From Melioribacter roseus (GTDB lineage Bacteria > Bacteroidota > Ignavibacteria > Ignavibacteriales > Melioribacteraceae), in NCBI GenBank assembly GCA_020724265.1, contig DYHH01000002.1, positions 201,026 to 265,025 of the forward strand: 64,000 bases of DNA. The letters run 5' to 3'. Under the pieces are notes generated by a model that worked only from the letters and a program-made list of their open reading frames with translations, was not told the DNA's origin and did not search any database. Below are positions 1 through 64,000 of this stretch, piece by piece; position 1 is the stretch's first letter; each line of letters opens with the position of its first letter. A program made the position numbers and the translations under genes.

Positions 1-737
1 GTTATGAAAAAGGAGCCTTTACCGGGGCGGCTGCCAGTAAAGCCGGCTTATTTGAAATAGCTAACAAAGGAACGATCTTCTTAGACGAGATATCTGAATT
101 ACCTTTAAATGCACAAGTAAAACTGCTTCGTGTTATTCAAGAAGGTGAGATTGAGAAAATCGGGCGTACCCAAAAAATTAAAGTTGATGTTAGAATAATG
201 GCTGCAACTAATAAAGTTTTGGAAAAATCAGTTGAAGAAGGAAAGTTTAGAGAAGATCTTTATTACCGGCTCAATGTTGTTCCTGTATTCATTCCTTCGT
301 TAAAAGAGCGTACCGATGATATACCAATTCTTGTAAATCACTTTCTAGAAGTTTTCTGTCTTGATATGGGTAAACCGGTATTAAAAATAGATGAAAATGT
401 TGTTGAAAAGTTAACTCAATATAATTGGCCCGGAAATGTAAGAGAATTAAAGAATGTTGTACAAAGAATGATTTTTAATGCAACCGACGGGATTACGATT
501 GATATTTTTGAACAGTCTTTATTGAAATTTACCGATGATAAAAAACTTTCGAAAACAATTTTCAATTTCGGAGGGCTTGATAAAATTAAAAATATGAAAA
601 ATCTTGAAAAGGAATTTAAAATCGAGTACATAAAATATGTACGAAATAATTCATCGTCCGATGCCGAAGCTGCCGAGAAACTTGGTTTAGCCCCTTCAAA
701 TTTTCATAGGTTGTGTAAAGACCTTGGAATTAAGTAG
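1..737 (+). CDS. Sigma-54-dependent transcriptional activator, 3' part (5' end outside window)
   Basis: The reading frame is open from base 3, so the gene starts before the window. The visible 244 codons begin at the GAFTGA loop, the segment that contacts sigma-54. They continue through the Walker B region (GTIFLDEI), the R-finger/sensor region ([10 protein letters not shown]) and sensor II ([10 protein letters not shown]) of an AAA+ domain. The protein ends in a Fis-type helix-turn-helix (about the last 25 residues, [17 protein letters not shown]). This architecture is that of bacterial enhancer-binding proteins, which bind upstream palindromes and use ATP to open sigma-54 promoters. The N-terminal sensor domain is not visible, so the signal is unknown. 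The gene ends 3 bp before a 15-bp palindrome and directly precedes a beta-glucan locus with two sigma-54-like promoters, so it is the obvious candidate regulator (inference). Confidence 0.93.
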
Positions 738-740
738 CAC

Positions 741-755
741 TTATCAATTTGATAA
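741..755. promoter_or_regulatory. 15-bp palindrome, candidate enhancer (UAS) site 1
   Basis: The sequence TTATCAATTTGATAA is a perfect inverted repeat (TTATCA / TGATAA around ATT) just after the activator gene. The same element, read on the other strand, recurs at 4751-4765. In both places it ends exactly 62 bp before the GG of a GG-N10-G sigma-54-like element. A dimeric Fis-type HTH would bind such a site. The binding protein is inferred, not shown. Confidence 0.68.
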
Positions 756-816
756 TGCACTCAACTCAAATTTATTTTCTTAGCTTCAATTTATTCTCTA
801 AATCAATAAATCTAAC

Positions 817-831
817 TGGAATAATATTTGT
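817..831 (+). promoter_or_regulatory. Sigma-54-like promoter for the GH5/SGNH unit
   Basis: TGG at 817-819, 10 bases, then GT at 830-831 (TTTGT) fit the -24/-12 spacing of sigma-54 promoters (GG-N10-GC). The -12 half is good and the -24 half lacks the CAC extension. Expected transcription start is near 842, about 24 bp before the ATG at 866. This supports 866, rather than an upstream ATG at 749, as the start of the GH5 gene. Confidence 0.5.
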
Positions 832-865
832 ACTTATTCTTTGTTATAAAAAAACCGGGTTAACA

Positions 866-2842
866 ATGAATTATAAAATACTTTTACTCCTATTATCTCT
901 TGTTACTAACATCTTTGCTCAAGGATTTTTAAAAGTTGATGGAAAAAAAATTATTAACGATAACGGTGAAATAATTCTTAAAGGAATCGGTTTAGGCGGT
1001 TGGATGCTTATGGAAGGTTATATGTTTAAAACTTCCGAGTTTGCTAATGCAGAGTATCAAATAAAAGAAAAAATTATTGATTTGATCGGAGAAGATAAGA
1101 CCGAAGAATTTTTTGATTACTTTCATCAAAATTTTATTACCGAAGCAGATATTGATAGAATAGCTCAATGGGGTTTCAATTCAATTCGATTACCCATGCA
1201 CTACAACAAATTAACTCCGGAAGATCAGCCGGGAGTTTACTTAGAAAAAGGATTTAAATACATTGATGATCTTCTTAACTGGTGCGAAAAAAATGAACTT
1301 TATTTAATCCTGGATTTGCATGCAGCACCCGGCGGGCAAAGTGATGAACCGATTAGTGATTACAATCCTAACAAACCGTCACTTTGGGAAAGTGAGTTTA
1401 ATAAAGAAAGAACGATTAATCTCTGGCGCGAAATTGCAAGACGTTATTCCGAGAAAGAATGGATAGGAGGTTATGACTTAATCAATGAAACCAAATGGGA
1501 TCTTGGTAACAACAACGCACCGTTACGAGACTTAATGATTAGAATCACCGAAGCAATTCGTGAAGTCGATTCAAATCATATTGTTTTTATAGAAGGGAAT
1601 TGGTTTGCAACTAATTTTATCGGCTTACCTCCTGCATGGGATGATAACTTAGTATGGAGCTTTCATAAATACTGGAATGAAAATAGTCAATCTGCAATTC
1701 AATCATATCTTACATTACGAGAACAAACAAACAGACCGCTTTGGCTTGGTGAATCGGGTGAAAACTCAAATGTTTGGTTTACACGCTGCATTAAATTAAT
1801 GGAAGATAATAATATCGGATGGGCATGGTGGCCCCTCAAAAAAATTGAATCTATTGCCGGCCCGCTTTCTGCAAAGATGACAAACGGATATAAAAAATTA
1901 CTTGATTATTGGAAAGGAAGCGGAAGCAAACCCTCACAAACCGATGCGTTTAATTATTTAATTGAACAAGTAGATCAGCTCAAGTTAGAAAATTGTACTT
2001 ATCGTCCTGATGTAATTGATGCAATGATTAGATTGCCCATAGACGAGACTTCGTTTCCATTTAAAGATCATAGAATTCCGGGTAGAATATTTTTTACCGA
2101 TTACGATCTTGGTCCACTTAGTGTCGCTTACTTTGATAATAATTATCATAACATAGGAAGAGAAGGACAAACAGTTTATAATACCGGCTATGAATATAGA
2201 AATGACGGTGTCGATATTGAAAAATGCAGTGATTTTATTACAAACGGATATAATGTTGGATGGATTGAATCCGCGGAATATTTAACATACACAGTCAATA
2301 TTGCACAAACCGGTACATATAAATTGTCATTAAGAATTTCGGCAATGAACTCCGGTGGTAAAATTCTGATTTATCTTGATGATTCACCACTTACATCAAT
2401 GATAGATGTACCCGTAACTGGCGGCTGGCAAAATTGGAATACGCTTAATTATGGTAATGTTGAGTTACCTGCCGGTATTCACAAAATTACAGTAAAATTC
2501 TTTTTCGGCGGATTCAACGTGAACTTTCTTGAATTTGAAGAAGTATCGGTAAAAGTTGAAGATGATGATCTAAAATTAAATTTTAATCTGGAGCAAAATT
2601 ATCCGAATCCCTTTAACGGAACAACAACAATTAACTATTCAATACCTATCGATACATCCGTTGAAATTGTGATTTATGATTCAACGGGGAAGAGAATCAC
2701 GACCCTAATGAATGAAGAACAAATTGCTGGTAAACATTCAATAATATGGGAAACAAATGAAATAGCAAGTGGAGTTTACTTTCTATCATTAAAATCCGGT
2801 CAAGGAAATTTTGCCGTGAAAAAAGCATTACTTATTAAGTAA
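866..2842 (+). CDS. Secreted GH5 glucanase with CBM6 and C-terminal sorting domain
   Basis: A 658-residue enzyme if started at 866. That start gives a clean signal peptide (MNYKILLLLLSLVTNIFAQ); the open frame runs back to 749 but has no signal peptide there. The GH5 TIM barrel spans about residues 25-360. Its likely acid/base is E208 (LINE, followed by T rather than the common P) and its likely nucleophile is E296 (LGESGEN). A CBM6-like beta-sandwich covers about 400-565 (GWIESAEYLTYTV). The last 80 residues are a T9SS-type sorting domain with NYPNPFNG, a G replacing the usual P. GH5 enzymes cleave beta-1,4, beta-1,3 or beta-1,6 glucans, and the substrate is not decided by sequence. It is the first gene after the sigma-54-like promoter at 817. 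Confidence 0.88.
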   Translation: MNYKILLLLLSLVTNIFAQGFLKVDGKKIINDNGEIILKGIGLGGWMLMEGYMFKTSEFANAEYQIKEKIIDLIGEDKTEEFFDYFHQNFITEADIDRIAQWGFNSIRLPMHYNKLTPEDQPGVYLEKGFKYIDDLLNWCEKNELYLILDLHAAPGGQSDEPISDYNPNKPSLWESEFNKERTINLWREIARRYSEKEWIGGYDLINETKWDLGNNNAPLRDLMIRITEAIREVDSNHIVFIEGNWFATNFIGLPPAWDDNLVWSFHKYWNENSQSAIQSYLTLREQTNRPLWLGESGENSNVWFTRCIKLMEDNNIGWAWWPLKKIESIAGPLSAKMTNGYKKLLDYWKGSGSKPSQTDAFNYLIEQVDQLKLENCTYRPDVIDAMIRLPIDETSFPFKDHRIPGRIFFTDYDLGPLSVAYFDNNYHNIGREGQTVYNTGYEYRNDGVDIEKCSDFITNGYNVGWIESAEYLTYTVNIAQTGTYKLSLRISAMNSGGKILIYLDDSPLTSMIDVPVTGGWQNWNTLNYGNVELPAGIHKITVKFFFGGFNVNFLEFEEVSVKVEDDDLKLNFNLEQNYPNPFNGTTTINYSIPIDTSVEIVIYDSTGKRITTLMNEEQIAGKHSIIWETNEIASGVYFLSLKSGQGNFAVKKALLIK

Positions 2843-2871
2843 ATTAGTGTAAGTAAAATAAAAGTTCACAA

Positions 2872-4704
2872 TTGAAAAAATATATTTTCTACTTTGTTTT
2901 AATCCTTATACCCATTCTCTTTTTTGTTCTGCTTGAAGGAGCATTAAGAATATTTAACTACGGGAAAGATTATTCTACATTCGTTGTAATCAGCGAAATT
3001 TCCGATCAATACTTTTTAAATCCATTATTACCGGAAAAGTATTTTGTTAGTACAGAAGTAACCCCATCGGTAATACCGGATCCGTTTGATAAAATTAAAT
3101 ATGAAAATACCATCCGCATTTTTATTTTTGGAGGAAGTACAACCGCCGGATTTCCGTATTCACCCAATGCATCATTCCCCAGATTGGTAAAAAGAAAAAT
3201 TGAAATGTATTATCCCGCGCATCGAGTTGAAGTTATTAATTTGGGTGTCTCTGCAGTCAATACATATTTTATAAGAGATATAATTGATGATGTAATAGAA
3301 CAGCAGCCTGATTTATTATTGTTTTATACCGGTCATAATGAATTTTATGGTGCATTAGGTCCAGCATCTACAGAATTTATTTCCGGATCGCCGGCAACTG
3401 TTAATCTAATTCTTAAACTGCGTGAATATAAAGTCTATCAGTTAATGACGAATCTAATTAACTCAATATGGAATCTATTTGGTGAGGAAAAGTTAGAATC
3501 GCGTTCAACCTTGATGGAAACAATGATAGCCGAACAAGAGATCGATTCTGATTCTGAAATATTTCGAGATGGTTTAGCTCAATTTGAACAAAACATGGAA
3601 GCAGTCCTTAACAAATGCAGTAAACATAATATTCCTGTTTTAATCGGCAATTTAGTCTCGAATCTAAAACAAAAACCGTTGCAAATATCGGAAGGAGTAG
3701 CTCAAGAATATTTTTATGAAGCAATGCAGAAACTTGACAAAGAGAATTTTACCGAGGCAAAAGAATTATTTATTAAAGCAAAAGACAATGACTTATTGAA
3801 GTTTAGAGCTGTCGAAGAATTCAATTACATTATAGATAAACTTGCCGAAAGATTTGATGCAGACATAGTCGATATTAAAAACGGATTTGAATCAGCAAGT
3901 GAAAATTCAATTGTTGACAACAAACTTATGGTTGATCATCTTCATCCTAACCTGGAAGGGTATAAACTAATGGGAGAGATTTTCTTCGAAGTTACTGATA
4001 ATTATTTAATGGCAAAATTTGGTAAAGAAAAAAATGTAGCCTCATCTGCGATTAATAAATACTTGAAAGAAAATTTTCCTTTTACAAGATATGATTCAAC
4101 ATTGGCTGCGATAAAAATTGACATACTCCTAAATTCATTTCCTTTTACACAAGATAGGAATTATAATTATAAACAATTCCCGTTGGAAAATTATCCAGAT
4201 ACTTTAGCTATGGAGAGTATTGAAAAAGGTTTAGGATGGGCGGCTGCTCATGTTAAATTATTTGATTATCACTTTAGACGAAAAGAATTTTCAGAAGCAT
4301 ACAAAACACTTTTTTCTTTAATGGAAGATCGTCCGTTTTATAAATCTGCTCTTTATTACGGAATTGAAAAATTACTATCGGTTAATTATATAAAACAAGC
4401 GAAACACATTTTAGTTAGAAACCATAGAAGATTACCCGATAAGTTTACTTCTAATGAATTAGGGAAGATCAATCTTAATGAAGGAAATATTAACTTGGCA
4501 AATAAACTTTTTAATGAAGCGCTTCGTTATTCGCCAACAGATCCGGAAATATATTATAATCTTTCACGAGCATATTACGCACTTCAAGATTTACCGAATG
4601 CCATTAAACATATCGAAAGTTGTTTAGCTATATCACCCGATTATCCGTCAGCAAAGAACATTTATGAACAGCTTAAATTACTTCACTCATCCAACAAAAA
4701 TTAA
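2872..4704 (+). CDS. Membrane-anchored SGNH-hydrolase-like protein with TPR tail
   Basis: A 610-residue protein, probably starting at the TTG at 2872; no good Shine-Dalgarno is visible. A hydrophobic N-terminal segment (residues 5-25) is an uncleaved anchor or signal. The SGNH/GDSL blocks are recognisable: FGGST with S89 as nucleophile candidate, a Gly/Asn block (TGHNEFYGALG), and DHLHP with D355 and H358 completing the triad. Two to three TPR-like helical repeats occupy about 500-605 (PEIYYNLSRAYYALQDLPNAI). SGNH proteins of this size act as acyl esterases or acyl carriers on glycans. The actual substrate here is unknown. It follows the GH5 gene by 29 bp and probably shares its promoter, so de-acylation of glucan or of a cell-surface glycan is possible but unproven. 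Confidence 0.72.
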   Translation: MKKYIFYFVLILIPILFFVLLEGALRIFNYGKDYSTFVVISEISDQYFLNPLLPEKYFVSTEVTPSVIPDPFDKIKYENTIRIFIFGGSTTAGFPYSPNASFPRLVKRKIEMYYPAHRVEVINLGVSAVNTYFIRDIIDDVIEQQPDLLLFYTGHNEFYGALGPASTEFISGSPATVNLILKLREYKVYQLMTNLINSIWNLFGEEKLESRSTLMETMIAEQEIDSDSEIFRDGLAQFEQNMEAVLNKCSKHNIPVLIGNLVSNLKQKPLQISEGVAQEYFYEAMQKLDKENFTEAKELFIKAKDNDLLKFRAVEEFNYIIDKLAERFDADIVDIKNGFESASENSIVDNKLMVDHLHPNLEGYKLMGEIFFEVTDNYLMAKFGKEKNVASSAINKYLKENFPFTRYDSTLAAIKIDILLNSFPFTQDRNYNYKQFPLENYPDTLAMESIEKGLGWAAAHVKLFDYHFRRKEFSEAYKTLFSLMEDRPFYKSALYYGIEKLLSVNYIKQAKHILVRNHRRLPDKFTSNELGKINLNEGNINLANKLFNEALRYSPTDPEIYYNLSRAYYALQDLPNAIKHIESCLAISPDYPSAKNIYEQLKLLHSSNKN

Positions 4705-4727
4705 GTCAACTTATCTTAATAAATAAC

Positions 4728-4765
4728 TTATCAAATTTATAATAGGCATCTTATCAAATTGATAA
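4728..4765. promoter_or_regulatory. Tandem palindromes, candidate enhancer (UAS) site 2
   Basis: The perfect palindrome TTATCAAATTGATAA (4751-4765) is the reverse complement of the site at 741-755. A second copy with one mismatch (TTATCAAATTTATAA, 4728-4742) lies with its centre 23 bp upstream, about two helical turns. The perfect copy ends 62 bp before the GG at 4828, the same distance as at site 1. Confidence 0.68.
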
Positions 4766-4806
4766 TGAGCTTAAAGAGGAGCTAAACTCTTTTTGTTAAT
4801 TCGAAC

Positions 4807-4824
4807 TGTATTTTAAAAAATACA
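4807..4824. promoter_or_regulatory. Inverted repeat next to the -24 element
   Basis: TGTATTT and AAATACA form a perfect 7-bp inverted repeat around TAAA, ending 3 bp before the -24 element at 4828. It lies between the putative enhancer and promoter, where a bending protein or repressor could bind. It has no counterpart upstream of the promoter at 817. Confidence 0.35.
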
Positions 4825-4826
4825 AT

Positions 4827-4841
4827 TGGCACTTATTATGA
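4827..4841 (+). promoter_or_regulatory. Sigma-54-like promoter for the long glucan operon
   Basis: TTGGCAC (4826-4832) matches the sigma-54 -24 element perfectly. After exactly 10 bases from GG comes GA at 4840-4841, a weak -12 (consensus GC). Expected start is near 4852, about 23 bp before the TTG start at 4875. The identical placement relative to the upstream palindrome is the main reason to accept it. Confidence 0.52.
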
Positions 4842-4874
4842 TATAAAAATATAAAAAACCCCATGGATAGATAG

Positions 4875-6425
4875 TTGATTGAAAGTATAAGTCTTGTTGA
4901 CAACATAGTCATTATATTTTATTTCGGTATAGTACTGCTTATCGGTATCTATCATCAACGCTCCAAAGTAAAAAATTCCGAGGATTATTTTCTTGCCGGA
5001 AGAAATATGGGATGGATTGCTGTCGGAACTTCACTCTTTGCGACAAATATTTCTTCGGAACACTTAATTGGTTTATCAGGTGCCGGTTATTCAAGAGGGT
5101 TAAGTGTCGGACAATTTGAATGGCTTGCCGTATTTATTTTGGTCTTACTCGGTTATGTATTTGCGCCTATTTTTATCCGTTCAAAAGTTTTTACTGTACC
5201 CGAATTTTTCGGACAAAGGTTTGACCAAAGGAGCAGAACTTATCTTGCCGCTATTTCAATAATTGCTTACTTCTTCACAAAAATAGCGGTCACCTTATTA
5301 GCTGCAAGTTATTTACTCAAATTAGTGCTAGGTTGGGACATGTTTGCCTCTACGGTGATGATAGTTCTGCTCACAGGTCTTTACACAATTATCGGTGGTT
5401 TAAGAAGTGTTATTAAGACTCAAATTTTCCAAACAGTATTATTAATTTTTGGCGCTGCTCTGTTGGTTTATTACGGTATTTCCAAAGTTGGCGGGTTTGC
5501 TGCTTTATCACAAAAACTTCCTTCAGATTATTTTACGCTTTTCAAACCGACTGATGACCCCGATTTCCCATGGACGGGAATTATATTCGGTGCCCCTATA
5601 CTTGCAATTTGGTATTGGTGTACGGATCAATATATTGTTCAAAGAATACTTAGTGCTAAGGGAATAGAACATGCGCGCAAAGGAACTCTTCTTGCAGCTA
5701 TTCTTAAAATATTTCCAATATTTTTATTTATTCTTCCCGGTATGATTGCGGTTGTACTCTACCCCGGTATTTCCGGTAATGAAGCTTACACTTATCTTCT
5801 TGCCGGTAATATTCTTCCTATAGGTGTTAAAGGAATTGTTATTTCAGGATTAATTGCTGCATTAATGTCGTCATTATCAAGTGCTTTTAACAGCTCGGCT
5901 ACCTTAATTGCAAACGATTTTTATAAACCACGCAAGAAAAATGTTAAAGATGATGAATTGGTTTTAATTGGTCGTCTTGCAACTACACTAATTGTGATAT
6001 TAACAATCTGCCTAATTCCGCTTCTTAAAATGATTAGTCGAGATATATATTTATATCTGCAAATCTTGCAGGCATATATTAGTCCACCGATTGCAAGTGT
6101 ATTTCTCATAGGAATATTCTGGTCAAAGGTTACTTCCACTGCTGCAATTTATTCTCTAATAACCGGTGGGTTATTTGGATTCATTAAAATTCTATTAAGT
6201 CTTTTAGATCAAAGCATAATTGAAAGTTTGGGAATACTTGGTTTATATGCGAGCATTAATTATTTGCACTTTGCATTTGTATTATTTGTTATTACTTCGG
6301 TTGTATTAGTTATTGTAAGTCTTACTAAAAAGCAGACAGCTCAAGAAAAAATTCAGGCATTTAATTTCATTTTTCATAAAGAAGATCTCAGTATTAACTG
6401 GATGCAGTCAAAAATCAAAAATTAA
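4875..6425 (+). CDS. Sodium:solute symporter (SSS/SGLT family)
   Basis: A 516-residue polytopic membrane protein with about 13-14 hydrophobic segments. Family signatures include DYFLAGRNMGW near residue 36, the ATNISSEHLIGLSGAGYSRG segment, and GLRSVIKTQIFQ. SSS proteins use a sodium gradient to bring in sugars and similar small solutes across the inner membrane. The start is TTG at 4875: the only nearby upstream ATG in this frame (4863) is followed at once by TAG. It is first in the long run of glucan genes and is paralogous to the symporter at 29466, sharing DYFLAG, NIS(S/A)E and PEF/PEY motifs. The likely substrates are glucose or short beta-gluco-oligosaccharides. Confidence 0.9.
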   Translation: MIESISLVDNIVIIFYFGIVLLIGIYHQRSKVKNSEDYFLAGRNMGWIAVGTSLFATNISSEHLIGLSGAGYSRGLSVGQFEWLAVFILVLLGYVFAPIFIRSKVFTVPEFFGQRFDQRSRTYLAAISIIAYFFTKIAVTLLAASYLLKLVLGWDMFASTVMIVLLTGLYTIIGGLRSVIKTQIFQTVLLIFGAALLVYYGISKVGGFAALSQKLPSDYFTLFKPTDDPDFPWTGIIFGAPILAIWYWCTDQYIVQRILSAKGIEHARKGTLLAAILKIFPIFLFILPGMIAVVLYPGISGNEAYTYLLAGNILPIGVKGIVISGLIAALMSSLSSAFNSSATLIANDFYKPRKKNVKDDELVLIGRLATTLIVILTICLIPLLKMISRDIYLYLQILQAYISPPIASVFLIGIFWSKVTSTAAIYSLITGGLFGFIKILLSLLDQSIIESLGILGLYASINYLHFAFVLFVITSVVLVIVSLTKKQTAQEKIQAFNFIFHKEDLSINWMQSKIKN

Positions 6426-6438
6426 TTAATTGGGACAG

Positions 6439-6462
6439 ATGATTTTTTTAAAATCATTTTTT
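6439..6462 (+). terminator. AT-rich hairpin with T-run
   Basis: ATGATTTT and AAAATCAT (6439-6446, 6450-6457) form an 8-bp stem followed by TTTTT. The stem has only one G-C pair, so it would be a weak, leaky terminator at most. It is followed by the strong ribosome site GGGAGG (6481-6486) of the next gene. Confidence 0.28.
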
Positions 6463-6494
6463 AACAACAACATCAACAAAGGGAGGAATTCCTA

Positions 6495-9044
6495 ATGAAA
6501 CGATTCTTACTTCTTTGCATTTTTCTAACTGCTACTGTTTTATTTTCACAAGAGCAAGTCATCAATGATTTTGATGCAGCTCCTGCTGACACAAATTACT
6601 GGGCATTTTACACAAGCGATAATGCAGACCCGGCTGTAAGCTTCATGAACTATGAGTTTGTGAGCGATGTAGTATATGACGGAACCGGTGCTATGCAAGT
6701 CGACTATAGTGTTCAGAATATCGAATCTTGGGGAGGATTCATTAAATTGGAACACTGGATGGCTGACTCAAACTCTACTTACGATTGGTCTTTATATGAT
6801 TCACTATCAATCTGGTATAATAATACTGTTGCAGCAAGTGAAGATGCAAGAGTTCATTTTCGTCTAAACTTGCATGATGTAAGCGATGCTTCAAACGGTA
6901 ATAATACCTACGACGTAGGTCAGGTAGAATATTGGTATTCATTTAATTGGATATTGGATAATGAACCCGGCTGGCATGAATTAAAGTTTTCACTCGAAGG
7001 TATTCAAGATACCGATCAATCAGGCGATGGCAAATTTCACTTAACAGGCTGGTCCGGTATAGCTGGTAATGCAAAACTTGATCTCGATAAAATCAAAGGA
7101 TTTTCATTTGAGATATCCATTAATGGTTCTGGTTCCGGCGAACATGTTACCGGTCAAATCGTTTTTGATAAGATGTTTCTAAAAAGTCCTGCACAAAATC
7201 CGCTCGTATTATTTAACGGCGCTGCTGTTCCCGGCGGTGTAACATTATCCGGTGACGGATGGAGTGACAATACATTCGAAATTACAGACGAAGAGGCATA
7301 TACTCCTGGTACAAAATCTATTAAATGGACTTTAGGTGATTGGGGTACATGGGGTGGTTTGGTATGGACATATGATGAACTTCAGAATTTAGCTTTTCGT
7401 TGGCAGGAAGATTCATTGAAATTCAAAATTAAAGCAGAAGCCGGAACCGGTCCAATTAAAGCGGTTATTTTAGATGATGATTCCGATGGTGACGGTCCCG
7501 ACTTAATGTTTGAAGCAGGTTATATGATTGAAGAATCTATGGTTGGTTATGACGGAACATGGAAACAAGTATCTATTGCTTTAGTAGATTTTAACAGGTT
7601 TGAAGGTGGCTGGGACGGAAGCGGTATGGCTCCCGGAGTTATGGATTCATCAAGAGTAAAGCAAGTAAAATTTCTTAAAGCAGATGGCGCTACCGCACAC
7701 GCTGTGGTTTATTTAGATGATATTTGGACTGGCAACCCTGAATTTGACGTTATTCCTCCTGATGCTCCTGGTCTTGTATCAGTTGCAGGGGGTGATTATG
7801 TTAACTTAATTACATGGGTTGACGTACCCGGCGAATCTAATGAATCTTATGATGTTTATTATAGCTTTAATCCGATTACCGACTTAAATGCAGATGGAAT
7901 TGAAGTTGTTGCATTAGGTGTTCGTGAAGATGAACAACTAGCAACTCATGTATTAAGAGCTCCACTTACCGATCAAAACGTAACTTATTACTATGCTGTT
8001 GTTTGTAATGATGCGGCAGGCAATCCAAGTGAAATTGCTGCATCGAATCCGGCTTCACTTACAAACATTGCTAAGGGTGTAGCCGTAATTAATCATGGTG
8101 CCCCTGCAAATTTTGAAGCTGACGGCAACCTTGCCGAATGGAGCAATATTATGCCGTTTAGAATGTTCCCTTCAGATGGCAGCGGTTCAGTAGTTACAAA
8201 CACTAATATTGATGGGGATGCTGATCTTTCAGTTAATGCTTACCTGGCTGCGGATGCCGAATATCTTTATTTTGCATTTGACATTACAGACGATATTAAC
8301 TCAATTGATACAACAATTTCAACTTATTTAACCGACGGTGCTGATTTGTTTATTGGTCTTTATGATTGGCATGGTGCTTCTCACACCGGTCTTAAAAGAG
8401 GTGCTGAACCGGATTATCAATTTAGATTTGTCTCTAATGCAATTATTGCTGCAAACTTAGGTGACCAAATTATTAAAAGACCCGGTGAAGATTATGTATT
8501 TATGGAAAAATTCCCTTCAGGATATTTTATTGAAGGAAAAATGTCATTCTTAGAAATCAGTCAATTAGCAACTCCTGATGATAATCTTTTTGTTCCTGCT
8601 TTAGGTAACAGAATTAAAATAGATTATTCAATTAATGATGCCGATGCAACCGGTCAAAGAGAAGGTATTTTAACCCTTTCACCAAATAATGAAGATCAAT
8701 CATGGAACAATGTTAGCAGATGGACATATACATGGATTGGCGACATGATGGTGGATGTTAACGATGATGAAAGTGTTGCACTGACATTCGAATTATTACA
8801 AAACTATCCGAATCCTTTTAACCCTGTAACAACAATAAAATATACAGTTCCTACTACTGAATTGGTTACATTAAAAGTATTCAATATACTTGGACAAGAA
8901 GTAAAAACACTTGTTAATAAAGTAATGAATGCGGGTCAACATCAGGTTAGTTTTGATGCAAGTAATCTTGCAAGCGGTGTTTATATTTATAGATTATCCA
9001 GCGGTAATTTAGTAAATACGAAAAAAATGCTTCTCCTTAAGTAA
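6495..9044 (+). CDS. Secreted carbohydrate-binding protein with sorting domain (no catalytic domain recognised)
   Basis: An 849-residue protein with signal peptide (MKRFLLLCIFLTATVLFSQ) and a strong GGAGG ribosome site 10 bp upstream. Two related beta-sandwich regions with carbohydrate-binding character cover about 20-230 and 240-415 (FDAAPADTNYWAFYTSDN; WGTWGGLVWTYDELQ). A fibronectin-III-like segment follows (about 425-520). A CBM9/DOMON-like region covers about 540-760 (EADGNLAEWSNI, YLYFAFDITDD). The C-terminal sorting domain has NYPNPFNPVTT and ends KKMLLLK. No glycosidase motif was found. Sitting between the symporter and the TonB receptor, it may capture or expose glucan at the cell surface. 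That role is inferred. Confidence 0.75.
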   Translation: MKRFLLLCIFLTATVLFSQEQVINDFDAAPADTNYWAFYTSDNADPAVSFMNYEFVSDVVYDGTGAMQVDYSVQNIESWGGFIKLEHWMADSNSTYDWSLYDSLSIWYNNTVAASEDARVHFRLNLHDVSDASNGNNTYDVGQVEYWYSFNWILDNEPGWHELKFSLEGIQDTDQSGDGKFHLTGWSGIAGNAKLDLDKIKGFSFEISINGSGSGEHVTGQIVFDKMFLKSPAQNPLVLFNGAAVPGGVTLSGDGWSDNTFEITDEEAYTPGTKSIKWTLGDWGTWGGLVWTYDELQNLAFRWQEDSLKFKIKAEAGTGPIKAVILDDDSDGDGPDLMFEAGYMIEESMVGYDGTWKQVSIALVDFNRFEGGWDGSGMAPGVMDSSRVKQVKFLKADGATAHAVVYLDDIWTGNPEFDVIPPDAPGLVSVAGGDYVNLITWVDVPGESNESYDVYYSFNPITDLNADGIEVVALGVREDEQLATHVLRAPLTDQNVTYYYAVVCNDAAGNPSEIAASNPASLTNIAKGVAVINHGAPANFEADGNLAEWSNIMPFRMFPSDGSGSVVTNTNIDGDADLSVNAYLAADAEYLYFAFDITDDINSIDTTISTYLTDGADLFIGLYDWHGASHTGLKRGAEPDYQFRFVSNAIIAANLGDQIIKRPGEDYVFMEKFPSGYFIEGKMSFLEISQLATPDDNLFVPALGNRIKIDYSINDADATGQREGILTLSPNNEDQSWNNVSRWTYTWIGDMMVDVNDDESVALTFELLQNYPNPFNPVTTIKYTVPTTELVTLKVFNILGQEVKTLVNKVMNAGQHQVSFDASNLASGVYIYRLSSGNLVNTKKMLLLK

Positions 9045-9058
9045 CTTGTTCTTGTTCT

Positions 9059-9102
9059 GGGAGCGGGGTACTTGGTACCTCCCTATATGTGCCCCGCTCT
9101 TT
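9059..9102 (+). terminator. GC-rich hairpin before the TonB receptor, possible attenuator
   Basis: GAGCGGGG (9061-9068) and CCCCGCTC (9092-9099) form an 8-bp GC-rich stem followed by TTT, striking in this AT-rich DNA. A competing fold is possible: GGGAG (9059-9063) with CTCCC (9079-9083) enclosing GTAC-TTG-GTAC. The two folds share bases and exclude each other. The element could partly terminate or stabilise the message between two surface-protein genes. Confidence 0.5.
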
Positions 9103-9141
9103 CATGATATGGAATTATGACTCAACCTAAAGAGGTATAAA

Positions 9142-11799
9142 TTGAGAACAGCAAAAATATTTTTTTATCAAACTATTTTTATTTTCTTTATAACTATTGG
9201 AATAGTTTACGGCGGTCAGACTGGCAAAATATCCGGTACGGTGGTTGACAGCGAAACGGGTGAGCCTGTTATTGGAGCGAATGTAGTTGTAATTGGAACC
9301 TTCTTTGGCGCTGCAGCCGATATGGAGGGATATTATTTTATTAATAATGTTCCCCCGGGCAAATACACCGTTAGCGTGAGTTCTGTAGGATATGGAAAAA
9401 CATTAATAAATGAAGTAATAGTCCGAATTGACCTTACAACTAATCTTGATATTAAATTAGTTCCGGAATCGATTCAGCTTGGGCAGGATATTGTTGTTAC
9501 TGCTGAACGACCTATGATCACTAAGGATTTAACCTCCACTAAAGCTACCGTCTCATCTAGTGAAATTGCGCTATTACCGGTTGATAACGTTAGCCAGATT
9601 GTTAATCTGCAGGCAGGTGTTATTGATGGTCACTTTAGAGGGGGACGTGCAAACGAAGTAGCTTACTTAGTCGATGGTATTCCGATTACCGATGTTTTCA
9701 GCGGTGCTAATTCTGTGCAAATTGAAAACTCATCTATTAGAGAGTTGGAAGTTATTAGCGGTACTTTTAATGCAGAATACGGACAGGCTCTATCCGGCGT
9801 TGTTAATATTGTTACTAAAGAAGGTAGCGCGGATTATGAAGGGTCTGTTACTGCATATTTGGGGAGTTATATTTCAACTAATAATGAAATCTTTGAAAAT
9901 TTAGATAAATTTAAGACCGATGGAGTAAAAGATGTTACTTTATCTCTCAGCGGTCCGACTCCAATCAAACATTTAACATTTTTTGCTACCGGCAGATATT
10001 TTAGAAATGATGGTTACTTCTACGGAAAAAGAGTTTATAATACAACAGACTCAAATCCTTTTATGCCATCGGGAGACGGTGAATTTGTTAAAATGAATTA
10101 TGAATACCGAAACTCATTTAACGGTAAAGTTACTTATGCATTGCCAAACTGGAAATTCAGCTATACTTTTTTCTGGGATGATTCGGAAAATAAGTATTAT
10201 GATCATGCTTACAAATGGACTCCCGACGGAACCAATACACATTTCGCTGAAGATTTCATTCATAATTTTCAAGTTTCTTTTTATCCATCACAAAGAACTT
10301 TTACCACTTTAAAATTTTCAGCAAACAAATACGATTATAAAGGTTATCTATACGAAGACCCATATGATTCTCGTTATGTCGATCCGTATCAAGGGAACCC
10401 AACGTCGGGTTATACTTTTCGTCATGGCGGGCAGCAATCAGATAGATATAACAGATATACTAAAACATATATAGGTCAATGGAATTTAGAATCCCAGGTT
10501 TCAAAAGAACATAAAATAAAAGTTGGTGCTGAAATTCAATCGCATGAAATTTTTAACCATTGGTCTACAATAGTTAATTTAACCGAGGGTCAAGTTGATG
10601 AAAACGGAAACCCGATTTTTACATTAGGATATCGTGAGCCGGGTACTCCGGGCAATCAATCTTATCTTAAATCTCCATACCAAATTGCAGCTTATGCTCA
10701 GGATAAAATGGAATACGATATTATGATTATTAATGCAGGAGTTAGATTGGATTATTTTAATCCGAATTCTACAATGCCGGTTGATCTACGAAATCCTTCC
10801 CGTGTTAATCCGAACCCTAATTTTCCAGGTGCCGGGTTAGAAAAAGAAGTTAATGCTAAATATCAAATTAGTCCTCGTATTGGGGTATCATTCCCAATTT
10901 CGGATCAGGGAGCAATTTATTTTTCATATGGTCACTTCTTTCAAATACCTAATTTTGAAAATCTTTATAGAAATGATGAATACATAATAGATCAGGGGCA
11001 ATCTCTTAATACAATTACAGGCAACCCTGACCTTGATGCACAAAAAACAGTTAAATATGAAATTGGCTTACAACAAGTAATCTTTCCTAATGTTGCTTTG
11101 GATGTAACTGCTTACTATAGTGATATAAGAAACCTGCTCGGGATGGAAATAATAAATACATATGAAGGTTTTAAGTATGCCCGGTTTATTAACCGTGATT
11201 ATGGCAACGTTAAAGGATTGATCCTTACTTTAGATAAAAGATTTGCAGATTACTTTGCATTAACAATTGATTACACATATCAAATTGCCGAAGGTAATTC
11301 TTCAGATCCATTTGCCGTTTATAATGATAATCAAACTAGTCCGCCAGTAGAATCTGAAAAGAAAGTTGTTCCTCTTGATTGGGATCAACGATCAACCGTA
11401 AATATTCAAGCAACAGTAGGAGAACCCGGTGATTGGACAATAGGATTAATTGTTCAATATGGTTCGGGGATGCCTTATACTGAAGACATTCAAATTTCTA
11501 ACGGTGTTAGGTTTGAAAACGGCGGTCGCAAACCCACTACAATAAATGTCGATCTAAAAGCAAATAAGTTTTTTGATCTCTTCGGTATTAAAATGCAAGC
11601 ATACCTTCTCGTATTTAATGTGTTTGATACAAGAAATGAATATGGCGTTTATTCAACAACCGGTAGAGCAACTTCCGACTTAAATACCAAATACGCAGGT
11701 GAAATTAACGGGCTTAATACTATTGAAGAGTTCATAAACAATCCGGGCATGTATTCAGCACCAAGACAAGTTAGACTGGGATTAAGTTTCGGGTTTTAA
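9142..11799 (+). CDS. TonB-dependent outer-membrane receptor with carboxypeptidase-like N-domain
   Basis: An 885-residue protein starting at TTG 9142 behind an AGAGG ribosome site. A signal peptide (about 1-25) is followed by a CarboxypepD_reg-like domain at about 28-110 (GKISGTVVDSETGEPVIGANV). The plug domain covers about 115-235 (VAYLVDGIPITDVF, GQALSGVVNIVTKEG). A 22-strand barrel ends in an aromatic residue (RLGLSFGF). These receptors import ligands across the outer membrane with TonB energy. No SusD-type partner follows it; instead come a 1030-residue surface protein and a PorV-like barrel. Given the locus, beta-gluco-oligosaccharides are the likely ligand (inference). Confidence 0.9.
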   Translation: MRTAKIFFYQTIFIFFITIGIVYGGQTGKISGTVVDSETGEPVIGANVVVIGTFFGAAADMEGYYFINNVPPGKYTVSVSSVGYGKTLINEVIVRIDLTTNLDIKLVPESIQLGQDIVVTAERPMITKDLTSTKATVSSSEIALLPVDNVSQIVNLQAGVIDGHFRGGRANEVAYLVDGIPITDVFSGANSVQIENSSIRELEVISGTFNAEYGQALSGVVNIVTKEGSADYEGSVTAYLGSYISTNNEIFENLDKFKTDGVKDVTLSLSGPTPIKHLTFFATGRYFRNDGYFYGKRVYNTTDSNPFMPSGDGEFVKMNYEYRNSFNGKVTYALPNWKFSYTFFWDDSENKYYDHAYKWTPDGTNTHFAEDFIHNFQVSFYPSQRTFTTLKFSANKYDYKGYLYEDPYDSRYVDPYQGNPTSGYTFRHGGQQSDRYNRYTKTYIGQWNLESQVSKEHKIKVGAEIQSHEIFNHWSTIVNLTEGQVDENGNPIFTLGYREPGTPGNQSYLKSPYQIAAYAQDKMEYDIMIINAGVRLDYFNPNSTMPVDLRNPSRVNPNPNFPGAGLEKEVNAKYQISPRIGVSFPISDQGAIYFSYGHFFQIPNFENLYRNDEYIIDQGQSLNTITGNPDLDAQKTVKYEIGLQQVIFPNVALDVTAYYSDIRNLLGMEIINTYEGFKYARFINRDYGNVKGLILTLDKRFADYFALTIDYTYQIAEGNSSDPFAVYNDNQTSPPVESEKKVVPLDWDQRSTVNIQATVGEPGDWTIGLIVQYGSGMPYTEDIQISNGVRFENGGRKPTTINVDLKANKFFDLFGIKMQAYLLVFNVFDTRNEYGVYSTTGRATSDLNTKYAGEINGLNTIEEFINNPGMYSAPRQVRLGLSFGF

Positions 11800-11830
11800 G
11801 TTATAATTTTTACGCTAACGGAGGATTTTA

Positions 11831-14800
11831 ATGTTTCGAAAATTTTTCATCATAATAATTCTTTTACTTGTAACTACAATATCTTACTCTCAGGTTACTC
11901 CACAAACCCAATTATATCGTGATGAACCTTATGGAGATATTCAGTTCAGAAAAGAAGGAATAATGGATGGCAATTTAGTCCGAACTTTATTTTATAATAA
12001 TGGTGAAGTCGGGCAATGGCCTTTTCAACCTTCGGGTGAGTGGCCAAAAGGCAGCGGGCAAACCTATCTTGATGGTGTTGCTGTTCTTGTTGCTACTGAA
12101 ATTCAAACTGATGCCGGAATTGTCCACCCTTTGCAAACTTCTTACCGTGAATGGATGGACAGAGACCCAATAACCGGAACTATTTGGGGATTGGAACCTG
12201 TTCCCGGGTATGTTAATCCAGCATCCGAGAAGCCTGCTATTAGTAATGACCCAACTTCTTGGCCTTTGGCATGGCCTAAATCTTTACCCAATATTGATCC
12301 AACTTGGGATGGACTATGGTTCGGATATTTTGGTAAAGGTATTGCTAATTCGGATTTCGAAACATTTTTTGTTATGGATGATTCGAAAGATGGAGAATGG
12401 GCTAGACCTCCATACAACTTCTTCCCGATAGCCGCCGATCATAATAGAAAAGGAATAGGTATTCGTGTTGAAGTGCGCGGATTTCAATGGTCTCACGTAT
12501 TAGCTGAAGATATTATTTTTTGGCATTATGATATTGTTAATATTTCAGATAATGATTACGAAAAAACTTACTTCGGGTTTTATACTGATACTGGTGTTGG
12601 CGGTCCTAATGACAATGCCGATGATAACGCTTCGTATGATAGATTGTTAGACTTAACATATGCATATGATAGTGATGGTAAAGGTGCGCCCGGTGGTTGG
12701 AAAACCGGTTATTATGGATATGCTTACTTGGAATCTCCCGGCAACCCGTGGGATGGAATCGATAACGATCAAGATGGAATGATTGATGAACGAAGAGACG
12801 ATGGTATTGATAACGATGGTGATTGGGTTGGGTACTCTGACCTAAATGGAAACGGTAAATGGGACCCCGAAGAAAATGAACCGTTGAATAATGATGTTGG
12901 TCAAGACGGACTGGGGCCATTTGACCCCAACTATCCAGGCCCCGATATTGGTGAAGGAGATGGTGTTCCAACTGATGGTGAACCCAATTTTGATAGAACC
13001 GACAAGGATGAATCGGACCAAATCGGTTTAACTAGCTTGTCCATTTATCGGTTGGGTGACGGCGGCACAGGCGGTGGATGGCCAAAAGATGATGAGCAAA
13101 TGTGGCTCCGAATGCAGAAAGAAAATTTTGATACTTCGCTTCAAAGAGCCAACATAAGTATGGTCTTTGCTTCCGGTACCTTTCCGCTAAGGCAAAATCT
13201 GCGTGAAAGATTCTCTATGGCTCTTCTATTTGGTAGCGATTTGGAAGACCTGGTTTTCAATAAAGAAACTGTTCAAAATATTTACAACGCAGATTATAAT
13301 TTTTCTAAACCACCGTTGAAACCAACTTTAACCGCTGTTCCGGGAGATAAAAAAGTATTTCTTTATTGGGATTCTGTTGCAGAGGAATCCCGTGATCCGT
13401 TCTTGGGTTATGAAAATAATGATCCAAGACAAGGTTATAAAAAGGATTTTGAAGGGTACTTGATTTATAGAAGTGAAGAACCTGAATTTAATGATATAAA
13501 AGTAATAACAGATTCTAGAGGTGAACCAAAGTATTGGAAACCAATAGCGCAATTTGATTTAAAGAATCATATATCAGGACCGGATCCTGTTGGTATTAAT
13601 GGTGCCAGTTTTTGGAGAGGAAGTAATACAGGATTACAACACTCATACGTTGATGAAGATGTTAAAAATGGTGTAAAATATTATTATGCAGTTGTCTCAT
13701 ATGATCAAGGCGATCCTGATTTTGGAACTACCGGTTTAACACCATCGGAGTGTACAAAAATCATAAGCGAAGATTTTTCAGGTAATGTAAAATTTATAGA
13801 TATTAACTGTGCAGTGGTAACACCAAATGCACCGGCAATAGGTTACCAGCCGCCTCAAATCGCTGGAGATCTTAAATCAGTTACTGATGGAATTGGAACA
13901 GGTAATATTAATGTTGCAATACTTAATCCAAATGAAATTAAAGAGGGTGCAAATTATAATGTTGCATTCGAATCGACCGGTAATTTTCCGGCTTATCAGA
14001 CAACAAAATATAGAATTATTCGGAACTTTGAATCGGTTGTTGATACAATAGAAACACAAGACTCATCGGGCATAGGCTTAGGAAAGTTCAGCCAGCCGTT
14101 TGATGGGATGACGATAGAGGTTATTAATAATTTAAACGTACAAATAGTTGATTCTCTAACCGGATGGTTAATAGGGAATAGTAATTTAACAATGAATGTT
14201 ACTCCGGATGCAAGCGCTCCGGCAAAAAATGTTAAGTGGCCAGCTAATTACGAAATTAAGTTTTATGCTGATCAGCAAACAACTACTCCGTTCTTTAAAA
14301 TTCCGGCAAACTTTTTAGTCTTCAATACAACAACAGGCGATACTGTTGATGCGGAAATTTTTGATAAAGATGCGAGTAAAGATTTATCACTCGGTGATGA
14401 GATCTCAATTATCGAGTACGTAAATAATGATTTCCGATTAACTTGGCGAATTACATACTATCAGCCAGCAGGTATTGGTTATCAACCGCGGCATCCGCAG
14501 CCGGGAGATGTTTTCCAAATAGTTACGACAAAACCTTTCAAACAGGGTGATTACTTCTCATTTAATACCAGCGCATCAAGTATTGATAATAAAAAAGCAG
14601 AATCATCATTAAACAAAATATCGGTTGTCCCTAACCCATATGTTGCTGCAGCAAGCTGGGAAAGGAGAAACCTTAATCAAACCGGAAGAGGCGAACGGCG
14701 AATTGATTTTATCAATTTACCTTCTACATGCTCAATAAGAATTTATACCGTAGCCGGTCAGCTTGTTAAAACTCTTTATAAAGATGAAGCTCCGACTGAT

Positions 14801-14923
14801 GGGACAATATCCTGGGATTTAGTATCCGATGATGGTATGGATGTTTCTTATGGTCTGTACATATTTCATGTTGAAGCACCCAATGTTGGGTCTCATATTG
14901 GTCGTTTCGCAATAATCAAATAG
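11831..14923 (+). CDS. Large secreted protein with EF-hand-like calcium loops, partner of the TonB receptor
   Basis: A 1030-residue protein of unrecognised family, with signal peptide (MFRKFFIIIILLLVTTISYSQ) and ribosome site GGAGG. An acidic stretch at about residues 308-400 contains EF-hand/TSP3-like loops, such as DNDQDGMIDE and DLNGNGKWDPEE, which probably bind calcium. Fibronectin-III-like segments follow (about 490-640). The end (about 935-1030) is a FlgD/Por-type sorting domain with the variant PNPYV motif in place of PNPFN. It lies 31 bp after the receptor and 11 bp before the PorV-like gene. By position it could replace SusD as the surface ligand-binding partner. That is inference, and no SusD motif is seen. 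Confidence 0.6.
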   Translation: MFRKFFIIIILLLVTTISYSQVTPQTQLYRDEPYGDIQFRKEGIMDGNLVRTLFYNNGEVGQWPFQPSGEWPKGSGQTYLDGVAVLVATEIQTDAGIVHPLQTSYREWMDRDPITGTIWGLEPVPGYVNPASEKPAISNDPTSWPLAWPKSLPNIDPTWDGLWFGYFGKGIANSDFETFFVMDDSKDGEWARPPYNFFPIAADHNRKGIGIRVEVRGFQWSHVLAEDIIFWHYDIVNISDNDYEKTYFGFYTDTGVGGPNDNADDNASYDRLLDLTYAYDSDGKGAPGGWKTGYYGYAYLESPGNPWDGIDNDQDGMIDERRDDGIDNDGDWVGYSDLNGNGKWDPEENEPLNNDVGQDGLGPFDPNYPGPDIGEGDGVPTDGEPNFDRTDKDESDQIGLTSLSIYRLGDGGTGGGWPKDDEQMWLRMQKENFDTSLQRANISMVFASGTFPLRQNLRERFSMALLFGSDLEDLVFNKETVQNIYNADYNFSKPPLKPTLTAVPGDKKVFLYWDSVAEESRDPFLGYENNDPRQGYKKDFEGYLIYRSEEPEFNDIKVITDSRGEPKYWKPIAQFDLKNHISGPDPVGINGASFWRGSNTGLQHSYVDEDVKNGVKYYYAVVSYDQGDPDFGTTGLTPSECTKIISEDFSGNVKFIDINCAVVTPNAPAIGYQPPQIAGDLKSVTDGIGTGNINVAILNPNEIKEGANYNVAFESTGNFPAYQTTKYRIIRNFESVVDTIETQDSSGIGLGKFSQPFDGMTIEVINNLNVQIVDSLTGWLIGNSNLTMNVTPDASAPAKNVKWPANYEIKFYADQQTTTPFFKIPANFLVFNTTTGDTVDAEIFDKDASKDLSLGDEISIIEYVNNDFRLTWRITYYQPAGIGYQPRHPQPGDVFQIVTTKPFKQGDYFSFNTSASSIDNKKAESSLNKISVVPNPYVAAASWERRNLNQTGRGERRIDFINLPSTCSIRIYTVAGQLVKTLYKDEAPTDGTISWDLVSDDGMDVSYGLYIFHVEAPNVGSHIGRFAIIK

Positions 14924-14934
14924 GAATTGAAAAT

Positions 14935-15969
14935 ATGAAAGCAAAGTTAATATCAATTCACTTAATACTTTTGTTTATAACCACTTCGGTTTTTGCTCAA
15001 AATAATTTTGAAACCAATGTGTCAAAAAGAGGTACCGTTGCCGCACCGTTTCTTACAATAAGTCAAGGTGCAAGAGCTACCGGTATGGGCAGCGCATTTG
15101 TTGCAATTGCCGATGACCCCTCTACAATTTTTTGGAATCCTGCCGGGTTAGCCAGGTTAAACCAAAACGGATTTGTTGTTGAGCATACCGAATGGATTGC
15201 CGACTTAAAATATAATTTTGGTGCCGCTGCAATAAATATTGGAAGTTTCGGAACATTAGGTGTGAGTTTTATTGCGTCTGATTACGGCGAAATGAACGTT
15301 ACAACTATCGAAGAACCCAATGGTACCGGGGAGACTTTTTCTGTTAATGATATAGCATTTAGTATTGCATGGGCTATAAATTTAACGGATAATTTTTCCA
15401 TTGGCTTTAATCCCAAAGTAATATATCAAAGCATTTGGAATATGAGCGATTATGCTTTTGCAATTGATATGGGTATAATCTACAATACACCGTTCAAAGG
15501 AATTACTTTGGGTATGGCTATTACAAACTTTGGTTCTAAAATGAATCTTATGGGAACAAGCGGAGTTGTTCTGCATGATCCGAATTTAGGCTCTACAGGT
15601 AATAATGGAAGAATTCCTGCAGAACTTCAAACTGATAGTTGGGATCTTCCGCTTGGCTTTAAAGTCGGCATATCTTATAACGCAATTGATAATGAAGATC
15701 ACAAATTAATCTTGGCTGTTGATGCTTCCCATCCTAATAATGATTACGAAAGTTTGAATATCGGCGGCGAATATGTCTTCAACGGTATTTTTTCAATACG
15801 CGGTGGATATAAATCGTTGTTGCTTACGGATAGTGAAGAATCATTTACAATCGGTGCAGGATTTAGGCAAAATCTTTTCGGCAACATAAACATCAATTTT
15901 AATTACTCATATTCGGATTTCGGTAGATTGAGTGAAGTACAAAAATTCTCGATTGGTGTTAATTTCTAA
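14935..15969 (+). CDS. PorV/PorQ-like outer-membrane barrel protein
   Basis: A 344-residue protein with signal peptide (cleavage after VFAQ). The conserved N-terminal block of the PorV/UPF0164 group is present: ISQGARATGMGSAFVAIADD followed by FWNPAGLARL at about residues 45-75. The rest reads as alternating beta strands ending in GVNF, as in FadL-like barrels. PorV of the type IX system shuttles sorting-domain proteins to the surface. Many Ignavibacteria-type genomes appear to carry several paralogs, so this copy may serve the locus's own proteins. It lies 11 bp after the 1030-residue protein and 7 bp before GH16. The family call is firm, while a T9SS role for this copy is inferred. Confidence 0.8.
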   Translation: MKAKLISIHLILLFITTSVFAQNNFETNVSKRGTVAAPFLTISQGARATGMGSAFVAIADDPSTIFWNPAGLARLNQNGFVVEHTEWIADLKYNFGAAAINIGSFGTLGVSFIASDYGEMNVTTIEEPNGTGETFSVNDIAFSIAWAINLTDNFSIGFNPKVIYQSIWNMSDYAFAIDMGIIYNTPFKGITLGMAITNFGSKMNLMGTSGVVLHDPNLGSTGNNGRIPAELQTDSWDLPLGFKVGISYNAIDNEDHKLILAVDASHPNNDYESLNIGGEYVFNGIFSIRGGYKSLLLTDSEESFTIGAGFRQNLFGNININFNYSYSDFGRLSEVQKFSIGVNF

Positions 15970-15976
15970 TAAAGCG

Positions 15977-17779
15977 ATGATAATAATACGATTTTGTTTA
16001 ATACTAATATTAGGCGGTTTGTTTTTTTCCAACACTTTAACTTTTGCTAAGCAATTTAAAGGAGCTGAACTTCGTACAAGAGATACTTTTACATACGGTA
16101 GGTTTGAAGTCAGTTTTATTCCCGCTAAACGGGAAGGTGTAGTCTCTTCTTTCTTTACTTACCATGAAATAACAAGTGTAAACAATTGGAACGAGATCGA
16201 CTTTGAATTCGTTGGACGATATGATAATCAAATTCAAGTTAATGTGATTTCTCCCGGTCAAAGAAATCACGAAGCAAGCATCCCTTTGGATTTTAATCCC
16301 TACGCTGATTTTCATACTTATGCATTTGAATGGACACCTCAATACATTGCATGGTTTGTTGACGGTGAAGAGATATATCGTCAAACCGAAGTTCATATTT
16401 CCGAAATTTCCCGCGCTCAGAAAATAATGATGAATATTTGGCCGCCGAATTATATTGATTGGGTCGGTAAAATTGATGCTGCGCACCTTCCGGCAAGAGC
16501 TTATTATGATTGGGTTAGTTATGCTTCATATACTCCCGGTTCCGGTAATGTCGGGTCAGGAAATAATTTTACTCATCAGTGGCGCGATGATTTTGATACT
16601 TATGATTCAAATCGATGGACACGCGGAACTCATACATGGACAGGCAATGAATCCGATTTTGTCTGGGAGAATGTTCAGTATCAAAATGGATTGATGATTC
16701 TTTGCCTAACAAAAGAAGGTGAAACCGGTTTAGTTGATAATCAACCGCCGATTGTCTTGTGGGCTAAAGAAAATTCTTTTAATCAGGTTATTGTCAGATT
16801 CAGTGAAGAGGTTGATAAAACAACTTCAGAAACATTGTCAAACTATATTATCCCCGGTGTAACAATAACAGGTGCAAATCTTTCCGAGGATAAAACTTAT
16901 GTTACGCTAAGTACTCAAAATTATAATCCCAATAATACATATAACGTAATTGTACAAAATATCAAAGATGATAGACCTGAAGGAAACACGATATCTGCAA
17001 CCGCAAAAACAATTAAGAAAATCAGTAACCTTCAATTCCCGGTAAAGATTAATGTAGGCGGACCGGGTTTATTAGACTTTCTTCCCGATCAAGAATGGAA
17101 GCCTAATTTGGATTATGGTTATTTGGATGGTTCACCGACTCTTTATCCTCCGAATCATCCTGTATCAAATACGGATATTCCCGATATATTTCGCTCGGAA
17201 AGATTTCGGATTGTTACTTATAGGATTGATGCCCCTAGAGGAATTTATAATATAAAACTTCAATTTGCAGAAAGTTATTTCACATCGGTCAATCAAAGAG
17301 TTTTCGATGTAACAATTGAAAATCAAAAAATTGCGGAAGATCTTGATCTGTATAGTTTAGTCGGTTCAAATGCTGCATATGAAATTGAAACGGAAATTTT
17401 TATAGATGATGATAGAATAGATATCTACTTCACAAACGAAATTAATTATGCATTGCTTAACGGTATTGAAATTGAACAGTTGACGACAAATGTACTGCCG
17501 GAGAAAAAGTTAGAAAACAACTTTCGTCTAAATCAAAACTATCCGAACCCGTTTAATCCGGAAACAAGTATTGAATTTCACCTGCCCAAATCCTCCCATG
17601 TCGTCTTAACGATTTATGATACTTTAGGTAAAAAAGTGGAAACAATTGTTAATGAAGTCAAAGAAGCAGGTACTCATTCCGTACTTTTTAATCCTCAAGG
17701 ATATTCAAGTGCAGTCTATCTGTACGAGCTTCAAGCAGGAAATAATAAAGAAACTAAGAAAATGGTATATCTTAAATAA
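15977..17779 (+). CDS. Secreted GH16 beta-glucanase with malectin-like domain and sorting domain
   Basis: A 600-residue enzyme. The ATG at 15977, 7 bp after the previous stop, gives a proper signal peptide (IIIRFCLILILGGLFFSNTLTFA). The GH16 domain occupies about 25-190. Its active-site motif E73-I-D75-F-E77 lacks the extra residue of laminarinases, the form typical of lichenases and related enzymes. This suggests mixed-linkage beta-1,3-1,4-glucan as substrate. A Big_5/Ig-like segment follows (about 255-340), then a malectin-like carbohydrate-binding domain at about 350-505 (KINVGGPG; YNIKLQFAESYF). The sorting domain carries NYPNPFNPETS. It pairs functionally with the laminarinase-type GH16 at 31111. 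Confidence 0.88.
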   Translation: MIIIRFCLILILGGLFFSNTLTFAKQFKGAELRTRDTFTYGRFEVSFIPAKREGVVSSFFTYHEITSVNNWNEIDFEFVGRYDNQIQVNVISPGQRNHEASIPLDFNPYADFHTYAFEWTPQYIAWFVDGEEIYRQTEVHISEISRAQKIMMNIWPPNYIDWVGKIDAAHLPARAYYDWVSYASYTPGSGNVGSGNNFTHQWRDDFDTYDSNRWTRGTHTWTGNESDFVWENVQYQNGLMILCLTKEGETGLVDNQPPIVLWAKENSFNQVIVRFSEEVDKTTSETLSNYIIPGVTITGANLSEDKTYVTLSTQNYNPNNTYNVIVQNIKDDRPEGNTISATAKTIKKISNLQFPVKINVGGPGLLDFLPDQEWKPNLDYGYLDGSPTLYPPNHPVSNTDIPDIFRSERFRIVTYRIDAPRGIYNIKLQFAESYFTSVNQRVFDVTIENQKIAEDLDLYSLVGSNAAYEIETEIFIDDDRIDIYFTNEINYALLNGIEIEQLTTNVLPEKKLENNFRLNQNYPNPFNPETSIEFHLPKSSHVVLTIYDTLGKKVETIVNEVKEAGTHSVLFNPQGYSSAVYLYELQAGNNKETKKMVYLK

Positions 17780-17793
17780 AATATGGATAGCTA

Positions 17794-20043
17794 ATGAATC
17801 TCTCTAAAAATCGATTCGTAGATTCTTACAGTTTCATCTCCTCATTCAGGTTATTTTCATTTGCTCTTATTCAGGCTTTATTATTGGCATTAGCTTATAA
17901 CTCCCTCAATGCTTACAATTTATCACCTCAGGATGAAGAGAACGTGAAAACAAAAGTTGAAAATCTAATAAGTCAGCTTACCTTGGATGAAAAAATATCC
18001 ATGGTGCACGCAAATTCAAAATTCACTATTGCCGGTGTTGAACGGCTGGGAATACCGGAATGGAAAATGTCCGACGGACCTCACGGCGTAAGAGAAGAGA
18101 TAAGTCGTGATAGTTGGGACCCGGCAGGATGGGATAATGATTATTCCACATATCTTCCTGTTGGAACTGCGCTTGCTTCTACCTGGAATCCCGAGTTAGC
18201 TTATCAATTTGGGGTCGTGCTTGGGCGGGAAGCAAGAGCCAGAGAGAAGGATGTTATTCTCGGTCCCGGAATTAATGTTATGCGAACACCACTTTGCGGA
18301 AGAAACTTTGAGTATATGGGTGAAGACCCATACTTAATAAGTCAAATGGTAGCTCCTTATATCATAGGAGTTCAAGAGCAGGATGTTGTTGCATGCGTAA
18401 AGCATTATGCTCTTAACAATCAAGAATACGAGAGATTTAGAGTAAATGTTGAGGCAGATGAGAGAGCATTGCGTGAGATTTATCTACCGGGATTTAAAGC
18501 AGCAGTGCAGGAAGGCGGGGTTCTTTCAGTTATGACTGCCTATAATAAATTCCGCGGCAAGTGGTGCAGTGAAAATAAATATTTATTGACGGATATACTT
18601 AAAGATGAGTGGGGATTTAAAGGTGTTACAATATCGGATTGGGATGGTACTCACTCAACCGTTGATGCTGCACTTGCAGGCTTAGATATCGAAATGGGAA
18701 CAAAACGGGATAATTATGATGATTACTACTTTGCCGATGCTTTAAAGGAAGCAGTTGAAAACGGTCAAGTACCGGTTGAAGTAATTGATGATAAGGTAAG
18801 AAGAATATTGACTGCAATGATCAAATCAAATGTGTTAAGTGATGATCGATACGATGGTGAATTTATTTCTGAACGTAACTTTGAAACTGCACGTAAGGTT
18901 GCAGAAGAAGCTGTTGTGCTCCTTAAAAATGATGATGTGTTGCCGCTTGACAAAACTTCGCTTAAATCAATAGCGGTAATTGGTGAAAATGCTGCGCTCG
19001 AACAAGCATCCGGCGGAGGAAGTTCTGCAATAAAAGCTAAATATGAAATTACACCATTAGAAGGTTTGAAGAATTTGCTCGGTGATGAAGTTGAGATTAA
19101 TTACGCTCAAGGATATAAATCAACAACCACGTTTGATTGGGAAGGTGGTGTTGTAGATACAAGTAAATCAGAAGTTGATTTTAGAGCGAACATGAGAAAT
19201 GAGGCAGTCGAAATTGCAAAAGATGCAGACTATGTTTTGATGTTTGTCGGTTTGAACCATCACTTTGATTTAGAAAGCGTAGACAGACCCGATATGAAAT
19301 TGCCTTATGAACAAGATAAACTGATTAATGAAATTCTCAAAGTAAATAAAAATGTTGTTGTAGTTTTAGTAAGCGGTTCGCCTGTCGATATGACGATGTG
19401 GGTTGACGATGCCCCGGCAATTGTGCAAGGATGGTATGCCGGTTCGGAAGCAGGCAATGTTTTTGCGGATGTGTTATTCGGTAATGTGAATCCTTCAGGA
19501 AAACTTCCGTTTACTTTTCCTAAGAAACTTGAGGACTCACCGGCTCATAAATTAGGTGATTATCCCGGGGAAGATCTTACGGTAAATTATAACGAAGGAA
19601 TCTTCGTTGGTTACAGGTATTTCGATACTTATAATGTTGAACCGCAGTTTGCATTCGGACACGGTTTGTCCTATACAACGTTTGACTTTTCAAATATCTC
19701 ACTGAATAAAGAGACTTTAACAAAGGATGATAATCTCGAAGTAAAACTCATCTTAAAGAACACCGGCAATAGAAGAGGTGGAGAAGTTGTTCAATTATAT
19801 ATCGAAGATGTTGAAGCTTCCGTTGATCGTCCTAAAAAAGAATTAAAAGCATATCAAAAGATATTCCTCGAACCGGGTGAAGAGAAAGAAGTAACATTCA
19901 TGGTTAATGAGGAAATGCTTTCATTCTACGATACTGAAAAATCTGATTTCACGGCTGAACCAGGAAACTTTATAATTCACATAGGTAGTGCGTCCGACGA
20001 TATTAAACTCTCGGCAGATTTTAATTACGTTATTACTCAATAA
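17794..20043 (+). CDS. Exported GH3 beta-glucosidase
   Basis: A 749-residue GH3 enzyme with a long N-terminal hydrophobic signal (cleavage likely after SLNA, residue 40). The (beta/alpha)8 domain carries the nucleophile D282 in TISDWDG and the substrate-binding KHYALNNQE block. The second domain has LESVDRPD, where E is the usual acid/base. A fibronectin-III-like C-terminal domain follows (about 650-745). There is no sorting domain, so it probably acts in the periplasm, releasing glucose from oligosaccharides. It lies 14 bp after GH16 and 23 bp before the GPH symporter, and is paralogous to the GH3 at 22474. Confidence 0.92.
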   Translation: MNLSKNRFVDSYSFISSFRLFSFALIQALLLALAYNSLNAYNLSPQDEENVKTKVENLISQLTLDEKISMVHANSKFTIAGVERLGIPEWKMSDGPHGVREEISRDSWDPAGWDNDYSTYLPVGTALASTWNPELAYQFGVVLGREARAREKDVILGPGINVMRTPLCGRNFEYMGEDPYLISQMVAPYIIGVQEQDVVACVKHYALNNQEYERFRVNVEADERALREIYLPGFKAAVQEGGVLSVMTAYNKFRGKWCSENKYLLTDILKDEWGFKGVTISDWDGTHSTVDAALAGLDIEMGTKRDNYDDYYFADALKEAVENGQVPVEVIDDKVRRILTAMIKSNVLSDDRYDGEFISERNFETARKVAEEAVVLLKNDDVLPLDKTSLKSIAVIGENAALEQASGGGSSAIKAKYEITPLEGLKNLLGDEVEINYAQGYKSTTTFDWEGGVVDTSKSEVDFRANMRNEAVEIAKDADYVLMFVGLNHHFDLESVDRPDMKLPYEQDKLINEILKVNKNVVVVLVSGSPVDMTMWVDDAPAIVQGWYAGSEAGNVFADVLFGNVNPSGKLPFTFPKKLEDSPAHKLGDYPGEDLTVNYNEGIFVGYRYFDTYNVEPQFAFGHGLSYTTFDFSNISLNKETLTKDDNLEVKLILKNTGNRRGGEVVQLYIEDVEASVDRPKKELKAYQKIFLEPGEEKEVTFMVNEEMLSFYDTEKSDFTAEPGNFIIHIGSASDDIKLSADFNYVITQ

Positions 20044-20066
20044 CAATTTTCTACTAAGGTACCATT

Positions 20067-21416
20067 ATGGAAAAAGTATTGTCGATTAAAGAAAAAGTCG
20101 GTTACGGGCTGGGGGATTTTGCAGCCAATATAGTATTCCAGACTGTCATGATTTTTTTGATGTTCTATTACACGGATATTTACGGGATCCCCGCCGCTGC
20201 GGTTGGAACGCTATTTTTAATTGCCCGAATTTGGGATGCTGTCAACGATCCTATTATGGGAGCCATCGCAGACAGAACGAAATCAAAACACGGGCGATTC
20301 AGACCATGGATTAAATGGACTGCTATTCCCTTTGGTGTTTTAGCAGTGTTAATGTTTACTACACCTGACTTCAGTGTAAGCGGCAAAATAATATATGCTT
20401 ATGTCACATATATTCTTATGATGATGGTATACACCGCTAATAACATTCCTTATGGTGCTCTATCCGGTGTAATGACTGCTGATTCGGTTGAACGAACGAG
20501 TTTAAACTCATACCGGTTTGTATTCGGTCAAAGTGCGGCCATAATGGTTCAAGCAGCAACACTGCCTCTCATAGCATTCTTCGGCGCTGGTGATAAGGCT
20601 CTCGGCTATCAGTTGACGATGGCTTTATTTGCTGCGATTGCAGTTGGAATGTTTTATGTTACATTCTATACTACTAAAGAGAGAATTGAACCGCGTAAAA
20701 CACAATCCACTCCTCTAAAAGAAGATCTAAAAGATTTACTTCAAAACAGACCTTGGATGATTCTATTCTTAATGGGATTAGTTACTTTCATCTTTTTATC
20801 ACTTAGAATTGCAGTCGGTCTTTATTACTTTAAATACTATGTAGGTGATGAAAATCTATTTTCAATGTTTGCTGTTTTGGGAACCATAGGACTTATAATC
20901 GGTATCCCTTTATCAAAACCGTTGACGAAAAAATTCGGTAAACGAAATACTTACATTGCCAGTAATGTGTTGTCCGGTTTAGCGGTGATTACATTATTCT
21001 TACCGTCACCAAATCAGTACATAATTGCCTATATAATTTCAGCATTAGTTGGTTTCTTCAACGGTCCCGGCGTTCCAATACTTTGGGCAATGTATGCAGA
21101 CACAGCCGACTATTCGGAATGGAGATTCAAGAGAAGAGCAACAGGCATTGTTTTTTCGGCTGCTACCTTCGGTCAAAAATTCGGTTGGGGAATCGGTGGT
21201 GCTATTACCGGATGGTTACTTACACTATTTCATTATGTGCCAAATTCTACTCAAACACCCGAAGCTATTTTCGGTATAAAACTTATGTTGAGTATTATTC
21301 CAGGAATTTTGATGGTACTTTCCGCCGGACTTTTATTTTTCTATAAGCTTTCGGAATCATTTATGGAAGAAATACAGATCGAACTTGCTGACAGGAGAAA
21401 AGAATATGATACGTAA
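20067..21416 (+). CDS. GPH-family (MelB-like) sugar:cation symporter
   Basis: A 449-residue transporter with 12 predicted membrane helices. The N-terminal block KVGYGLGDFAANIVFQ and the cytoplasmic loop DPIMGAIADRTKSKHGRFRP are diagnostic of glycoside-pentoside-hexuronide symporters. These import disaccharides or glycosides with Na+ or H+ across the inner membrane. It is set between an exported GH3 and a GH17 lipoprotein, and its last 11 bp overlap the GH17 start. This tight coupling suggests it takes up their products, such as glucose, laminaribiose or similar glycosides. Confidence 0.9.
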   Translation: MEKVLSIKEKVGYGLGDFAANIVFQTVMIFLMFYYTDIYGIPAAAVGTLFLIARIWDAVNDPIMGAIADRTKSKHGRFRPWIKWTAIPFGVLAVLMFTTPDFSVSGKIIYAYVTYILMMMVYTANNIPYGALSGVMTADSVERTSLNSYRFVFGQSAAIMVQAATLPLIAFFGAGDKALGYQLTMALFAAIAVGMFYVTFYTTKERIEPRKTQSTPLKEDLKDLLQNRPWMILFLMGLVTFIFLSLRIAVGLYYFKYYVGDENLFSMFAVLGTIGLIIGIPLSKPLTKKFGKRNTYIASNVLSGLAVITLFLPSPNQYIIAYIISALVGFFNGPGVPILWAMYADTADYSEWRFKRRATGIVFSAATFGQKFGWGIGGAITGWLLTLFHYVPNSTQTPEAIFGIKLMLSIIPGILMVLSAGLLFFYKLSESFMEEIQIELADRRKEYDT

Positions 21417-22413
21417 TCTGTTAGGTGTATTATTTTTAATTTCGCTTTTAATTCTTTTACCAAGTTGTGCTATTGATGAAAGCAAGCCCGAAGCGAATAA
21501 AGATAGTATCGATCTACTGAGCGATGAATGGCCCGGCTGGGCAATTGCATATTCAGGTTATAGAGATGGGCAGGATCCGAGAATTCCCGTATTCCCTTCA
21601 CAGGAAGAAGTTTTAGAAGATTTGAAAATTCTTGAGAAGAATTGGGAAATAATTAGAACTTACGGAGCCGACCAGCACGCCATGGATGTTTTAGAGATTA
21701 TAAGAAAAGAAAACATTGACCTGAAAGTTTTATTAGGTATATGGCTTGATGGCGAGCCGGAATATACGGAAGATAATCAGAAACAAGTTCAGCTTGGTAT
21801 AGAATTAGCAAATAAATACGATGATATTGTTATCGGTGTTAATGTCGGAAATGAGTCACAAGTTCATTGGTCGGATCATAAAGTACCGCAGGAAAAAATT
21901 ATTGAATACATAAATGAAGTTAAATCGAAAGTAGATGTTCCGGTTACTACTGCCGATACCTGGGACTACTGGGCGAATCTGGAAGAGAGTCAAAAAGTTA
22001 TAGATGCTGTTGATTTCATAGCGGCACACATTTACCCGATTTGGGGACGAGTTGATATTGATCGTGCTATGGAAGTAACTAAATCTACTTACGATAGTCT
22101 TAGAACCGTTATCCCCAACAAAAAAATAATCATTACCGAAGCCGGTTGGGCAAGTTACACCGAAGGTGATAAGCATGTGCCGAAAGCCGGGGACGAGGTA
22201 AAGCAAAAACAATATTTCTATGATCTGATGGAATGGTCGGAAGAAAACAAAGTAATTGTCTTTACTTTTTCTGCATTCGATGAACCTTGGAAGGGTACAG
22301 GTACTGAAGGGCACTGGGGTTTATTTTCCGAAGCAAGAAAGGCAAAATTAGTGATGGAAACATTGTATCCTGAACTGAAATCGGATACCCCTACGTCGCC
22401 AAGCTATAAATAA
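21406..22413 (+). CDS. GH17 beta-1,3-glucanase-like lipoprotein (copy 1)
   Basis: A 335-residue protein. The ATG at 21406 has a strong ribosome site (AGGAGAAAAGA) within the end of the symporter gene, and starts a lipoprotein signal with lipobox LPSC. The remaining sequence is a compact GH17 TIM barrel. Acid/base E150 is in VNVGNES, nucleophile E245 is in ITEAGWAS, and FSAFDEPWKG is near the end. GH17 enzymes hydrolyse or transfer beta-1,3-glucan chains. It is paralogous to the protein encoded at 24861. As a lipoprotein it is anchored in the outer membrane or faces the periplasm; the side is not determined. Confidence 0.87.
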   Translation: MIRNLLGVLFLISLLILLPSCAIDESKPEANKDSIDLLSDEWPGWAIAYSGYRDGQDPRIPVFPSQEEVLEDLKILEKNWEIIRTYGADQHAMDVLEIIRKENIDLKVLLGIWLDGEPEYTEDNQKQVQLGIELANKYDDIVIGVNVGNESQVHWSDHKVPQEKIIEYINEVKSKVDVPVTTADTWDYWANLEESQKVIDAVDFIAAHIYPIWGRVDIDRAMEVTKSTYDSLRTVIPNKKIIITEAGWASYTEGDKHVPKAGDEVKQKQYFYDLMEWSEENKVIVFTFSAFDEPWKGTGTEGHWGLFSEARKAKLVMETLYPELKSDTPTSPSYK

Positions 22414-22473
22414 GTTCATTACCCTTTTTACTAAAATAAATCCATCACGTAACTACTAATTTTAGGAACTAAT

Positions 22474-24828
22474 ATGTTAAGAAAAATTTTGGTAGCCGGA
22501 TTAATCATGGTATTAAATATGAACGCTCAAGAATTTTCAACTGAAGAACTCGACAAAAAAGTTTCGAACATTTTATCACAACTCACTCTCGAAGAAAAAG
22601 CATCTCTCTGTTCCGGTCGTGATGATTGGAGCACTCAACCAATTGAAAGATTGGATGTACCATGGCTTTGGCTCGCAGACGGACCGCACGGAATCCGAAG
22701 AGCGCCTGAAACAAATAAGCCCGGTTACGGGGACCAACTTCCAGCAACTTCTTTCCCGACTGCCTCGGCATTAGCGGCAACCTGGGATATTGATTTAATA
22801 CACAAGGTTGGTGCAACGATCGGCGAAGAGTGTCAAGCTCTTAATGTGAATGTGCTTTTAGGTCCGGGAGTAAATATAAAACGATCGGTTTTGGGTGGAA
22901 GGAACTTTGAGTACTTTTCCGAAGACCCGATTTTAGCAGGTGAATTAGCTGCCGCTTTCATAAACGGAGTTCAAAGTCAAGGTGTCGGTACCTCTCTTAA
23001 ACATTATGTTGCTAATAATGTTGAAACGAGAAGAATGCATATCAACTCGGACGTTGATACTCGAACACTACATGAAATATATCTAAGACCGTTTGAAATA
23101 GCTGTAAAGAAAGCTCAACCTTGGACTGTTATGGCATGTTACAATAGAGTGCAAGGAACTTACGGCACACAATCAAAATATTTGTTAAATGAAATTCTTA
23201 AAAAAGAATGGGGTTTTGAAGGTATCGTTATATCCGATTGGTTTGCTGTTGTTGATAGAGTTGAAGGTATTAAATCCGGTATGAATATAGAAATGCCGGG
23301 TGTAGCAAAGTATAATGATAAGCTGATAGTTGAAGCGGTTAAAAAAGGTGACCTAGATGAAAAAGTTCTCGACGAAATTGTAAGAGAAATTTTAACCGTT
23401 GTCTTAAAAGGAAAAGCACTAGAGAAAGTGGGAATTGAACTTAACATTGACAAAGATCATGAGTTCGCGAGAAAAGTTGCTGCGGAATCAATAACACTAT
23501 TGAAGAACGATAATAACATACTTCCGGTTACCGAGAAAAAATATAAAAAGATTGCCGTGATAGGAGAGTTTGCAGCCAACCCCCGTTTCCAGGGTAACGG
23601 CAGTTCCGAGGTCAAACCGACAAAACTCGATAATATCCTTGATGTTTTAAAAGGAGAATACGGTGATAATTTTGAAATTGAATATGCGCAGGGTTATTAT
23701 TTAAAGGATGACAATGATTTTTCGTTGATCAATGAAGCAAAATCCCTTGCTGAAAAATCTGATATTGCATTGATATTTGCCGGACTTCCGCTTCATTATG
23801 AATCGGAAGGAATTGACCGAAAGCATATCGATATGCCTGCCTCACACAATAATCTTATCAGTGAAGTTGCTAAAGCTCAACAGAACACTGCGGTAGTGTT
23901 AACCAACGGCAGCGCCGTTGCCATGCCATGGGTAAATGAAGTTAACGGAATTGTTGAATCTTGGCTGGGTGGACAAGCAGGTGCCGGTGGTACGATTGAT
24001 GCTCTTTTCGGGAAAGTTAATCCTTCCGGTAAATTATCCGAAACATTCCCTGTAAGATTAGAGGATACTCCTGCTTACTTTAATTTCCCCGGTGAAGAGG
24101 GTGATGTATTATACGGTGAACGAATGCTCGTCGGTTACCGTTATTATGACTATAAAAACATCGAACCGCTTTTCCCATTTGGGTACGGTTTGTCTTATAC
24201 CACATTTGATTACAATGATATTTCAGTCTCTTCATCGTCGGTTACCGACAAAGATATACTAACTGTCTCCGTTAAGATTAAGAACACTGGAGATTTAAAA
24301 GGAAAAGAAGTTGTACAACTTTATGTAAGTGACCCGGTAAGCAGACTCATCAGACCGGAAAAAGAGTTGAAGAAATTTCAAAAAATAGAATTAGAGCCCG
24401 GTGAAGAAAAAACCGTAAGCTTTGAATTGGATTCCAGAGATTTTTCCTATTATGATTCAATTAGAGAAATGTGGATTGCCGAAAGCGGAGAGTTTAAGAT
24501 TTTAGTCGGCTCATCCTCACGAGATATCAAACTTGAAGAGACTGTTGAATTAAAGTCCACGCAAAAGGTTCCTTTGGCGTATGATGAATTTACATTTTTC
24601 AGAGAATATTGGAATCATCCCGAAGCGCGTGAACTATTAAAAGAATTGGTCCCTAATTGGATCAAGGCATTTACACCTGAAGGGAAGTCAATGGATGAAG
24701 CAGAGTTCAACGATTTTCTAATTGATCATCCAATGATAAAATTTCCCTATATATCCGGAGGAGAAGTAAACGCCGAACAAATTAAAGAGTTTGTTGATAA
24801 GTGCCGCAAGTTTACATTTACCCCTTAA
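22474..24828 (+). CDS. Exported GH3 beta-glucosidase (second copy)
   Basis: A 784-residue GH3 enzyme with signal peptide (MLRKILVAGLIMVLNMNAQ). Nucleophile D255 is in VISDWFAV. The acid/base region is YESEGIDRKH, and the fibronectin-III-like domain runs to about residue 690. About 80 extra residues follow (YDEFTFFREYWNHPEARELL), mostly helical, which the copy at 17794 lacks. A 60-bp gap separates it from the upstream GH17. Beta-glucosidase or exo-beta-1,3-glucosidase activity is expected; linkage preference is not readable from sequence. Confidence 0.92.
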   Translation: MLRKILVAGLIMVLNMNAQEFSTEELDKKVSNILSQLTLEEKASLCSGRDDWSTQPIERLDVPWLWLADGPHGIRRAPETNKPGYGDQLPATSFPTASALAATWDIDLIHKVGATIGEECQALNVNVLLGPGVNIKRSVLGGRNFEYFSEDPILAGELAAAFINGVQSQGVGTSLKHYVANNVETRRMHINSDVDTRTLHEIYLRPFEIAVKKAQPWTVMACYNRVQGTYGTQSKYLLNEILKKEWGFEGIVISDWFAVVDRVEGIKSGMNIEMPGVAKYNDKLIVEAVKKGDLDEKVLDEIVREILTVVLKGKALEKVGIELNIDKDHEFARKVAAESITLLKNDNNILPVTEKKYKKIAVIGEFAANPRFQGNGSSEVKPTKLDNILDVLKGEYGDNFEIEYAQGYYLKDDNDFSLINEAKSLAEKSDIALIFAGLPLHYESEGIDRKHIDMPASHNNLISEVAKAQQNTAVVLTNGSAVAMPWVNEVNGIVESWLGGQAGAGGTIDALFGKVNPSGKLSETFPVRLEDTPAYFNFPGEEGDVLYGERMLVGYRYYDYKNIEPLFPFGYGLSYTTFDYNDISVSSSSVTDKDILTVSVKIKNTGDLKGKEVVQLYVSDPVSRLIRPEKELKKFQKIELEPGEEKTVSFELDSRDFSYYDSIREMWIAESGEFKILVGSSSRDIKLEETVELKSTQKVPLAYDEFTFFREYWNHPEARELLKELVPNWIKAFTPEGKSMDEAEFNDFLIDHPMIKFPYISGGEVNAEQIKEFVDKCRKFTFTP

Positions 24829-24860
24829 TTATACTTTAATTTATTGAGATGTGGTGAAAT

Positions 24861-25931
24861 ATGAAGACAAAGTTAACGAACAAGAATAATATTTTTCTAT
24901 TCACAGCATTTATGTTTTTCATTTCATTCGGATGTACGAATAATACAGAAGAAGGGAATACTGATTCATCTCTCAAGCAGAGTTCAAATGAGCTTTTAGA
25001 AGGTGTTGTTCAGGCAGTAGCGTATTCAGGATTTAGAGAAGGACAGCATCCCGATCGTGGTGACGGAGCGGTTAATCCATCTTATGAAGAAATACTCGAA
25101 GACTTGAGAATCCTTGCACGAGATAATAATTTTCCGCTCATTCGATTATATGACTCGGGAGAAAACTCGCAAATGGTTCTTCGTGTGATCGAAGAAAATG
25201 AAATCAATTTAAAAGTTATGCTGGGAATTTGGTTAAGTGCTGAAATAAGCAATCACGAAGGTTGTCCGTGGTTAAACGAACCGATTCCGGACGAAGAGCT
25301 ACAAGAAAATAAAAAGAAGAATATAGCCGAAATAGAACAAGGCATCGAACTTGCGAATAAATATCATGAAATAATTGTTGCGGTTAACGTAGGCAACGAA
25401 GCGCTTGTCGATTGGAATGATCACATGGTTGAAGTAGATACTATGATCAATTATGTAAAAATGGTAAAAGAAAAAGTTGAGCAACCGGTTACAGTGGCAG
25501 ATAATTTTTACTGGTGGGCGACTGAAGGTAAAGAACTTGCCGAAGCTGTTGATTTTCTTGCTGTTCATATCTATCCGATTTGGGAAGGGCAGGATATCGA
25601 CACTGCATTGGCATACTCTATTTCGAACATACAAGTTGTAAAAGATTCTCTTCCGGGTCACAGTATTGTAATCAGTGAAGCAGGATGGGCAACTACCGCT
25701 TCAGAGTTCGGCGAAAGAGCAAGAGAAGAAAAACAACTTCGTTATTTCAATGAAATAATGAATTGGGGTAAAGAAAATAATTACACGATATTTTTCTTCG
25801 AAGCATTCGATGAACCGTGGAAAGGTGATCCCGATAATCCGATTGGAGCCGAAAAGCATTGGGGTTTATTCTTTGAAAACCGTACTCCGAAACTTGTTAT
25901 GCATGAATTGTATCCTGATTTAGTTAAGTAA
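24861..25931 (+). CDS. GH17 beta-1,3-glucanase-like lipoprotein (copy 2)
   Basis: A 356-residue lipoprotein (lipobox SFGC, residues 22-25) with a GH17 barrel. Acid/base E180 is in VNVGNEAL, nucleophile E273 is in VISEAGWAT, and FFEAFDEPWKGD is near the end. It shares nearly all motifs with the GH17 at 21406, including VQAVAYSGFREGQ versus AIAYSGYRDGQ at the N-terminus. It has an extra insert (NHEGCPWLNEPIPDEE). Repetition of a GH3 and GH17 pair in tandem suggests local duplication with divergence, perhaps one hydrolase and one transglycosylase. Confidence 0.87.
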   Translation: MKTKLTNKNNIFLFTAFMFFISFGCTNNTEEGNTDSSLKQSSNELLEGVVQAVAYSGFREGQHPDRGDGAVNPSYEEILEDLRILARDNNFPLIRLYDSGENSQMVLRVIEENEINLKVMLGIWLSAEISNHEGCPWLNEPIPDEELQENKKKNIAEIEQGIELANKYHEIIVAVNVGNEALVDWNDHMVEVDTMINYVKMVKEKVEQPVTVADNFYWWATEGKELAEAVDFLAVHIYPIWEGQDIDTALAYSISNIQVVKDSLPGHSIVISEAGWATTASEFGERAREEKQLRYFNEIMNWGKENNYTIFFFEAFDEPWKGDPDNPIGAEKHWGLFFENRTPKLVMHELYPDLVK

Positions 25932-25967
25932 ATATTTAAATTGATTCTCAAAAGGTGAATTGCAGTA

Positions 25968-28900
25968 ATGTCAGATAAATCAATATATGTAGGGGAATGT
26001 AAAATTCTTAATAATACGGGGAATGTTTCCGGCCGATATGTTGAGCTAGAAAACGAGTCCTACTATAAAATTTCCAACTATGACCAAATGGACCCGTTTT
26101 TTATGAGTATTGTCAGCGGATCTGATTTTTGGATGTTTGTTTCAAGTACCGGCGGAATAACAGCCGGAAGGAAAAATCCCGACAATGCTCTTTTCCCATA
26201 CTACACCGATGACATAATTCATGACTCCGCCGAAAAGACCGGCAGCAAAACCTTGCTTAGAATACAGTTGAGAGAGAAGACTCTTTTCTGGGAACCGTTT
26301 TCAAATTACTACCGCAATATTTATAACATTAGTAGAAATCTTTACAAAAACATTCCCGGTAATAAAATACTCTTTGAAGAAATTAATCATGACTTAAAAT
26401 TAACTTTTCAATACAGTTGGCTTACCAGTGAAAAATACGGAATTGTAAAACGATCAAAATTAATCAACAGTAATAAATCTGAAATAAAGATTGAATATTT
26501 GGACGGCATTCAGAATATTCTTCCTTACGGAATTGATCAGCAGTTTCAAAATGCATTCAGTACACTTGCAGACGGTTATAAGAAAAATGAGTTAATAAAA
26601 GAAGTTGGAATTGGAGTATTTTCATTAAGTTCAATTCCTTCAGACAAAGCAGAACCGAGCGAATCATTAAAAGCAACAACAGTTTGGTCAACAGGAGTTC
26701 AACCCCAAAAATATCTTCTCTCTTCAACAAGACTAAATGATTTTCGAAATGGTAAAAATATAGAAAGTGAATATGATATAAAGGGAAGAAGAGGAGCTTA
26801 CTTTATTAATGGCGACTTTTCACTTAAGCCGGATAAGAGTAAAGAGTGGTTTATAATTTCCGAGATAAATCAAGATTCCTCCGATTTAGCAGAGTTAATC
26901 AATCTTCTAAAAACTAATGCTGAATTAACCGAAAAAGTGAACTCCGATATTTCTGCAGGTACGGAGGAGTTAAAAAAGATCGTTGCTAAAGCAGACGGAA
27001 TACAGTTAACACAAGATAAATTAGGAACATCGAGGCATTTTGCTAATACACTTTTTAATGTAATGAGAGGCGGAATTTTCCTCGATTCATATACAATCGA
27101 CAATAAAGATTTTCTTCAGTTTGTGCAATCTTCCAACAGCCGGGTTTATAAGAAACATGAAAAATTCTTAATCGAACTAAACAATAAAATTGAATACTCT
27201 GATTTAGTTCAGCAGGTAAGTGAGTTAAACGATAATGAATTGACTAAGCTTGTTTACGAATATTTGCCGATAAGTTTCAGTCGAAGACATGGTGATCCGA
27301 GCAGACCGTGGAATCGTTTTTCAATTGATATAAAAGATGATAAAAATAAAAAGCTGCTTAATTACCAGGGCAACTGGCGAGATATTTTCCAAAATTGGGA
27401 AGCGCTTGCCGAATCATTCCCAAATTATATTGAATCGATGATAACTAAATTCTTAAACGGGTCAACGGCAGACGGTTATAATCCTTACAGAGTTACAAGA
27501 GACGGATTCGACTGGGAAGTACCGGAGCCGGATCAGCCGTGGGCAAACATCGGTTATTGGGGCGATCATCAGATAATTTATCTTCTCAAATTATTGGAAC
27601 TTTCTTATAACCATAATTCAGATAAACTGAAAGAGCTTATAAACAAAGATATTTTTACTTATGTCAATGTTCCATACAGAATAAAGAAATATGAAGATTT
27701 ACTTCGTGATCCTCACAACACGGTGGACTTTGATTATAACCTCAACAAAAAAATAAAAGCTGAAGAAAAAGAAATCGGATCAGATGCACGTTTCATCGAA
27801 CGAAAAGACGGTAGTCTTTATCAAGTTAATTTGCTTGAGAAATTACTTTCACCACTTCTTGCAAAGTTAAGCAACTTCATACCTGGCGGCGGTATCTGGA
27901 TGAACACTCAGCGACCCGAATGGAACGATGCAAATAACGCTCTTGTGGGTTACGGCATTTCTATGGTAACGCTATATTATTTGAGAAAGTATGTGAGTTT
28001 TCTCATTGACTTCATCTCGGAACTAAAGGAAAGTGAATCAAAAATTTCAGAAGAAGTGAAAATATTTTTTAATGAACTTAGTGAACATTTATCCGCGAAT
28101 GTAAATAATCTGGAATCCGGTATAACGGACGAGACAAGAAAATCAATACTTGACGGACTAGGCATTGCCGGTTCGAACTTTAGAATAAAAATTTATGAGA
28201 AGGGATTCTCCGAAAAAAAAGAGAAACTTGAGATAAAATCTGTTATCGATTTCTTAAATACAACCCAAAAATATCTCGATAAGACAATTGAAGATAATAA
28301 ACGTAAAGATGATCTATACCATTCATATAACTTAATGTCTCTGCAAGAAAACAAGTTGAGTATAATTAATCTTTATGAAATGTTGGAAGGTCAAGTGGCG
28401 GTGTTAAGTTCGGGTTACCTGCAAACTCCGGATACGATAAAACTTCTTGACTCATTAAGAAAAAGTGAGTTATATCGTGAAGATCAAAATAGTTACATAC
28501 TTTATCCCAATAGAGAACTGCCGCAATTTGTTGAAAAGAATATAATCCCCGCCAAAGAATTTAATTCATCGGAAATGTTAAAGAAATTTATCAACGATGG
28601 TAACGGAGATATTGTTCAAAAGGATAAACAAGGGAATTACCACTTTAACGGTGAGATTCGAAATGCGGTTGTTTTAAGAACCAGATTAAAAAAGATACAA
28701 CAAGAAAACAAAAATGAAATTACCGATGAAGATATTAGTAAAGCTTTGCAAATTTATGAGTCTGTTTTTCAACACAAATACTTTACCGGCAGATCAGGTA
28801 CGTTCTTTAAGTACGAGGGATTAGGGTCAATTTATTGGCACATGGTTTCAAAGTTGCTGCTTGCAGTGCAGGAGACTTATTATCAAGCAATTGAAAACGG

Positions 28901-29429
28901 TGCAAACAATGACGAATTAAAGAAATTGAAAAAATATTATTATGAAATTAAAGAAGGAATTGGTGTCCATAAATCTCCGGATAAATATGGTGCATTCCCA
29001 ACTGACCCATATTCACATACGCCGAGTTTCGCAGGTGTTCAACAGCCCGGAATGACAGGGCAGGTGAAGGAAGATTTCATTTCAAGAATAAGAGAACTGG
29101 GTGTTCAAGTTAAGAACGGTCAAATAATTTTCTATACAAACTTGCTTAACAGCGATGAATTTTTAACAGCAGAAGAATCATTTGAGTATTTCGATGTGAG
29201 CGGGAAGAAAATTAATATTCAACTGCCGAAAAACTCATTAGCATTTACATATTGCCAAGTACCAGTTATCTATCTAAAATCTGATGAAAGTAAAGTATGT
29301 GTTTATAAAGAAGGTAAAGCGGTGGAAATGAATTCACTCGAATTAAACTTGGAAGATAGTCAATCACTGTTTCAAAGGGACGGTGCTGTTGATAAAATTG
29401 AAATTTACGTAAAGCAAAATAAACAGTAG
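25968..29429 (+). CDS. Cytoplasmic GH94-related phosphorylase, GH149/GH161-like (beta-1,3-oligoglucan phosphorylase candidate)
   Basis: A 1153-residue protein without signal peptide, hence cytoplasmic. The N-terminal beta-sandwich contains features of inverting glycoside phosphorylases (FWMFVSSTGGITAGRKNP, VKRSKLINSNKS, DGIQNILPYG). The helical barrel contains GYWGDHQIIYLLKLLE (D533) and PEWNDANNAL. D654 of the WND motif corresponds to the general acid of GH94 enzymes. GH94 cellobiose phosphorylases are about 800 residues. The greater length fits the larger GH149 and GH161 families, which phosphorolyse beta-1,3-gluco-oligosaccharides to glucose 1-phosphate. The neighbouring GH17/GH16 genes and the SSS symporter 37 bp downstream agree. 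The exact family needs a profile search. Confidence 0.78.
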   Translation: MSDKSIYVGECKILNNTGNVSGRYVELENESYYKISNYDQMDPFFMSIVSGSDFWMFVSSTGGITAGRKNPDNALFPYYTDDIIHDSAEKTGSKTLLRIQLREKTLFWEPFSNYYRNIYNISRNLYKNIPGNKILFEEINHDLKLTFQYSWLTSEKYGIVKRSKLINSNKSEIKIEYLDGIQNILPYGIDQQFQNAFSTLADGYKKNELIKEVGIGVFSLSSIPSDKAEPSESLKATTVWSTGVQPQKYLLSSTRLNDFRNGKNIESEYDIKGRRGAYFINGDFSLKPDKSKEWFIISEINQDSSDLAELINLLKTNAELTEKVNSDISAGTEELKKIVAKADGIQLTQDKLGTSRHFANTLFNVMRGGIFLDSYTIDNKDFLQFVQSSNSRVYKKHEKFLIELNNKIEYSDLVQQVSELNDNELTKLVYEYLPISFSRRHGDPSRPWNRFSIDIKDDKNKKLLNYQGNWRDIFQNWEALAESFPNYIESMITKFLNGSTADGYNPYRVTRDGFDWEVPEPDQPWANIGYWGDHQIIYLLKLLELSYNHNSDKLKELINKDIFTYVNVPYRIKKYEDLLRDPHNTVDFDYNLNKKIKAEEKEIGSDARFIERKDGSLYQVNLLEKLLSPLLAKLSNFIPGGGIWMNTQRPEWNDANNALVGYGISMVTLYYLRKYVSFLIDFISELKESESKISEEVKIFFNELSEHLSANVNNLESGITDETRKSILDGLGIAGSNFRIKIYEKGFSEKKEKLEIKSVIDFLNTTQKYLDKTIEDNKRKDDLYHSYNLMSLQENKLSIINLYEMLEGQVAVLSSGYLQTPDTIKLLDSLRKSELYREDQNSYILYPNRELPQFVEKNIIPAKEFNSSEMLKKFINDGNGDIVQKDKQGNYHFNGEIRNAVVLRTRLKKIQQENKNEITDEDISKALQIYESVFQHKYFTGRSGTFFKYEGLGSIYWHMVSKLLLAVQETYYQAIENGANNDELKKLKKYYYEIKEGIGVHKSPDKYGAFPTDPYSHTPSFAGVQQPGMTGQVKEDFISRIRELGVQVKNGQIIFYTNLLNSDEFLTAEESFEYFDVSGKKINIQLPKNSLAFTYCQVPVIYLKSDESKVCVYKEGKAVEMNSLELNLEDSQSLFQRDGAVDKIEIYVKQNKQ

Positions 29430-29465
29430 ATTATTTATCAAAACAATTTAACCAATAGGTATAAT

Positions 29466-31103
29466 ATGAACTTCTCAACTACAGACTATGTCATATTTGC
29501 TGTTTACATAATCGGAATCGTTTCGCTCGGATTGTATGTCTCGCGCGAAAAGAAAGGGCACGAGAAAGATTCAAAAGATTATTTCTTAGCCGGCAACAAA
29601 CTGACTTGGTGGGCAATCGGTGCTTCACTTATTGCAGCAAATATATCCGCCGAGCAGATCATCGGTATGTCAGGTTCCGGGTTCGCAGTAGGACTTGCAA
29701 TTGCATCATACGAGTGGATGGCTGCAATTACACTTATTATTGTCGGTAAATATTTTCTTCCAATCTTTATCGAAAAGAAAATTTACACAATACCGGAGTA
29801 TATCGAGAAACGGTACAATAAAAATCTTAAAACAATTCTTGCGATCTTTTGGATATTCTTATTCATCTTCGTCAATCTCACTACTGTTATCTTCCTTGGG
29901 GCAAAAGCACTTGATACAATTATGGGTGTTGGTGACGGATCAATGATAATTCCATTCATTATTGTACTCGCATCAATTGCTGCAGCATATTCTTTATATG
30001 GTGGTTTGTCGGCTGTTGCTTGGACTGATATTATTCAAGTGGTGCTGCTGGTTTTCGGTGGTATAATTGCTACAATAATCGCTCTCGATTATGTTACGCC
30101 GGATGGAGGAGTGTTTGCCGGGTTGGCTCATATTTACAATACGGCAGATGATAAATTTCATATGATCCTGGAGAAAGGACATCCCGAGTTTGATAATTTG
30201 CCGGGTATCGCGGTGCTGATCGGCGGCATGTGGATAGCAAATTTATATTACTGGGGATTCAATCAATACATTATTCAAAGAACACTTGCGGCTAAATCTT
30301 TACGTGAAGCACAAAAGGGAATTGTCTTTGCGGCGTTTCTAAAATTAATAATCCCTCTATTTGTTGTTATCCCGGGAATTATTGCTTATGTACTTTTTGC
30401 GCAACCGGAAGGAACAGCTATCATAGAAGGTGTAAAAGAATCCTTCATGAAATCTGGCGGCGGAATTAATTATGATAAAGCTTATCCTTGGTTAATCAGT
30501 CACTTCATACCGACAGGCTTAAAAGGTGTTGTTGTTGCAGCATTAACCGCTGCTATTGTTTCTTCACTTGCTTCAATGCTTAATTCAACATCTACAATAT
30601 TTACGATGGATATTTACAAACCGTATATCGGCAAAAATAAATCTGAGAAAAGACTTGTTAAAGTTGGTAGGATAAGTGCTGCTGTTGCTTTAATTATTGC
30701 ATGTCTTGTTGCTCCATTATTAAAAAGCGTTCCTCAAGCTTTTCAATATATTCAAGAATATACAGGTTTGGTTAGTCCCGGAATTTTAGCTGTTGCAATG
30801 CTCGGTTTGTTCTGGAAAAAAACAACAACCCGGGGTGCAATATGGGGTGCTGTTCTTTCCATACCTGTTGCTCTATTCTTAAAGTTAGATTTTATACAGC
30901 TTCCGTTTTTGGATCAGATGTTATATACATTTTTAATAAGTATTGTAATTATTGCTATGGTAAGTTTAACAACATCTGAAGTAGACGACGATTCACAAGG
31001 TATTACTCTTACATCAAAAATGTTCAGAACTGATAGTTCATTTAATATCGGTGCTTACATTGTCCTAATTATTTTAGCAGTTCTTTATACAATATTTTGG
31101 TAG
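29466..31103 (+). CDS. Sodium:solute symporter (SSS/SGLT family), second copy
   Basis: A 545-residue membrane protein of the SSS family, with about 14 hydrophobic segments. Signatures are DYFLAGNKLTWWAIGASL, AANISAEQIIGMSGSGF, YSLYGGLSAVAWTDIIQ and ASMLNSTSTIFTMDIY. It resembles vertebrate-type SGLT sugar transporters more than proline or acetate transporters. It follows the cytoplasmic phosphorylase by 36 bp and precedes a laminarinase lipoprotein by 7 bp. This makes it the best candidate to bring in the oligosaccharide the phosphorylase consumes. It is paralogous to 4875 but clearly diverged. Confidence 0.92.
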   Translation: MNFSTTDYVIFAVYIIGIVSLGLYVSREKKGHEKDSKDYFLAGNKLTWWAIGASLIAANISAEQIIGMSGSGFAVGLAIASYEWMAAITLIIVGKYFLPIFIEKKIYTIPEYIEKRYNKNLKTILAIFWIFLFIFVNLTTVIFLGAKALDTIMGVGDGSMIIPFIIVLASIAAAYSLYGGLSAVAWTDIIQVVLLVFGGIIATIIALDYVTPDGGVFAGLAHIYNTADDKFHMILEKGHPEFDNLPGIAVLIGGMWIANLYYWGFNQYIIQRTLAAKSLREAQKGIVFAAFLKLIIPLFVVIPGIIAYVLFAQPEGTAIIEGVKESFMKSGGGINYDKAYPWLISHFIPTGLKGVVVAALTAAIVSSLASMLNSTSTIFTMDIYKPYIGKNKSEKRLVKVGRISAAVALIIACLVAPLLKSVPQAFQYIQEYTGLVSPGILAVAMLGLFWKKTTTRGAIWGAVLSIPVALFLKLDFIQLPFLDQMLYTFLISIVIIAMVSLTTSEVDDDSQGITLTSKMFRTDSSFNIGAYIVLIILAVLYTIFW

Positions 31104-31110
31104 GTGAAAA

Positions 31111-31956
31111 ATGAAAAAAGTTAATACACTATTTACCATATTTTTCTTTTTACTGATAAGCGTTTACGGGTGCTCTAATGACGAAAACTCTCCAACTGAA
31201 AATAATCAAAACGGTGATGTTTATCCCGGCTATCAATTAGTTTGGAGTGATGAATTCGAAGGAACAGAAATCGACTTGAACAAATGGGAACACGAAGTAA
31301 ATGCAAGGGGCGGCGGTAACAACGAATTGCAGTATTACACGGCACGACCGGAAAATTCTTTTGTACAAGACGGTATGCTTCACATCAAAGCACTGCAGGA
31401 AGAATATACGAGTGATGGAATTATAAGATATTATACTTCCGCAAGAATGCGTACACCGAATAAAGGTGATTGGAAATATTGCAGAGTAGATGTTAGAGCG
31501 AAAATACCTTTTGGGCAAGGTATATGGCCTGCTATATGGATGCTTCCTACCGATTGGGAATACGGGGGCTGGCCTAACAGCGGTGAAATTGATATTATGG
31601 AACATATTAATTTGCAAACCGTAATTCACGGGACAGTTCACACTGAAGCTTATAATCATAAAAGGGGAACACAAAAAGGGGGACAGATTGAAGTGCCCGA
31701 TGCGAATGAAAATTTTCACATTTATTCAATTATTTGGACAGAAGATAAAATTGATTTTTTAGTCGACGATCAACAATACTATACTTTTGCAAATGACGGA
31801 AAAGGTGATTCCGCAACTTGGCCTTTCGATAAAAGGTTTCATTTGATTTTGAATGTTGCAGTAGGTGGAGATTGGCCCGGAAATCCTACTACCGAGACAA
31901 AATTCCCGAAAGAAATGATTATCGATTATGTAAGAGTTTACCAGGAAAAAGAATAA
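31111..31956 (+). CDS. GH16 laminarinase-like lipoprotein
   Basis: A 281-residue lipoprotein (lipobox VYGC, residues 18-21) consisting of one GH16 domain. The active-site motif E159-I-D161-I-M-E164 contains the extra methionine (beta-bulge) typical of laminarinases (endo-beta-1,3-glucanases). Other family blocks are WSDEFEGTEID, GQGIWPAIWMLP and FHIYSIIWTEDKIDFLVD. After the cysteine come S, N and several acidic residues, which could direct it to the cell surface in this group of bacteria. It starts 7 bp after the symporter stop, with the ribosome site AGGTG. Confidence 0.92.
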   Translation: MKKVNTLFTIFFFLLISVYGCSNDENSPTENNQNGDVYPGYQLVWSDEFEGTEIDLNKWEHEVNARGGGNNELQYYTARPENSFVQDGMLHIKALQEEYTSDGIIRYYTSARMRTPNKGDWKYCRVDVRAKIPFGQGIWPAIWMLPTDWEYGGWPNSGEIDIMEHINLQTVIHGTVHTEAYNHKRGTQKGGQIEVPDANENFHIYSIIWTEDKIDFLVDDQQYYTFANDGKGDSATWPFDKRFHLILNVAVGGDWPGNPTTETKFPKEMIIDYVRVYQEKE

Positions 31957-31967
31957 AAAGGTTATTA

Positions 31968-34790
31968 ATGTTTTCTAAAAAATTTGCTGCGGGATTAAGG
32001 ATTATATTCTTAATCTCTTTTTTATTATTTCAAAATTTATCGGCTCAAATCTATCTTGATTCCACTGCATCAATTGACCAACGAGTTAGTGATCTCCTTA
32101 GCAGGATGACTCTCGAAGAGAAAGTAGGTCAAATGACCCAAATTGATCTCAAGAATGTTAGGAACGATCCTGAAATTATTACTGAATATTTTTTAGGTTC
32201 GATCTTAAGTGGTGGTGGTTCTAATCCCGGTTCGAATACACCTGAAGGGTGGGCGGATATGTATGACCAGCTTCAGCAAGCTGCTCTCAACACTCGTTTG
32301 AAAATCCCTATAATTTACGGCATCGATGCCGTACACGGACATAATAACTTAAAGAACGCTGTTATATTTCCTCATAACATCGGTTTGGGTGCCGCACGTG
32401 ATGCAGAACTTGTTGAACGAATAGGAAGAGCAACTGCAGTTGAAGTTGCAGCTACCGGATTAGATTGGACCTTTGCCCCATGTATCGCCGTACCTAGAGA
32501 CGAACGCTGGGGAAGAACCTATGAGGGGTTTGCCGAAACTCCGGAAATTACCTCATTACTGGGCACAGCTTATACAAAGGGATTTCAAGGCGATACATTA
32601 GCCGACAGCAAATCAATACTCGCATGTGCAAAGCATTTTATCGGTGACGGCGGGACAACAAATGGAGACGATCAAGGTAATACTGAGATTGACGAAGCGA
32701 CTTTAAGGGAAATTCATCTGCCTGCTTACATCGATGCTATTGAAAATAAAGTCGGTTCGATAATGGCAACCTACAATAGTTGGAACGGCGAAAAAGTTCA
32801 CGGAAGTCATTATTTATTAACAGAAGTGTTGAAAGAAGAGCTGGGATTCGAAGGATTTATCGTTTCCGATTGGGCAGCGATTGATCAGTTGCCAGGTAAT
32901 TATAGAAGCGATGTTAAAGAATCTATAAATGCCGGTATGGATATGGTTATGGTCCCCGATGACTATGAAGAATTTACAGAATACTTGATTGATCTTGTAA
33001 ATAACGGAGAAGTTTCTATTGAAAGAATTAATGATGCAGTAGCAAGAATACTCAGAATAAAATTTATGATGGGATTATTTGAGCATCCTTACAGTAACAG
33101 ATCATTAATTGATTACGTAGGAATTTCAGAGCATAGAGAAATCGGAAGAGAAGCAGTCAGAAAATCGATGGTGCTGCTTCAAAAAAATGATGGAGCTCTG
33201 CCCCTTTCAAAAAGTGATGAGAAAATACTTGTTGCAGGTGTAGGTGGAAATGATATTGGAATGCAGTGCGGCGGCTGGACAATTTCCTGGCAAGGTGATA
33301 TGGGTGATATTACCGAAGGGACAACAATTTTGAAAGCAATTGAAAACACAATCAGCTCACAGAATATTGTTTATTCAGATGACGGTGAGACGGAAGTAGA
33401 GTTTGATAAAGCAGTTGTTGTGATCGGAGAGGAGCCGTACGCTGAGGGAGAAGGCGATAGGGAAGACCTGACTATTTCGAATGATGATATTGCTTTAGTA
33501 AGAAGAGTTTATGAAAAAGGTAAGCCGACTATTGTAATTTTACTTTCGGGAAGACCGATGATAATTAATCCGATTCTTCATTATAGCGACGCTGTTTTTG
33601 CCGCATGGCTTCCGGGTACTGAGGGACAAGGAATAGCAGATGTTTTGTTCGGTGACTATCAACCGTCGGGTAAACTTAGTCATTCGTGGCCAAAGTATAT
33701 GGATCAAATACCTATAAACGTAGGTGATCCAAATTATGATCCGCTTTATGAATATGATTATGGTTTGACTTCAGTTAACGATTCCGAATTAGGTTCCGAC
33801 CCGCAATTTTATTCATCGATTATCAGCGAAGCTGAGAGAACCATTGAGATTGCATTCAACAAATCAATTGATCCTTCGTCATTAACAGAGTCAACATTTA
33901 GTTTAAAAGTGGACGGAATTCCAAATGAACTTATCGTTACTCCACAACTATCAGACAAAAGTAATAATAAAATTTATTTTGAACTGTCGGTAGATATTCA
34001 ACAGCAGCAAAAATTAACTATTTCATACATATCCGGTTCTATTAAATCTGAAGACGGCGGAACGCTTCAACCTTTTGAAAATAAATTCGTATACAATACT
34101 TTCGATGAAGTTTTGCAACCGTTTTTGCTGCCGGGCAAAATTGAAGCAGAAGATTATCATTATATGTTCGGTATTCAAACCGAAGGGACTACGGATGTAG
34201 GCGGTGGTTTAAATGTCGGCTGGATAGATAGCGGCGATTGGCTTCAATATTACGTTTCGTTTATCGAATCGGGCGCATATAAGGTAAATTATAGAGTTGC
34301 GGCATTAAGTCAAAACGGAATATTGTCTCTTCGCAAAGAAGGAAGTATTATTAACTCAACTTTATTGCCTGTTACAAATGGCTGGCAGAACTGGGTGACT
34401 GTATCGGCTGAAGTTGAAATGGAAAAAGGAGAATATTTTATTGATCTCCTTGCAGCACAAGGGGGATTCAACATCAACTGGTTTTCGTTTGATTTAATCA
34501 CGAATGTCGACCAAGAGGATGTTAAGTATGATTTTTCACTCGGTCAAAACTATCCTAATCCGTTTAATCCATCAACTTCTTTTAATTATTCAATTCCCCA
34601 AAACAGCTTTGTTAAATTAAAACTTTATGATGCACTAGGATGTGAAGTGGAATGTATAGTATACGAATCACAAACCGCGGGAAAACACACTGTAGTTTAC
34701 GATGCATCCGGTTTATCAAGCGGAGTGTACTATTATAGATTAACTGCCGGTGAAAAATCTGAAGTTAAAAAGCTGCTTCTCCTCAAATAG
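31968..34790 (+). CDS. Secreted GH3 exo-beta-glucanase with CBM6 and sorting domain
   Basis: A 940-residue protein. The ATG at 31968, 11 bp after the previous stop, gives a signal peptide (IIFLISFLLFQNLSAQ); the open frame upstream overlaps the GH16 gene. The GH3 region (about 40-600) resembles exo-1,3/1,4-beta-glucanases (EEKVGQMTQID, CAKHFIGDGGTTNGDDQGNT), with nucleophile D301 in IVSDWAA. A Big_5-like domain follows (about 615-705), then a CBM6 at about 720-850 (KIEAEDYHYM, GWIDSGDWLQYYV) and a sorting domain with NYPNPFNPSTS. Unlike the two other GH3 enzymes it is built for extracellular attack on polymer. The CBM6 resembles that of the GH5 at 866. Confidence 0.9.
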   Translation: MFSKKFAAGLRIIFLISFLLFQNLSAQIYLDSTASIDQRVSDLLSRMTLEEKVGQMTQIDLKNVRNDPEIITEYFLGSILSGGGSNPGSNTPEGWADMYDQLQQAALNTRLKIPIIYGIDAVHGHNNLKNAVIFPHNIGLGAARDAELVERIGRATAVEVAATGLDWTFAPCIAVPRDERWGRTYEGFAETPEITSLLGTAYTKGFQGDTLADSKSILACAKHFIGDGGTTNGDDQGNTEIDEATLREIHLPAYIDAIENKVGSIMATYNSWNGEKVHGSHYLLTEVLKEELGFEGFIVSDWAAIDQLPGNYRSDVKESINAGMDMVMVPDDYEEFTEYLIDLVNNGEVSIERINDAVARILRIKFMMGLFEHPYSNRSLIDYVGISEHREIGREAVRKSMVLLQKNDGALPLSKSDEKILVAGVGGNDIGMQCGGWTISWQGDMGDITEGTTILKAIENTISSQNIVYSDDGETEVEFDKAVVVIGEEPYAEGEGDREDLTISNDDIALVRRVYEKGKPTIVILLSGRPMIINPILHYSDAVFAAWLPGTEGQGIADVLFGDYQPSGKLSHSWPKYMDQIPINVGDPNYDPLYEYDYGLTSVNDSELGSDPQFYSSIISEAERTIEIAFNKSIDPSSLTESTFSLKVDGIPNELIVTPQLSDKSNNKIYFELSVDIQQQQKLTISYISGSIKSEDGGTLQPFENKFVYNTFDEVLQPFLLPGKIEAEDYHYMFGIQTEGTTDVGGGLNVGWIDSGDWLQYYVSFIESGAYKVNYRVAALSQNGILSLRKEGSIINSTLLPVTNGWQNWVTVSAEVEMEKGEYFIDLLAAQGGFNINWFSFDLITNVDQEDVKYDFSLGQNYPNPFNPSTSFNYSIPQNSFVKLKLYDALGCEVECIVYESQTAGKHTVVYDASGLSSGVYYYRLTAGEKSEVKKLLLLK

Positions 34791-34803
34791 TGTAGAGGAT
34801 TTT

Positions 34804-35823
34804 ATGAAACAACTTCTATTTATTTTATTACTATCAACATCAATTCTGATTATACCCGGCTGTGATAAATCGGAAAGCAAGCCAAATGAACCTGTTGAAA
34901 CAAATAAAACAATAGTTGAACATTTTGGTCAGCTCAATGTTAATGGTAAAGATATAGTAGATAAGGATGGTAATAGTGTCGTTTTACGTGGAATGAGTTT
35001 GTTCTGGAGTCAATGGGGCGGCCAATATTATAATAAAGAAACAATTAAATGGCTGCGTGATGATTGGAAGTGTACGGTCATTCGTGCAGCGATGGGTGTT
35101 GAAGGCGGTGCTTACCTTGATAATCCCGAAGCAGAATTTCAAAAAGTAAAAGCTGCCATAGATGCTTGCATTGAATTAGGAATCTATGTTATTGTCGATT
35201 GGCATGATCATAGTGCAGAAGAACATCTGGAAGAATCCAAAGCATTTTTTGAGCGCATTTCATCCTGCTACGGAAATTATCCCAACATCATATATGAACT
35301 CTACAATGAACCGTTAAATGTTTCTTGGAATGATGTTCTTAAACCTTATCATGAAGAAGTGATTAGTGTTATCAGAACAAATGATCCTAATAATATTATT
35401 GTTGCCGGAACACCTAATTGGTCGCAGGATGTTGAAGATGTTATAGACAACAAGCTTGTGGGGAGTAACATAGCTTATTCATTCCATTTTTATTCCAGTA
35501 CACATAAACAAGAACTGCGTGATAAAGCAATACAAGCGATCAATGCCGGTATTCCTTTATTTGTTACCGAATGGGGAATGAGTGAAGCTAACGGTAACGG
35601 AATTATAGATAATGCCAGTTTAAACGAATGGGCGGATTTTTTGGAAGCATATAATCTTAGCTGGTGCAATTGGTCGATTGTCAATAAAGACGAAACCTCG
35701 GCGGCACTTCTTCCGACAACTTCTTCATTAAGTGGTTGGAGTGAAAGCGATCTTTCCGTGTCCGGTAAAATTATCAGAGATTATTTAAGACTTATGAACA
35801 GTGAGTTGTTTGATTTATTATAA
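34804..35823 (+). CDS. GH5 endoglucanase lipoprotein (GH5_2-like)
   Basis: A 339-residue lipoprotein. The ATG at 34804 opens a signal with lipobox IPGC; cysteine is followed by D, K, S, E. The GH5 barrel is close in pattern to classical bacterial endo-beta-1,4-glucanases of subfamily 2. It has VLRGMSLFWSQWG at the N-terminus, VIVDWHDH, acid/base E169 in ELYNEP, SFHFYSSTH, nucleophile E256 in VTEWGMS, and WCNWSIVNKDE. This suggests cleavage of beta-1,4 bonds in mixed-linkage glucan or cellulose. It lies 13 bp after the GH3-CBM6 gene and probably ends the tightly packed run that began at 4875. Confidence 0.88.
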   Translation: MKQLLFILLLSTSILIIPGCDKSESKPNEPVETNKTIVEHFGQLNVNGKDIVDKDGNSVVLRGMSLFWSQWGGQYYNKETIKWLRDDWKCTVIRAAMGVEGGAYLDNPEAEFQKVKAAIDACIELGIYVIVDWHDHSAEEHLEESKAFFERISSCYGNYPNIIYELYNEPLNVSWNDVLKPYHEEVISVIRTNDPNNIIVAGTPNWSQDVEDVIDNKLVGSNIAYSFHFYSSTHKQELRDKAIQAINAGIPLFVTEWGMSEANGNGIIDNASLNEWADFLEAYNLSWCNWSIVNKDETSAALLPTTSSLSGWSESDLSVSGKIIRDYLRLMNSELFDLL

Positions 35824-35887
35824 ATCGTTGCAAGATCATCATGATTAAAATGTATTAAAAAATAATGCGTTATTAAAGGAGGCGAAC

Positions 35888-36829
35888 GTGAAATACAATC
35901 ATTATTTGAAAGATTCTCCTCGTGTCTCTGAAATAGGAATTGGGGCTTGGCAGTTAGGAGAAAGTTCGGACTGGGAAAGTATGTCGGAAAAAGAAGCGAT
36001 CGAATTAGTTAAAAAGTCATTGGAGATGGGAGTTAATTTTTTTGATACCGCACCGAATTACGGGAAAGGTACTAGTGAAATTCGGTTAGGTAAAGCTCTT
36101 AAAGAAGTTGATAGAGATAAAATTGTAATTAACACAAAGTTCGGGCACAAAGATACAGGCGGAATTAATTATGAATCCGATTATATTAGAGAATCTTTAG
36201 AGGGGAGCTTAAAAAGATTGCAAACGGACTATGTCGATTCACTAATCATTCATAATCCACCTTTCGAATACCTTGACGGAAATAAAACAGATCACTACGA
36301 AATTCTTGATAAACTAAAGCAAGAAGGTAAGATAAAAGCTTACGGTGCATCGCTGGATACTTATAATGAAATGAAATTATTGATGGAAACAACCGGTTCA
36401 AAAGTAATTGAAGCTTTCTTCAATATACTTTTTCAAGATACTGCAAAAGCATTTGAAATGGCAAAAGAAAATGAAGTAGCTATAATCGTTAAAATCCCGC
36501 TCGATTCGGGATGGTTAACGGGACGATATGATGAGAACACTCAATTCAGTGATATCAGAAAACGATGGTCAAAAGAAGACAAAAAAGTTAGAGCTGATTT
36601 AGTAGAGAAAGTGAAGAAAATAATTCCGGACAAAAATAGAATATTACAAACATCCATTGCCTTCTGTCTCGCTTATGATGCTGTTTCTACCGTAATTCCC
36701 GGCAACAAGAGTATACAGCAGTTGATGAGTAATTTAGAAAGTACCGAAGAACCTATGCCGAAAGAATTAATATATAAACTGGAAGATTTTTATAAAACGG
36801 AAGTTGAACCGCTCAAACTCCCTTGGTAA
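35888..36829 (+). CDS. Aldo/keto reductase
   Basis: A 313-residue cytoplasmic enzyme with GTG start behind a near-perfect ribosome site (AAAGGAGG, 7 bp upstream). The catalytic tetrad of the family is visible: D53 and Y58 (FFDTAPNYG), K84 (NTKFG) and H122 (LIIHNPP). These enzymes reduce aldehydes or ketones, or oxidise sugars, with NAD(P)H. The substrate is unknown. The 64-bp gap before it is the longest since 9142, so it may have its own promoter. Its place among glucan genes suggests sugar-related redox work, but nothing in the sequence proves it. Confidence 0.88.
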   Translation: MKYNHYLKDSPRVSEIGIGAWQLGESSDWESMSEKEAIELVKKSLEMGVNFFDTAPNYGKGTSEIRLGKALKEVDRDKIVINTKFGHKDTGGINYESDYIRESLEGSLKRLQTDYVDSLIIHNPPFEYLDGNKTDHYEILDKLKQEGKIKAYGASLDTYNEMKLLMETTGSKVIEAFFNILFQDTAKAFEMAKENEVAIIVKIPLDSGWLTGRYDENTQFSDIRKRWSKEDKKVRADLVEKVKKIIPDKNRILQTSIAFCLAYDAVSTVIPGNKSIQQLMSNLESTEEPMPKELIYKLEDFYKTEVEPLKLPW

Positions 36830-36883
36830 AAAGAAGGTAATTGTTTGAGATCACCTATTCATCTGTTCAATAGGCAGCTGTAT

Positions 36884-38833
36884 ATGAAAAAAGCTAATAG
36901 GATATTATTTATTATAATTTTCTTTTCGAGCATTATTGCTCAGGAAAATCCGTTTAATAAAGGAGTTAACCTAACCGGATGGTTCCAAGCAAACAGTCCT
37001 ACCGAGATTCATTTCACTAAATATACTAAGCAGGATTTTGAGAATATTAAAAGTCTCGGAGCAGATGTTATCCGGCTTCCGATCAACTTGCACAGTATGA
37101 CACTCGGTTCACCCGGATACGAGCTTGATCCGCTCTTCACACGCTTTTTAAATGAAGTTATCGATTGGGCGGAAGAACTTGAAATTAATTTGATATTGGA
37201 TAACCACACGTTTGATCCCGCAACTTCAACTGATCCGAATATTGGTGATGTATTGATTCCGGTTTGGGAAAGTATGGCTGAACATTTCAAAGAAAGATCT
37301 ACATATATTTATTACGAGATATTAAACGAGCCGCATGGAATTGGTGATGCAGAATGGAATGCAATCCAACAAAATGTTATCGATGCAATTAGAGCAATCG
37401 ACTCGGTTCATACAATTATTGTCGGTCCCGCAGGTTGGAACAGCTACAATAATTTAAAGTATATGCCGGAATATGAAGATGACAATTTGATCTACACTTT
37501 TCATTTTTATGATCCGTTTTTGTTCACACACCAAGGTGCAAGTTGGACTGATCCTTCACTAGTTTCATTAAGTGGGATGCCGTTTCCATATAATGCTTCC
37601 AATATGCCTCAACTTCCTAATGATTTGGTTGGCACTTGGGTTGCCGGTGCATTTAATAATTATCAGAATGAAGGAACAATTGGCAAAGTAAGGCAACTAA
37701 TTGATCTTGCGGTTGCGTTTAAAGAAGAGCGAAATGTAAAAATCTTTTGTGGCGAGTTCGGAGTTTATATCCCTAATTCAAATAATACCGATCGTATTCT
37801 TTGGTATAATATCGTTAGAACTTATCTTGAAGCAAATGAAATTGCTTGGACTTCATGGGATTATCACGGCGGTTTCGGTTTGTTTGAGAAAAACAGCAGC
37901 GGCTTGTTTAACCATGACTTAAACGTGCATCTTCTCGGTGCTCTCGGTTTTAATGTTCCACCTCAAACTGAATTTGAGTTAAAACCGGATTCAACAGGAT
38001 TCGGTATCTATTCGGATTTTATCGAGCCCGGGATTGCCGGTAATAGTTACACTAATGGAGTGCTTAATTTTTATAACAATAATTCTAAAGAAGGTGACTA
38101 TTGTATTTCATGGTCTAATCCTTCTCAATATGATGCTGTTAGATTTCAATTCACTCCAATAAAAGATTTTACTTATTTGTTGGATAATAATTATAACATT
38201 GGGTTTTGGGTTAAAGGTGATAATCCGAATATTAAATTTCAGATAAGGTTTGTAGATACAAAAATTAACGATGAAGATCATCCTTGGCGAATGAGTTACG
38301 ACATAGATACTTTTGTTGCTCTATTTAACGGTCAATGGCAGTACGTAGAAATTCCGCTTTCCGATTTTTACGAAACCGGGTCATGGGATAATACTTGGTA
38401 TAGCCCGCAAGGATTATTCGATTGGGGAAATGTGAGTTCATTTGAAGTTGTCGATGAATTCGGGAAACTTTCGCAAAATGAAATTTTTATCGATCAAATA
38501 AAAGTTTTTGATCCGACAGCAACCGGTATTGAAGAAGAAATAATTGCAAAAAAATTTATGCTCTTCCAAAATTATCCCAATCCATTTAACCCGGCAACAA
38601 AGATAAAATTCACTTTGCCAAGCGTAGGCGACGATTATATTCGTCCCCTACAAACACAATTAATTGTTTATGATATTCTCGGTCGTGAAGTTCAAACTCT
38701 TGTAAACGAAGTCAAAGCGCCCGGCTCTTATGAAATTAGATTCAATGCATCACGTTTATCAACCGGGATTTATTATTACCGGCTCACATACGGTACAAAG
38801 TCCGAAATTAAACAAATGATGCTAATTAAATAA
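36884..38833 (+). CDS. Secreted GH5 glycosidase with carbohydrate-binding and sorting domains
   Basis: A 649-residue protein. The ATG at 36884 gives a signal peptide (MKKANRILFIIIFFSSIIAQ) and is preferred over a TTG at 36845. The GH5 barrel covers about 20-365, with acid/base E149 in EILNEPHG and nucleophile E291 in FCGEFGVY. It differs clearly from the GH5 enzymes at 866 and 34804. A CBM11-like beta-sandwich at about 370-550 (NIGFWVKGDNPNIKFQIRF) and a sorting domain with NYPNPFNPATK follow; the latter has a short insert (VGDDYIRPLQTQ). It is the last gene of the glucan locus. Substrate is undetermined among beta-glucans and mannans. Confidence 0.87.
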   Translation: MKKANRILFIIIFFSSIIAQENPFNKGVNLTGWFQANSPTEIHFTKYTKQDFENIKSLGADVIRLPINLHSMTLGSPGYELDPLFTRFLNEVIDWAEELEINLILDNHTFDPATSTDPNIGDVLIPVWESMAEHFKERSTYIYYEILNEPHGIGDAEWNAIQQNVIDAIRAIDSVHTIIVGPAGWNSYNNLKYMPEYEDDNLIYTFHFYDPFLFTHQGASWTDPSLVSLSGMPFPYNASNMPQLPNDLVGTWVAGAFNNYQNEGTIGKVRQLIDLAVAFKEERNVKIFCGEFGVYIPNSNNTDRILWYNIVRTYLEANEIAWTSWDYHGGFGLFEKNSSGLFNHDLNVHLLGALGFNVPPQTEFELKPDSTGFGIYSDFIEPGIAGNSYTNGVLNFYNNNSKEGDYCISWSNPSQYDAVRFQFTPIKDFTYLLDNNYNIGFWVKGDNPNIKFQIRFVDTKINDEDHPWRMSYDIDTFVALFNGQWQYVEIPLSDFYETGSWDNTWYSPQGLFDWGNVSSFEVVDEFGKLSQNEIFIDQIKVFDPTATGIEEEIIAKKFMLFQNYPNPFNPATKIKFTLPSVGDDYIRPLQTQLIVYDILGREVQTLVNEVKAPGSYEIRFNASRLSTGIYYYRLTYGTKSEIKQMMLIK

Positions 38834-38992
38834 ACCTCAAGTCTTATTCTAATTTCAAAAACCTATACCTGTAATTATCATAAAACATCATATTTACTAC
38901 TTTATAATTAGGTGATCTGAGTCAATTGAGGAAGTTCTAAAATAGAATAACTGATTAAAATCAAATATCTTACAAACATATTTTTTTAATAG

Positions 38993-39031
38993 GCTCTTTA
39001 TTTTTAATAAAAAAAATCGATAATAAAGAGC
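38993..39031. repeat. 10-bp inverted repeat upstream of the hybrid kinase
   Basis: GCTCTTTATT (38993-39002) and AATAAAGAGC (39022-39031) are exact reverse complements separated by 19 bases. They lie in the 258-bp gap between the glucan locus and the kinase at 39092. It could be an operator or a terminator-like hairpin; it has no T-run directly after the stem. Nothing else in this gap is recognisable. Confidence 0.45.
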
Positions 39032-39091
39032 AGGATTATATAAAAAATAAGTAACTGAAAAAAGTGATCATCAATTTGCGAAATTGAATAA

Positions 39092-42000
39092 ATGATAAAA
39101 AGAATTGCTCGAATAGTCATAATTATTTTATGCTTTTTCTTAATGAACTTCAAAAGTACAGCGGAGGAAAATTCATTACCTTTCCCGCCTCAATTAGATA
39201 GCTTGATAAATATTCGAAATCAATTTGGTAATGATACAGATAAAGTTAAGCTGTTAAACAAAATAGCCTGGCATTATGTTGTATTAAATGCCGACAGCGG
39301 CTTACAGTATGGGAATGAAGCATTAAAATTAGCAAATTCACTTGGCTGGGAAAGAGGTTCTGCCGATGCATATAATAATATCGGCGAATCACTACGCTAT
39401 AAAGGCGATTTTGAAAATTCTCTTAGCAATCATAAGACTGCGTTAAATATCTTTGAATCCATTGACGACAAACAGGGAATAGCTCATAGTTTAAGTCAAA
39501 TTGGTATTTCCTATTACAACTTATCGGATCTTTCCATTTCGTATGAATATTTTTATAAAGCTTTATCATTATACAGAGAATTTAACGATAAAGACGGCAT
39601 TGCAAAAAACCTCAGTTACATGGGAATCATACAAAGTAATTTAAAAGAATATGAACTTGCATTAGAACATTTCACGAACTCAAAGAATATTTACAAAGAA
39701 TTGAATGAACAGCAGAAGTTTGCCGTTCAATTAGCAAATATCGGTATGGTGTATTATGATTTAAAAGAGTACGGCAAAGCTCTTGAAAACTATAAACAAG
39801 CTCTGCAATTGTTTGACGAAGTTGGTGATTTCTTTAGTAAGTCGATTTTTTTAAGTAATGCCGGATTAGTATATACTGCTCTTTCGGATTACGAAAATGC
39901 AGAATCGTCATTTACAGAAGCACTAAGAATATCGACTCAATTAGATGATAAAGAGGGAATAGCTTATCAATACGGCAACATAGGAAAATTATACTTAAAA
40001 AAAGCTGAAGACAAAGTTCTCCAACAATCAGGACAAATAACAAACGAGTTAATAACCCGGTCAATTGAATACTTAGAAAAGTCTATTGATCTTCTTGATT
40101 CGTTAGGTGAAAATATCGAACGAAAAGAATTTTTATTTTCACTTTCACAGGCATATAAGTTAAAGAATAATTTCCCAAAAGCTTTTGAAATATTTGTAAC
40201 CGCAACTCAAATAAAAGATTCTATCCTTACTTCCGAAAGCAAAAAACAAATTGCGGAATTAGAAATCAGACAGAAGCTTGATATCAGAGAGAAGGAACTG
40301 GAATTATTAAATGCAAAGAATGATTACCAAAGAATAATTACCTACTCACTTATTGCGTTTATAGGCTTAATGGCTGTCTCGGCAGTAATTATTTTTGTTC
40401 TATATATGAGAATTAAAGATGATAACCGTACTCTAAATGAGAATATTCGTATAAGAACAGAGATTGAAGAATCCCTAAGGCAAAACGAAGAAGATTTGAA
40501 AAAATATCATGAACATCTCGAAGTACTTGTAAATGAGCGAACTAAAGAATTGGAAAAAGAAATTACCGAAAGAATTGATATTGAAGATAGTTTAAGAAGG
40601 AGTAAAGAAAGATATGATCTTGCAGTGGAAGGAGCTGAGTTGGGCACCTGGGATTGGGACATCCCGAGCGGGAAAGTAATCTATAGTGGCAAATATCTCG
40701 AAATGCTTGGATACAGCAAAGATGAATTTAAACCAACTTTAGATTCATGGGAAAATGCAATTCATCCGGAGGATAGACAATATGTTTTGTCAAGTCTTCA
40801 AGATCATTTAGACGGAAAGACAGAATTGTATAAAACAGAACACCGTCTTAAAACCAAAACCGGAGATTGGAAGTGGATACTTGACGTTGGAAAAATTGTT
40901 GAAAGAGACAACTACGGTAAACCTATAAGAGCGGCTGGAATTCATCATGATATTACCGAAAAGAAAATAATAGATCAAGCAATTAAAGAAAGTGAAGTTC
41001 GGTTCCGATCAATATTTGATAATGTAATTAATATTGCCGTACAAGGTTATTTAGAGGACGGAACAGTTCATTATTGGAATAAAGCTAGCGAAACTCTTTA
41101 TGGTTATACATCTGAAGAAGCCGTTGGTAATAGACTTTATGATTTGATCATTCCCGAAGAGGCAGTAGAAGAAGTTAAAGAAGCTGTTAAAAATATGTTT
41201 GAAACCGAAATTTCTATTCCTTCGGAAGAATTACTTCTTAAAAAGAAAGACGGCTCTCTTGTGCATGTATATAGTAATCATACAATTATTAATATACCCG
41301 GTAAGCGTAAGGAAATGTATTGCATTGATGTTGATCTTACCGAGCTTAAAAAAGCTGAAAATGAACTGAGAGAAAAAAATGAATTTATTCAAACAGTACT
41401 TGAAAATTTACCGATTGGAATTGCCTTAAATAAAATTGATGAGGGTAAAGCTTTTTACGTAAACAAAAAATTTGAAAATACTTACGGATGGCCCTCATCC
41501 GAACTTAAAGATATTACAACATTTTTTGAAAAAGTTTATCCCGATCCGGAATACAGGGAAAGCATAATTCAAAAAATTATGGCTGACATAAACAGCGGTG
41601 ACGTAAACAGGATGATTTGGAATGATATAGAGATTACTACCGAATCCGGTGAGAAAAGAATTGTAAATGCGCAGAACATTCCTTTATTGGAACAAAATAC
41701 TATGGTATCTACTGTGTTGGATGTTACTGCTGAAAAAAAATCCGAGAAGTTGTTAAGAGAAAGCGAAGAAAAATTTAGAAATCTTTTTGAAACAATGCCG
41801 TCGGGTTATTACCGTTCAACGCCTCAAGGTTATTACATTGATGCCAATCCCGCTTTTATCAAGATGCTCGGTTATGAGACATTGGAAGAATTAAAAAGTT
41901 TATACATACCCACCGATGTTTATGTCAACCCTCATGAGAGAGAGGAACTGACGAGAAGTAATCCCGGGTTTATCGAAAGAGAAGAGACATACCGGCTGAA

Positions 42001-44389
42001 AAGAAAAGACGGTTCAATAATTTGGCTCGAAGAGTTTTCCCGGTTTGTTAAAGATAAAAACGGGAATGTAATTTATAACGAAGGGCTATGTAAAGATATT
42101 ACAGACAGAAAACTTGCGGAAGAGAAATTAATTGAAAGTGAAGAACGGTTTCGAAGTCTATACAATAACTCATCAATAGGTATATATAGAACCACACCGG
42201 AAGGTAAAATTTTGTTAGCTAATCCTGCCTTGGTAAAATTACTTAAATATGATTCGTTCGAAGAATTAAAAACAAAAAACGTCTATGAACCCGGTGTTGG
42301 TATGAACCAGGAAATGAGAAATTTATTTAGAGACATAATTCAAAAAGACGGTGAAATTATTGGTTTTGAAACTGAATGGTATACAAAGGATGGAAGTAAA
42401 TTATACATTAGGGAAAGTGCGAAAGCAATTAAGGATGATGATGGAAAAATTATTTACTACGATGGTACAATTGAGGATATAACACTAAGAAAATTAGCCG
42501 AAGAATCTCTGCTTCATAGCGAGGAACTCCACAGAAAATTACTTATGACAGTACCAGATCTAATTATAAGAACTAACCTGCAAGGTGAGATTATCTTTGT
42601 AAATGAATATACTTTTGATAAAATCGGATTTAATCCCAAAGAAAATCTGCTCGGCAAAAATATGCTCACTTTTGTTTCAGAAAAAGATTTACCGCGTGCA
42701 ATTGAAAATACAAAATTGATGTTTGAACGACCTCTTGGCGTTCAAGAGTATTTGCTGAAATTCGAAAATGAATTCGAAATAATCTGTGAAGTAAACGGTG
42801 ATATTATTGTTGATGCCGATAATAAACCTATCGGAATGGTTTATGTAATAAGGGATATAACGGAACGTAAACTAGCAGAATCCGCTTTGCGTGAAAGCGA
42901 GGAGAGGTTTTCTAAAGCATTCAAATCTAGCCCTGCACCGCTTGTAATATCAGAAATTGAAACCGGTAAGTTCATTGATGTAAATGAACAATGGATAGAT
43001 ATGCTTGGATACTCCCTTGAAGAAAATATAAGTCATACTTCAAAAGAACTTGGAATATGGGACGATCCTAACGATCGCGATAGAGCTGTAGCATTAATTA
43101 AAAAAGACGGACATTTTAAAAATCTACCTATTAAGTTTGTTACTAAATCTGGTGAAAAACGAGATGCGTTTTGGTCGGCTGAAATTATTTTCTTACATGG
43201 TAAAGAAGTAATGCTTTCATTAATCTATGATTATACAGAACAAAAAATTATTCAGGAAGCCCTATTAGAATCTCAAAGACTAAGTGCTGTTGGTGAAATG
43301 TCTTCGGCAATTGCTCATGATTTTAACAACTCTTTACAATCAATTTCCGGCAATCTCGAGTTGGCATTATTGAAGGTAGAAAACAAGAATCCTCTGAAAA
43401 AATACTTAAGTACTATTAAAACGGCAGTAAGTGATGCTGCTGTTCGAGTTCAACTTTTGCAAAGATTTGCCGGAAAGTCGAAATCAAGATACGAGTATAA
43501 TCCCATTAATTTAAATCAGGTTGCCAAAGACGTGATAGTTCAAACACGTCCTCTATGGAAAGACAATGTTCAAAAAGAAGGATCGGTAATTAGGTTTGAA
43601 ACATCATATGCCGATATTCCTACAATTCTTGGTAATGAAGGTGAATTACGCTCTGCAGTATATAACTTAATAAAGAATAGTATTGAAGCAATGCCTCGGG
43701 GCGGTGTTATCAAGATAAAAACTTCATGTAAAGATAACAAAGTTTATCTAAGTTGTACTGATACCGGTACCGGTATGGATGAAGAAACTAAATCCAGAGT
43801 TTTTCAACCATTCTTTTCTACAAAAGGTTTTGAAGCGGGAAGAGGAATGGGGATGGTAAATGCTTACAGCATAATTAAAGAACATGGCGGAAAGTTAGAA
43901 GTAATAATGAGTCAGCCGGGAAAAGGAACAGAAATACAAATAGTTTTACCAGTAAGCGATATTCAAGAAAAAGATGAAGTTTTGGAATCTAAGAATTCAG
44001 ATGTTGATATTACCGCTAATATACTATGGGTTGATGATGATAATTTAATCAGAGATGTTGTCGGCGAAATGCTGGAGGTACTCGGTCATAAAGGAGATGT
44101 TGTTGGAAGCGGCGAAGAAGCTCTGATCAAATTAAATGAAAATAGTTACGATCTTGTTGTTACCGATATTGGAATGCCTGGAATGAACGGCTGGGAACTT
44201 GCAGATAAAATACGGGAACTCTATAAAGGTAAAATTAAAGTTGCAGTATTAACCGGCTGGGGAGATCAAATTGATGATGACGAAAAACAACGGCACGGTG
44301 TTTCATTCATTATAGGAAAACCTTTTAGGATTGAGCAAATAGAAAGATTAATTACCGAAGCGGTAATATTAGGGAAAGATGATAGATAA
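39092..44389 (+). CDS. Hybrid sensor histidine kinase: TPR, TM, seven PAS, kinase core, receiver
   Basis: A 1765-residue protein. A signal or anchor (about 1-23) is followed by TPR repeats at about 60-330 (NNIGESLRYKGDFENSLSNH) outside the membrane. One transmembrane helix lies at about 416-436, then a coiled coil. Seven PAS/PAC units start near 502, 633, 764, 890, 1015, 1142 and 1268, each ending in a D(I/V/L)T-type linker. The DHp has H1409 in IAHDFNNSLQ, and the ATPase domain includes DTGTGMD and GRGMGMVNAY. The C-terminal receiver has D1692 in VTDIGMPG. TPR plus TM resembles sensors that read bound partners. No output domain is present, so a phosphorelay or regulator elsewhere is needed. 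A link with the adjacent glucan locus is possible only by position. Confidence 0.9.
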   Translation: MIKRIARIVIIILCFFLMNFKSTAEENSLPFPPQLDSLINIRNQFGNDTDKVKLLNKIAWHYVVLNADSGLQYGNEALKLANSLGWERGSADAYNNIGESLRYKGDFENSLSNHKTALNIFESIDDKQGIAHSLSQIGISYYNLSDLSISYEYFYKALSLYREFNDKDGIAKNLSYMGIIQSNLKEYELALEHFTNSKNIYKELNEQQKFAVQLANIGMVYYDLKEYGKALENYKQALQLFDEVGDFFSKSIFLSNAGLVYTALSDYENAESSFTEALRISTQLDDKEGIAYQYGNIGKLYLKKAEDKVLQQSGQITNELITRSIEYLEKSIDLLDSLGENIERKEFLFSLSQAYKLKNNFPKAFEIFVTATQIKDSILTSESKKQIAELEIRQKLDIREKELELLNAKNDYQRIITYSLIAFIGLMAVSAVIIFVLYMRIKDDNRTLNENIRIRTEIEESLRQNEEDLKKYHEHLEVLVNERTKELEKEITERIDIEDSLRRSKERYDLAVEGAELGTWDWDIPSGKVIYSGKYLEMLGYSKDEFKPTLDSWENAIHPEDRQYVLSSLQDHLDGKTELYKTEHRLKTKTGDWKWILDVGKIVERDNYGKPIRAAGIHHDITEKKIIDQAIKESEVRFRSIFDNVINIAVQGYLEDGTVHYWNKASETLYGYTSEEAVGNRLYDLIIPEEAVEEVKEAVKNMFETEISIPSEELLLKKKDGSLVHVYSNHTIINIPGKRKEMYCIDVDLTELKKAENELREKNEFIQTVLENLPIGIALNKIDEGKAFYVNKKFENTYGWPSSELKDITTFFEKVYPDPEYRESIIQKIMADINSGDVNRMIWNDIEITTESGEKRIVNAQNIPLLEQNTMVSTVLDVTAEKKSEKLLRESEEKFRNLFETMPSGYYRSTPQGYYIDANPAFIKMLGYETLEELKSLYIPTDVYVNPHEREELTRSNPGFIEREETYRLKRKDGSIIWLEEFSRFVKDKNGNVIYNEGLCKDITDRKLAEEKLIESEERFRSLYNNSSIGIYRTTPEGKILLANPALVKLLKYDSFEELKTKNVYEPGVGMNQEMRNLFRDIIQKDGEIIGFETEWYTKDGSKLYIRESAKAIKDDDGKIIYYDGTIEDITLRKLAEESLLHSEELHRKLLMTVPDLIIRTNLQGEIIFVNEYTFDKIGFNPKENLLGKNMLTFVSEKDLPRAIENTKLMFERPLGVQEYLLKFENEFEIICEVNGDIIVDADNKPIGMVYVIRDITERKLAESALRESEERFSKAFKSSPAPLVISEIETGKFIDVNEQWIDMLGYSLEENISHTSKELGIWDDPNDRDRAVALIKKDGHFKNLPIKFVTKSGEKRDAFWSAEIIFLHGKEVMLSLIYDYTEQKIIQEALLESQRLSAVGEMSSAIAHDFNNSLQSISGNLELALLKVENKNPLKKYLSTIKTAVSDAAVRVQLLQRFAGKSKSRYEYNPINLNQVAKDVIVQTRPLWKDNVQKEGSVIRFETSYADIPTILGNEGELRSAVYNLIKNSIEAMPRGGVIKIKTSCKDNKVYLSCTDTGTGMDEETKSRVFQPFFSTKGFEAGRGMGMVNAYSIIKEHGGKLEVIMSQPGKGTEIQIVLPVSDIQEKDEVLESKNSDVDITANILWVDDDNLIRDVVGEMLEVLGHKGDVVGSGEEALIKLNENSYDLVVTDIGMPGMNGWELADKIRELYKGKIKVAVLTGWGDQIDDDEKQRHGVSFIIGKPFRIEQIERLITEAVILGKDDR

Positions 44390-44469
44390 TTTTTATATTT
44401 CTTTGTCATTCATTTGCAGTTAATGTCTTTTTTAAATTAATATTTCCACCCAATAACTAAAATTAAATA

Positions 44470-47412
44470 ATGAAAAAAAATCGTCTCCTATTGGTGTTTT
44501 TAATTTTTGTTTACGTAATTCTCATATACTCTATGATTGATGCATATTTTTCGATTGATAGTATGCAAACTGATAGAATGCGGAATCTGCATCTTGTTGC
44601 TTATACCGAGTCCACACTTGCTGATATTCGCATTGAGTTGGATGAATATCTATTTCAAAGTAAAGATACCTCGATCCATGATTTTGAAAGTAGTTTGTAT
44701 CTGCTGGACTCAATCTTTTCTAACTTAGAAACTTCCTTATTAAAACTTGCAGGAAAATCTACTTCCGATTTATCACAAAAGATGACTCATAACATAGAAC
44801 TTGCTCGAAACAGTTTGAACTCTTACCAAGATATTGCGGTAGATAGATTTTATGAAGGTATAGCTTCTAAAGGTGATACGCAATTAAAGCAATATTATGA
44901 TGCCTCTTATTCAAACGCAGATGAAGCTTTGAGTAATTTAAGAAGAAGTTATCTCTCGTTTATTGATGAAGAAAATAACAACCTAAAACAAATTTATAGA
45001 ATTAGAATCATCATTAGTTTCCTATTGTTTGCTACCCTTACTTTTTGGATAACACTTTATATGATAAAAAATGAAAAATATAAGAAGCAATTAAAGGAGA
45101 GTGAGGAGAAGTATAAAAACATATTTAACAGTTCTCCCCTCGGAATAATACATTTTACAAAAGAAGGAATTATTACCGAGTGTAACCAAAGATTTTATAG
45201 TATTGTAGGAACAGAGCGTAACACTTTGATCGGATCAAATCTGTTTTATGAACTTCACGATGAAAAAGTTATTAACGCTATTAAAGATTCATTGGTAATA
45301 GGAAGAGGGTTCTATGAAGATGTCTATGAATCCGCAGTTTCAAATAATGAGACTTATGTAAGAGGACACTTTAACGGTATCTACAATGTTGATAAGGAAA
45401 TAGTCGGCGGTGTTGGAATTATTGAAGATATATCAAAGTATAAAGAATTCGAAACAAAGCTTATTGAGACGCAAGAACGATATGAAACTTTCATAAATGA
45501 AACACATGAAGGTATTTATAGAATGGAATTCAAAGAAACGATTCCGGTTAATCTAAGCCCCGAAGAGCAAGCAAAACTTTATTACAAAAACGGGTTTATT
45601 GCCGAGTGCAACCAAGCATTTGCAAAAATGTATCAAGCAGAATCACCTGAGGTTTTTATCGGCAAAGCTATTGCCGAACTTCATGACTTAGACTCGTTCC
45701 CGGAAAACTTTGATGAAACTGTTAATTTTATAAAAAATAATTACAGGGTCGAAAATCAAATTACAGTTGAAAAAGATCAAAAAGGGGTTACACATTATTT
45801 CTCTAATAACGCTTTGGGAATTATTGAAGATGGTTACTTATTAAGGCTTTGGGGAACACAGATTGACATTACTAAGCAAGTTGAAGCCGAAGAAGAAAGA
45901 AAAATTCTCTATCGTGCAGTTGAACAAAGCCAGGTTTCAATTGTAATTACAGATACATTAGGCAATATCGAATATGTCAATCCTAAGTTTGAAAAAGTTA
46001 CCGGTTATACTTACGATGAAGTAATCGGCAAAAATCCGCGCTTTCTAAAATCCGGTTATGATTACGATTCAACATACAAACAATTGTGGAGTGCAATAAC
46101 TTCGGGTCAAACTTGGAGCGGGATTCTTCACAACAAAAAGAAAGACGGAACCTTGTTTTTTGAATCCGTTAATATTTCTCCAATAATAGATGAGGACGGA
46201 AAAATTCGTCATTTCGTTGCAGTGAAAGAGGATATTACAGAATTAAGAGAAGCCCAAAACGAATTAAACAACTATAAAGATTATTTAGAAGAACTGGTTG
46301 AAAAAAGAACTGCCGAATTAAAAAGCAGAAATATATTCCTTCGCACTCTTATCGATACAATTCCGAACCCCGTTTTTGTTAAAAATCGTAAAGGCGAGTT
46401 CACCGAAGTTAACAGAGCTTTTATAGATATGTTTGGAAACTCGTTCACTGATATTATCGGAAGAGACATTTATTTCCTTGAAGATAGGGAAGAGGAGATA
46501 TCGAGAGCCGAAAATTATAATACCCGGTTACTTGAAAGCTATGGTACTGTAGTTTACGAGACTAACATAAGAAATAAAAATAATGTAAGAATTCCGGTTA
46601 TGGTCTACAAAGCTTCCTTTGGACCCGAAAGTGCTAAGCCGGAAGGTATTGTCGGACTTTTAGTAGATATTTCTGCAGCTAAAAGAACACAAGAGCAAAT
46701 GCAAAAAGCATTAGAGCAGCAGCGTGAATTAAATGAAATGAAAACCAATTTTATCTCACTTGCATCTCATGAATTACGAACTCCGCTGACTGCCATCTAC
46801 AGCTCAACGGAACTAATTGAAAAATACGGACGAAAGTGGAATGAAGAGAAATACCTTGAGCATATTTCAAGAATTAAATTCTCAGTTGATAATCTAACCG
46901 ATCTCATGGAAGATTTATTAACACTTTCTCGTGTTGATACCGGTAAAATAGTTTTCAGTCCGCGTTCCTTTAACTTACATACATTCATTACAAACAATGT
47001 TAAGTCATTGGAATCTCTAAAAACAAACAACCACAGTTTAGTTGTGAATGTTAATCTTAAAACCGAATATTATGTTCTTGACGAAAAACTTCTGAAATAT
47101 ATTATTCAAAACTTGCTTTCGAACGCATTGAAATACTCGCCTAACGGAGGTGAAGTTAAATTAGAAGTCTTCGAAGATAATAATAAAATTAATATCATCG
47201 TTGAGGATCATGGGCTGGGTATTTCACCGGAGGATATGAAAAGTTTATATGAACCGTTTCACCGGGGTAAAAATGTTGCATTGATCTCCGGAACCGGGTT
47301 AGGTTTATCGATTGTAAAAGAAGCTGTTACTTTGCACAACGGCGAAATAAATGTTATTAGTGAAGTTAATAAGGGTTCGCGGTTTGAAATATCATTGCCA
47401 ATTATAGATTAA
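44470..47412 (+). CDS. Membrane PAS-domain sensor histidine kinase
   Basis: A 980-residue kinase with two membrane helices (about 5-25 and 177-200) flanking a helical extracytoplasmic region of about 150 residues. Four PAS units follow, starting near 213, 335, 478 and 615, with a coiled coil at about 590-615. The DHp has H767 in LASHELRTP. The ATPase domain has NLLSNALKYS, DHGLGIS and GTGLGLSIV. The stop codon is 7 bp before the LytTR regulator at 47420, its likely partner. The DHp matches that of the kinase at 62367 (ISLASHELRTPLTAIYSSTE versus ISLVSHEFRTPLTSILSSTE), so the two are paralogs in mirror-image gene sets. Confidence 0.92.
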   Translation: MKKNRLLLVFLIFVYVILIYSMIDAYFSIDSMQTDRMRNLHLVAYTESTLADIRIELDEYLFQSKDTSIHDFESSLYLLDSIFSNLETSLLKLAGKSTSDLSQKMTHNIELARNSLNSYQDIAVDRFYEGIASKGDTQLKQYYDASYSNADEALSNLRRSYLSFIDEENNNLKQIYRIRIIISFLLFATLTFWITLYMIKNEKYKKQLKESEEKYKNIFNSSPLGIIHFTKEGIITECNQRFYSIVGTERNTLIGSNLFYELHDEKVINAIKDSLVIGRGFYEDVYESAVSNNETYVRGHFNGIYNVDKEIVGGVGIIEDISKYKEFETKLIETQERYETFINETHEGIYRMEFKETIPVNLSPEEQAKLYYKNGFIAECNQAFAKMYQAESPEVFIGKAIAELHDLDSFPENFDETVNFIKNNYRVENQITVEKDQKGVTHYFSNNALGIIEDGYLLRLWGTQIDITKQVEAEEERKILYRAVEQSQVSIVITDTLGNIEYVNPKFEKVTGYTYDEVIGKNPRFLKSGYDYDSTYKQLWSAITSGQTWSGILHNKKKDGTLFFESVNISPIIDEDGKIRHFVAVKEDITELREAQNELNNYKDYLEELVEKRTAELKSRNIFLRTLIDTIPNPVFVKNRKGEFTEVNRAFIDMFGNSFTDIIGRDIYFLEDREEEISRAENYNTRLLESYGTVVYETNIRNKNNVRIPVMVYKASFGPESAKPEGIVGLLVDISAAKRTQEQMQKALEQQRELNEMKTNFISLASHELRTPLTAIYSSTELIEKYGRKWNEEKYLEHISRIKFSVDNLTDLMEDLLTLSRVDTGKIVFSPRSFNLHTFITNNVKSLESLKTNNHSLVVNVNLKTEYYVLDEKLLKYIIQNLLSNALKYSPNGGEVKLEVFEDNNKINIIVEDHGLGISPEDMKSLYEPFHRGKNVALISGTGLGLSIVKEAVTLHNGEINVISEVNKGSRFEISLPIID

Positions 47413-47419
47413 CCCGGTC

Positions 47420-48184
47420 ATGAAAAAAAGAATACTAATCATCGAAGATGATAAGGAATTAAGAGAGAATATTTATACGCTTCTTTACGAAGAAGGTTAC
47501 GATGTGCTTGCTTGCAGTGATGCCGAAACAGGTTACATTGCCGCTCAACAGAATAAAATTGATTTAATTATCAGCGATATAATGCTCCCCGGTTTAAGCG
47601 GGTATGAATTACTAGAAAAGCTGAATAAAAGCGGCACAACTACAAAAGTTCCTTTTATTTTTTTAAGTGCAAAAGCAGAAAGACATGATTTACGCTTAGG
47701 TATGGAACTTGGTGCTGATGATTATATTTTCAAACCTTTTAAGTCGGAAAATTTACTCAATTCTATCAAGACACGGTTAAAACGTTTTGAGAAGATCAAG
47801 CAATTTGCAAACCACGAAAAAAATGATAACCGTGGTAATATAGTTTATTCGTTGGATGACAGGTTGTTTATTGATTCTAAAACCAAAGCAAATTTTATTA
47901 AAGTTGGCGATATAAAATATATATCTGCGGATAACCAATATTCTGTTGTACATTTAAATAACATGACCGAGTTTCTTTTTCGCAGATCATTAAATAATTG
48001 GGAGAATATACTGCCTGAAAACAGCTTTATAAGAATTCATAGGTCTACAATAATTAATCTTGAGCATGTAACTAAAATTGAGAAATCTTTAAACAATAAA
48101 CACCGGGTCATATTGAATAAAATTGAGACTCCGCTCGAGGTTAGCAAGAGATATATTGCAAAAATTAGATCGAAAAATAAGTAA
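47420..48184 (+). CDS. LytTR-family response regulator
   Basis: A 254-residue protein. The receiver domain (about 1-125) has the acidic pair EDD at 9-11, phosphoacceptor D53 in IISDIMLPG, and K in FKPF. The LytTR DNA-binding domain covers about 150-250 (IKYISADNQYSVVHL, FIRIHRSTIINL). LytTR regulators bind direct-repeat promoter sites as dimers; target genes are not evident here. It lies 7 bp after the PAS kinase and 102 bp before the receiver-kinase fusion. It is paralogous to the regulator at 61600. Confidence 0.93.
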   Translation: MKKRILIIEDDKELRENIYTLLYEEGYDVLACSDAETGYIAAQQNKIDLIISDIMLPGLSGYELLEKLNKSGTTTKVPFIFLSAKAERHDLRLGMELGADDYIFKPFKSENLLNSIKTRLKRFEKIKQFANHEKNDNRGNIVYSLDDRLFIDSKTKANFIKVGDIKYISADNQYSVVHLNNMTEFLFRRSLNNWENILPENSFIRIHRSTIINLEHVTKIEKSLNNKHRVILNKIETPLEVSKRYIAKIRSKNK

Positions 48185-48286
48185 TTAAAACTCTCCCGTT
48201 TACATCAATATTTTGCCGTTTGCAACAGAACAGGTAATTAAATCAAAATAATATTTTAGATTTACAGTGTTAATAAAGAGTAAGAT

Positions 48287-49351
48287 ATGCCTAAAATATT
48301 AGTAGTTGAAGACGAAGAAATAGTCCGCACCAATATTGCTGAAATTCTTGAATCGGAAGGGTTTCAAGTTGAAAGTGCCGAAAACGGTATTAGCGCACTT
48401 CAAAAAATTGATCAGTTTTTCCCTGATGTTATAGTCTCTGATGTGATGATGCCGGGAATGGACGGTTATGAGCTTGTTAAATATATTCAACAGAATCCTC
48501 TGACTTCTAGTATACCTATTATACTTCTTACGGCAAGAGCCGATACACAGGATGTCCGACGCGGAATGCAATATGGTGCAGATGATTATATCACAAAACC
48601 TTTTAGAGCACAGGATTTAATTAATGCCGTAACTACACGCCTGGCAAAACAAAAAAATTATGACCGGAAATTTGAAGAACTCAAATCAAATATTTCGATG
48701 TACATCCCGCACGAACTTAGAACTCCTCTTGTCTCAATACTCGGCTTTGCCGATTTGATAATCAACAATCTCGATGATCTTGATAAAGATGAAATTAGAC
48801 AAATGGCGGGCAAAGTAAAAAATTCCGGACTGAGGCTTTACGAAAGGATTGAGAAATTCCTTTACTTCTCCGAATTAGAATTAATAAAAACCGACCAAAG
48901 ATTGTCTGAAGATTGTGTCATCGACCAAACTCTTGTAGAAAGTTTATTGAGTTCCAAATTCAAAGAAAAGAATATCGAATGTATTGAAGTAAACATCGAA
49001 AAAGAAAAATTATGTTTATCCCAGGATTATTTGACAAGAATTTTAATTGAATTAGTTGATAATGCATATAAGTTTATTGAAAAAGATGCCCAAATTATTG
49101 TTAACGGAAAAACTAATTTCAGCGAGTACATTATTACTGTTGAAGATAACGGCATCGGTATGAGCGAAATAGAAATTAAACAGATTTCCGTCTTTAAGCA
49201 ATTTAACCGCGAAGAGTTTCAGCAGGAAGGAAATGGTTTGGGATTGGCTATCGTAAAATCTATTCTTGATTTAGTAGGCGGCTATTTTGAAGTTGAAAGC
49301 AGCCCCGGGCAAAGAACTAAATTTACTATTCACATACCAACAAAGTCATAA
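48287..49351 (+). CDS. Receiver-histidine kinase fusion (soluble)
   Basis: A 354-residue soluble protein. The N-terminal receiver (about 1-125) carries D52 in VSDVMMPG. After a short linker comes a DHp with H142 in IPHELRTPL, then an ATPase domain with ELVDNAYKF, NGIGMS and GNGLGLAIV. Receiver-first kinases act as intermediate nodes, their kinase activity being set by phosphorylation from another kinase. It is paralogous to the protein encoded at 60088, which also has PHELRTPL at the same distance from the receiver. A ribosome site (GAGTAAG) precedes the start. Confidence 0.9.
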   Translation: MPKILVVEDEEIVRTNIAEILESEGFQVESAENGISALQKIDQFFPDVIVSDVMMPGMDGYELVKYIQQNPLTSSIPIILLTARADTQDVRRGMQYGADDYITKPFRAQDLINAVTTRLAKQKNYDRKFEELKSNISMYIPHELRTPLVSILGFADLIINNLDDLDKDEIRQMAGKVKNSGLRLYERIEKFLYFSELELIKTDQRLSEDCVIDQTLVESLLSSKFKEKNIECIEVNIEKEKLCLSQDYLTRILIELVDNAYKFIEKDAQIIVNGKTNFSEYIITVEDNGIGMSEIEIKQISVFKQFNREEFQQEGNGLGLAIVKSILDLVGGYFEVESSPGQRTKFTIHIPTKS

Positions 49352-49385
49352 TTACAAATTCTTATACTACGCAAATAACATAAGA

Positions 49386-50342
49386 TTATATGCTGCATAT
49401 CCAATCACAAATTGATATAAGTTGTTCATCAACAGTTAAATTGGCTGCGTTAGTTAAAGACTTTGATTCAAGTTGTGAATAGATCTCTTGTGCCATACTC
49501 TTCTCAATTGCAGCACCGACAAAAAAAGTATTTGGATTTAACTTAAATTCAGAAAAAGCTGATCGAATCCTTTCTAAAGCGGTATTTGCGGTTTTCCAAT
49601 GCTCGTCTGCTCCAGCAGGATCAATACCACCTTTCAATTCGCCAAGGGCAATATACTTTTCTGGAGTTTTATGAATTGATGAGTCATTGTTGTTGAATTC
49701 AGAAAATCTTCCAGCGAATAAACAAAGATCAACATTTTTGGCAATAAATGGTGGGGTAAGATTTAACAGAAGGGTTCTGTTTTTCCTTCTTATTTTCCAG
49801 TACAATCCTTTGGTGTTTTCTTCAATAGTTGTGTCGGCGTGAATTCCTTCAATCCAGGTTTTAGATTGTTTATGTAAGTATTTAAACTGCAATCCTTTTA
49901 GAGAAAGTGAAGATATAATACCACGAATTAATTTTTTCTCACCTAAATTACCCGCAATATTACGCATAATACCGCCAAGAGCATCGCCTTTCGTTAAAAG
50001 AAATCTATAAACAAGTTCATCAATAAAGTCATTGCCAGCAGGTTCTAGAAATTTTTCTATTAAGTTTGTTATAGCTTCTGTTTTATCCTTGTTTGATAAA
50101 TGACCAAGGGCTTTTTCACTTAAACCAGATGCGGTCAACAGGGAAGGATAAATATCTGTAAGGTTCAATAAATCTTTTGGCTTTTTAGCTTTAGTGGCAA
50201 GTACCTTTAAACTTTTTGCTTCTTCAATAAATGGAGTCCCTTTTATGTTCTTTTCAAAAGCAATAGAAATAAATCCTTTTCTGGTTGCTTCCTGAGTTGT
50301 TACTAAATCCTCCCATTTTTTAATGTGTTCATTATAAGGCAT
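49386..50342 (-). CDS. Type II restriction endonuclease, AvaI/BsoBI-like
   Basis: A 318-residue protein. The ATG at 50342 is behind GGGAGA, 1 bp after the methyltransferase stop. A longer frame from 50390 overlaps that gene and is less likely. The motif GELKGGIDPAGADEHWKTA at about 234-252, with D205 (NVDLCLF), E235 and K237, forms a PD-(D/E)XK-type active site. The block and total length match the AvaI/BsoBI family, which cuts at CYCGRG. Family membership is recognised from the motif, and the cut site here is untested. Translational coupling after the methyltransferase ensures protection first. It is convergent with 48287, with 34 bp between stops. Confidence 0.75.
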   Translation of the reverse strand: MPYNEHIKKWEDLVTTQEATRKGFISIAFEKNIKGTPFIEEAKSLKVLATKAKKPKDLLNLTDIYPSLLTASGLSEKALGHLSNKDKTEAITNLIEKFLEPAGNDFIDELVYRFLLTKGDALGGIMRNIAGNLGEKKLIRGIISSLSLKGLQFKYLHKQSKTWIEGIHADTTIEENTKGLYWKIRRKNRTLLLNLTPPFIAKNVDLCLFAGRFSEFNNNDSSIHKTPEKYIALGELKGGIDPAGADEHWKTANTALERIRSAFSEFKLNPNTFFVGAAIEKSMAQEIYSQLESKSLTNAANLTVDEQLISICDWICSI

Positions 50343-50343
50343 A

Positions 50344-51783
50344 TTATTTCTCCCAAATATAAACGCATTTACGAAGTTCAGAACGCCCATGCGTTCCCAT
50401 TTGTTGACTACTATTACCTTTTCCTGTTGGTAAGGTCCATATTTTCTTTATTTTAAAACCAATTATTTTTGCAAAGTCTGACAGAATTAAGTCAACCGGT
50501 ATTTCTTCTCCACCGTATCTAACATTATCATTAACCATAACCACAATTCCATCTTTTTTTAATAGTCGATGAAGCTCAAAAATAACAAAAACCATCTCAT
50601 AGAAATAATTCTTTACCATTCTAGGAATATTTGAATTATTTAGTTTACCAAGTTCATTCAATTTAGAAAGAACATCATTAATTTCAGACATTGCTGGATG
50701 CGAAAAGTAAATAGAATTAATAAAATCCAAATCAGATGCTCGATTTAATTTTTTATAAAGATTTTCTAAGTAATTCAACTTTTCTCTATTCTCAACTGTG
50801 CAAGTTAACATCGCTTGACGAAGTTTTTTAACATCATCATCATTATTATGTAAAAATATTAATTCTAGCGCGTATGTTCTCGTATAGTCATATCTGTTGC
50901 AGTATGGAGGAGATGTCATCACAAAATCAAATGTATTGGAACTCATATTCGGTAAAATTTCTAGAGAAGAACCTTTTAGAATTTTGGGGTCAGTCATTAC
51001 AATATTTGTTTCTTCTGGAGCAAATAGATCAAAATTCTGATTGGGTGAAAGATCCTCAATAATTTCCTCTATTTTTTCTTTTACAATTAAAATAAAATCA
51101 AAAATCTCACCTTTATTAAATTCTGCATTTCCATTAGATCGGTTTGCTCTTGAATCCCATCTTAAATACTGTCCATCTTTTCTTGTATAACTAATTTCTT
51201 CCAAAACAGAAAAAGCAGCAAATTCCATAAGCACTCTTATCGAATTATTTTTTATGTTTTTACAACAAATTAGATAGCGATTTAAATTTTTTTCATTTTC
51301 CTCAGGAAATGCTCCACGTGTAATAGAGATATGTTGAATAAATGAATCTGTGGTTGAAGTTTTATAAAAAGAGTTCCAAAAAGAACTGACTTCATTTTTG
51401 AATTCTTCAAGTGACACCTTTTCAGCTGCTAATCTTGCTTGTACATTAAATACACCAATAGGTAGAAGTTCGATTCCGGTGGATTGCCAACCTTTTTCTC
51501 TTGCGGCAAATAAAGTAGCTCCAGATCCAGCAAATGGATCTAAAATATGCCCTTTAGAGGGGTGATATTTTTCAATGAAATAATTAATTAATTTTTTTGA
51601 AAATCCTTCTTTATACTTAAACCATCTATAAAATGGTTCTTTTTTATTAGCTTGAAAACTAACTAATGTTCTGTTTAGAGTATGGTCGGTTTCAATTAAA
51701 TCTTTATATTGATCAAAAAGCTTTTCTCTTTCTGTTGGGATAAGTACTTGTTTACTTACATAACTTAAACTAGTTTCAGACAT
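50344..51783 (-). CDS. DNA amino-methyltransferase of the restriction-modification pair (probably N4-cytosine)
   Basis: About 479 residues from the ATG at 51783, preferred because AGGA lies at the right distance; another ATG lies at 51804. The SAM-binding motif DPFAGSGATLF is at about 82-92. The catalytic motif TSPPY at about 290-294 has serine first, typical of N4-cytosine methyltransferases. The order motif I, long middle region, motif IV resembles the alpha-type arrangement. The region between probably includes target recognition. It is followed after 1 bp by the endonuclease, making a two-gene R-M unit set within signalling genes of opposite or unrelated function. Confidence 0.88.
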   Translation of the reverse strand: MSETSLSYVSKQVLIPTEREKLFDQYKDLIETDHTLNRTLVSFQANKKEPFYRWFKYKEGFSKKLINYFIEKYHPSKGHILDPFAGSGATLFAAREKGWQSTGIELLPIGVFNVQARLAAEKVSLEEFKNEVSSFWNSFYKTSTTDSFIQHISITRGAFPEENEKNLNRYLICCKNIKNNSIRVLMEFAAFSVLEEISYTRKDGQYLRWDSRANRSNGNAEFNKGEIFDFILIVKEKIEEIIEDLSPNQNFDLFAPEETNIVMTDPKILKGSSLEILPNMSSNTFDFVMTSPPYCNRYDYTRTYALELIFLHNNDDDVKKLRQAMLTCTVENREKLNYLENLYKKLNRASDLDFINSIYFSHPAMSEINDVLSKLNELGKLNNSNIPRMVKNYFYEMVFVIFELHRLLKKDGIVVMVNDNVRYGGEEIPVDLILSDFAKIIGFKIKKIWTLPTGKGNSSQQMGTHGRSELRKCVYIWEK

Positions 51784-52019
51784 TGTAAATCCTGTTAACT
51801 TCATATGCTTACAATAAATTTAACATAAATTTGCCAAAAGTACTGAATAAGATTTCAGAAAACATAAATCACAATAACCTTTCCTCGAAACTTCGTTTTA
51901 AGTGCAAATTTTTTCCAAAATGTGAAACCTCTCACTAAACTTGTTGCGTTTTCTTTCGATAATTAGATAGAGGTAAGTAGATTTATTTCTCTGCCAACTT
52001 TTTAGAAATTAAATTCTGT
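51784..52019. other. Divergent intergenic region (236 bp)
   Basis: This gap separates the - strand methyltransferase from the + strand kinase at 52020 and must hold both promoters. On the - strand, TTTGG followed by an AT-rich TAAATTTA block around 51810-51835 loosely resembles a Bacteroidota-type promoter. No convincing operator, repeat or RNA gene is visible. Confidence 0.3.
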
Positions 52020-53228
52020 ATGATTCTGCAAGAACAAATACGAAACGATGACTACAAACAAATTTTTAAATTTGCTCCTTCCGCTATTATAGAAATTGAT
52101 GATTCGGGGTGTATTCTTAATTATAATTTATCCGCAGAATCACTTCTTTCCCAAATAACAGAAGAAATACCAAATACAAATTTAATTGATATTGCATCTT
52201 CTGAAAGTAGAGAAAAAATATCGGGGATAATCAGTCATTTGCTTAAAAGTAAACTTGAAGAGTTTACAGGGTTAGAAGCGGAGTTTGAATCACATGACTT
52301 ATCAATTCTTACCTTGCTGCTTAGATTTTCGGTAATTGAATCAGCCCCGGAAGATGAAAAGAGAATTTTTGTTACCCTTGAAGATATTTCAAAATATAAA
52401 GAAGACCAGCAGTACTATCGCCGCTATTTCGAAGAGATTCAAATTACACGTGATGACCTTGAAGTAAGAACTAGCGAATTGGCAATGCTGAACGAAAAAC
52501 TTCGGCAGTCCGAGATTGAACTGGAAAAGATGAATAAAAACAAAGACCGTTTCTTTTCAATCATCTCTCATGATTTGAGAAGTCCTTTCAATTCGCTTCT
52601 TGGATTAACAAGATGGATGATGGAAGATTTTGATAGTTTCTCAAAAGAGGAAATTAAAGAATCTGTTACGAATCTTTACCAGGTTTCCGAAGGACTATTT
52701 CATTTGTTGGAAGATCTGTTGGATTGGTCGAGAATACAATTCAACAGGATAGATTTTCAACCTGAAGTCTTCAATCTGCACAATGTAATAACACGAGTAT
52801 TGACATCATTAAAACCGGTAGCTATTGAAAAAAATATTAATGTTGTAAACCTTGTTTCGAAGAATTGTACAATTAATGCAGATCAGCATATGATACAGGC
52901 AATTATTCGAAATCTTGTTAACAATTCTATTAAATTTACCCCTCATTTCGGTTTAATAAAAATTACAGCCGGTTTCGATTTGGAAGACCTGATAATTTTA
53001 GTCGAAGATACCGGGGTCGGCATGACAAGCAGAACCCTTCAAAATTTATTTAAGCTTGAATCCAAAACTACAACTAAAGGTACGGAAGGTGAGTCTGGAA
53101 CCGGTCTTGGTCTTTTAATCTGCAGAGAATTTGTCGAAAAACACAACGGTAAAATTTGGGCAACAAGCGAATTGGAAAAAGGGAGTAAATTTTTTATCCG
53201 CATACCTCTTGAACCAAAAGCGAATTAA
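52020..53228 (+). CDS. Soluble PAS sensor histidine kinase
   Basis: A 402-residue protein without membrane segments. A PAS domain covers about 10-125 (IFKFAPSAIIEIDDSGCIL). A coiled coil (about 125-175) leads into the DHp with H184 in IISHDLRSPFNSL. The ATPase domain has NLVNNSIKF, DTGVGM and GTGLGLLIC. The kinase core closely resembles that of 53278 (IISHDLRSPFTALFG, SGTGMGLLLC), the neighbouring convergent gene 49 bp away. No cognate regulator is adjacent, so signalling may go through one of the LytTR or receiver-kinase proteins nearby. Confidence 0.9.
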   Translation: MILQEQIRNDDYKQIFKFAPSAIIEIDDSGCILNYNLSAESLLSQITEEIPNTNLIDIASSESREKISGIISHLLKSKLEEFTGLEAEFESHDLSILTLLLRFSVIESAPEDEKRIFVTLEDISKYKEDQQYYRRYFEEIQITRDDLEVRTSELAMLNEKLRQSEIELEKMNKNKDRFFSIISHDLRSPFNSLLGLTRWMMEDFDSFSKEEIKESVTNLYQVSEGLFHLLEDLLDWSRIQFNRIDFQPEVFNLHNVITRVLTSLKPVAIEKNINVVNLVSKNCTINADQHMIQAIIRNLVNNSIKFTPHFGLIKITAGFDLEDLIILVEDTGVGMTSRTLQNLFKLESKTTTKGTEGESGTGLGLLICREFVEKHNGKIWATSELEKGSKFFIRIPLEPKAN

Positions 53229-53277
53229 TTATTAATAATCATTCCGCAGACAGTTGTTACTAATCATCAAATATATT

Positions 53278-55152
53278 TTATGCACATAACAGTTGTTTAA
53301 TACTGTTTTTAGGAAGTGAAACGAAAAAGGTAGTTCCTTCATTAACTTTACTTTCAACCCAAATTCTGCCGAAGTTTTTATCAACCAGTTCTTTGCATAA
53401 CAACAACCCCATACCGGTTCCGCTTTCACTATCGGTGCCATTACGTTGTTTTTCTTTACTAAGGCTGAATAAATTCTTTAGTATTTGATCCGGTATACCA
53501 ATTCCGCTGTCTGTTATACTTAAAATTATTTCATCCTTTTTTTCAGCTGTATTAATCTTAATCGTACCCCCTTTATTAGTAAATTTAATCGCATTTGAAA
53601 TTAGGTTGCGAATGACTGTAAAAATCATATCCTCATCAAAGTATGCTTTGCAGCTCTCATCACATTCGGAAATCAAATTGATGTTCTTTAAGGATGTGTT
53701 TAGAGAGTAAAGTTCAACAATTCTATTAATTAATTCGGACAAATTATTTTGGGTAGGATTAAATACTAATCTACTGTTTTGAACTTTAGACCACTCAAGT
53801 AAGTCATTAATAAGAGATAATAAATTAGTTGAAACCTTTTGAGCAATATTTATAAATTCTTTCCGTTCCTCGTCGCTGTATTCATCATAACTTTCTTGAA
53901 GCATATTTAATGAACCGAAAAGAGCAGTAAAGGGACTTCGTAAATCGTGAGAAATAATCGATAGGAGTTTGTCTTTGTTTAAATTAACTGCTTCTAACTG
54001 TTGTAATGACTGCAATAATTTTATTTCAGCTTCTTTTCTGTAAGTGATATCTTCAATAACAAGCAAGTTTTGTTTTTCGTTATGAACAAAAGGTACAAGT
54101 GATAAATCGAGATATTTACTCTGATCATTACAATCGATTAACCGACATTCGAAGTTTTTTATTTCCTTATTATTTGATAATAATTCTGAGAAACGGAAGT
54201 TCTCTTCATTTTTATTAAGTCGTGAGGCGATATTATCAAGACTAATTTCATTTTCACCCATTTGAAATATATCACACATTCTATTATTAATAACAGTAAT
54301 TTTATTTGTTTCATCAACAACCAATAACCCGCTTGGTATTGTGGAGTAAATTGTTTCGAGAAAGGATTTATTTTCCATTAGTTTATTATAAGATTCTTCA
54401 ATTGAATTAGCCATGGCTGAGAAGGAATTTGCTAAAGATGAAATTTCATCTTTTGTATTTACTTTTAGTCTAATGGAGTAATCCCCATTTGCTATTTGTG
54501 ATGCAGCCTTTTCAAGCTTCTTTATCGGTTTTGTTATTCTATGAATTGTCAACAAAATAATTACCAAACTAAAAAGAAAACCGACTGATATAATATTAAA
54601 TATTACTTTGGATTGTTGGCTTTTTAGCTTTTCATTTTCATTCAAGAGATTTGCGATCCTGTCGGCAATACCATCAAATATTCTTGTCGTATTTTTATTT
54701 ATACGTTCTCCGTATTCATAATCAATAGTTTCCATCAATTGAATTACGTTATCAGGAACAAATGGCTGATTTAATGTAAAGATATTTTGGGAAATACTTC
54801 TTATTGAGTCAATATCTGTTTTAATTTCGTTAAAGAGGTCCTCTTCATTTTGGGAAAGGTTTATTTGAGCAAAGTCACTTAGATATTTGTTCAAAGTAGC
54901 GTTAATATTTTGAAAGTCATTTATGTATTTATTATCACCTGAAATAATATAATCGTTGCTTGCCATTAAAGTTCGGGCAACCGTAAATCTAAGATTACCC
55001 GCAAGAATTTGCTTTCTAATTTCTTCGGTTATTTTGTTTGTATGAAAGCTATTTTTGTTTAGAGAGTAGTACGCAAAATAACCCATTGCACTTAAGAGAA
55101 ATAGGACAACAAAAAATCCAAAAGCTATTTTAAGTCCAATTGAAAATTTCAT
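53278..55152 (-). CDS. Membrane HAMP-PAS sensor histidine kinase
   Basis: A 624-residue kinase. Membrane helices at about 8-28 and 185-207 enclose a helical CHASE3/four-helix-type sensor. HAMP follows at about 208-260 (ITKPIKKLEKAASQIANGDY) and a PAS at about 275-385 (TIPSGLLVVDETNKITVIN). The DHp has IISHDLRSPF, and the ATPase domain has SGTGMGLLLCKE. It is the last gene of the - strand chemotaxis cluster, 20 bp after the MCP at 55173. It may therefore respond to the same stimulus as that receptor. It is paralogous to 52020. Confidence 0.9.
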   Translation of the reverse strand: MKFSIGLKIAFGFFVVLFLLSAMGYFAYYSLNKNSFHTNKITEEIRKQILAGNLRFTVARTLMASNDYIISGDNKYINDFQNINATLNKYLSDFAQINLSQNEEDLFNEIKTDIDSIRSISQNIFTLNQPFVPDNVIQLMETIDYEYGERINKNTTRIFDGIADRIANLLNENEKLKSQQSKVIFNIISVGFLFSLVIILLTIHRITKPIKKLEKAASQIANGDYSIRLKVNTKDEISSLANSFSAMANSIEESYNKLMENKSFLETIYSTIPSGLLVVDETNKITVINNRMCDIFQMGENEISLDNIASRLNKNEENFRFSELLSNNKEIKNFECRLIDCNDQSKYLDLSLVPFVHNEKQNLLVIEDITYRKEAEIKLLQSLQQLEAVNLNKDKLLSIISHDLRSPFTALFGSLNMLQESYDEYSDEERKEFINIAQKVSTNLLSLINDLLEWSKVQNSRLVFNPTQNNLSELINRIVELYSLNTSLKNINLISECDESCKAYFDEDMIFTVIRNLISNAIKFTNKGGTIKINTAEKKDEIILSITDSGIGIPDQILKNLFSLSKEKQRNGTDSESGTGMGLLLCKELVDKNFGRIWVESKVNEGTTFFVSLPKNSIKQLLCA

Positions 55153-55172
55153 ATTATAATTTCGTCCCGTTA

Positions 55173-57506
55173 TTAGTTCTGAATTAATCTTCCGTTTTCT
55201 CTTACTGTATATGCAGAATGCGAATCGTATTTATTCTTATTCAGCTTAAACTTGGTAATTAAATTCTGCAAATTTTCGGTTAATCTATTCAAATCTTCCG
55301 AAGCACGGGCAATTTGTTGAATGCCGGTTGCAGATTGATGGGTAACGCTACTTATTGCTTCTATGTTTTGACTAATTTGTTCGGCTGCTGAAGATTGTTC
55401 TTCACTAGCGGAGGCTACTTGGTTTATAACATCAACTACCTGGTGCGATGATTCAATTATTTTTCGTAATGAGGCGCCGGCTTGTTCTGCAAGTTCTCTT
55501 CCTCTTTCCACTTCTTGGGTTCCTTCTTCCATTGATTGAACAGCGCCGCCGGTTTCTTTTTGAATTGTTGTAATCATTGTGGCAATTTCTTTTGTTGCTT
55601 TAGTTGTTCTTTCCGCAAGCTTTCGAACTTCATCGGCAACAACTGCAAATCCTCTACCTTGCTCGCCGGCGCGCGCAGCTTCAATTGCCGCGTTTAAAGC
55701 CAGCAAGTTTGTTTGATCTGCTATATCGTCTATTACTTGAACAATTTCACCTATCTTATCACTACTCTTACCCAAATCTTTTACAGTATGAGCAGCTTTA
55801 GCAACTACTTCGGAAATTCTATTCATACCAACAACAGTATTATCGACAACATTACCACCTTCACTTGCCAATTGACCGGCATTCTTTGCTTCTTGCGTAG
55901 CTTGTGAAGCATTCTTTGTTGTTTCCAAAATTGTTGAAGTCATTTGCTGAACAGCGCTTGCAATTTCGTTAGCTTGTGCAGATTGTTCTTGCGCACCGGC
56001 TGCCATTTCTTCCGAAGATGATGATATTTGACTGCTTGCACTAGCTGTTGCTGAAACTGCCTCGGTTACTTTCTCAATCATCATACGTATATTGGCAACT
56101 ACTTTGTTGAAACCGGTATACAACGAACCGATAATATCATCTTTTTCTTTTTCGAGGTTAACGGTGAGATCACCTTCTGCAAATTTGTCCATCTCGGTTA
56201 ATATTGTTCTTACGCTTCGTTCTAAATAATTTTTTTGCTCTTCGGATTCTCTAACAGCTTCTTCCACTTTTTGCTCGACACTTTCTTTTTCTGCACGCAA
56301 ATCATTATATGCTTTGCGAAGATTCTCAATCATCTTGTTAAAGGCTGAGGCGAGCTGACCAATTTCATCTTTAGAATCATGCTCTATTGTTTGGTTTAAG
56401 TCACCTTCGCTTACTTTAATTGCGGAAACAGCTAAAATATTTACCGGCTGAGTTATTAATCTTGATATCCATACTGAGATAAACAATACGCAGGCTAATA
56501 CAAGTAATAGAAGACCGGAAAGGAATAAACTATAAGTACTACTCATGCTTTGTTCTTCAGCTAAACGATGAGCTTCTTTACTTACAATTTCCGAAACGTT
56601 TAAAATTGAGTTTATTCCTGCTGTTGATTGTTGAATCCATTCGGATGTAGTGATATGATAAGGTTCATTATTAAGCCCGGCAGTATATACTGCTGCTCTT
56701 GTTCTTTCAAGTTCAACCAGGAAAGAGTTTTCCATCTCATCAATAGCATTTTTAATTGCCGCGGTAATATTTAAATTCTCTTTTAGCTCAAGAATAGAGC
56801 GAAGATTTTCTTCAACAACGCCTCTATATCTCATAAGATTGATTAGTTGTTCACCTTGAATTGGTTGATTATTACCGATCAAGGCACCGATTTCGGCTCG
56901 TTCTCTTCCGGCAAATTCACTTGCATAGAAGATCGAATTTTTTACTATGCTGTTAAATTCCAAAACATTTTCAAGTTTATTATCGGAGATAAAAAGTGAC
57001 TTTGCCAGATCATTACTACTCATAATTAATTCGGTTTGAGTATCAATCCAAGAAGTAATTAACTGTACATCAGCGGTTGACTTGGTTAGAATGAGGTCTA
57101 ATGTTCTTCTTGCTTCGTTTCTCTTGTTTTTTATTGTTTCAACGCGTGTAAGTTTGCGGGCTACCATTGGGTTATCGGAAGCAAAAGAATTTGCAATTTC
57201 AAGAGCAGTTTCTAAGTATTCATCTCCTTTTTGTCTAACCGAGTTGATTTTAGAGTATGTATTAACATCCTCCGGGTTTGAGAGTACGGTTGCGGTTATA
57301 CCGCGTTCTAATGCTTGTTGACCCGCAGCCAGTAAAATATAATCTGAAGCCTTGTTTGCTTCGTTCAGATTTTTAGACCTTGAATAATCGTTAAAGGAAG
57401 ATAGCATAAGGCTTCCAATTCCGAATAAAGCTATTACTCCGATTAAAGCAACAATCATTCCAAGCTTGAAGTTAATTTTCAGATTTTGAATAAATGTTTT
57501 CATCAT
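55173..57506 (-). CDS. Methyl-accepting chemotaxis protein with NIT-like sensor
   Basis: A 777-residue chemoreceptor. The first TM is at about 14-35. The all-helical extracytoplasmic domain (about 40-325) includes [19 protein letters not shown] and [11 protein letters not shown], patterns of nitrate/nitrite-sensing (NIT) domains. The second TM is at about 328-352. Two successive HAMP units follow (about 353-405 and 445-500). The signalling domain carries the hairpin tip [20 protein letters not shown]. No C-terminal receptor-methylation docking pentapeptide is seen. The ligand is suggested only by domain resemblance. It is in the same unit as CheW at 59585. Confidence 0.9.
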
Positions 57507-57540
57507 CTTTTCCCTTGAAGTTTATTAATTAATAAAAATG

Positions 57541-59055
57541 TTATACTGCTATTGGTTTTGCCGCAGGCTGATTATATTGATTGTTTAACGAAAATCTTGA
57601 AACCAATTTTTGAAGTCCTTCGGTTAACTTGTTTAGGTCTTCTGCTGCAAGGGCAATTTGTTGAATACCGGATGCAGTTTCCTGTGTTACGTTATTTATT
57701 CCGTCTATACTTTTACTAATCTGTTCAGCGGCAGTGGACTGCTCTTCGCTAGCGGTAGCAACTTGCGAGATATTATCATCAACTTCTTCGGAGCTTTTAA
57801 TAATTTCCTTTAGAGAATCTTCAGTTTTTTTGACAAGTAATTTCCCGTTTTCAACTTCTTCAGTTCCTTTGCTAATAGTTAATACAGCGTTATTAGTATC
57901 ATCTTGAATCTGTTTAATCATTGATGTGATTTCGGAGGTAGCATTAACAGTTTTACCGGCTAGTTTTTTAACTTCATCGGCAACAACTGCAAAGCCTCTA
58001 CCTTGTTCGCCGGCACGTGCTGCTTCGATCGCAGCATTTAAAGCTAATAAATTTGTTTGCTCGGCAATCTCATCAATCACGCTTATAATTTCTCCGATTT
58101 TTATACTGCTTGTGCCCAATTTTTTTACAGTTTGAGCAGCACTAGTTACAGCATCTGCTATCCGGTTCATTCCGTTAATTGTTTCTCCAACAACTTTTCC
58201 GCCATTATGTGCATAGTTTCCTGCTTGTTTTGCTTTTTCGGAAGCGTTAGTGATATTTTTTGTAGTTTCAATAATGGTTCTCGTCATCTGTTCAACAGCA
58301 CCTGCAACTTCTGATGTTTGTGAACTTTGTTCTTGTGCTCCTGATGCCATTTCTTCGGAACTTGATGAGATTTGAGTTGAAGCGCTTGCCGTGGCTTGTA
58401 CAGCTTCTGTTACAGCAGTTATTATTTCTTTGGTGTTGGCAACAACCGTATTAAAACCATCAAATAGTTTACCTATTTCATCAGAGTTTTCAGCTTTTAC
58501 CGAAACGGTTAAATCACCTTGTGAAAATTTATCCATGTTCTCCAACAATACTTGAACATTTCTCACGAGGTATTCTTTTTCTTCCTTTGATTTGGTTTCC
58601 GTTAGGACGATTGCTTTATCGACCGCACGCATTGTATGAAGCAATTGTCCGTGCATACCGGCAAACTGTAATTTACGATAGAATTTTTCTTGACTAATGC
58701 ATTGAACAATAGTTTTAATTTCCCGCGAAAATGCCTCCATTTGATCAAGAAGGTCATTCATTGCCCATGCAATTTTTCCCAATTCGGTAGATTCATCTAT
58801 GCTTGTTATTCTTCCTTCAAATTTACCGTCGCTTACATCCTTAACCATTGAATAAATTTGAGGCAGCAAAACGGTTTGATTAGATACTCGCTTTACGGCG
58901 AAGAAGTAAAATGCAACCAGGATTGAAGTCAAAACAGTTATATTTAGCCACAAAGGCAATGGAAGGAGGTTTACTATTACAGATAATGAGATAGCTAAAA
59001 TTACGGTTGACAGCAATGTTTTTTTTATTTCATAAACTAAGGATGTATTCTTCAT
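57541..59055 (-). CDS. Membrane-anchored MCP without sensor domain (CetA-like)
   Basis: A 504-residue receptor whose N-terminus is a hydrophobic hairpin (about 12-55) with almost no periplasmic loop. Two HAMP-like units follow (about 65-115 and 165-215), then the MCP signalling domain with tip [20 protein letters not shown]. With no extracytoplasmic sensor it must take its signal from a partner. That partner is probably the PAS protein whose gene overlaps its start by 26 bp in another frame. The ATG at 59055 has its own ribosome site (AAAGGA), so this is two genes, not a broken one. The arrangement matches CetA/CetB energy taxis of Campylobacter. Confidence 0.87.
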
Positions 59056-59548
59056 AACTCATTCCTTTCTTTGATAAAATTGTGTTAAGAAATTCGGTTG
59101 AAGCAGCAATTGCATCTTTTGTACCCGCTTTCTTTTCAATTTTGATCATTTCTTTGTAAAGTTCGGATGTTATTTTTATCCCGTTTTCTTTAGGTTTACG
59201 CCTTACCGAGTAGTAGCCTATAATATTATCATTATCATCAACCGAAGCGGTTACGTTTGCAAAAACCCAATACGCGCCCCCGTCTTTCGACATATTTTTT
59301 ATGTAACCGAAGAACTCTTGCTTTTTTGAAATTGTGTCCCATAAGAGTTGAAATACTCCTCTCGGCATATCAGGGTGGCGAATAATATTATGCTGAGAAC
59401 CTAATAATTCGGATTCATTGTAAAGTGAGAACTCGATGAAAATTCTATTACAGTAAGTAATAATTCCTTTAAGATTTGTTTTTGAAACAAGAAAATCATC
59501 TTCTCTCAATTCACGAACAATACCGGATGGTTGTACTTTATATTTCAT
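59030..59548 (-). CDS. Stand-alone Aer-type PAS protein (CetB-like)
   Basis: A 172-residue soluble protein. The PAS domain (about 15-130) has the Aer-type signature [15 protein letters not shown], then [21 protein letters not shown]. The helix region after the NIIRHPDMP motif is typical of aerotaxis PAS domains that bind FAD. A helical tail (about 135-172) follows. FAD binding is known for the family but not provable here. The gene overlaps the sensor-less MCP at 57541 and has a good ribosome site (AGGAAAGG). Together they likely sense redox or energy state. Confidence 0.88.
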
Positions 59549-59584
59549 AACCTTTCCTTTCTTTAATTACCTTTTATAAATCCG

Positions 59585-60061
59585 TTATGCCAATTGTTCG
59601 CTATAAGAATGAGATATTATTTTATCTATATCGAGAAGCAATAAAATTCTATCATCAATTTTTGCAACCGAATTAATAAAATCGGAATTTATATCAGTAG
59701 TCAACTCAGGCGGAGCTTCGGTAATCTCTAATGGAATTCGCAAAACTTCCGTCACAGCATCTACAATAAATCCAACTGTATTATTTGCAATCTCGACAAC
59801 AATTATTCTAGTTTTATTATCAAATTCTTTTTGAGGCAATTGTATAATACTTCTAAGATTAATGATGGGAATTATCCTGCCCCTTATGTTAACAACTCCT
59901 TCAACAAAATTGGGGGCGTTAGGTACTTTTGTTATTTTCAATAGCTTAATTATTTCTTGAACAATAAGAATGTTGATTGCAAATTCTTCGCTATCAATTT
60001 TAAACCCTACCAACTGAAGTAATTCTGTTTTTTCTTCTCTTCTTTTATCTTCAAGTTTCAT
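59585..60061 (-). CDS. cheW: CheW-like chemotaxis coupling protein
   Basis: A 158-residue CheW-domain protein (VGFKIDSEEFAINILIVQEI, VEGVVNIRGRIIPIINLR, IVVEIANNTVGFIVDAV). CheW links receptors to the kinase CheA. No CheA, CheY, CheR or CheB lies in the window, so this copy must join a kinase encoded elsewhere. It sits between the receiver-kinase gene (26 bp) and the PAS gene (36 bp), with ribosome site CGGAGAA. Confidence 0.93.
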   Translation of the reverse strand: MKLEDKRREEKTELLQLVGFKIDSEEFAINILIVQEIIKLLKITKVPNAPNFVEGVVNIRGRIIPIINLRSIIQLPQKEFDNKTRIIVVEIANNTVGFIVDAVTEVLRIPLEITEAPPELTTDINSDFINSVAKIDDRILLLLDIDKIISHSYSEQLA

Positions 60062-60087
60062 TTTATTCTCCGATTGAAAAAGTTATG

Positions 60088-61167
60088 TTAATATGCAATT
60101 GGAATTTTTAGTGAAATATTAGTCTGAATATTTGGTTTACTTTCAACAATCAATTCACCTTTGAAATGGTTTATAATCTTTTTGACAATAGTAAGCCCTA
60201 TACCGCTGCCTTCTTTTGTTCTTTCATAATGTTTGTTAAATAGATTGATGTTTTTTATTTGCTCGGGTGTTAAACCTTTCCCGTTATTGGTGAAAGAAAG
60301 AATATAGTATTTACCGTGACTTTCACCGTTAACTAAAATTTTTTTCATAGGACCGGAAAACTTGAAAGCATTTTCCATTAGCTCTTTAATGCAAATAGTG
60401 AAATAGTACTCATCAATTTTGAGAGTAATTTCCGGTACGTTTAACACTACTTGATCTTTACGGTTAAAGATTTGTGATTCTTCAATAACCACTTGCTTTA
60501 GAATGGAGTTTAAATCATAGGTGACAAAGTCTCTAGTTGATTTTTTACTAGTTAGAGTATTCAAGTCGGTATGAATATTGGCAAGAAGAACAAATTTTTC
60601 GATACGGTTATGAAGCCGTTTAGCATTGGCATTTATACTGTAGCTCATTCTTTCTATTTCTTCCTTTGTAAAATCGTCTAAGTTGTCCATCATTAAATCC
60701 GACAAACCGATGATAGGAGTAAGCGGAGTACGCAATTCGTGTGGAACGGAAAGGGCAATGTTTTCTTTAAGATCGTTTAATATGGAATTCATCTTGTTGA
60801 CTTTTTCCAACTTTGATTTTACGGTGTCGAGAAGGTCTTGTGCTTTAAATGGTTTAAATAAATAATCGTCCGCACCGATTTTCATCCCTTTTCTTAAATC
60901 GTCGTAAGTACTTCTTGCGGATATGAAAATGAAAGGAATATTGGAAAGAATTTTATCGTTTTTAAGTAAAGCAAGAAATTCCAATCCGTCTAAACCCGGC
61001 ATCATAATATCGGAAATGATAAGATCCGGAATAGACTCTTTAAGCATTTCGTATGCCTGATAAGCAGTTGGTGCGGTATCGACTTTATAACCGTTATGCA
61101 TAAGAATTTCCTTGATGTTTTCCCGGAGATCAAACTCGTCATCAATTACAAGAATCGATTTTTCCAT
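60088..61167 (-). CDS. Receiver-histidine kinase fusion (soluble), second copy
   Basis: A 359-residue protein. The receiver has D53 in ISDIMMPG and K105 in FKPF. The DHp has H143 in VPHELRTPL, and the ATPase domain has ELMENAFKFS and GSGIGLTIV. It is similar throughout to the protein at 48287, including its length. It heads the - strand chemotaxis cluster behind a strong ribosome site (AAGGAGAG). This suggests it connects a phosphorelay to taxis genes, although no output is identified. The gap of 432 bp upstream probably contains its promoter. Confidence 0.9.
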   Translation of the reverse strand: MEKSILVIDDEFDLRENIKEILMHNGYKVDTAPTAYQAYEMLKESIPDLIISDIMMPGLDGLEFLALLKNDKILSNIPFIFISARSTYDDLRKGMKIGADDYLFKPFKAQDLLDTVKSKLEKVNKMNSILNDLKENIALSVPHELRTPLTPIIGLSDLMMDNLDDFTKEEIERMSYSINANAKRLHNRIEKFVLLANIHTDLNTLTSKKSTRDFVTYDLNSILKQVVIEESQIFNRKDQVVLNVPEITLKIDEYYFTICIKELMENAFKFSGPMKKILVNGESHGKYYILSFTNNGKGLTPEQIKNINLFNKHYERTKEGSGIGLTIVKKIINHFKGELIVESKPNIQTNISLKIPIAY

Positions 61168-61320
61168 AGCTCTCTCCTTTTTCTGAATATATTATCGATT
61201 GACACGGATAATGTTTAATTGAATTTCGATAAATGGTCAGTTTTAAGTGTTAAGCGAATTATTTTCAAAGGTAAGTGGTAAGGAATGGCGGAACTAATTT
61301 GTTTGAGAATGCGAATTCCG

Positions 61321-61336
61321 ACGACTGGTGAGTCGT
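61321..61336. repeat. Inverted repeat 1 of the intergenic cluster
   Basis: ACGACT and AGTCGT form a 6-bp stem around GGTG. This is the first of four hairpins in the gap. Confidence 0.5.
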
Positions 61337-61371
61337 TTGTTTTTGACCTTCAACATAATAATAGTAGTAAC

Positions 61372-61389
61372 CGCAGACATTTGTCTGCG
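61372..61389. repeat. Inverted repeat 2 (CGCAGACA stem)
   Basis: CGCAGACA and TGTCTGCG form an 8-bp stem with 2 central bases. The stem sequence recurs at 61453, showing a repeated unit rather than a chance hairpin. Confidence 0.65.
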
Positions 61390-61452
61390 TGTGTATATAA
61401 CTCGTAATCTATAATTTCTCAGATTTCTATAAGATATATCAAGAGGTTACCA

Positions 61453-61473
61453 CCGCAGACGTGAAGTCTGCGG
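61453..61473. repeat. Inverted repeat 3 (CCGCAGAC stem)
   Basis: CCGCAGAC and GTCTGCGG form a perfect 8-bp GC-rich stem around GTGAA, followed by CTAC. It shares its CGCAGAC stem with repeat 2, about 80 bp away. Confidence 0.7.
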
Positions 61474-61530
61474 CTACAAATATTCAATGTTGCTTGCTAA
61501 CTAAGCAACCTTCGAGGAAGTATAATAGCA

Positions 61531-61580
61531 AACCTTGAAGGTAAGCGTAAGTTGTTTTGAGCTCTTTATCCTTCAAGGTT
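61531..61580. repeat. Inverted repeat 4 (AACCTTGAAGG arms)
   Basis: AACCTTGAAGG (61531-61541) and CCTTCAAGGTT (61570-61580) are exact 11-bp reverse complements separated by 28 bases. A related half-copy (AACCTTCGAGG) starts near 61507. The element lies 20 bp beyond the stop of the - strand LytTR gene, so it could also act as its 3' stem-loop. Confidence 0.65.
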
Positions 61581-61599
61581 ACCTTGGTTAAGTATCTTG

Positions 61600-62355
61600 T
61601 TAACCTTTTTTATATTTCTTTTTAAACACTTGTGAATATCTCTTACTGAACTTTACAATTTCGGGAAAACCTTTCACTTTGGCAGCTAATGATCCGTTGA
61701 ACCATGGTTCTATCTTTTCAACATAGTTTAGATTAATAATCATTTTACGATGAACTCTTATAAAGTATTTTCCGGGCAGAACTTGTTCCCATTCTTTTAA
61801 TGTTTTTTTCAAAATTGGTTTTTTGCTATCACTTGTAATTACCTTCGTGTAATCTCCCGAAACAATAATTGCTACAATATTTTTCAGCTCAACAAAAATA
61901 AGCTCCTTGCCGGTGTTTAATGATATTTTATCATCAAACGAGAGTTTTTCATCATCATTTTTTGCGGCGGAAATATGTTTCAATTCACCAATCCGGGTAA
62001 GGCGATTTCTAACAATATCAAGAAGTTCTTTTGCACGTACCGGTTTTATTATGTAATCGTCTGCTCCAAGGTTCATACCTTTTCGCATACTTTCCGAATC
62101 GGCTTGGGCTGTTAGATAAATAAAAGGGATTGCAAGGGTTTCTTTGCTTTGGGCAAGGCTTTGCTTTACTTCATACCCGTTTAAACCCGGCATGGCAATA
62201 TCACATAAAATTAAATCGGGTTTAACTTCAGCGGCTAATATTATGCCTTCACGCCCGTTTGGGGCAGTATAAACTTTTGCACCGGTTAACTCAAAAATTT
62301 CTCTTATGTTATCACGAATATTCTCATCGTCATCAATTATTAAGAACTTATTCAT
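61600..62355 (-). CDS. LytTR-family response regulator, second copy
   Basis: A 251-residue protein. The receiver has DDD at 8-10, phosphoacceptor D52 in LCDIAMPG and IIKPVRA. The LytTR DNA-binding domain covers about 145-250 (ELKNIVAIIVSGDYTKVI, YFIRVHRKMIINLNYVEKIE). It is paralogous to the regulator at 47420 but with only moderate similarity. It starts 11 bp after the PAS kinase stop, behind a GGGGAG ribosome site, so the two are likely partners. Confidence 0.92.
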   Translation of the reverse strand: MNKFLIIDDDENIRDNIREIFELTGAKVYTAPNGREGIILAAEVKPDLILCDIAMPGLNGYEVKQSLAQSKETLAIPFIYLTAQADSESMRKGMNLGADDYIIKPVRAKELLDIVRNRLTRIGELKHISAAKNDDEKLSFDDKISLNTGKELIFVELKNIVAIIVSGDYTKVITSDSKKPILKKTLKEWEQVLPGKYFIRVHRKMIINLNYVEKIEPWFNGSLAAKVKGFPEIVKFSKRYSQVFKKKYKKG

Positions 62356-62366
62356 AACTCCCCGGT

Positions 62367-64000
62367 TTAATTGATTGGGATAATAACTGTAAATATAGTT
62401 CCTTTCCCAATTTCACTATTGAAAGAAATTCTACCGTTTAGTTGAGTAACAAGTTTTTGTACTATGTTCAACCCCAAGCCGGTACCTTGAACATTCTGAC
62501 TTGTTGATGACCTGAAAAATGCTTGAAAAATATTTTTCTTATCATTATCAGGAATTCCAATGCCGTTATCGGTTACCTGGAAGATAAGCTTATTACTTTT
62601 TCTTTTCACATCAAGTTTTACAATTCCGTCTTTATCTCTATTATACTTAAAAGCATTGGAAACAAGATTACCGAGAATTTTTTTCATAATTGTAGGATCG
62701 AGTTTATATTGTGTTTCTCCCGGTTGATAATCCAACTCCGATTTAATTTCAGGGTAAATATCTTTGAATTCATCAAGAAGATTTTTACAAAATAATTTCA
62801 AGTTAACGGTTTCTTTTTGAATCGGTATTTTGCTCATATTAAACTTATTTATATACACAACTTCATCCAGCATTTCAGTAAGATCGTCAATATTGGTTTT
62901 TATCCTGTTGAAATGCTTTTCTCTTTTAGCCGGGTCCAACAAAGAATTACCCATTTCCAATATTTCCGTAGAAGATAAAATTGAAGTTAGAGGAGTTCTA
63001 AACTCGTGGGAAACCAAAGAAATAAAACCATCTTTAAGTTCGTTCAATTCCTTTTCAAATTTTAACGCAGATTGAATTTCCAGCTGAAGTTTCTTTAATT
63101 CGGTTATATCTCGTGAAGATGATATTACGGATATAACGTTACCTTCCGAATCAAACTCGGGGAACAGCAGCCAATCAACCCAGATACCATTCGGAAGTTT
63201 GAACTCAACACGTTGATTTTGCTTTGTTTCAAATACTTGTCTAAGCGAACTATCAAATAATTCTTTTAAGTCTTTAGGTAACGGTAGTTCGGAATGAGTT
63301 TTACCGATAAATTCTTCGGGTTTCATCCCGATAAAACTTTCAATTGCCGGGTTAATATAAACATACCGGAGTTCTTCGTTGAATCTAATAATCACATCTT
63401 TAGAATTTTCGGCTAAAGCACGAAAAGTTTCGCGGGATTCTTTTAACTCACGTGTTCTTTCATCAACCATTTCTTCAAGGTGTTCTTTGTATTTTTTTAA
63501 CTCTTGTAGTATTTCCAAATGTTCGGTTATATCCAAATATATTGCGGCATAGCTTATAACACTATCATCTTTATCCTTAATAGGAGTAATTGATGTGCTT
63601 AACCACATTAGTTTACCATCAACGCTTTTATCTTGAATTATTCCTTTCCAAGGTTCACCTGAATTTAGCTTGGACCACATATTCTTATAAACTGAGTTTG
63701 GGGTATTCCTTGAGCCAAGTATACTTGGTTGTTTACCAATATATTCGGATTTATGCTTAAAACCGAATTGCTGCATAAAGTGCATGTTTGCATATTCAAT
63801 ATTGGTTTCTTTATTTGTAATCATAATAGCAACAGGACTGTTTTCAACAACTTTAGAAAGTTTAAGTATTTTTTCTTCGGCTGTTCTTTGTTCCGTAATA
63901 TCTCTATTGCTGCCGCGTCTTCCTAAGTATTTTCCATCCGAACTATATACAGGCTGGCAAATATGGCTTATCCACTTTTCTTTTCCGTCTTTGTCAATTA
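62367..64000 (-). CDS. PAS-domain sensor histidine kinase, C-terminal part (5' end outside window)
   Basis: The frame stays open past the first ATG (63824) to the window edge. It encodes the end of another PAS/PAC unit there (GKEKWISHICQPVYSSDGKY, RDITEQRTAEEKI), so the gene begins beyond 64000. The visible 544 codons hold this PAC end, two further PAS units (VVENSPVAIMITNKETNIEY; FRALAENSKDVIIRFNEELR) with a coiled coil between, then the DHp (SLVSHEFRTPLTS). The ATPase domain has NLVSNAFKYN, DNGIGIP and GTGLGLNIV. It is paralogous to 44470 in its kinase core and is the probable partner of the LytTR regulator at 61600. Confidence 0.93.
   Translation of the reverse strand, partial: IDKDGKEKWISHICQPVYSSDGKYLGRRGSNRDITEQRTAEEKILKLSKVVENSPVAIMITNKETNIEYANMHFMQQFGFKHKSEYIGKQPSILGSRNTPNSVYKNMWSKLNSGEPWKGIIQDKSVDGKLMWLSTSITPIKDKDDSVISYAAIYLDITEHLEILQELKKYKEHLEEMVDERTRELKESRETFRALAENSKDVIIRFNEELRYVYINPAIESFIGMKPEEFIGKTHSELPLPKDLKELFDSSLRQVFETKQNQRVEFKLPNGIWVDWLLFPEFDSEGNVISVISSSRDITELKKLQLEIQSALKFEKELNELKDGFISLVSHEFRTPLTSILSSTEILEMGNSLLDPAKREKHFNRIKTNIDDLTEMLDEVVYINKFNMSKIPIQKETVNLKLFCKNLLDEFKDIYPEIKSELDYQPGETQYKLDPTIMKKILGNLVSNAFKYNRDKDGIVKLDVKRKSNKLIFQVTDNGIGIPDNDKKNIFQAFFRSSTSQNVQGTGLGLNIVQKLVTQLNGRISFNSEIGKGTIFTVIIPIN

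Follow-up and report, generated by a model that had tools for sequence, protein, structure and literature searches.

Two matching sigma-54-type switches predicted before a large beta-1,3-glucan gene cluster of Melioribacter roseus

How are the genes for polysaccharide digestion switched on in Melioribacter roseus? We analysed a 64,000-nucleotide stretch of its genome (the window; contig DYHH01000002.1, positions 201,026 to 265,025), in which one palindrome, TTATCAATTTGATAA, stands before two groups of glycan genes. The palindrome lies at 741-755 and, in reverse complement, at 4751-4765; a further copy, at 4728-4742, has one mismatch. Exactly 62 bp separate each of the two matching copies from the GG (818 and 4828) of a GG-N10-G element that ends at 830 or 4840. 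All of this agrees with the initial annotation. The site and promoter motifs, their conservation, their spacing and their linkage to a trio of sensor and regulator genes come directly from computation. We suggest, with a probability of roughly 0.88, that a three-component sensor activates the sigma-54 polymerase at two promoters and that the palindromes are the sites of its activator.

The window opens with the 3' part (1-737, + strand) of a gene for an NtrC-type activator of 484 aa (whole gene, L011:10309-11763). In Pfam, the protein matches a receiver (PF00072), the sigma-54 AAA+ domain (PF00158, 236 bits) and PF25601, and an alignment of 14 family members places the GAFTGA motif in it. A C-terminal Fis-type HTH was read from the sequence at about 655-734 (+ strand) and is conserved in the family; we propose this domain as the reader of the palindromes. 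A receiver, an AAA+ domain with GAFTGA and a C-terminal Fis-type HTH together are the features of the NtrC family, and the best sequence matches in the PDB are an NtrC and FleQ. Directly upstream are the genes for a histidine kinase and an extracellular solute-binding protein (SBP_bac_1), the latter probably membrane-anchored, as its hydrophobic N-terminus indicates. A single RpoN is encoded in the genome, and its DNA-reading RpoN box is intact. Among the 59 stretches fetched around relatives of the solute-binding protein, 56 hold the whole trio; of the remaining three, two run to a contig edge and one (L141, with a 30% solute-binding protein) has no kinase or activator match. The adjacent genes for solute-binding protein, kinase and regulator are conserved as a set, as in three-component systems that include such a protein. 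The trio recurs in Melioribacteraceae and other Ignavibacteria, often beside glycan genes, and many of the stretches that bear it have glycoside hydrolase, symporter or TonB-receptor-like genes next to it.

Is the palindrome a real site? The exact form, with W at its centre, occurs in the 3.77-Mb genome only at these two places. With one mismatch there are 17 places, one of them the copy at 4728, and a control pattern read backwards has 4 in all. The initial annotation had named random scatter of the palindrome through coding regions as grounds for refuting it, and the exact form is not scattered in this way. The flanks of the other 16 one-mismatch places put 14 inside long ORFs, 1 across an ORF start and 1 in an intergenic region. 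Matches with no more than two mismatches, counted on each strand, number 6 in the window; 100 shuffles gave 1.58 on average and never more than 5. The degenerate motif alone is not enriched in this genome (6 places vs 5 for the control); the support comes from place, pairing and conservation.

These were assessed with a motif learned from relatives. The site motif came from a de novo run with an order-2 background and a fixed number of sites; the locus in the window was excluded from this training and from that of the promoter motif. L083, a near-duplicate of L084, was dropped from motif training and from the counts of the first set, and L103, cut at a contig end, from the site-motif run. The regions of 54 relatives gave the palindromic motif RTTATYAWWWTRATAAY with a log-likelihood of 219.5; none of 6 shuffled sets exceeded 55.9. 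With this held-out matrix the three palindromes rank first to third in the 64 kb. The single enhancer site of promoter 1 (741-755) and the proximal site of promoter 2 (4751-4765) score 17.2 bits each, and the distal site of promoter 2 (4728-4742), 23 bp from the proximal one, scores 13.7 bits; none is assigned a strand, and the next score is 12.1. The spacing of this tandem matches that in relatives. The congeners G002 and G003 resemble each other here, and both keep the site at 741-755 in place, with changes at its centre. At the proximal site of promoter 2 the 17-bp stretch CTTATCAAATTGATAAT is identical in G002. That two AT-rich palindromes should resemble each other at equal spacing by mere chance seems hardly credible: the genome is AT-rich and holds the degenerate form six times, but the held-out ranking, the congener footprints and the independent loci described below contradict it.

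Both palindromes point at elements of sigma-54 type. Promoter 1, TGGAATAATATTTGTA (817-832, + strand), has GG at 818-819 and G at 830, and promoter 2, TGGCACTTATTATGAT (4827-4842, + strand), has GG at 4828-4829 and G at 4840; the start codons downstream are ATG at 866 and, less surely, TTG at 4875. With the held-out promoter matrix, promoter 1 scores 9.3 bits, the best in its 250 bp, and promoter 2 scores 12.2 bits. TGG and TTTGTA of promoter 1 are kept in G002 and G003, and TTGGCAC and TTATG of promoter 2 in G002. The motif learned from the relatives only, TGG-N9-TG (TGGyAy..TG, of -24/-12 form), falls on both promoters at the same offset of 57, and it shares with them TGG at -24 and a G 10 bp after GG. 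Promoter 1 has a single enhancer site and only 9.3 bits.

The canonical -12 element of sigma-54 promoters is GC. Its C is absent from both promoters in the window, being replaced by T at 831 and by A at 4841, and in the relatives the column after the -12 TG has C in about 21% and is not conserved. This unconserved base accounts in part for the earlier remark that only one half of each promoter is strong. We file the two promoters as a putative clade variant that would work like a sigma-54 promoter, not as canonical ones, because the -12 C is missing here and unconserved in the relatives. The missing C would also suit promoters of the primary sigma factor, with GG-N10-G present by chance and the palindromes serving as a proximal activator site, as would the AT-rich region and the -10-like hexamers that overlap the GG-N10-G elements. 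We consider this improbable. Sigma-70-like sites number 18 vs 21.2 in shuffles, in a scan that excludes promoters of Bacteroidota type; the de novo motif of the relatives has -24/-12 spacing; and the adjoining regulator has the GAFTGA loop, which is used for contact with sigma-54. The reading of the palindromes as sigma-54 enhancers, made in the initial annotation, is largely right. It is supported by the adjoining GAFTGA activator, the one RpoN, motifs from relatives only that recover the sites as well as the -24/-12 elements, and the pairing of site and promoter motif in the independent loci described below.

By itself, the promoter motif is no rarity: the window has 18 places of at least 9 bits on the + strand and 6 on the - strand. 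When a site scoring more than 12 bits must have a promoter motif of more than 9 bits at a distance of 40-85 bp, whichever the strand, only these two promoters remain in the 64 kb. Lower thresholds add weaker pairs inside ORFs, at 13493 (site 9.2 bits, promoter motif 15.0 bits) and at 2136 (site 6.5 bits, promoter motif 10.2 bits), which were set aside.

The pairing was also examined in an independent set of loci, from which 21 of 80 new loci had been removed for overlap with the first set. A site follows the activator gene in 23 of 48 regions, against a mean of 0.2 and a maximum of 2 in 20 shuffles; the other 25 have no site within 350 bp after that gene. Tandem sites, mostly 22-23 bp apart, make up 43 of the 55 noncoding site clusters. 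A promoter motif is found no farther than 250 bp to either side of 38 of these 55 clusters, compared with 7 of 55 when the flanks were shuffled (one shuffle per flank, run on the independent loci) and none of 10 clusters inside ORFs. Most of these motifs are near 46, 57, 67 or 77 bp from the sites, and therefore helical phasing is suggested. The offsets are phased at about 10.6 bp in a post hoc test that dropped 3 of the 38 (140, 142 and 157). In the first set, 15 of 57 promoter-motif offsets are at 87-218 bp, noncoding sites above 12 bits are absent from 15 of 56 loci, and the promoter motif exceeds 9 bits at 3 of 20 coding site clusters as well. Two further single sites read in relatives (L227 and L228) are both inside ORFs. 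In Stygiobacter electus the trio is present (L218), and the stretch scanned there has no site above 12 bits.

Could the palindromes belong to another regulator, such as a LacI- or TetR-like repressor or another activator of this genome, whether or not sigma-54 uses the GG-N10-G elements? Dyads of 15 bp are not a distinctive shape. Many relatives have further sites between the gene for the solute-binding protein and a divergent gene, and the stretches around two other activators of this genome have a site barely above 12 bits each (L028, 12.3; L042, 12.7). Against these stand the ties of the sites to the trio: their density in the fetched loci is 2.73 per kb in the 320 bp at the activator end vs 0.096 elsewhere. 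There is also a relative excess of sites over the reversed control in genomes with a strong match to the solute-binding protein (256:232 in 38 such genomes; 57:120 in 20 without; Fisher p 2e-6). On visual comparison, the HTH of the activator does not resemble the C-terminus of any of the 14 other strong activators in this genome, and promoter motifs keep preferred distances from the sites. We regard another regulator as unlikely, if a little less so than the primary sigma factor.

The genes behind the two promoters, all on the + strand, indicate what the proposed sigma-54 switch would control. The first predicted target gene encodes a GH5-CBM6/35 protein with a T9SS sorting domain (866-2842, Pfam), and an SGNH/GDSL-TPR protein (2872-4704, Pfam) follows after a 29-bp gap, likely in the same unit. 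The second unit begins with a sodium:solute symporter (4875-6425; PF00474, 278 bits). From 6495 to 38833, by Pfam and NCBIfam, come a CBM9-like T9SS protein, a TonB-receptor-like protein (model hits below cut-off), a PorV-like protein, GH16, GH3, an MFS protein, a GH17-like protein (below cut-off), GH3, GH149, GH16, GH3, GH5 and GH5. Further ORFs start at 29466 (symporter-like by eye) and 35888. Gaps between the listed ORFs are at most 97 bp, and we infer that the genes from the symporter to 38.8 kb form one operon. The GH149 beta-1,3-glucan phosphorylase (25968-29429) scores 1714 bits against a cut-off of 1150. Because GH149, GH16, GH3 and GH5 genes are present, the locus points to beta-1,3-glucan, a sugar polymer of algae and fungi, as its substrate.

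We propose that the solute-binding protein and the histidine kinase would sense a sugar, probably a beta-1,3-gluco-oligosaccharide, and that the kinase would phosphorylate the regulator. The phosphorylated NtrC-type regulator would bind the TTATCA-N3-TGATAA dyads from one constant side of the helix. A dyad centre lies 70 bp before the GG of each of the two sigma-54-type promoters, and promoter 2 has another dyad two helical turns beyond the first. The regulator would then contact RNA polymerase with RpoN and open the promoters by ATP hydrolysis. Promoter 1 would drive the GH5-SGNH pair. The symporter would be under promoter 2, as most probably would the entire beta-1,3-glucan locus up to about 38.8 kb. 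Judged from sequence, two matching switches very probably turn on this large gene cluster.

The proposed control resembles that by NtrC, ZraR and NifA in its REC-AAA+-HTH activator with GAFTGA, its -24/-12-like element, the presence of RpoN, and a dyad enhancer some 95-120 bp ahead of the expected start. It differs in its glycan-utilisation targets, the gene for a solute-binding protein before the kinase, the unconserved -12 C, and 15-bp AT-rich dyads, most of them in tandem, that seem to keep helical register with the promoter. Polysaccharide utilisation loci of Bacteroidota are controlled by SusR, hybrid two-component systems or ECF sigma/anti-sigma pairs. Our locus likewise clusters glycoside hydrolases and inner-membrane transporters with a TonB-receptor-like protein, but its match to the SusC model is far below the cut-off (TIGR04056, 55.1 bits vs 368), no SusD match was found among the proteins scanned, and the control proposed is by sigma-54. 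LevR/ManR-type sigma-54 activators control sugar PTS operons in Bacillota. They share with the proposed system the sigma-54 control of sugar uptake, whereas this one combines a receiver of two-component type with a solute-binding protein and glycoside hydrolases. A sigma-54/PTS enrichment in Bacillota has been reported (PMC12316311). CuaDSR of Ruminiclostridium cellulolyticum is a three-component system with a dedicated solute-binding protein, histidine kinase and response regulator upstream of oligosaccharide-utilisation genes (PMC10384115). Its regulator CuaR is of YesN/AraC type (PMC10384115), whereas ours is a sigma-54 activator whose predicted targets include a T9SS/TonB-receptor-like glycan locus with a symporter.

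Among the portions of the literature open to our search, none described the control of glycan breakdown in Ignavibacteria. The recurrence of the switch in many related bacteria suggests a little-known control of polysaccharide digestion. It is likely, though less so than the reading of this locus, that sigma-54 is a main switch of polysaccharide utilisation in Melioribacteraceae and part of the other Ignavibacteria, KSB1 and Calditrichota. The conserved cassette of solute-binding protein, kinase and activator would read oligosaccharides and fire tandem, helically phased enhancers before glycan operons and, in some genomes, before distant sugar transporter/ROK kinase operons. It would thereby do what SusR, hybrid two-component systems or ECF systems do in Bacteroidota. 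The enhancer-promoter distances would form a natural series, in steps of about one helical turn, suited to testing the short-range phase dependence of sigma-54 activation. If this is true, two short motifs would make it possible to predict, for many uncultured genomes, which genes form the glycan regulons, distant targets among them, and what induces them.

The window begins inside the gene of a 484-aa activator that combines a receiver, a sigma-54 AAA+ domain (PF00158, 236 bits) and, at its C-terminus, an HTH. Two genes precede it outside the window, one for a solute-binding protein (SBP; SBP_bac_1, 443 aa) and one for a histidine kinase (HATPase_c, 499 aa). Together the three form a trio in the order SBP, kinase, activator, with short gaps or overlap between the genes (7481-11763 of L011, the window locus with its upstream DNA). 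The M. roseus genome has 15 strong matches to sigma-54 activators and five weak ones, and a single RpoN, which carries the ARRTVAKYR box. The trio activator shares a conserved C-terminus with its family, and by eye this differs from the C-termini of the 14 other strong activators.

The initial annotation proposed enhancer palindromes at equal distances from two sigma-54-like promoter elements, at 818-830 and 4828-4840, each shortly before a start codon. Its letters were confirmed. The predicted promoter 1 (817-832) precedes a GH5 gene and the predicted promoter 2 (4827-4842) a symporter gene, both on the forward strand. TTATCAATTTGATAA occupies 741-755. Its reverse complement is found at 4751-4765, and a copy with one mismatch at 4728-4742. 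At both promoters 62 bp separate the palindrome from the GG, and the G that comes 10 bases after each GG is at 830 and 4840. The start codons that follow are ATG at 866 and, probably, TTG at 4875. Of the two, promoter 1 is the weak one, with just one site. Because the canonical C at -12 is missing from both promoters, and is not conserved in the promoter motif of the relatives either, we do not claim a canonical sigma-54 promoter. Right before the probable TTG start of the symporter, at 4862-4877 of the window and in a congener (L084), there is a conserved AAACCCCATGG and an in-frame ATG, two codons and a stop, which may be a tiny leader ORF; given the expected transcription start near 4852, the symporter leader would measure only about 10 nt.

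A search of the whole genome (3.77 Mb, 56 contigs) finds the exact dyad at the window locus and nowhere else in M. roseus. With one mismatch there are 17 places, versus four in all for the reversed control; these are the copy at 4728 and 16 others, 14 in long ORFs, one overlapping an ORF start and one intergenic. The degenerate motif is not enriched in this genome.

The trio recurs among relatives. SBP matches at E 0.001 are found in 43 of 58 genomes, M. roseus itself counted, and strong ones (at least 240 bits) in 38. We took 59 stretches around strong matches, with one 145-bit match added, and the order SBP, kinase, activator is held in 56 of the 59. Two stretches with no full trio (L123, L137) stop at contig edges, and one with an SBP of 30% identity (L141) is without kinase and activator partners. 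Genes for GH5/GH16, symporter, CBM9-like, TonB-receptor-like and PorV-like proteins adjoin the trio in many stretches, not all. Scanning named genomes with an alignment of the kinase confirmed 250 loci, and the best 80 comprise 39 named Ignavibacteria, Melioribacteraceae or their genera, 24 named 'Bacteroidetes/Bacteroidota bacterium' and 17 others, including four KSB1 and four Calditrichota or Caldithrix. In a phylum-wide draw, the kinase is present at E 1e-40 in 33 of 296 genomes.

Motifs learned with the window held out lead back to the same elements. In 54 relatives, the 300 bp that follow the activator gene yielded the site motif RTTATYAWWWTRATAAY with a log-likelihood of 219.5; six shuffled sets gave no more than 55.9. 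By this matrix the window palindromes are the top three of the 64 kb (17.2, 17.2 and 13.7 bits; next 12.1). Across 56 loci, the window's included, sites above 12 bits occur at 2.73 per kb (49 sites) within the 320 bp at the end of the activator and at 0.096 per kb (83 sites) elsewhere; many of the latter precede a symporter or SBP gene. From the 250 bp following sites came a promoter motif of -24/-12 form, tnnTGGcAtnattttTGn, and the annotated GG-N10-G elements turned out to be its best match after each window site (9.3 and 12.2 bits, both at offset 57). In the first set, which also trained the promoter matrix, 66 clusters are noncoding, 53 of them tandem, and this motif exceeds 9 bits in 57 of the 66; among 20 coding clusters it does so in 3. 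The 57 offsets divide into 42 between 45 and 76 bp and 15 between 87 and 218 bp. Before SBP genes, 14 of 18 noncoding clusters give the motif a higher score on the opposite strand, directed at the divergent side. A noncoding site above 12 bits is missing in 15 of the 56 first-set loci.

An independent set was made of the 59 among the 80 named loci without overlap to the first. Where at least 350 bp follow the activator gene (48 loci), 23 have a site above 12 bits there (20 shuffles: mean 0.2, maximum 2). In the other 25 no such site lies within that 350 bp. Here, as in the 15 first-set loci that lack one, the sites may have changed too far or be located elsewhere, or the systems may read another motif. 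A second site (above 6 bits) lies 15-35 bp off in 43 of 55 noncoding clusters, most commonly at 22 or 23 bp. The promoter motif exceeds 9 bits within 250 bp on either side in 38 of these 55, compared with 7 of 55 when the flanks are shuffled and with none of the 10 clusters inside ORFs. Its offsets fall between 46 and 80 in 35 of the 38, near 46, 57, 67 and 77; the offset of both window promoters is 57. The period fits best at 10.6 bp (n=35; Rayleigh p ~4e-5 at 10.5, the value being reached by a fraction of 0.0006 among 5000 smooth null sets), in a test chosen after the numbers were seen. A sub-group that adjoins TonB-receptor-like genes (L135 and L140, also L131, L134 and L138) has site-promoter distances of about 120-170 bp, versus 46-80; an alignment that included its activators from L135 and L140 shows GAFTDA/GSFTDA in these two, in place of GAFTGA.

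Conservation and distribution also bear on the sites. Site and promoter are kept with much of the spacer changed, for promoter 1 in two congeners (G002 and G003, which resemble each other here) and for promoter 2 in G002. Counts of the degenerate palindrome and of its reversed control are 256 and 232 in the 38 genomes with a strong SBP match, and 57 and 120 in the 20 without (Fisher p 2e-6, sites treated as independent). This test is relative, because the motif is hardly in excess in absolute terms. Several results count against the proposed enhancer reading: the loci without sites, the missing C at -12, the weakness and single site of promoter 1, the lack of enrichment of the degenerate motif in M. 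roseus, and sites just above 12 bits (12.3 and 12.7) in two stretches around other M. roseus activators.

Six more site-bearing stretches from four relatives were read for a wider regulon. In three related genomes, tandem sites (L223:2995-3032, L224:2942-2980, L225:2988-3026) stand in front of a gene for an MFS transporter, and a ROK-like kinase gene comes next; these contigs have no strong SBP match. Towards the transporter, the promoter motif reaches scores of 5.1, 10.7 and 10.2, respectively, at 89-101 bp from the nearer site. For the L225 proteins, the ones covered by the family search, gluP is above its cut-off with 402 bits against 203, and ROK glucokinase falls slightly short with 236 against 260. 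In a further trio locus (L226), an MFS gene and a GH81 gene are each preceded by tandem sites, and the remaining two stretches (L227, L228) have single sites, both within ORFs.

Sigma-54 activation via NtrC-like regulators is already known, as is SBP-kinase-regulator sensing, for example by CuaDSR (excerpt of PMC10384115). Among the literature matches listed, from a coverage mostly outside subscription papers and preprints, there is no description of the SBP-kinase-sigma-54-activator combination, of its use for Ignavibacteria glycan loci or of the paired, phased site architecture. In the available portions of three papers, the trio and site architecture is likewise not described: a sigma-54 regulon survey (PMC12316311) has no mention of Ignavibacteri- or Melioribacter, the M. 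roseus genome paper (PMC3534657) has 'sigma' solely as a supplier name, and a Flavobacterium transcriptome (PMC9723704) ties a sigma-54 motif to protein quality control, envelope stress and gliding.

Downstream of the activator, the gene order is GH5, SGNH protein, then the symporter and a close-packed run that reaches 38833 with intergenic gaps of at most 97 bp. Beyond this locus, at 39092-63824, the ORF list reads as dense PAS/histidine-kinase-, response-regulator- and chemoreceptor-like genes. The family assignments, which cover the run apart from ORFs 29466 and 35888, include GH16, GH3, GH5 and, with a score below cut-off, a GH17-like protein, together with a GH149 1,3-beta-glucan phosphorylase (25968-29429; NF058639, 1714 bits, cut-off 1150; no Pfam match). 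Judged by these predicted enzymes, the substrate of the locus is very probably beta-1,3-glucan.
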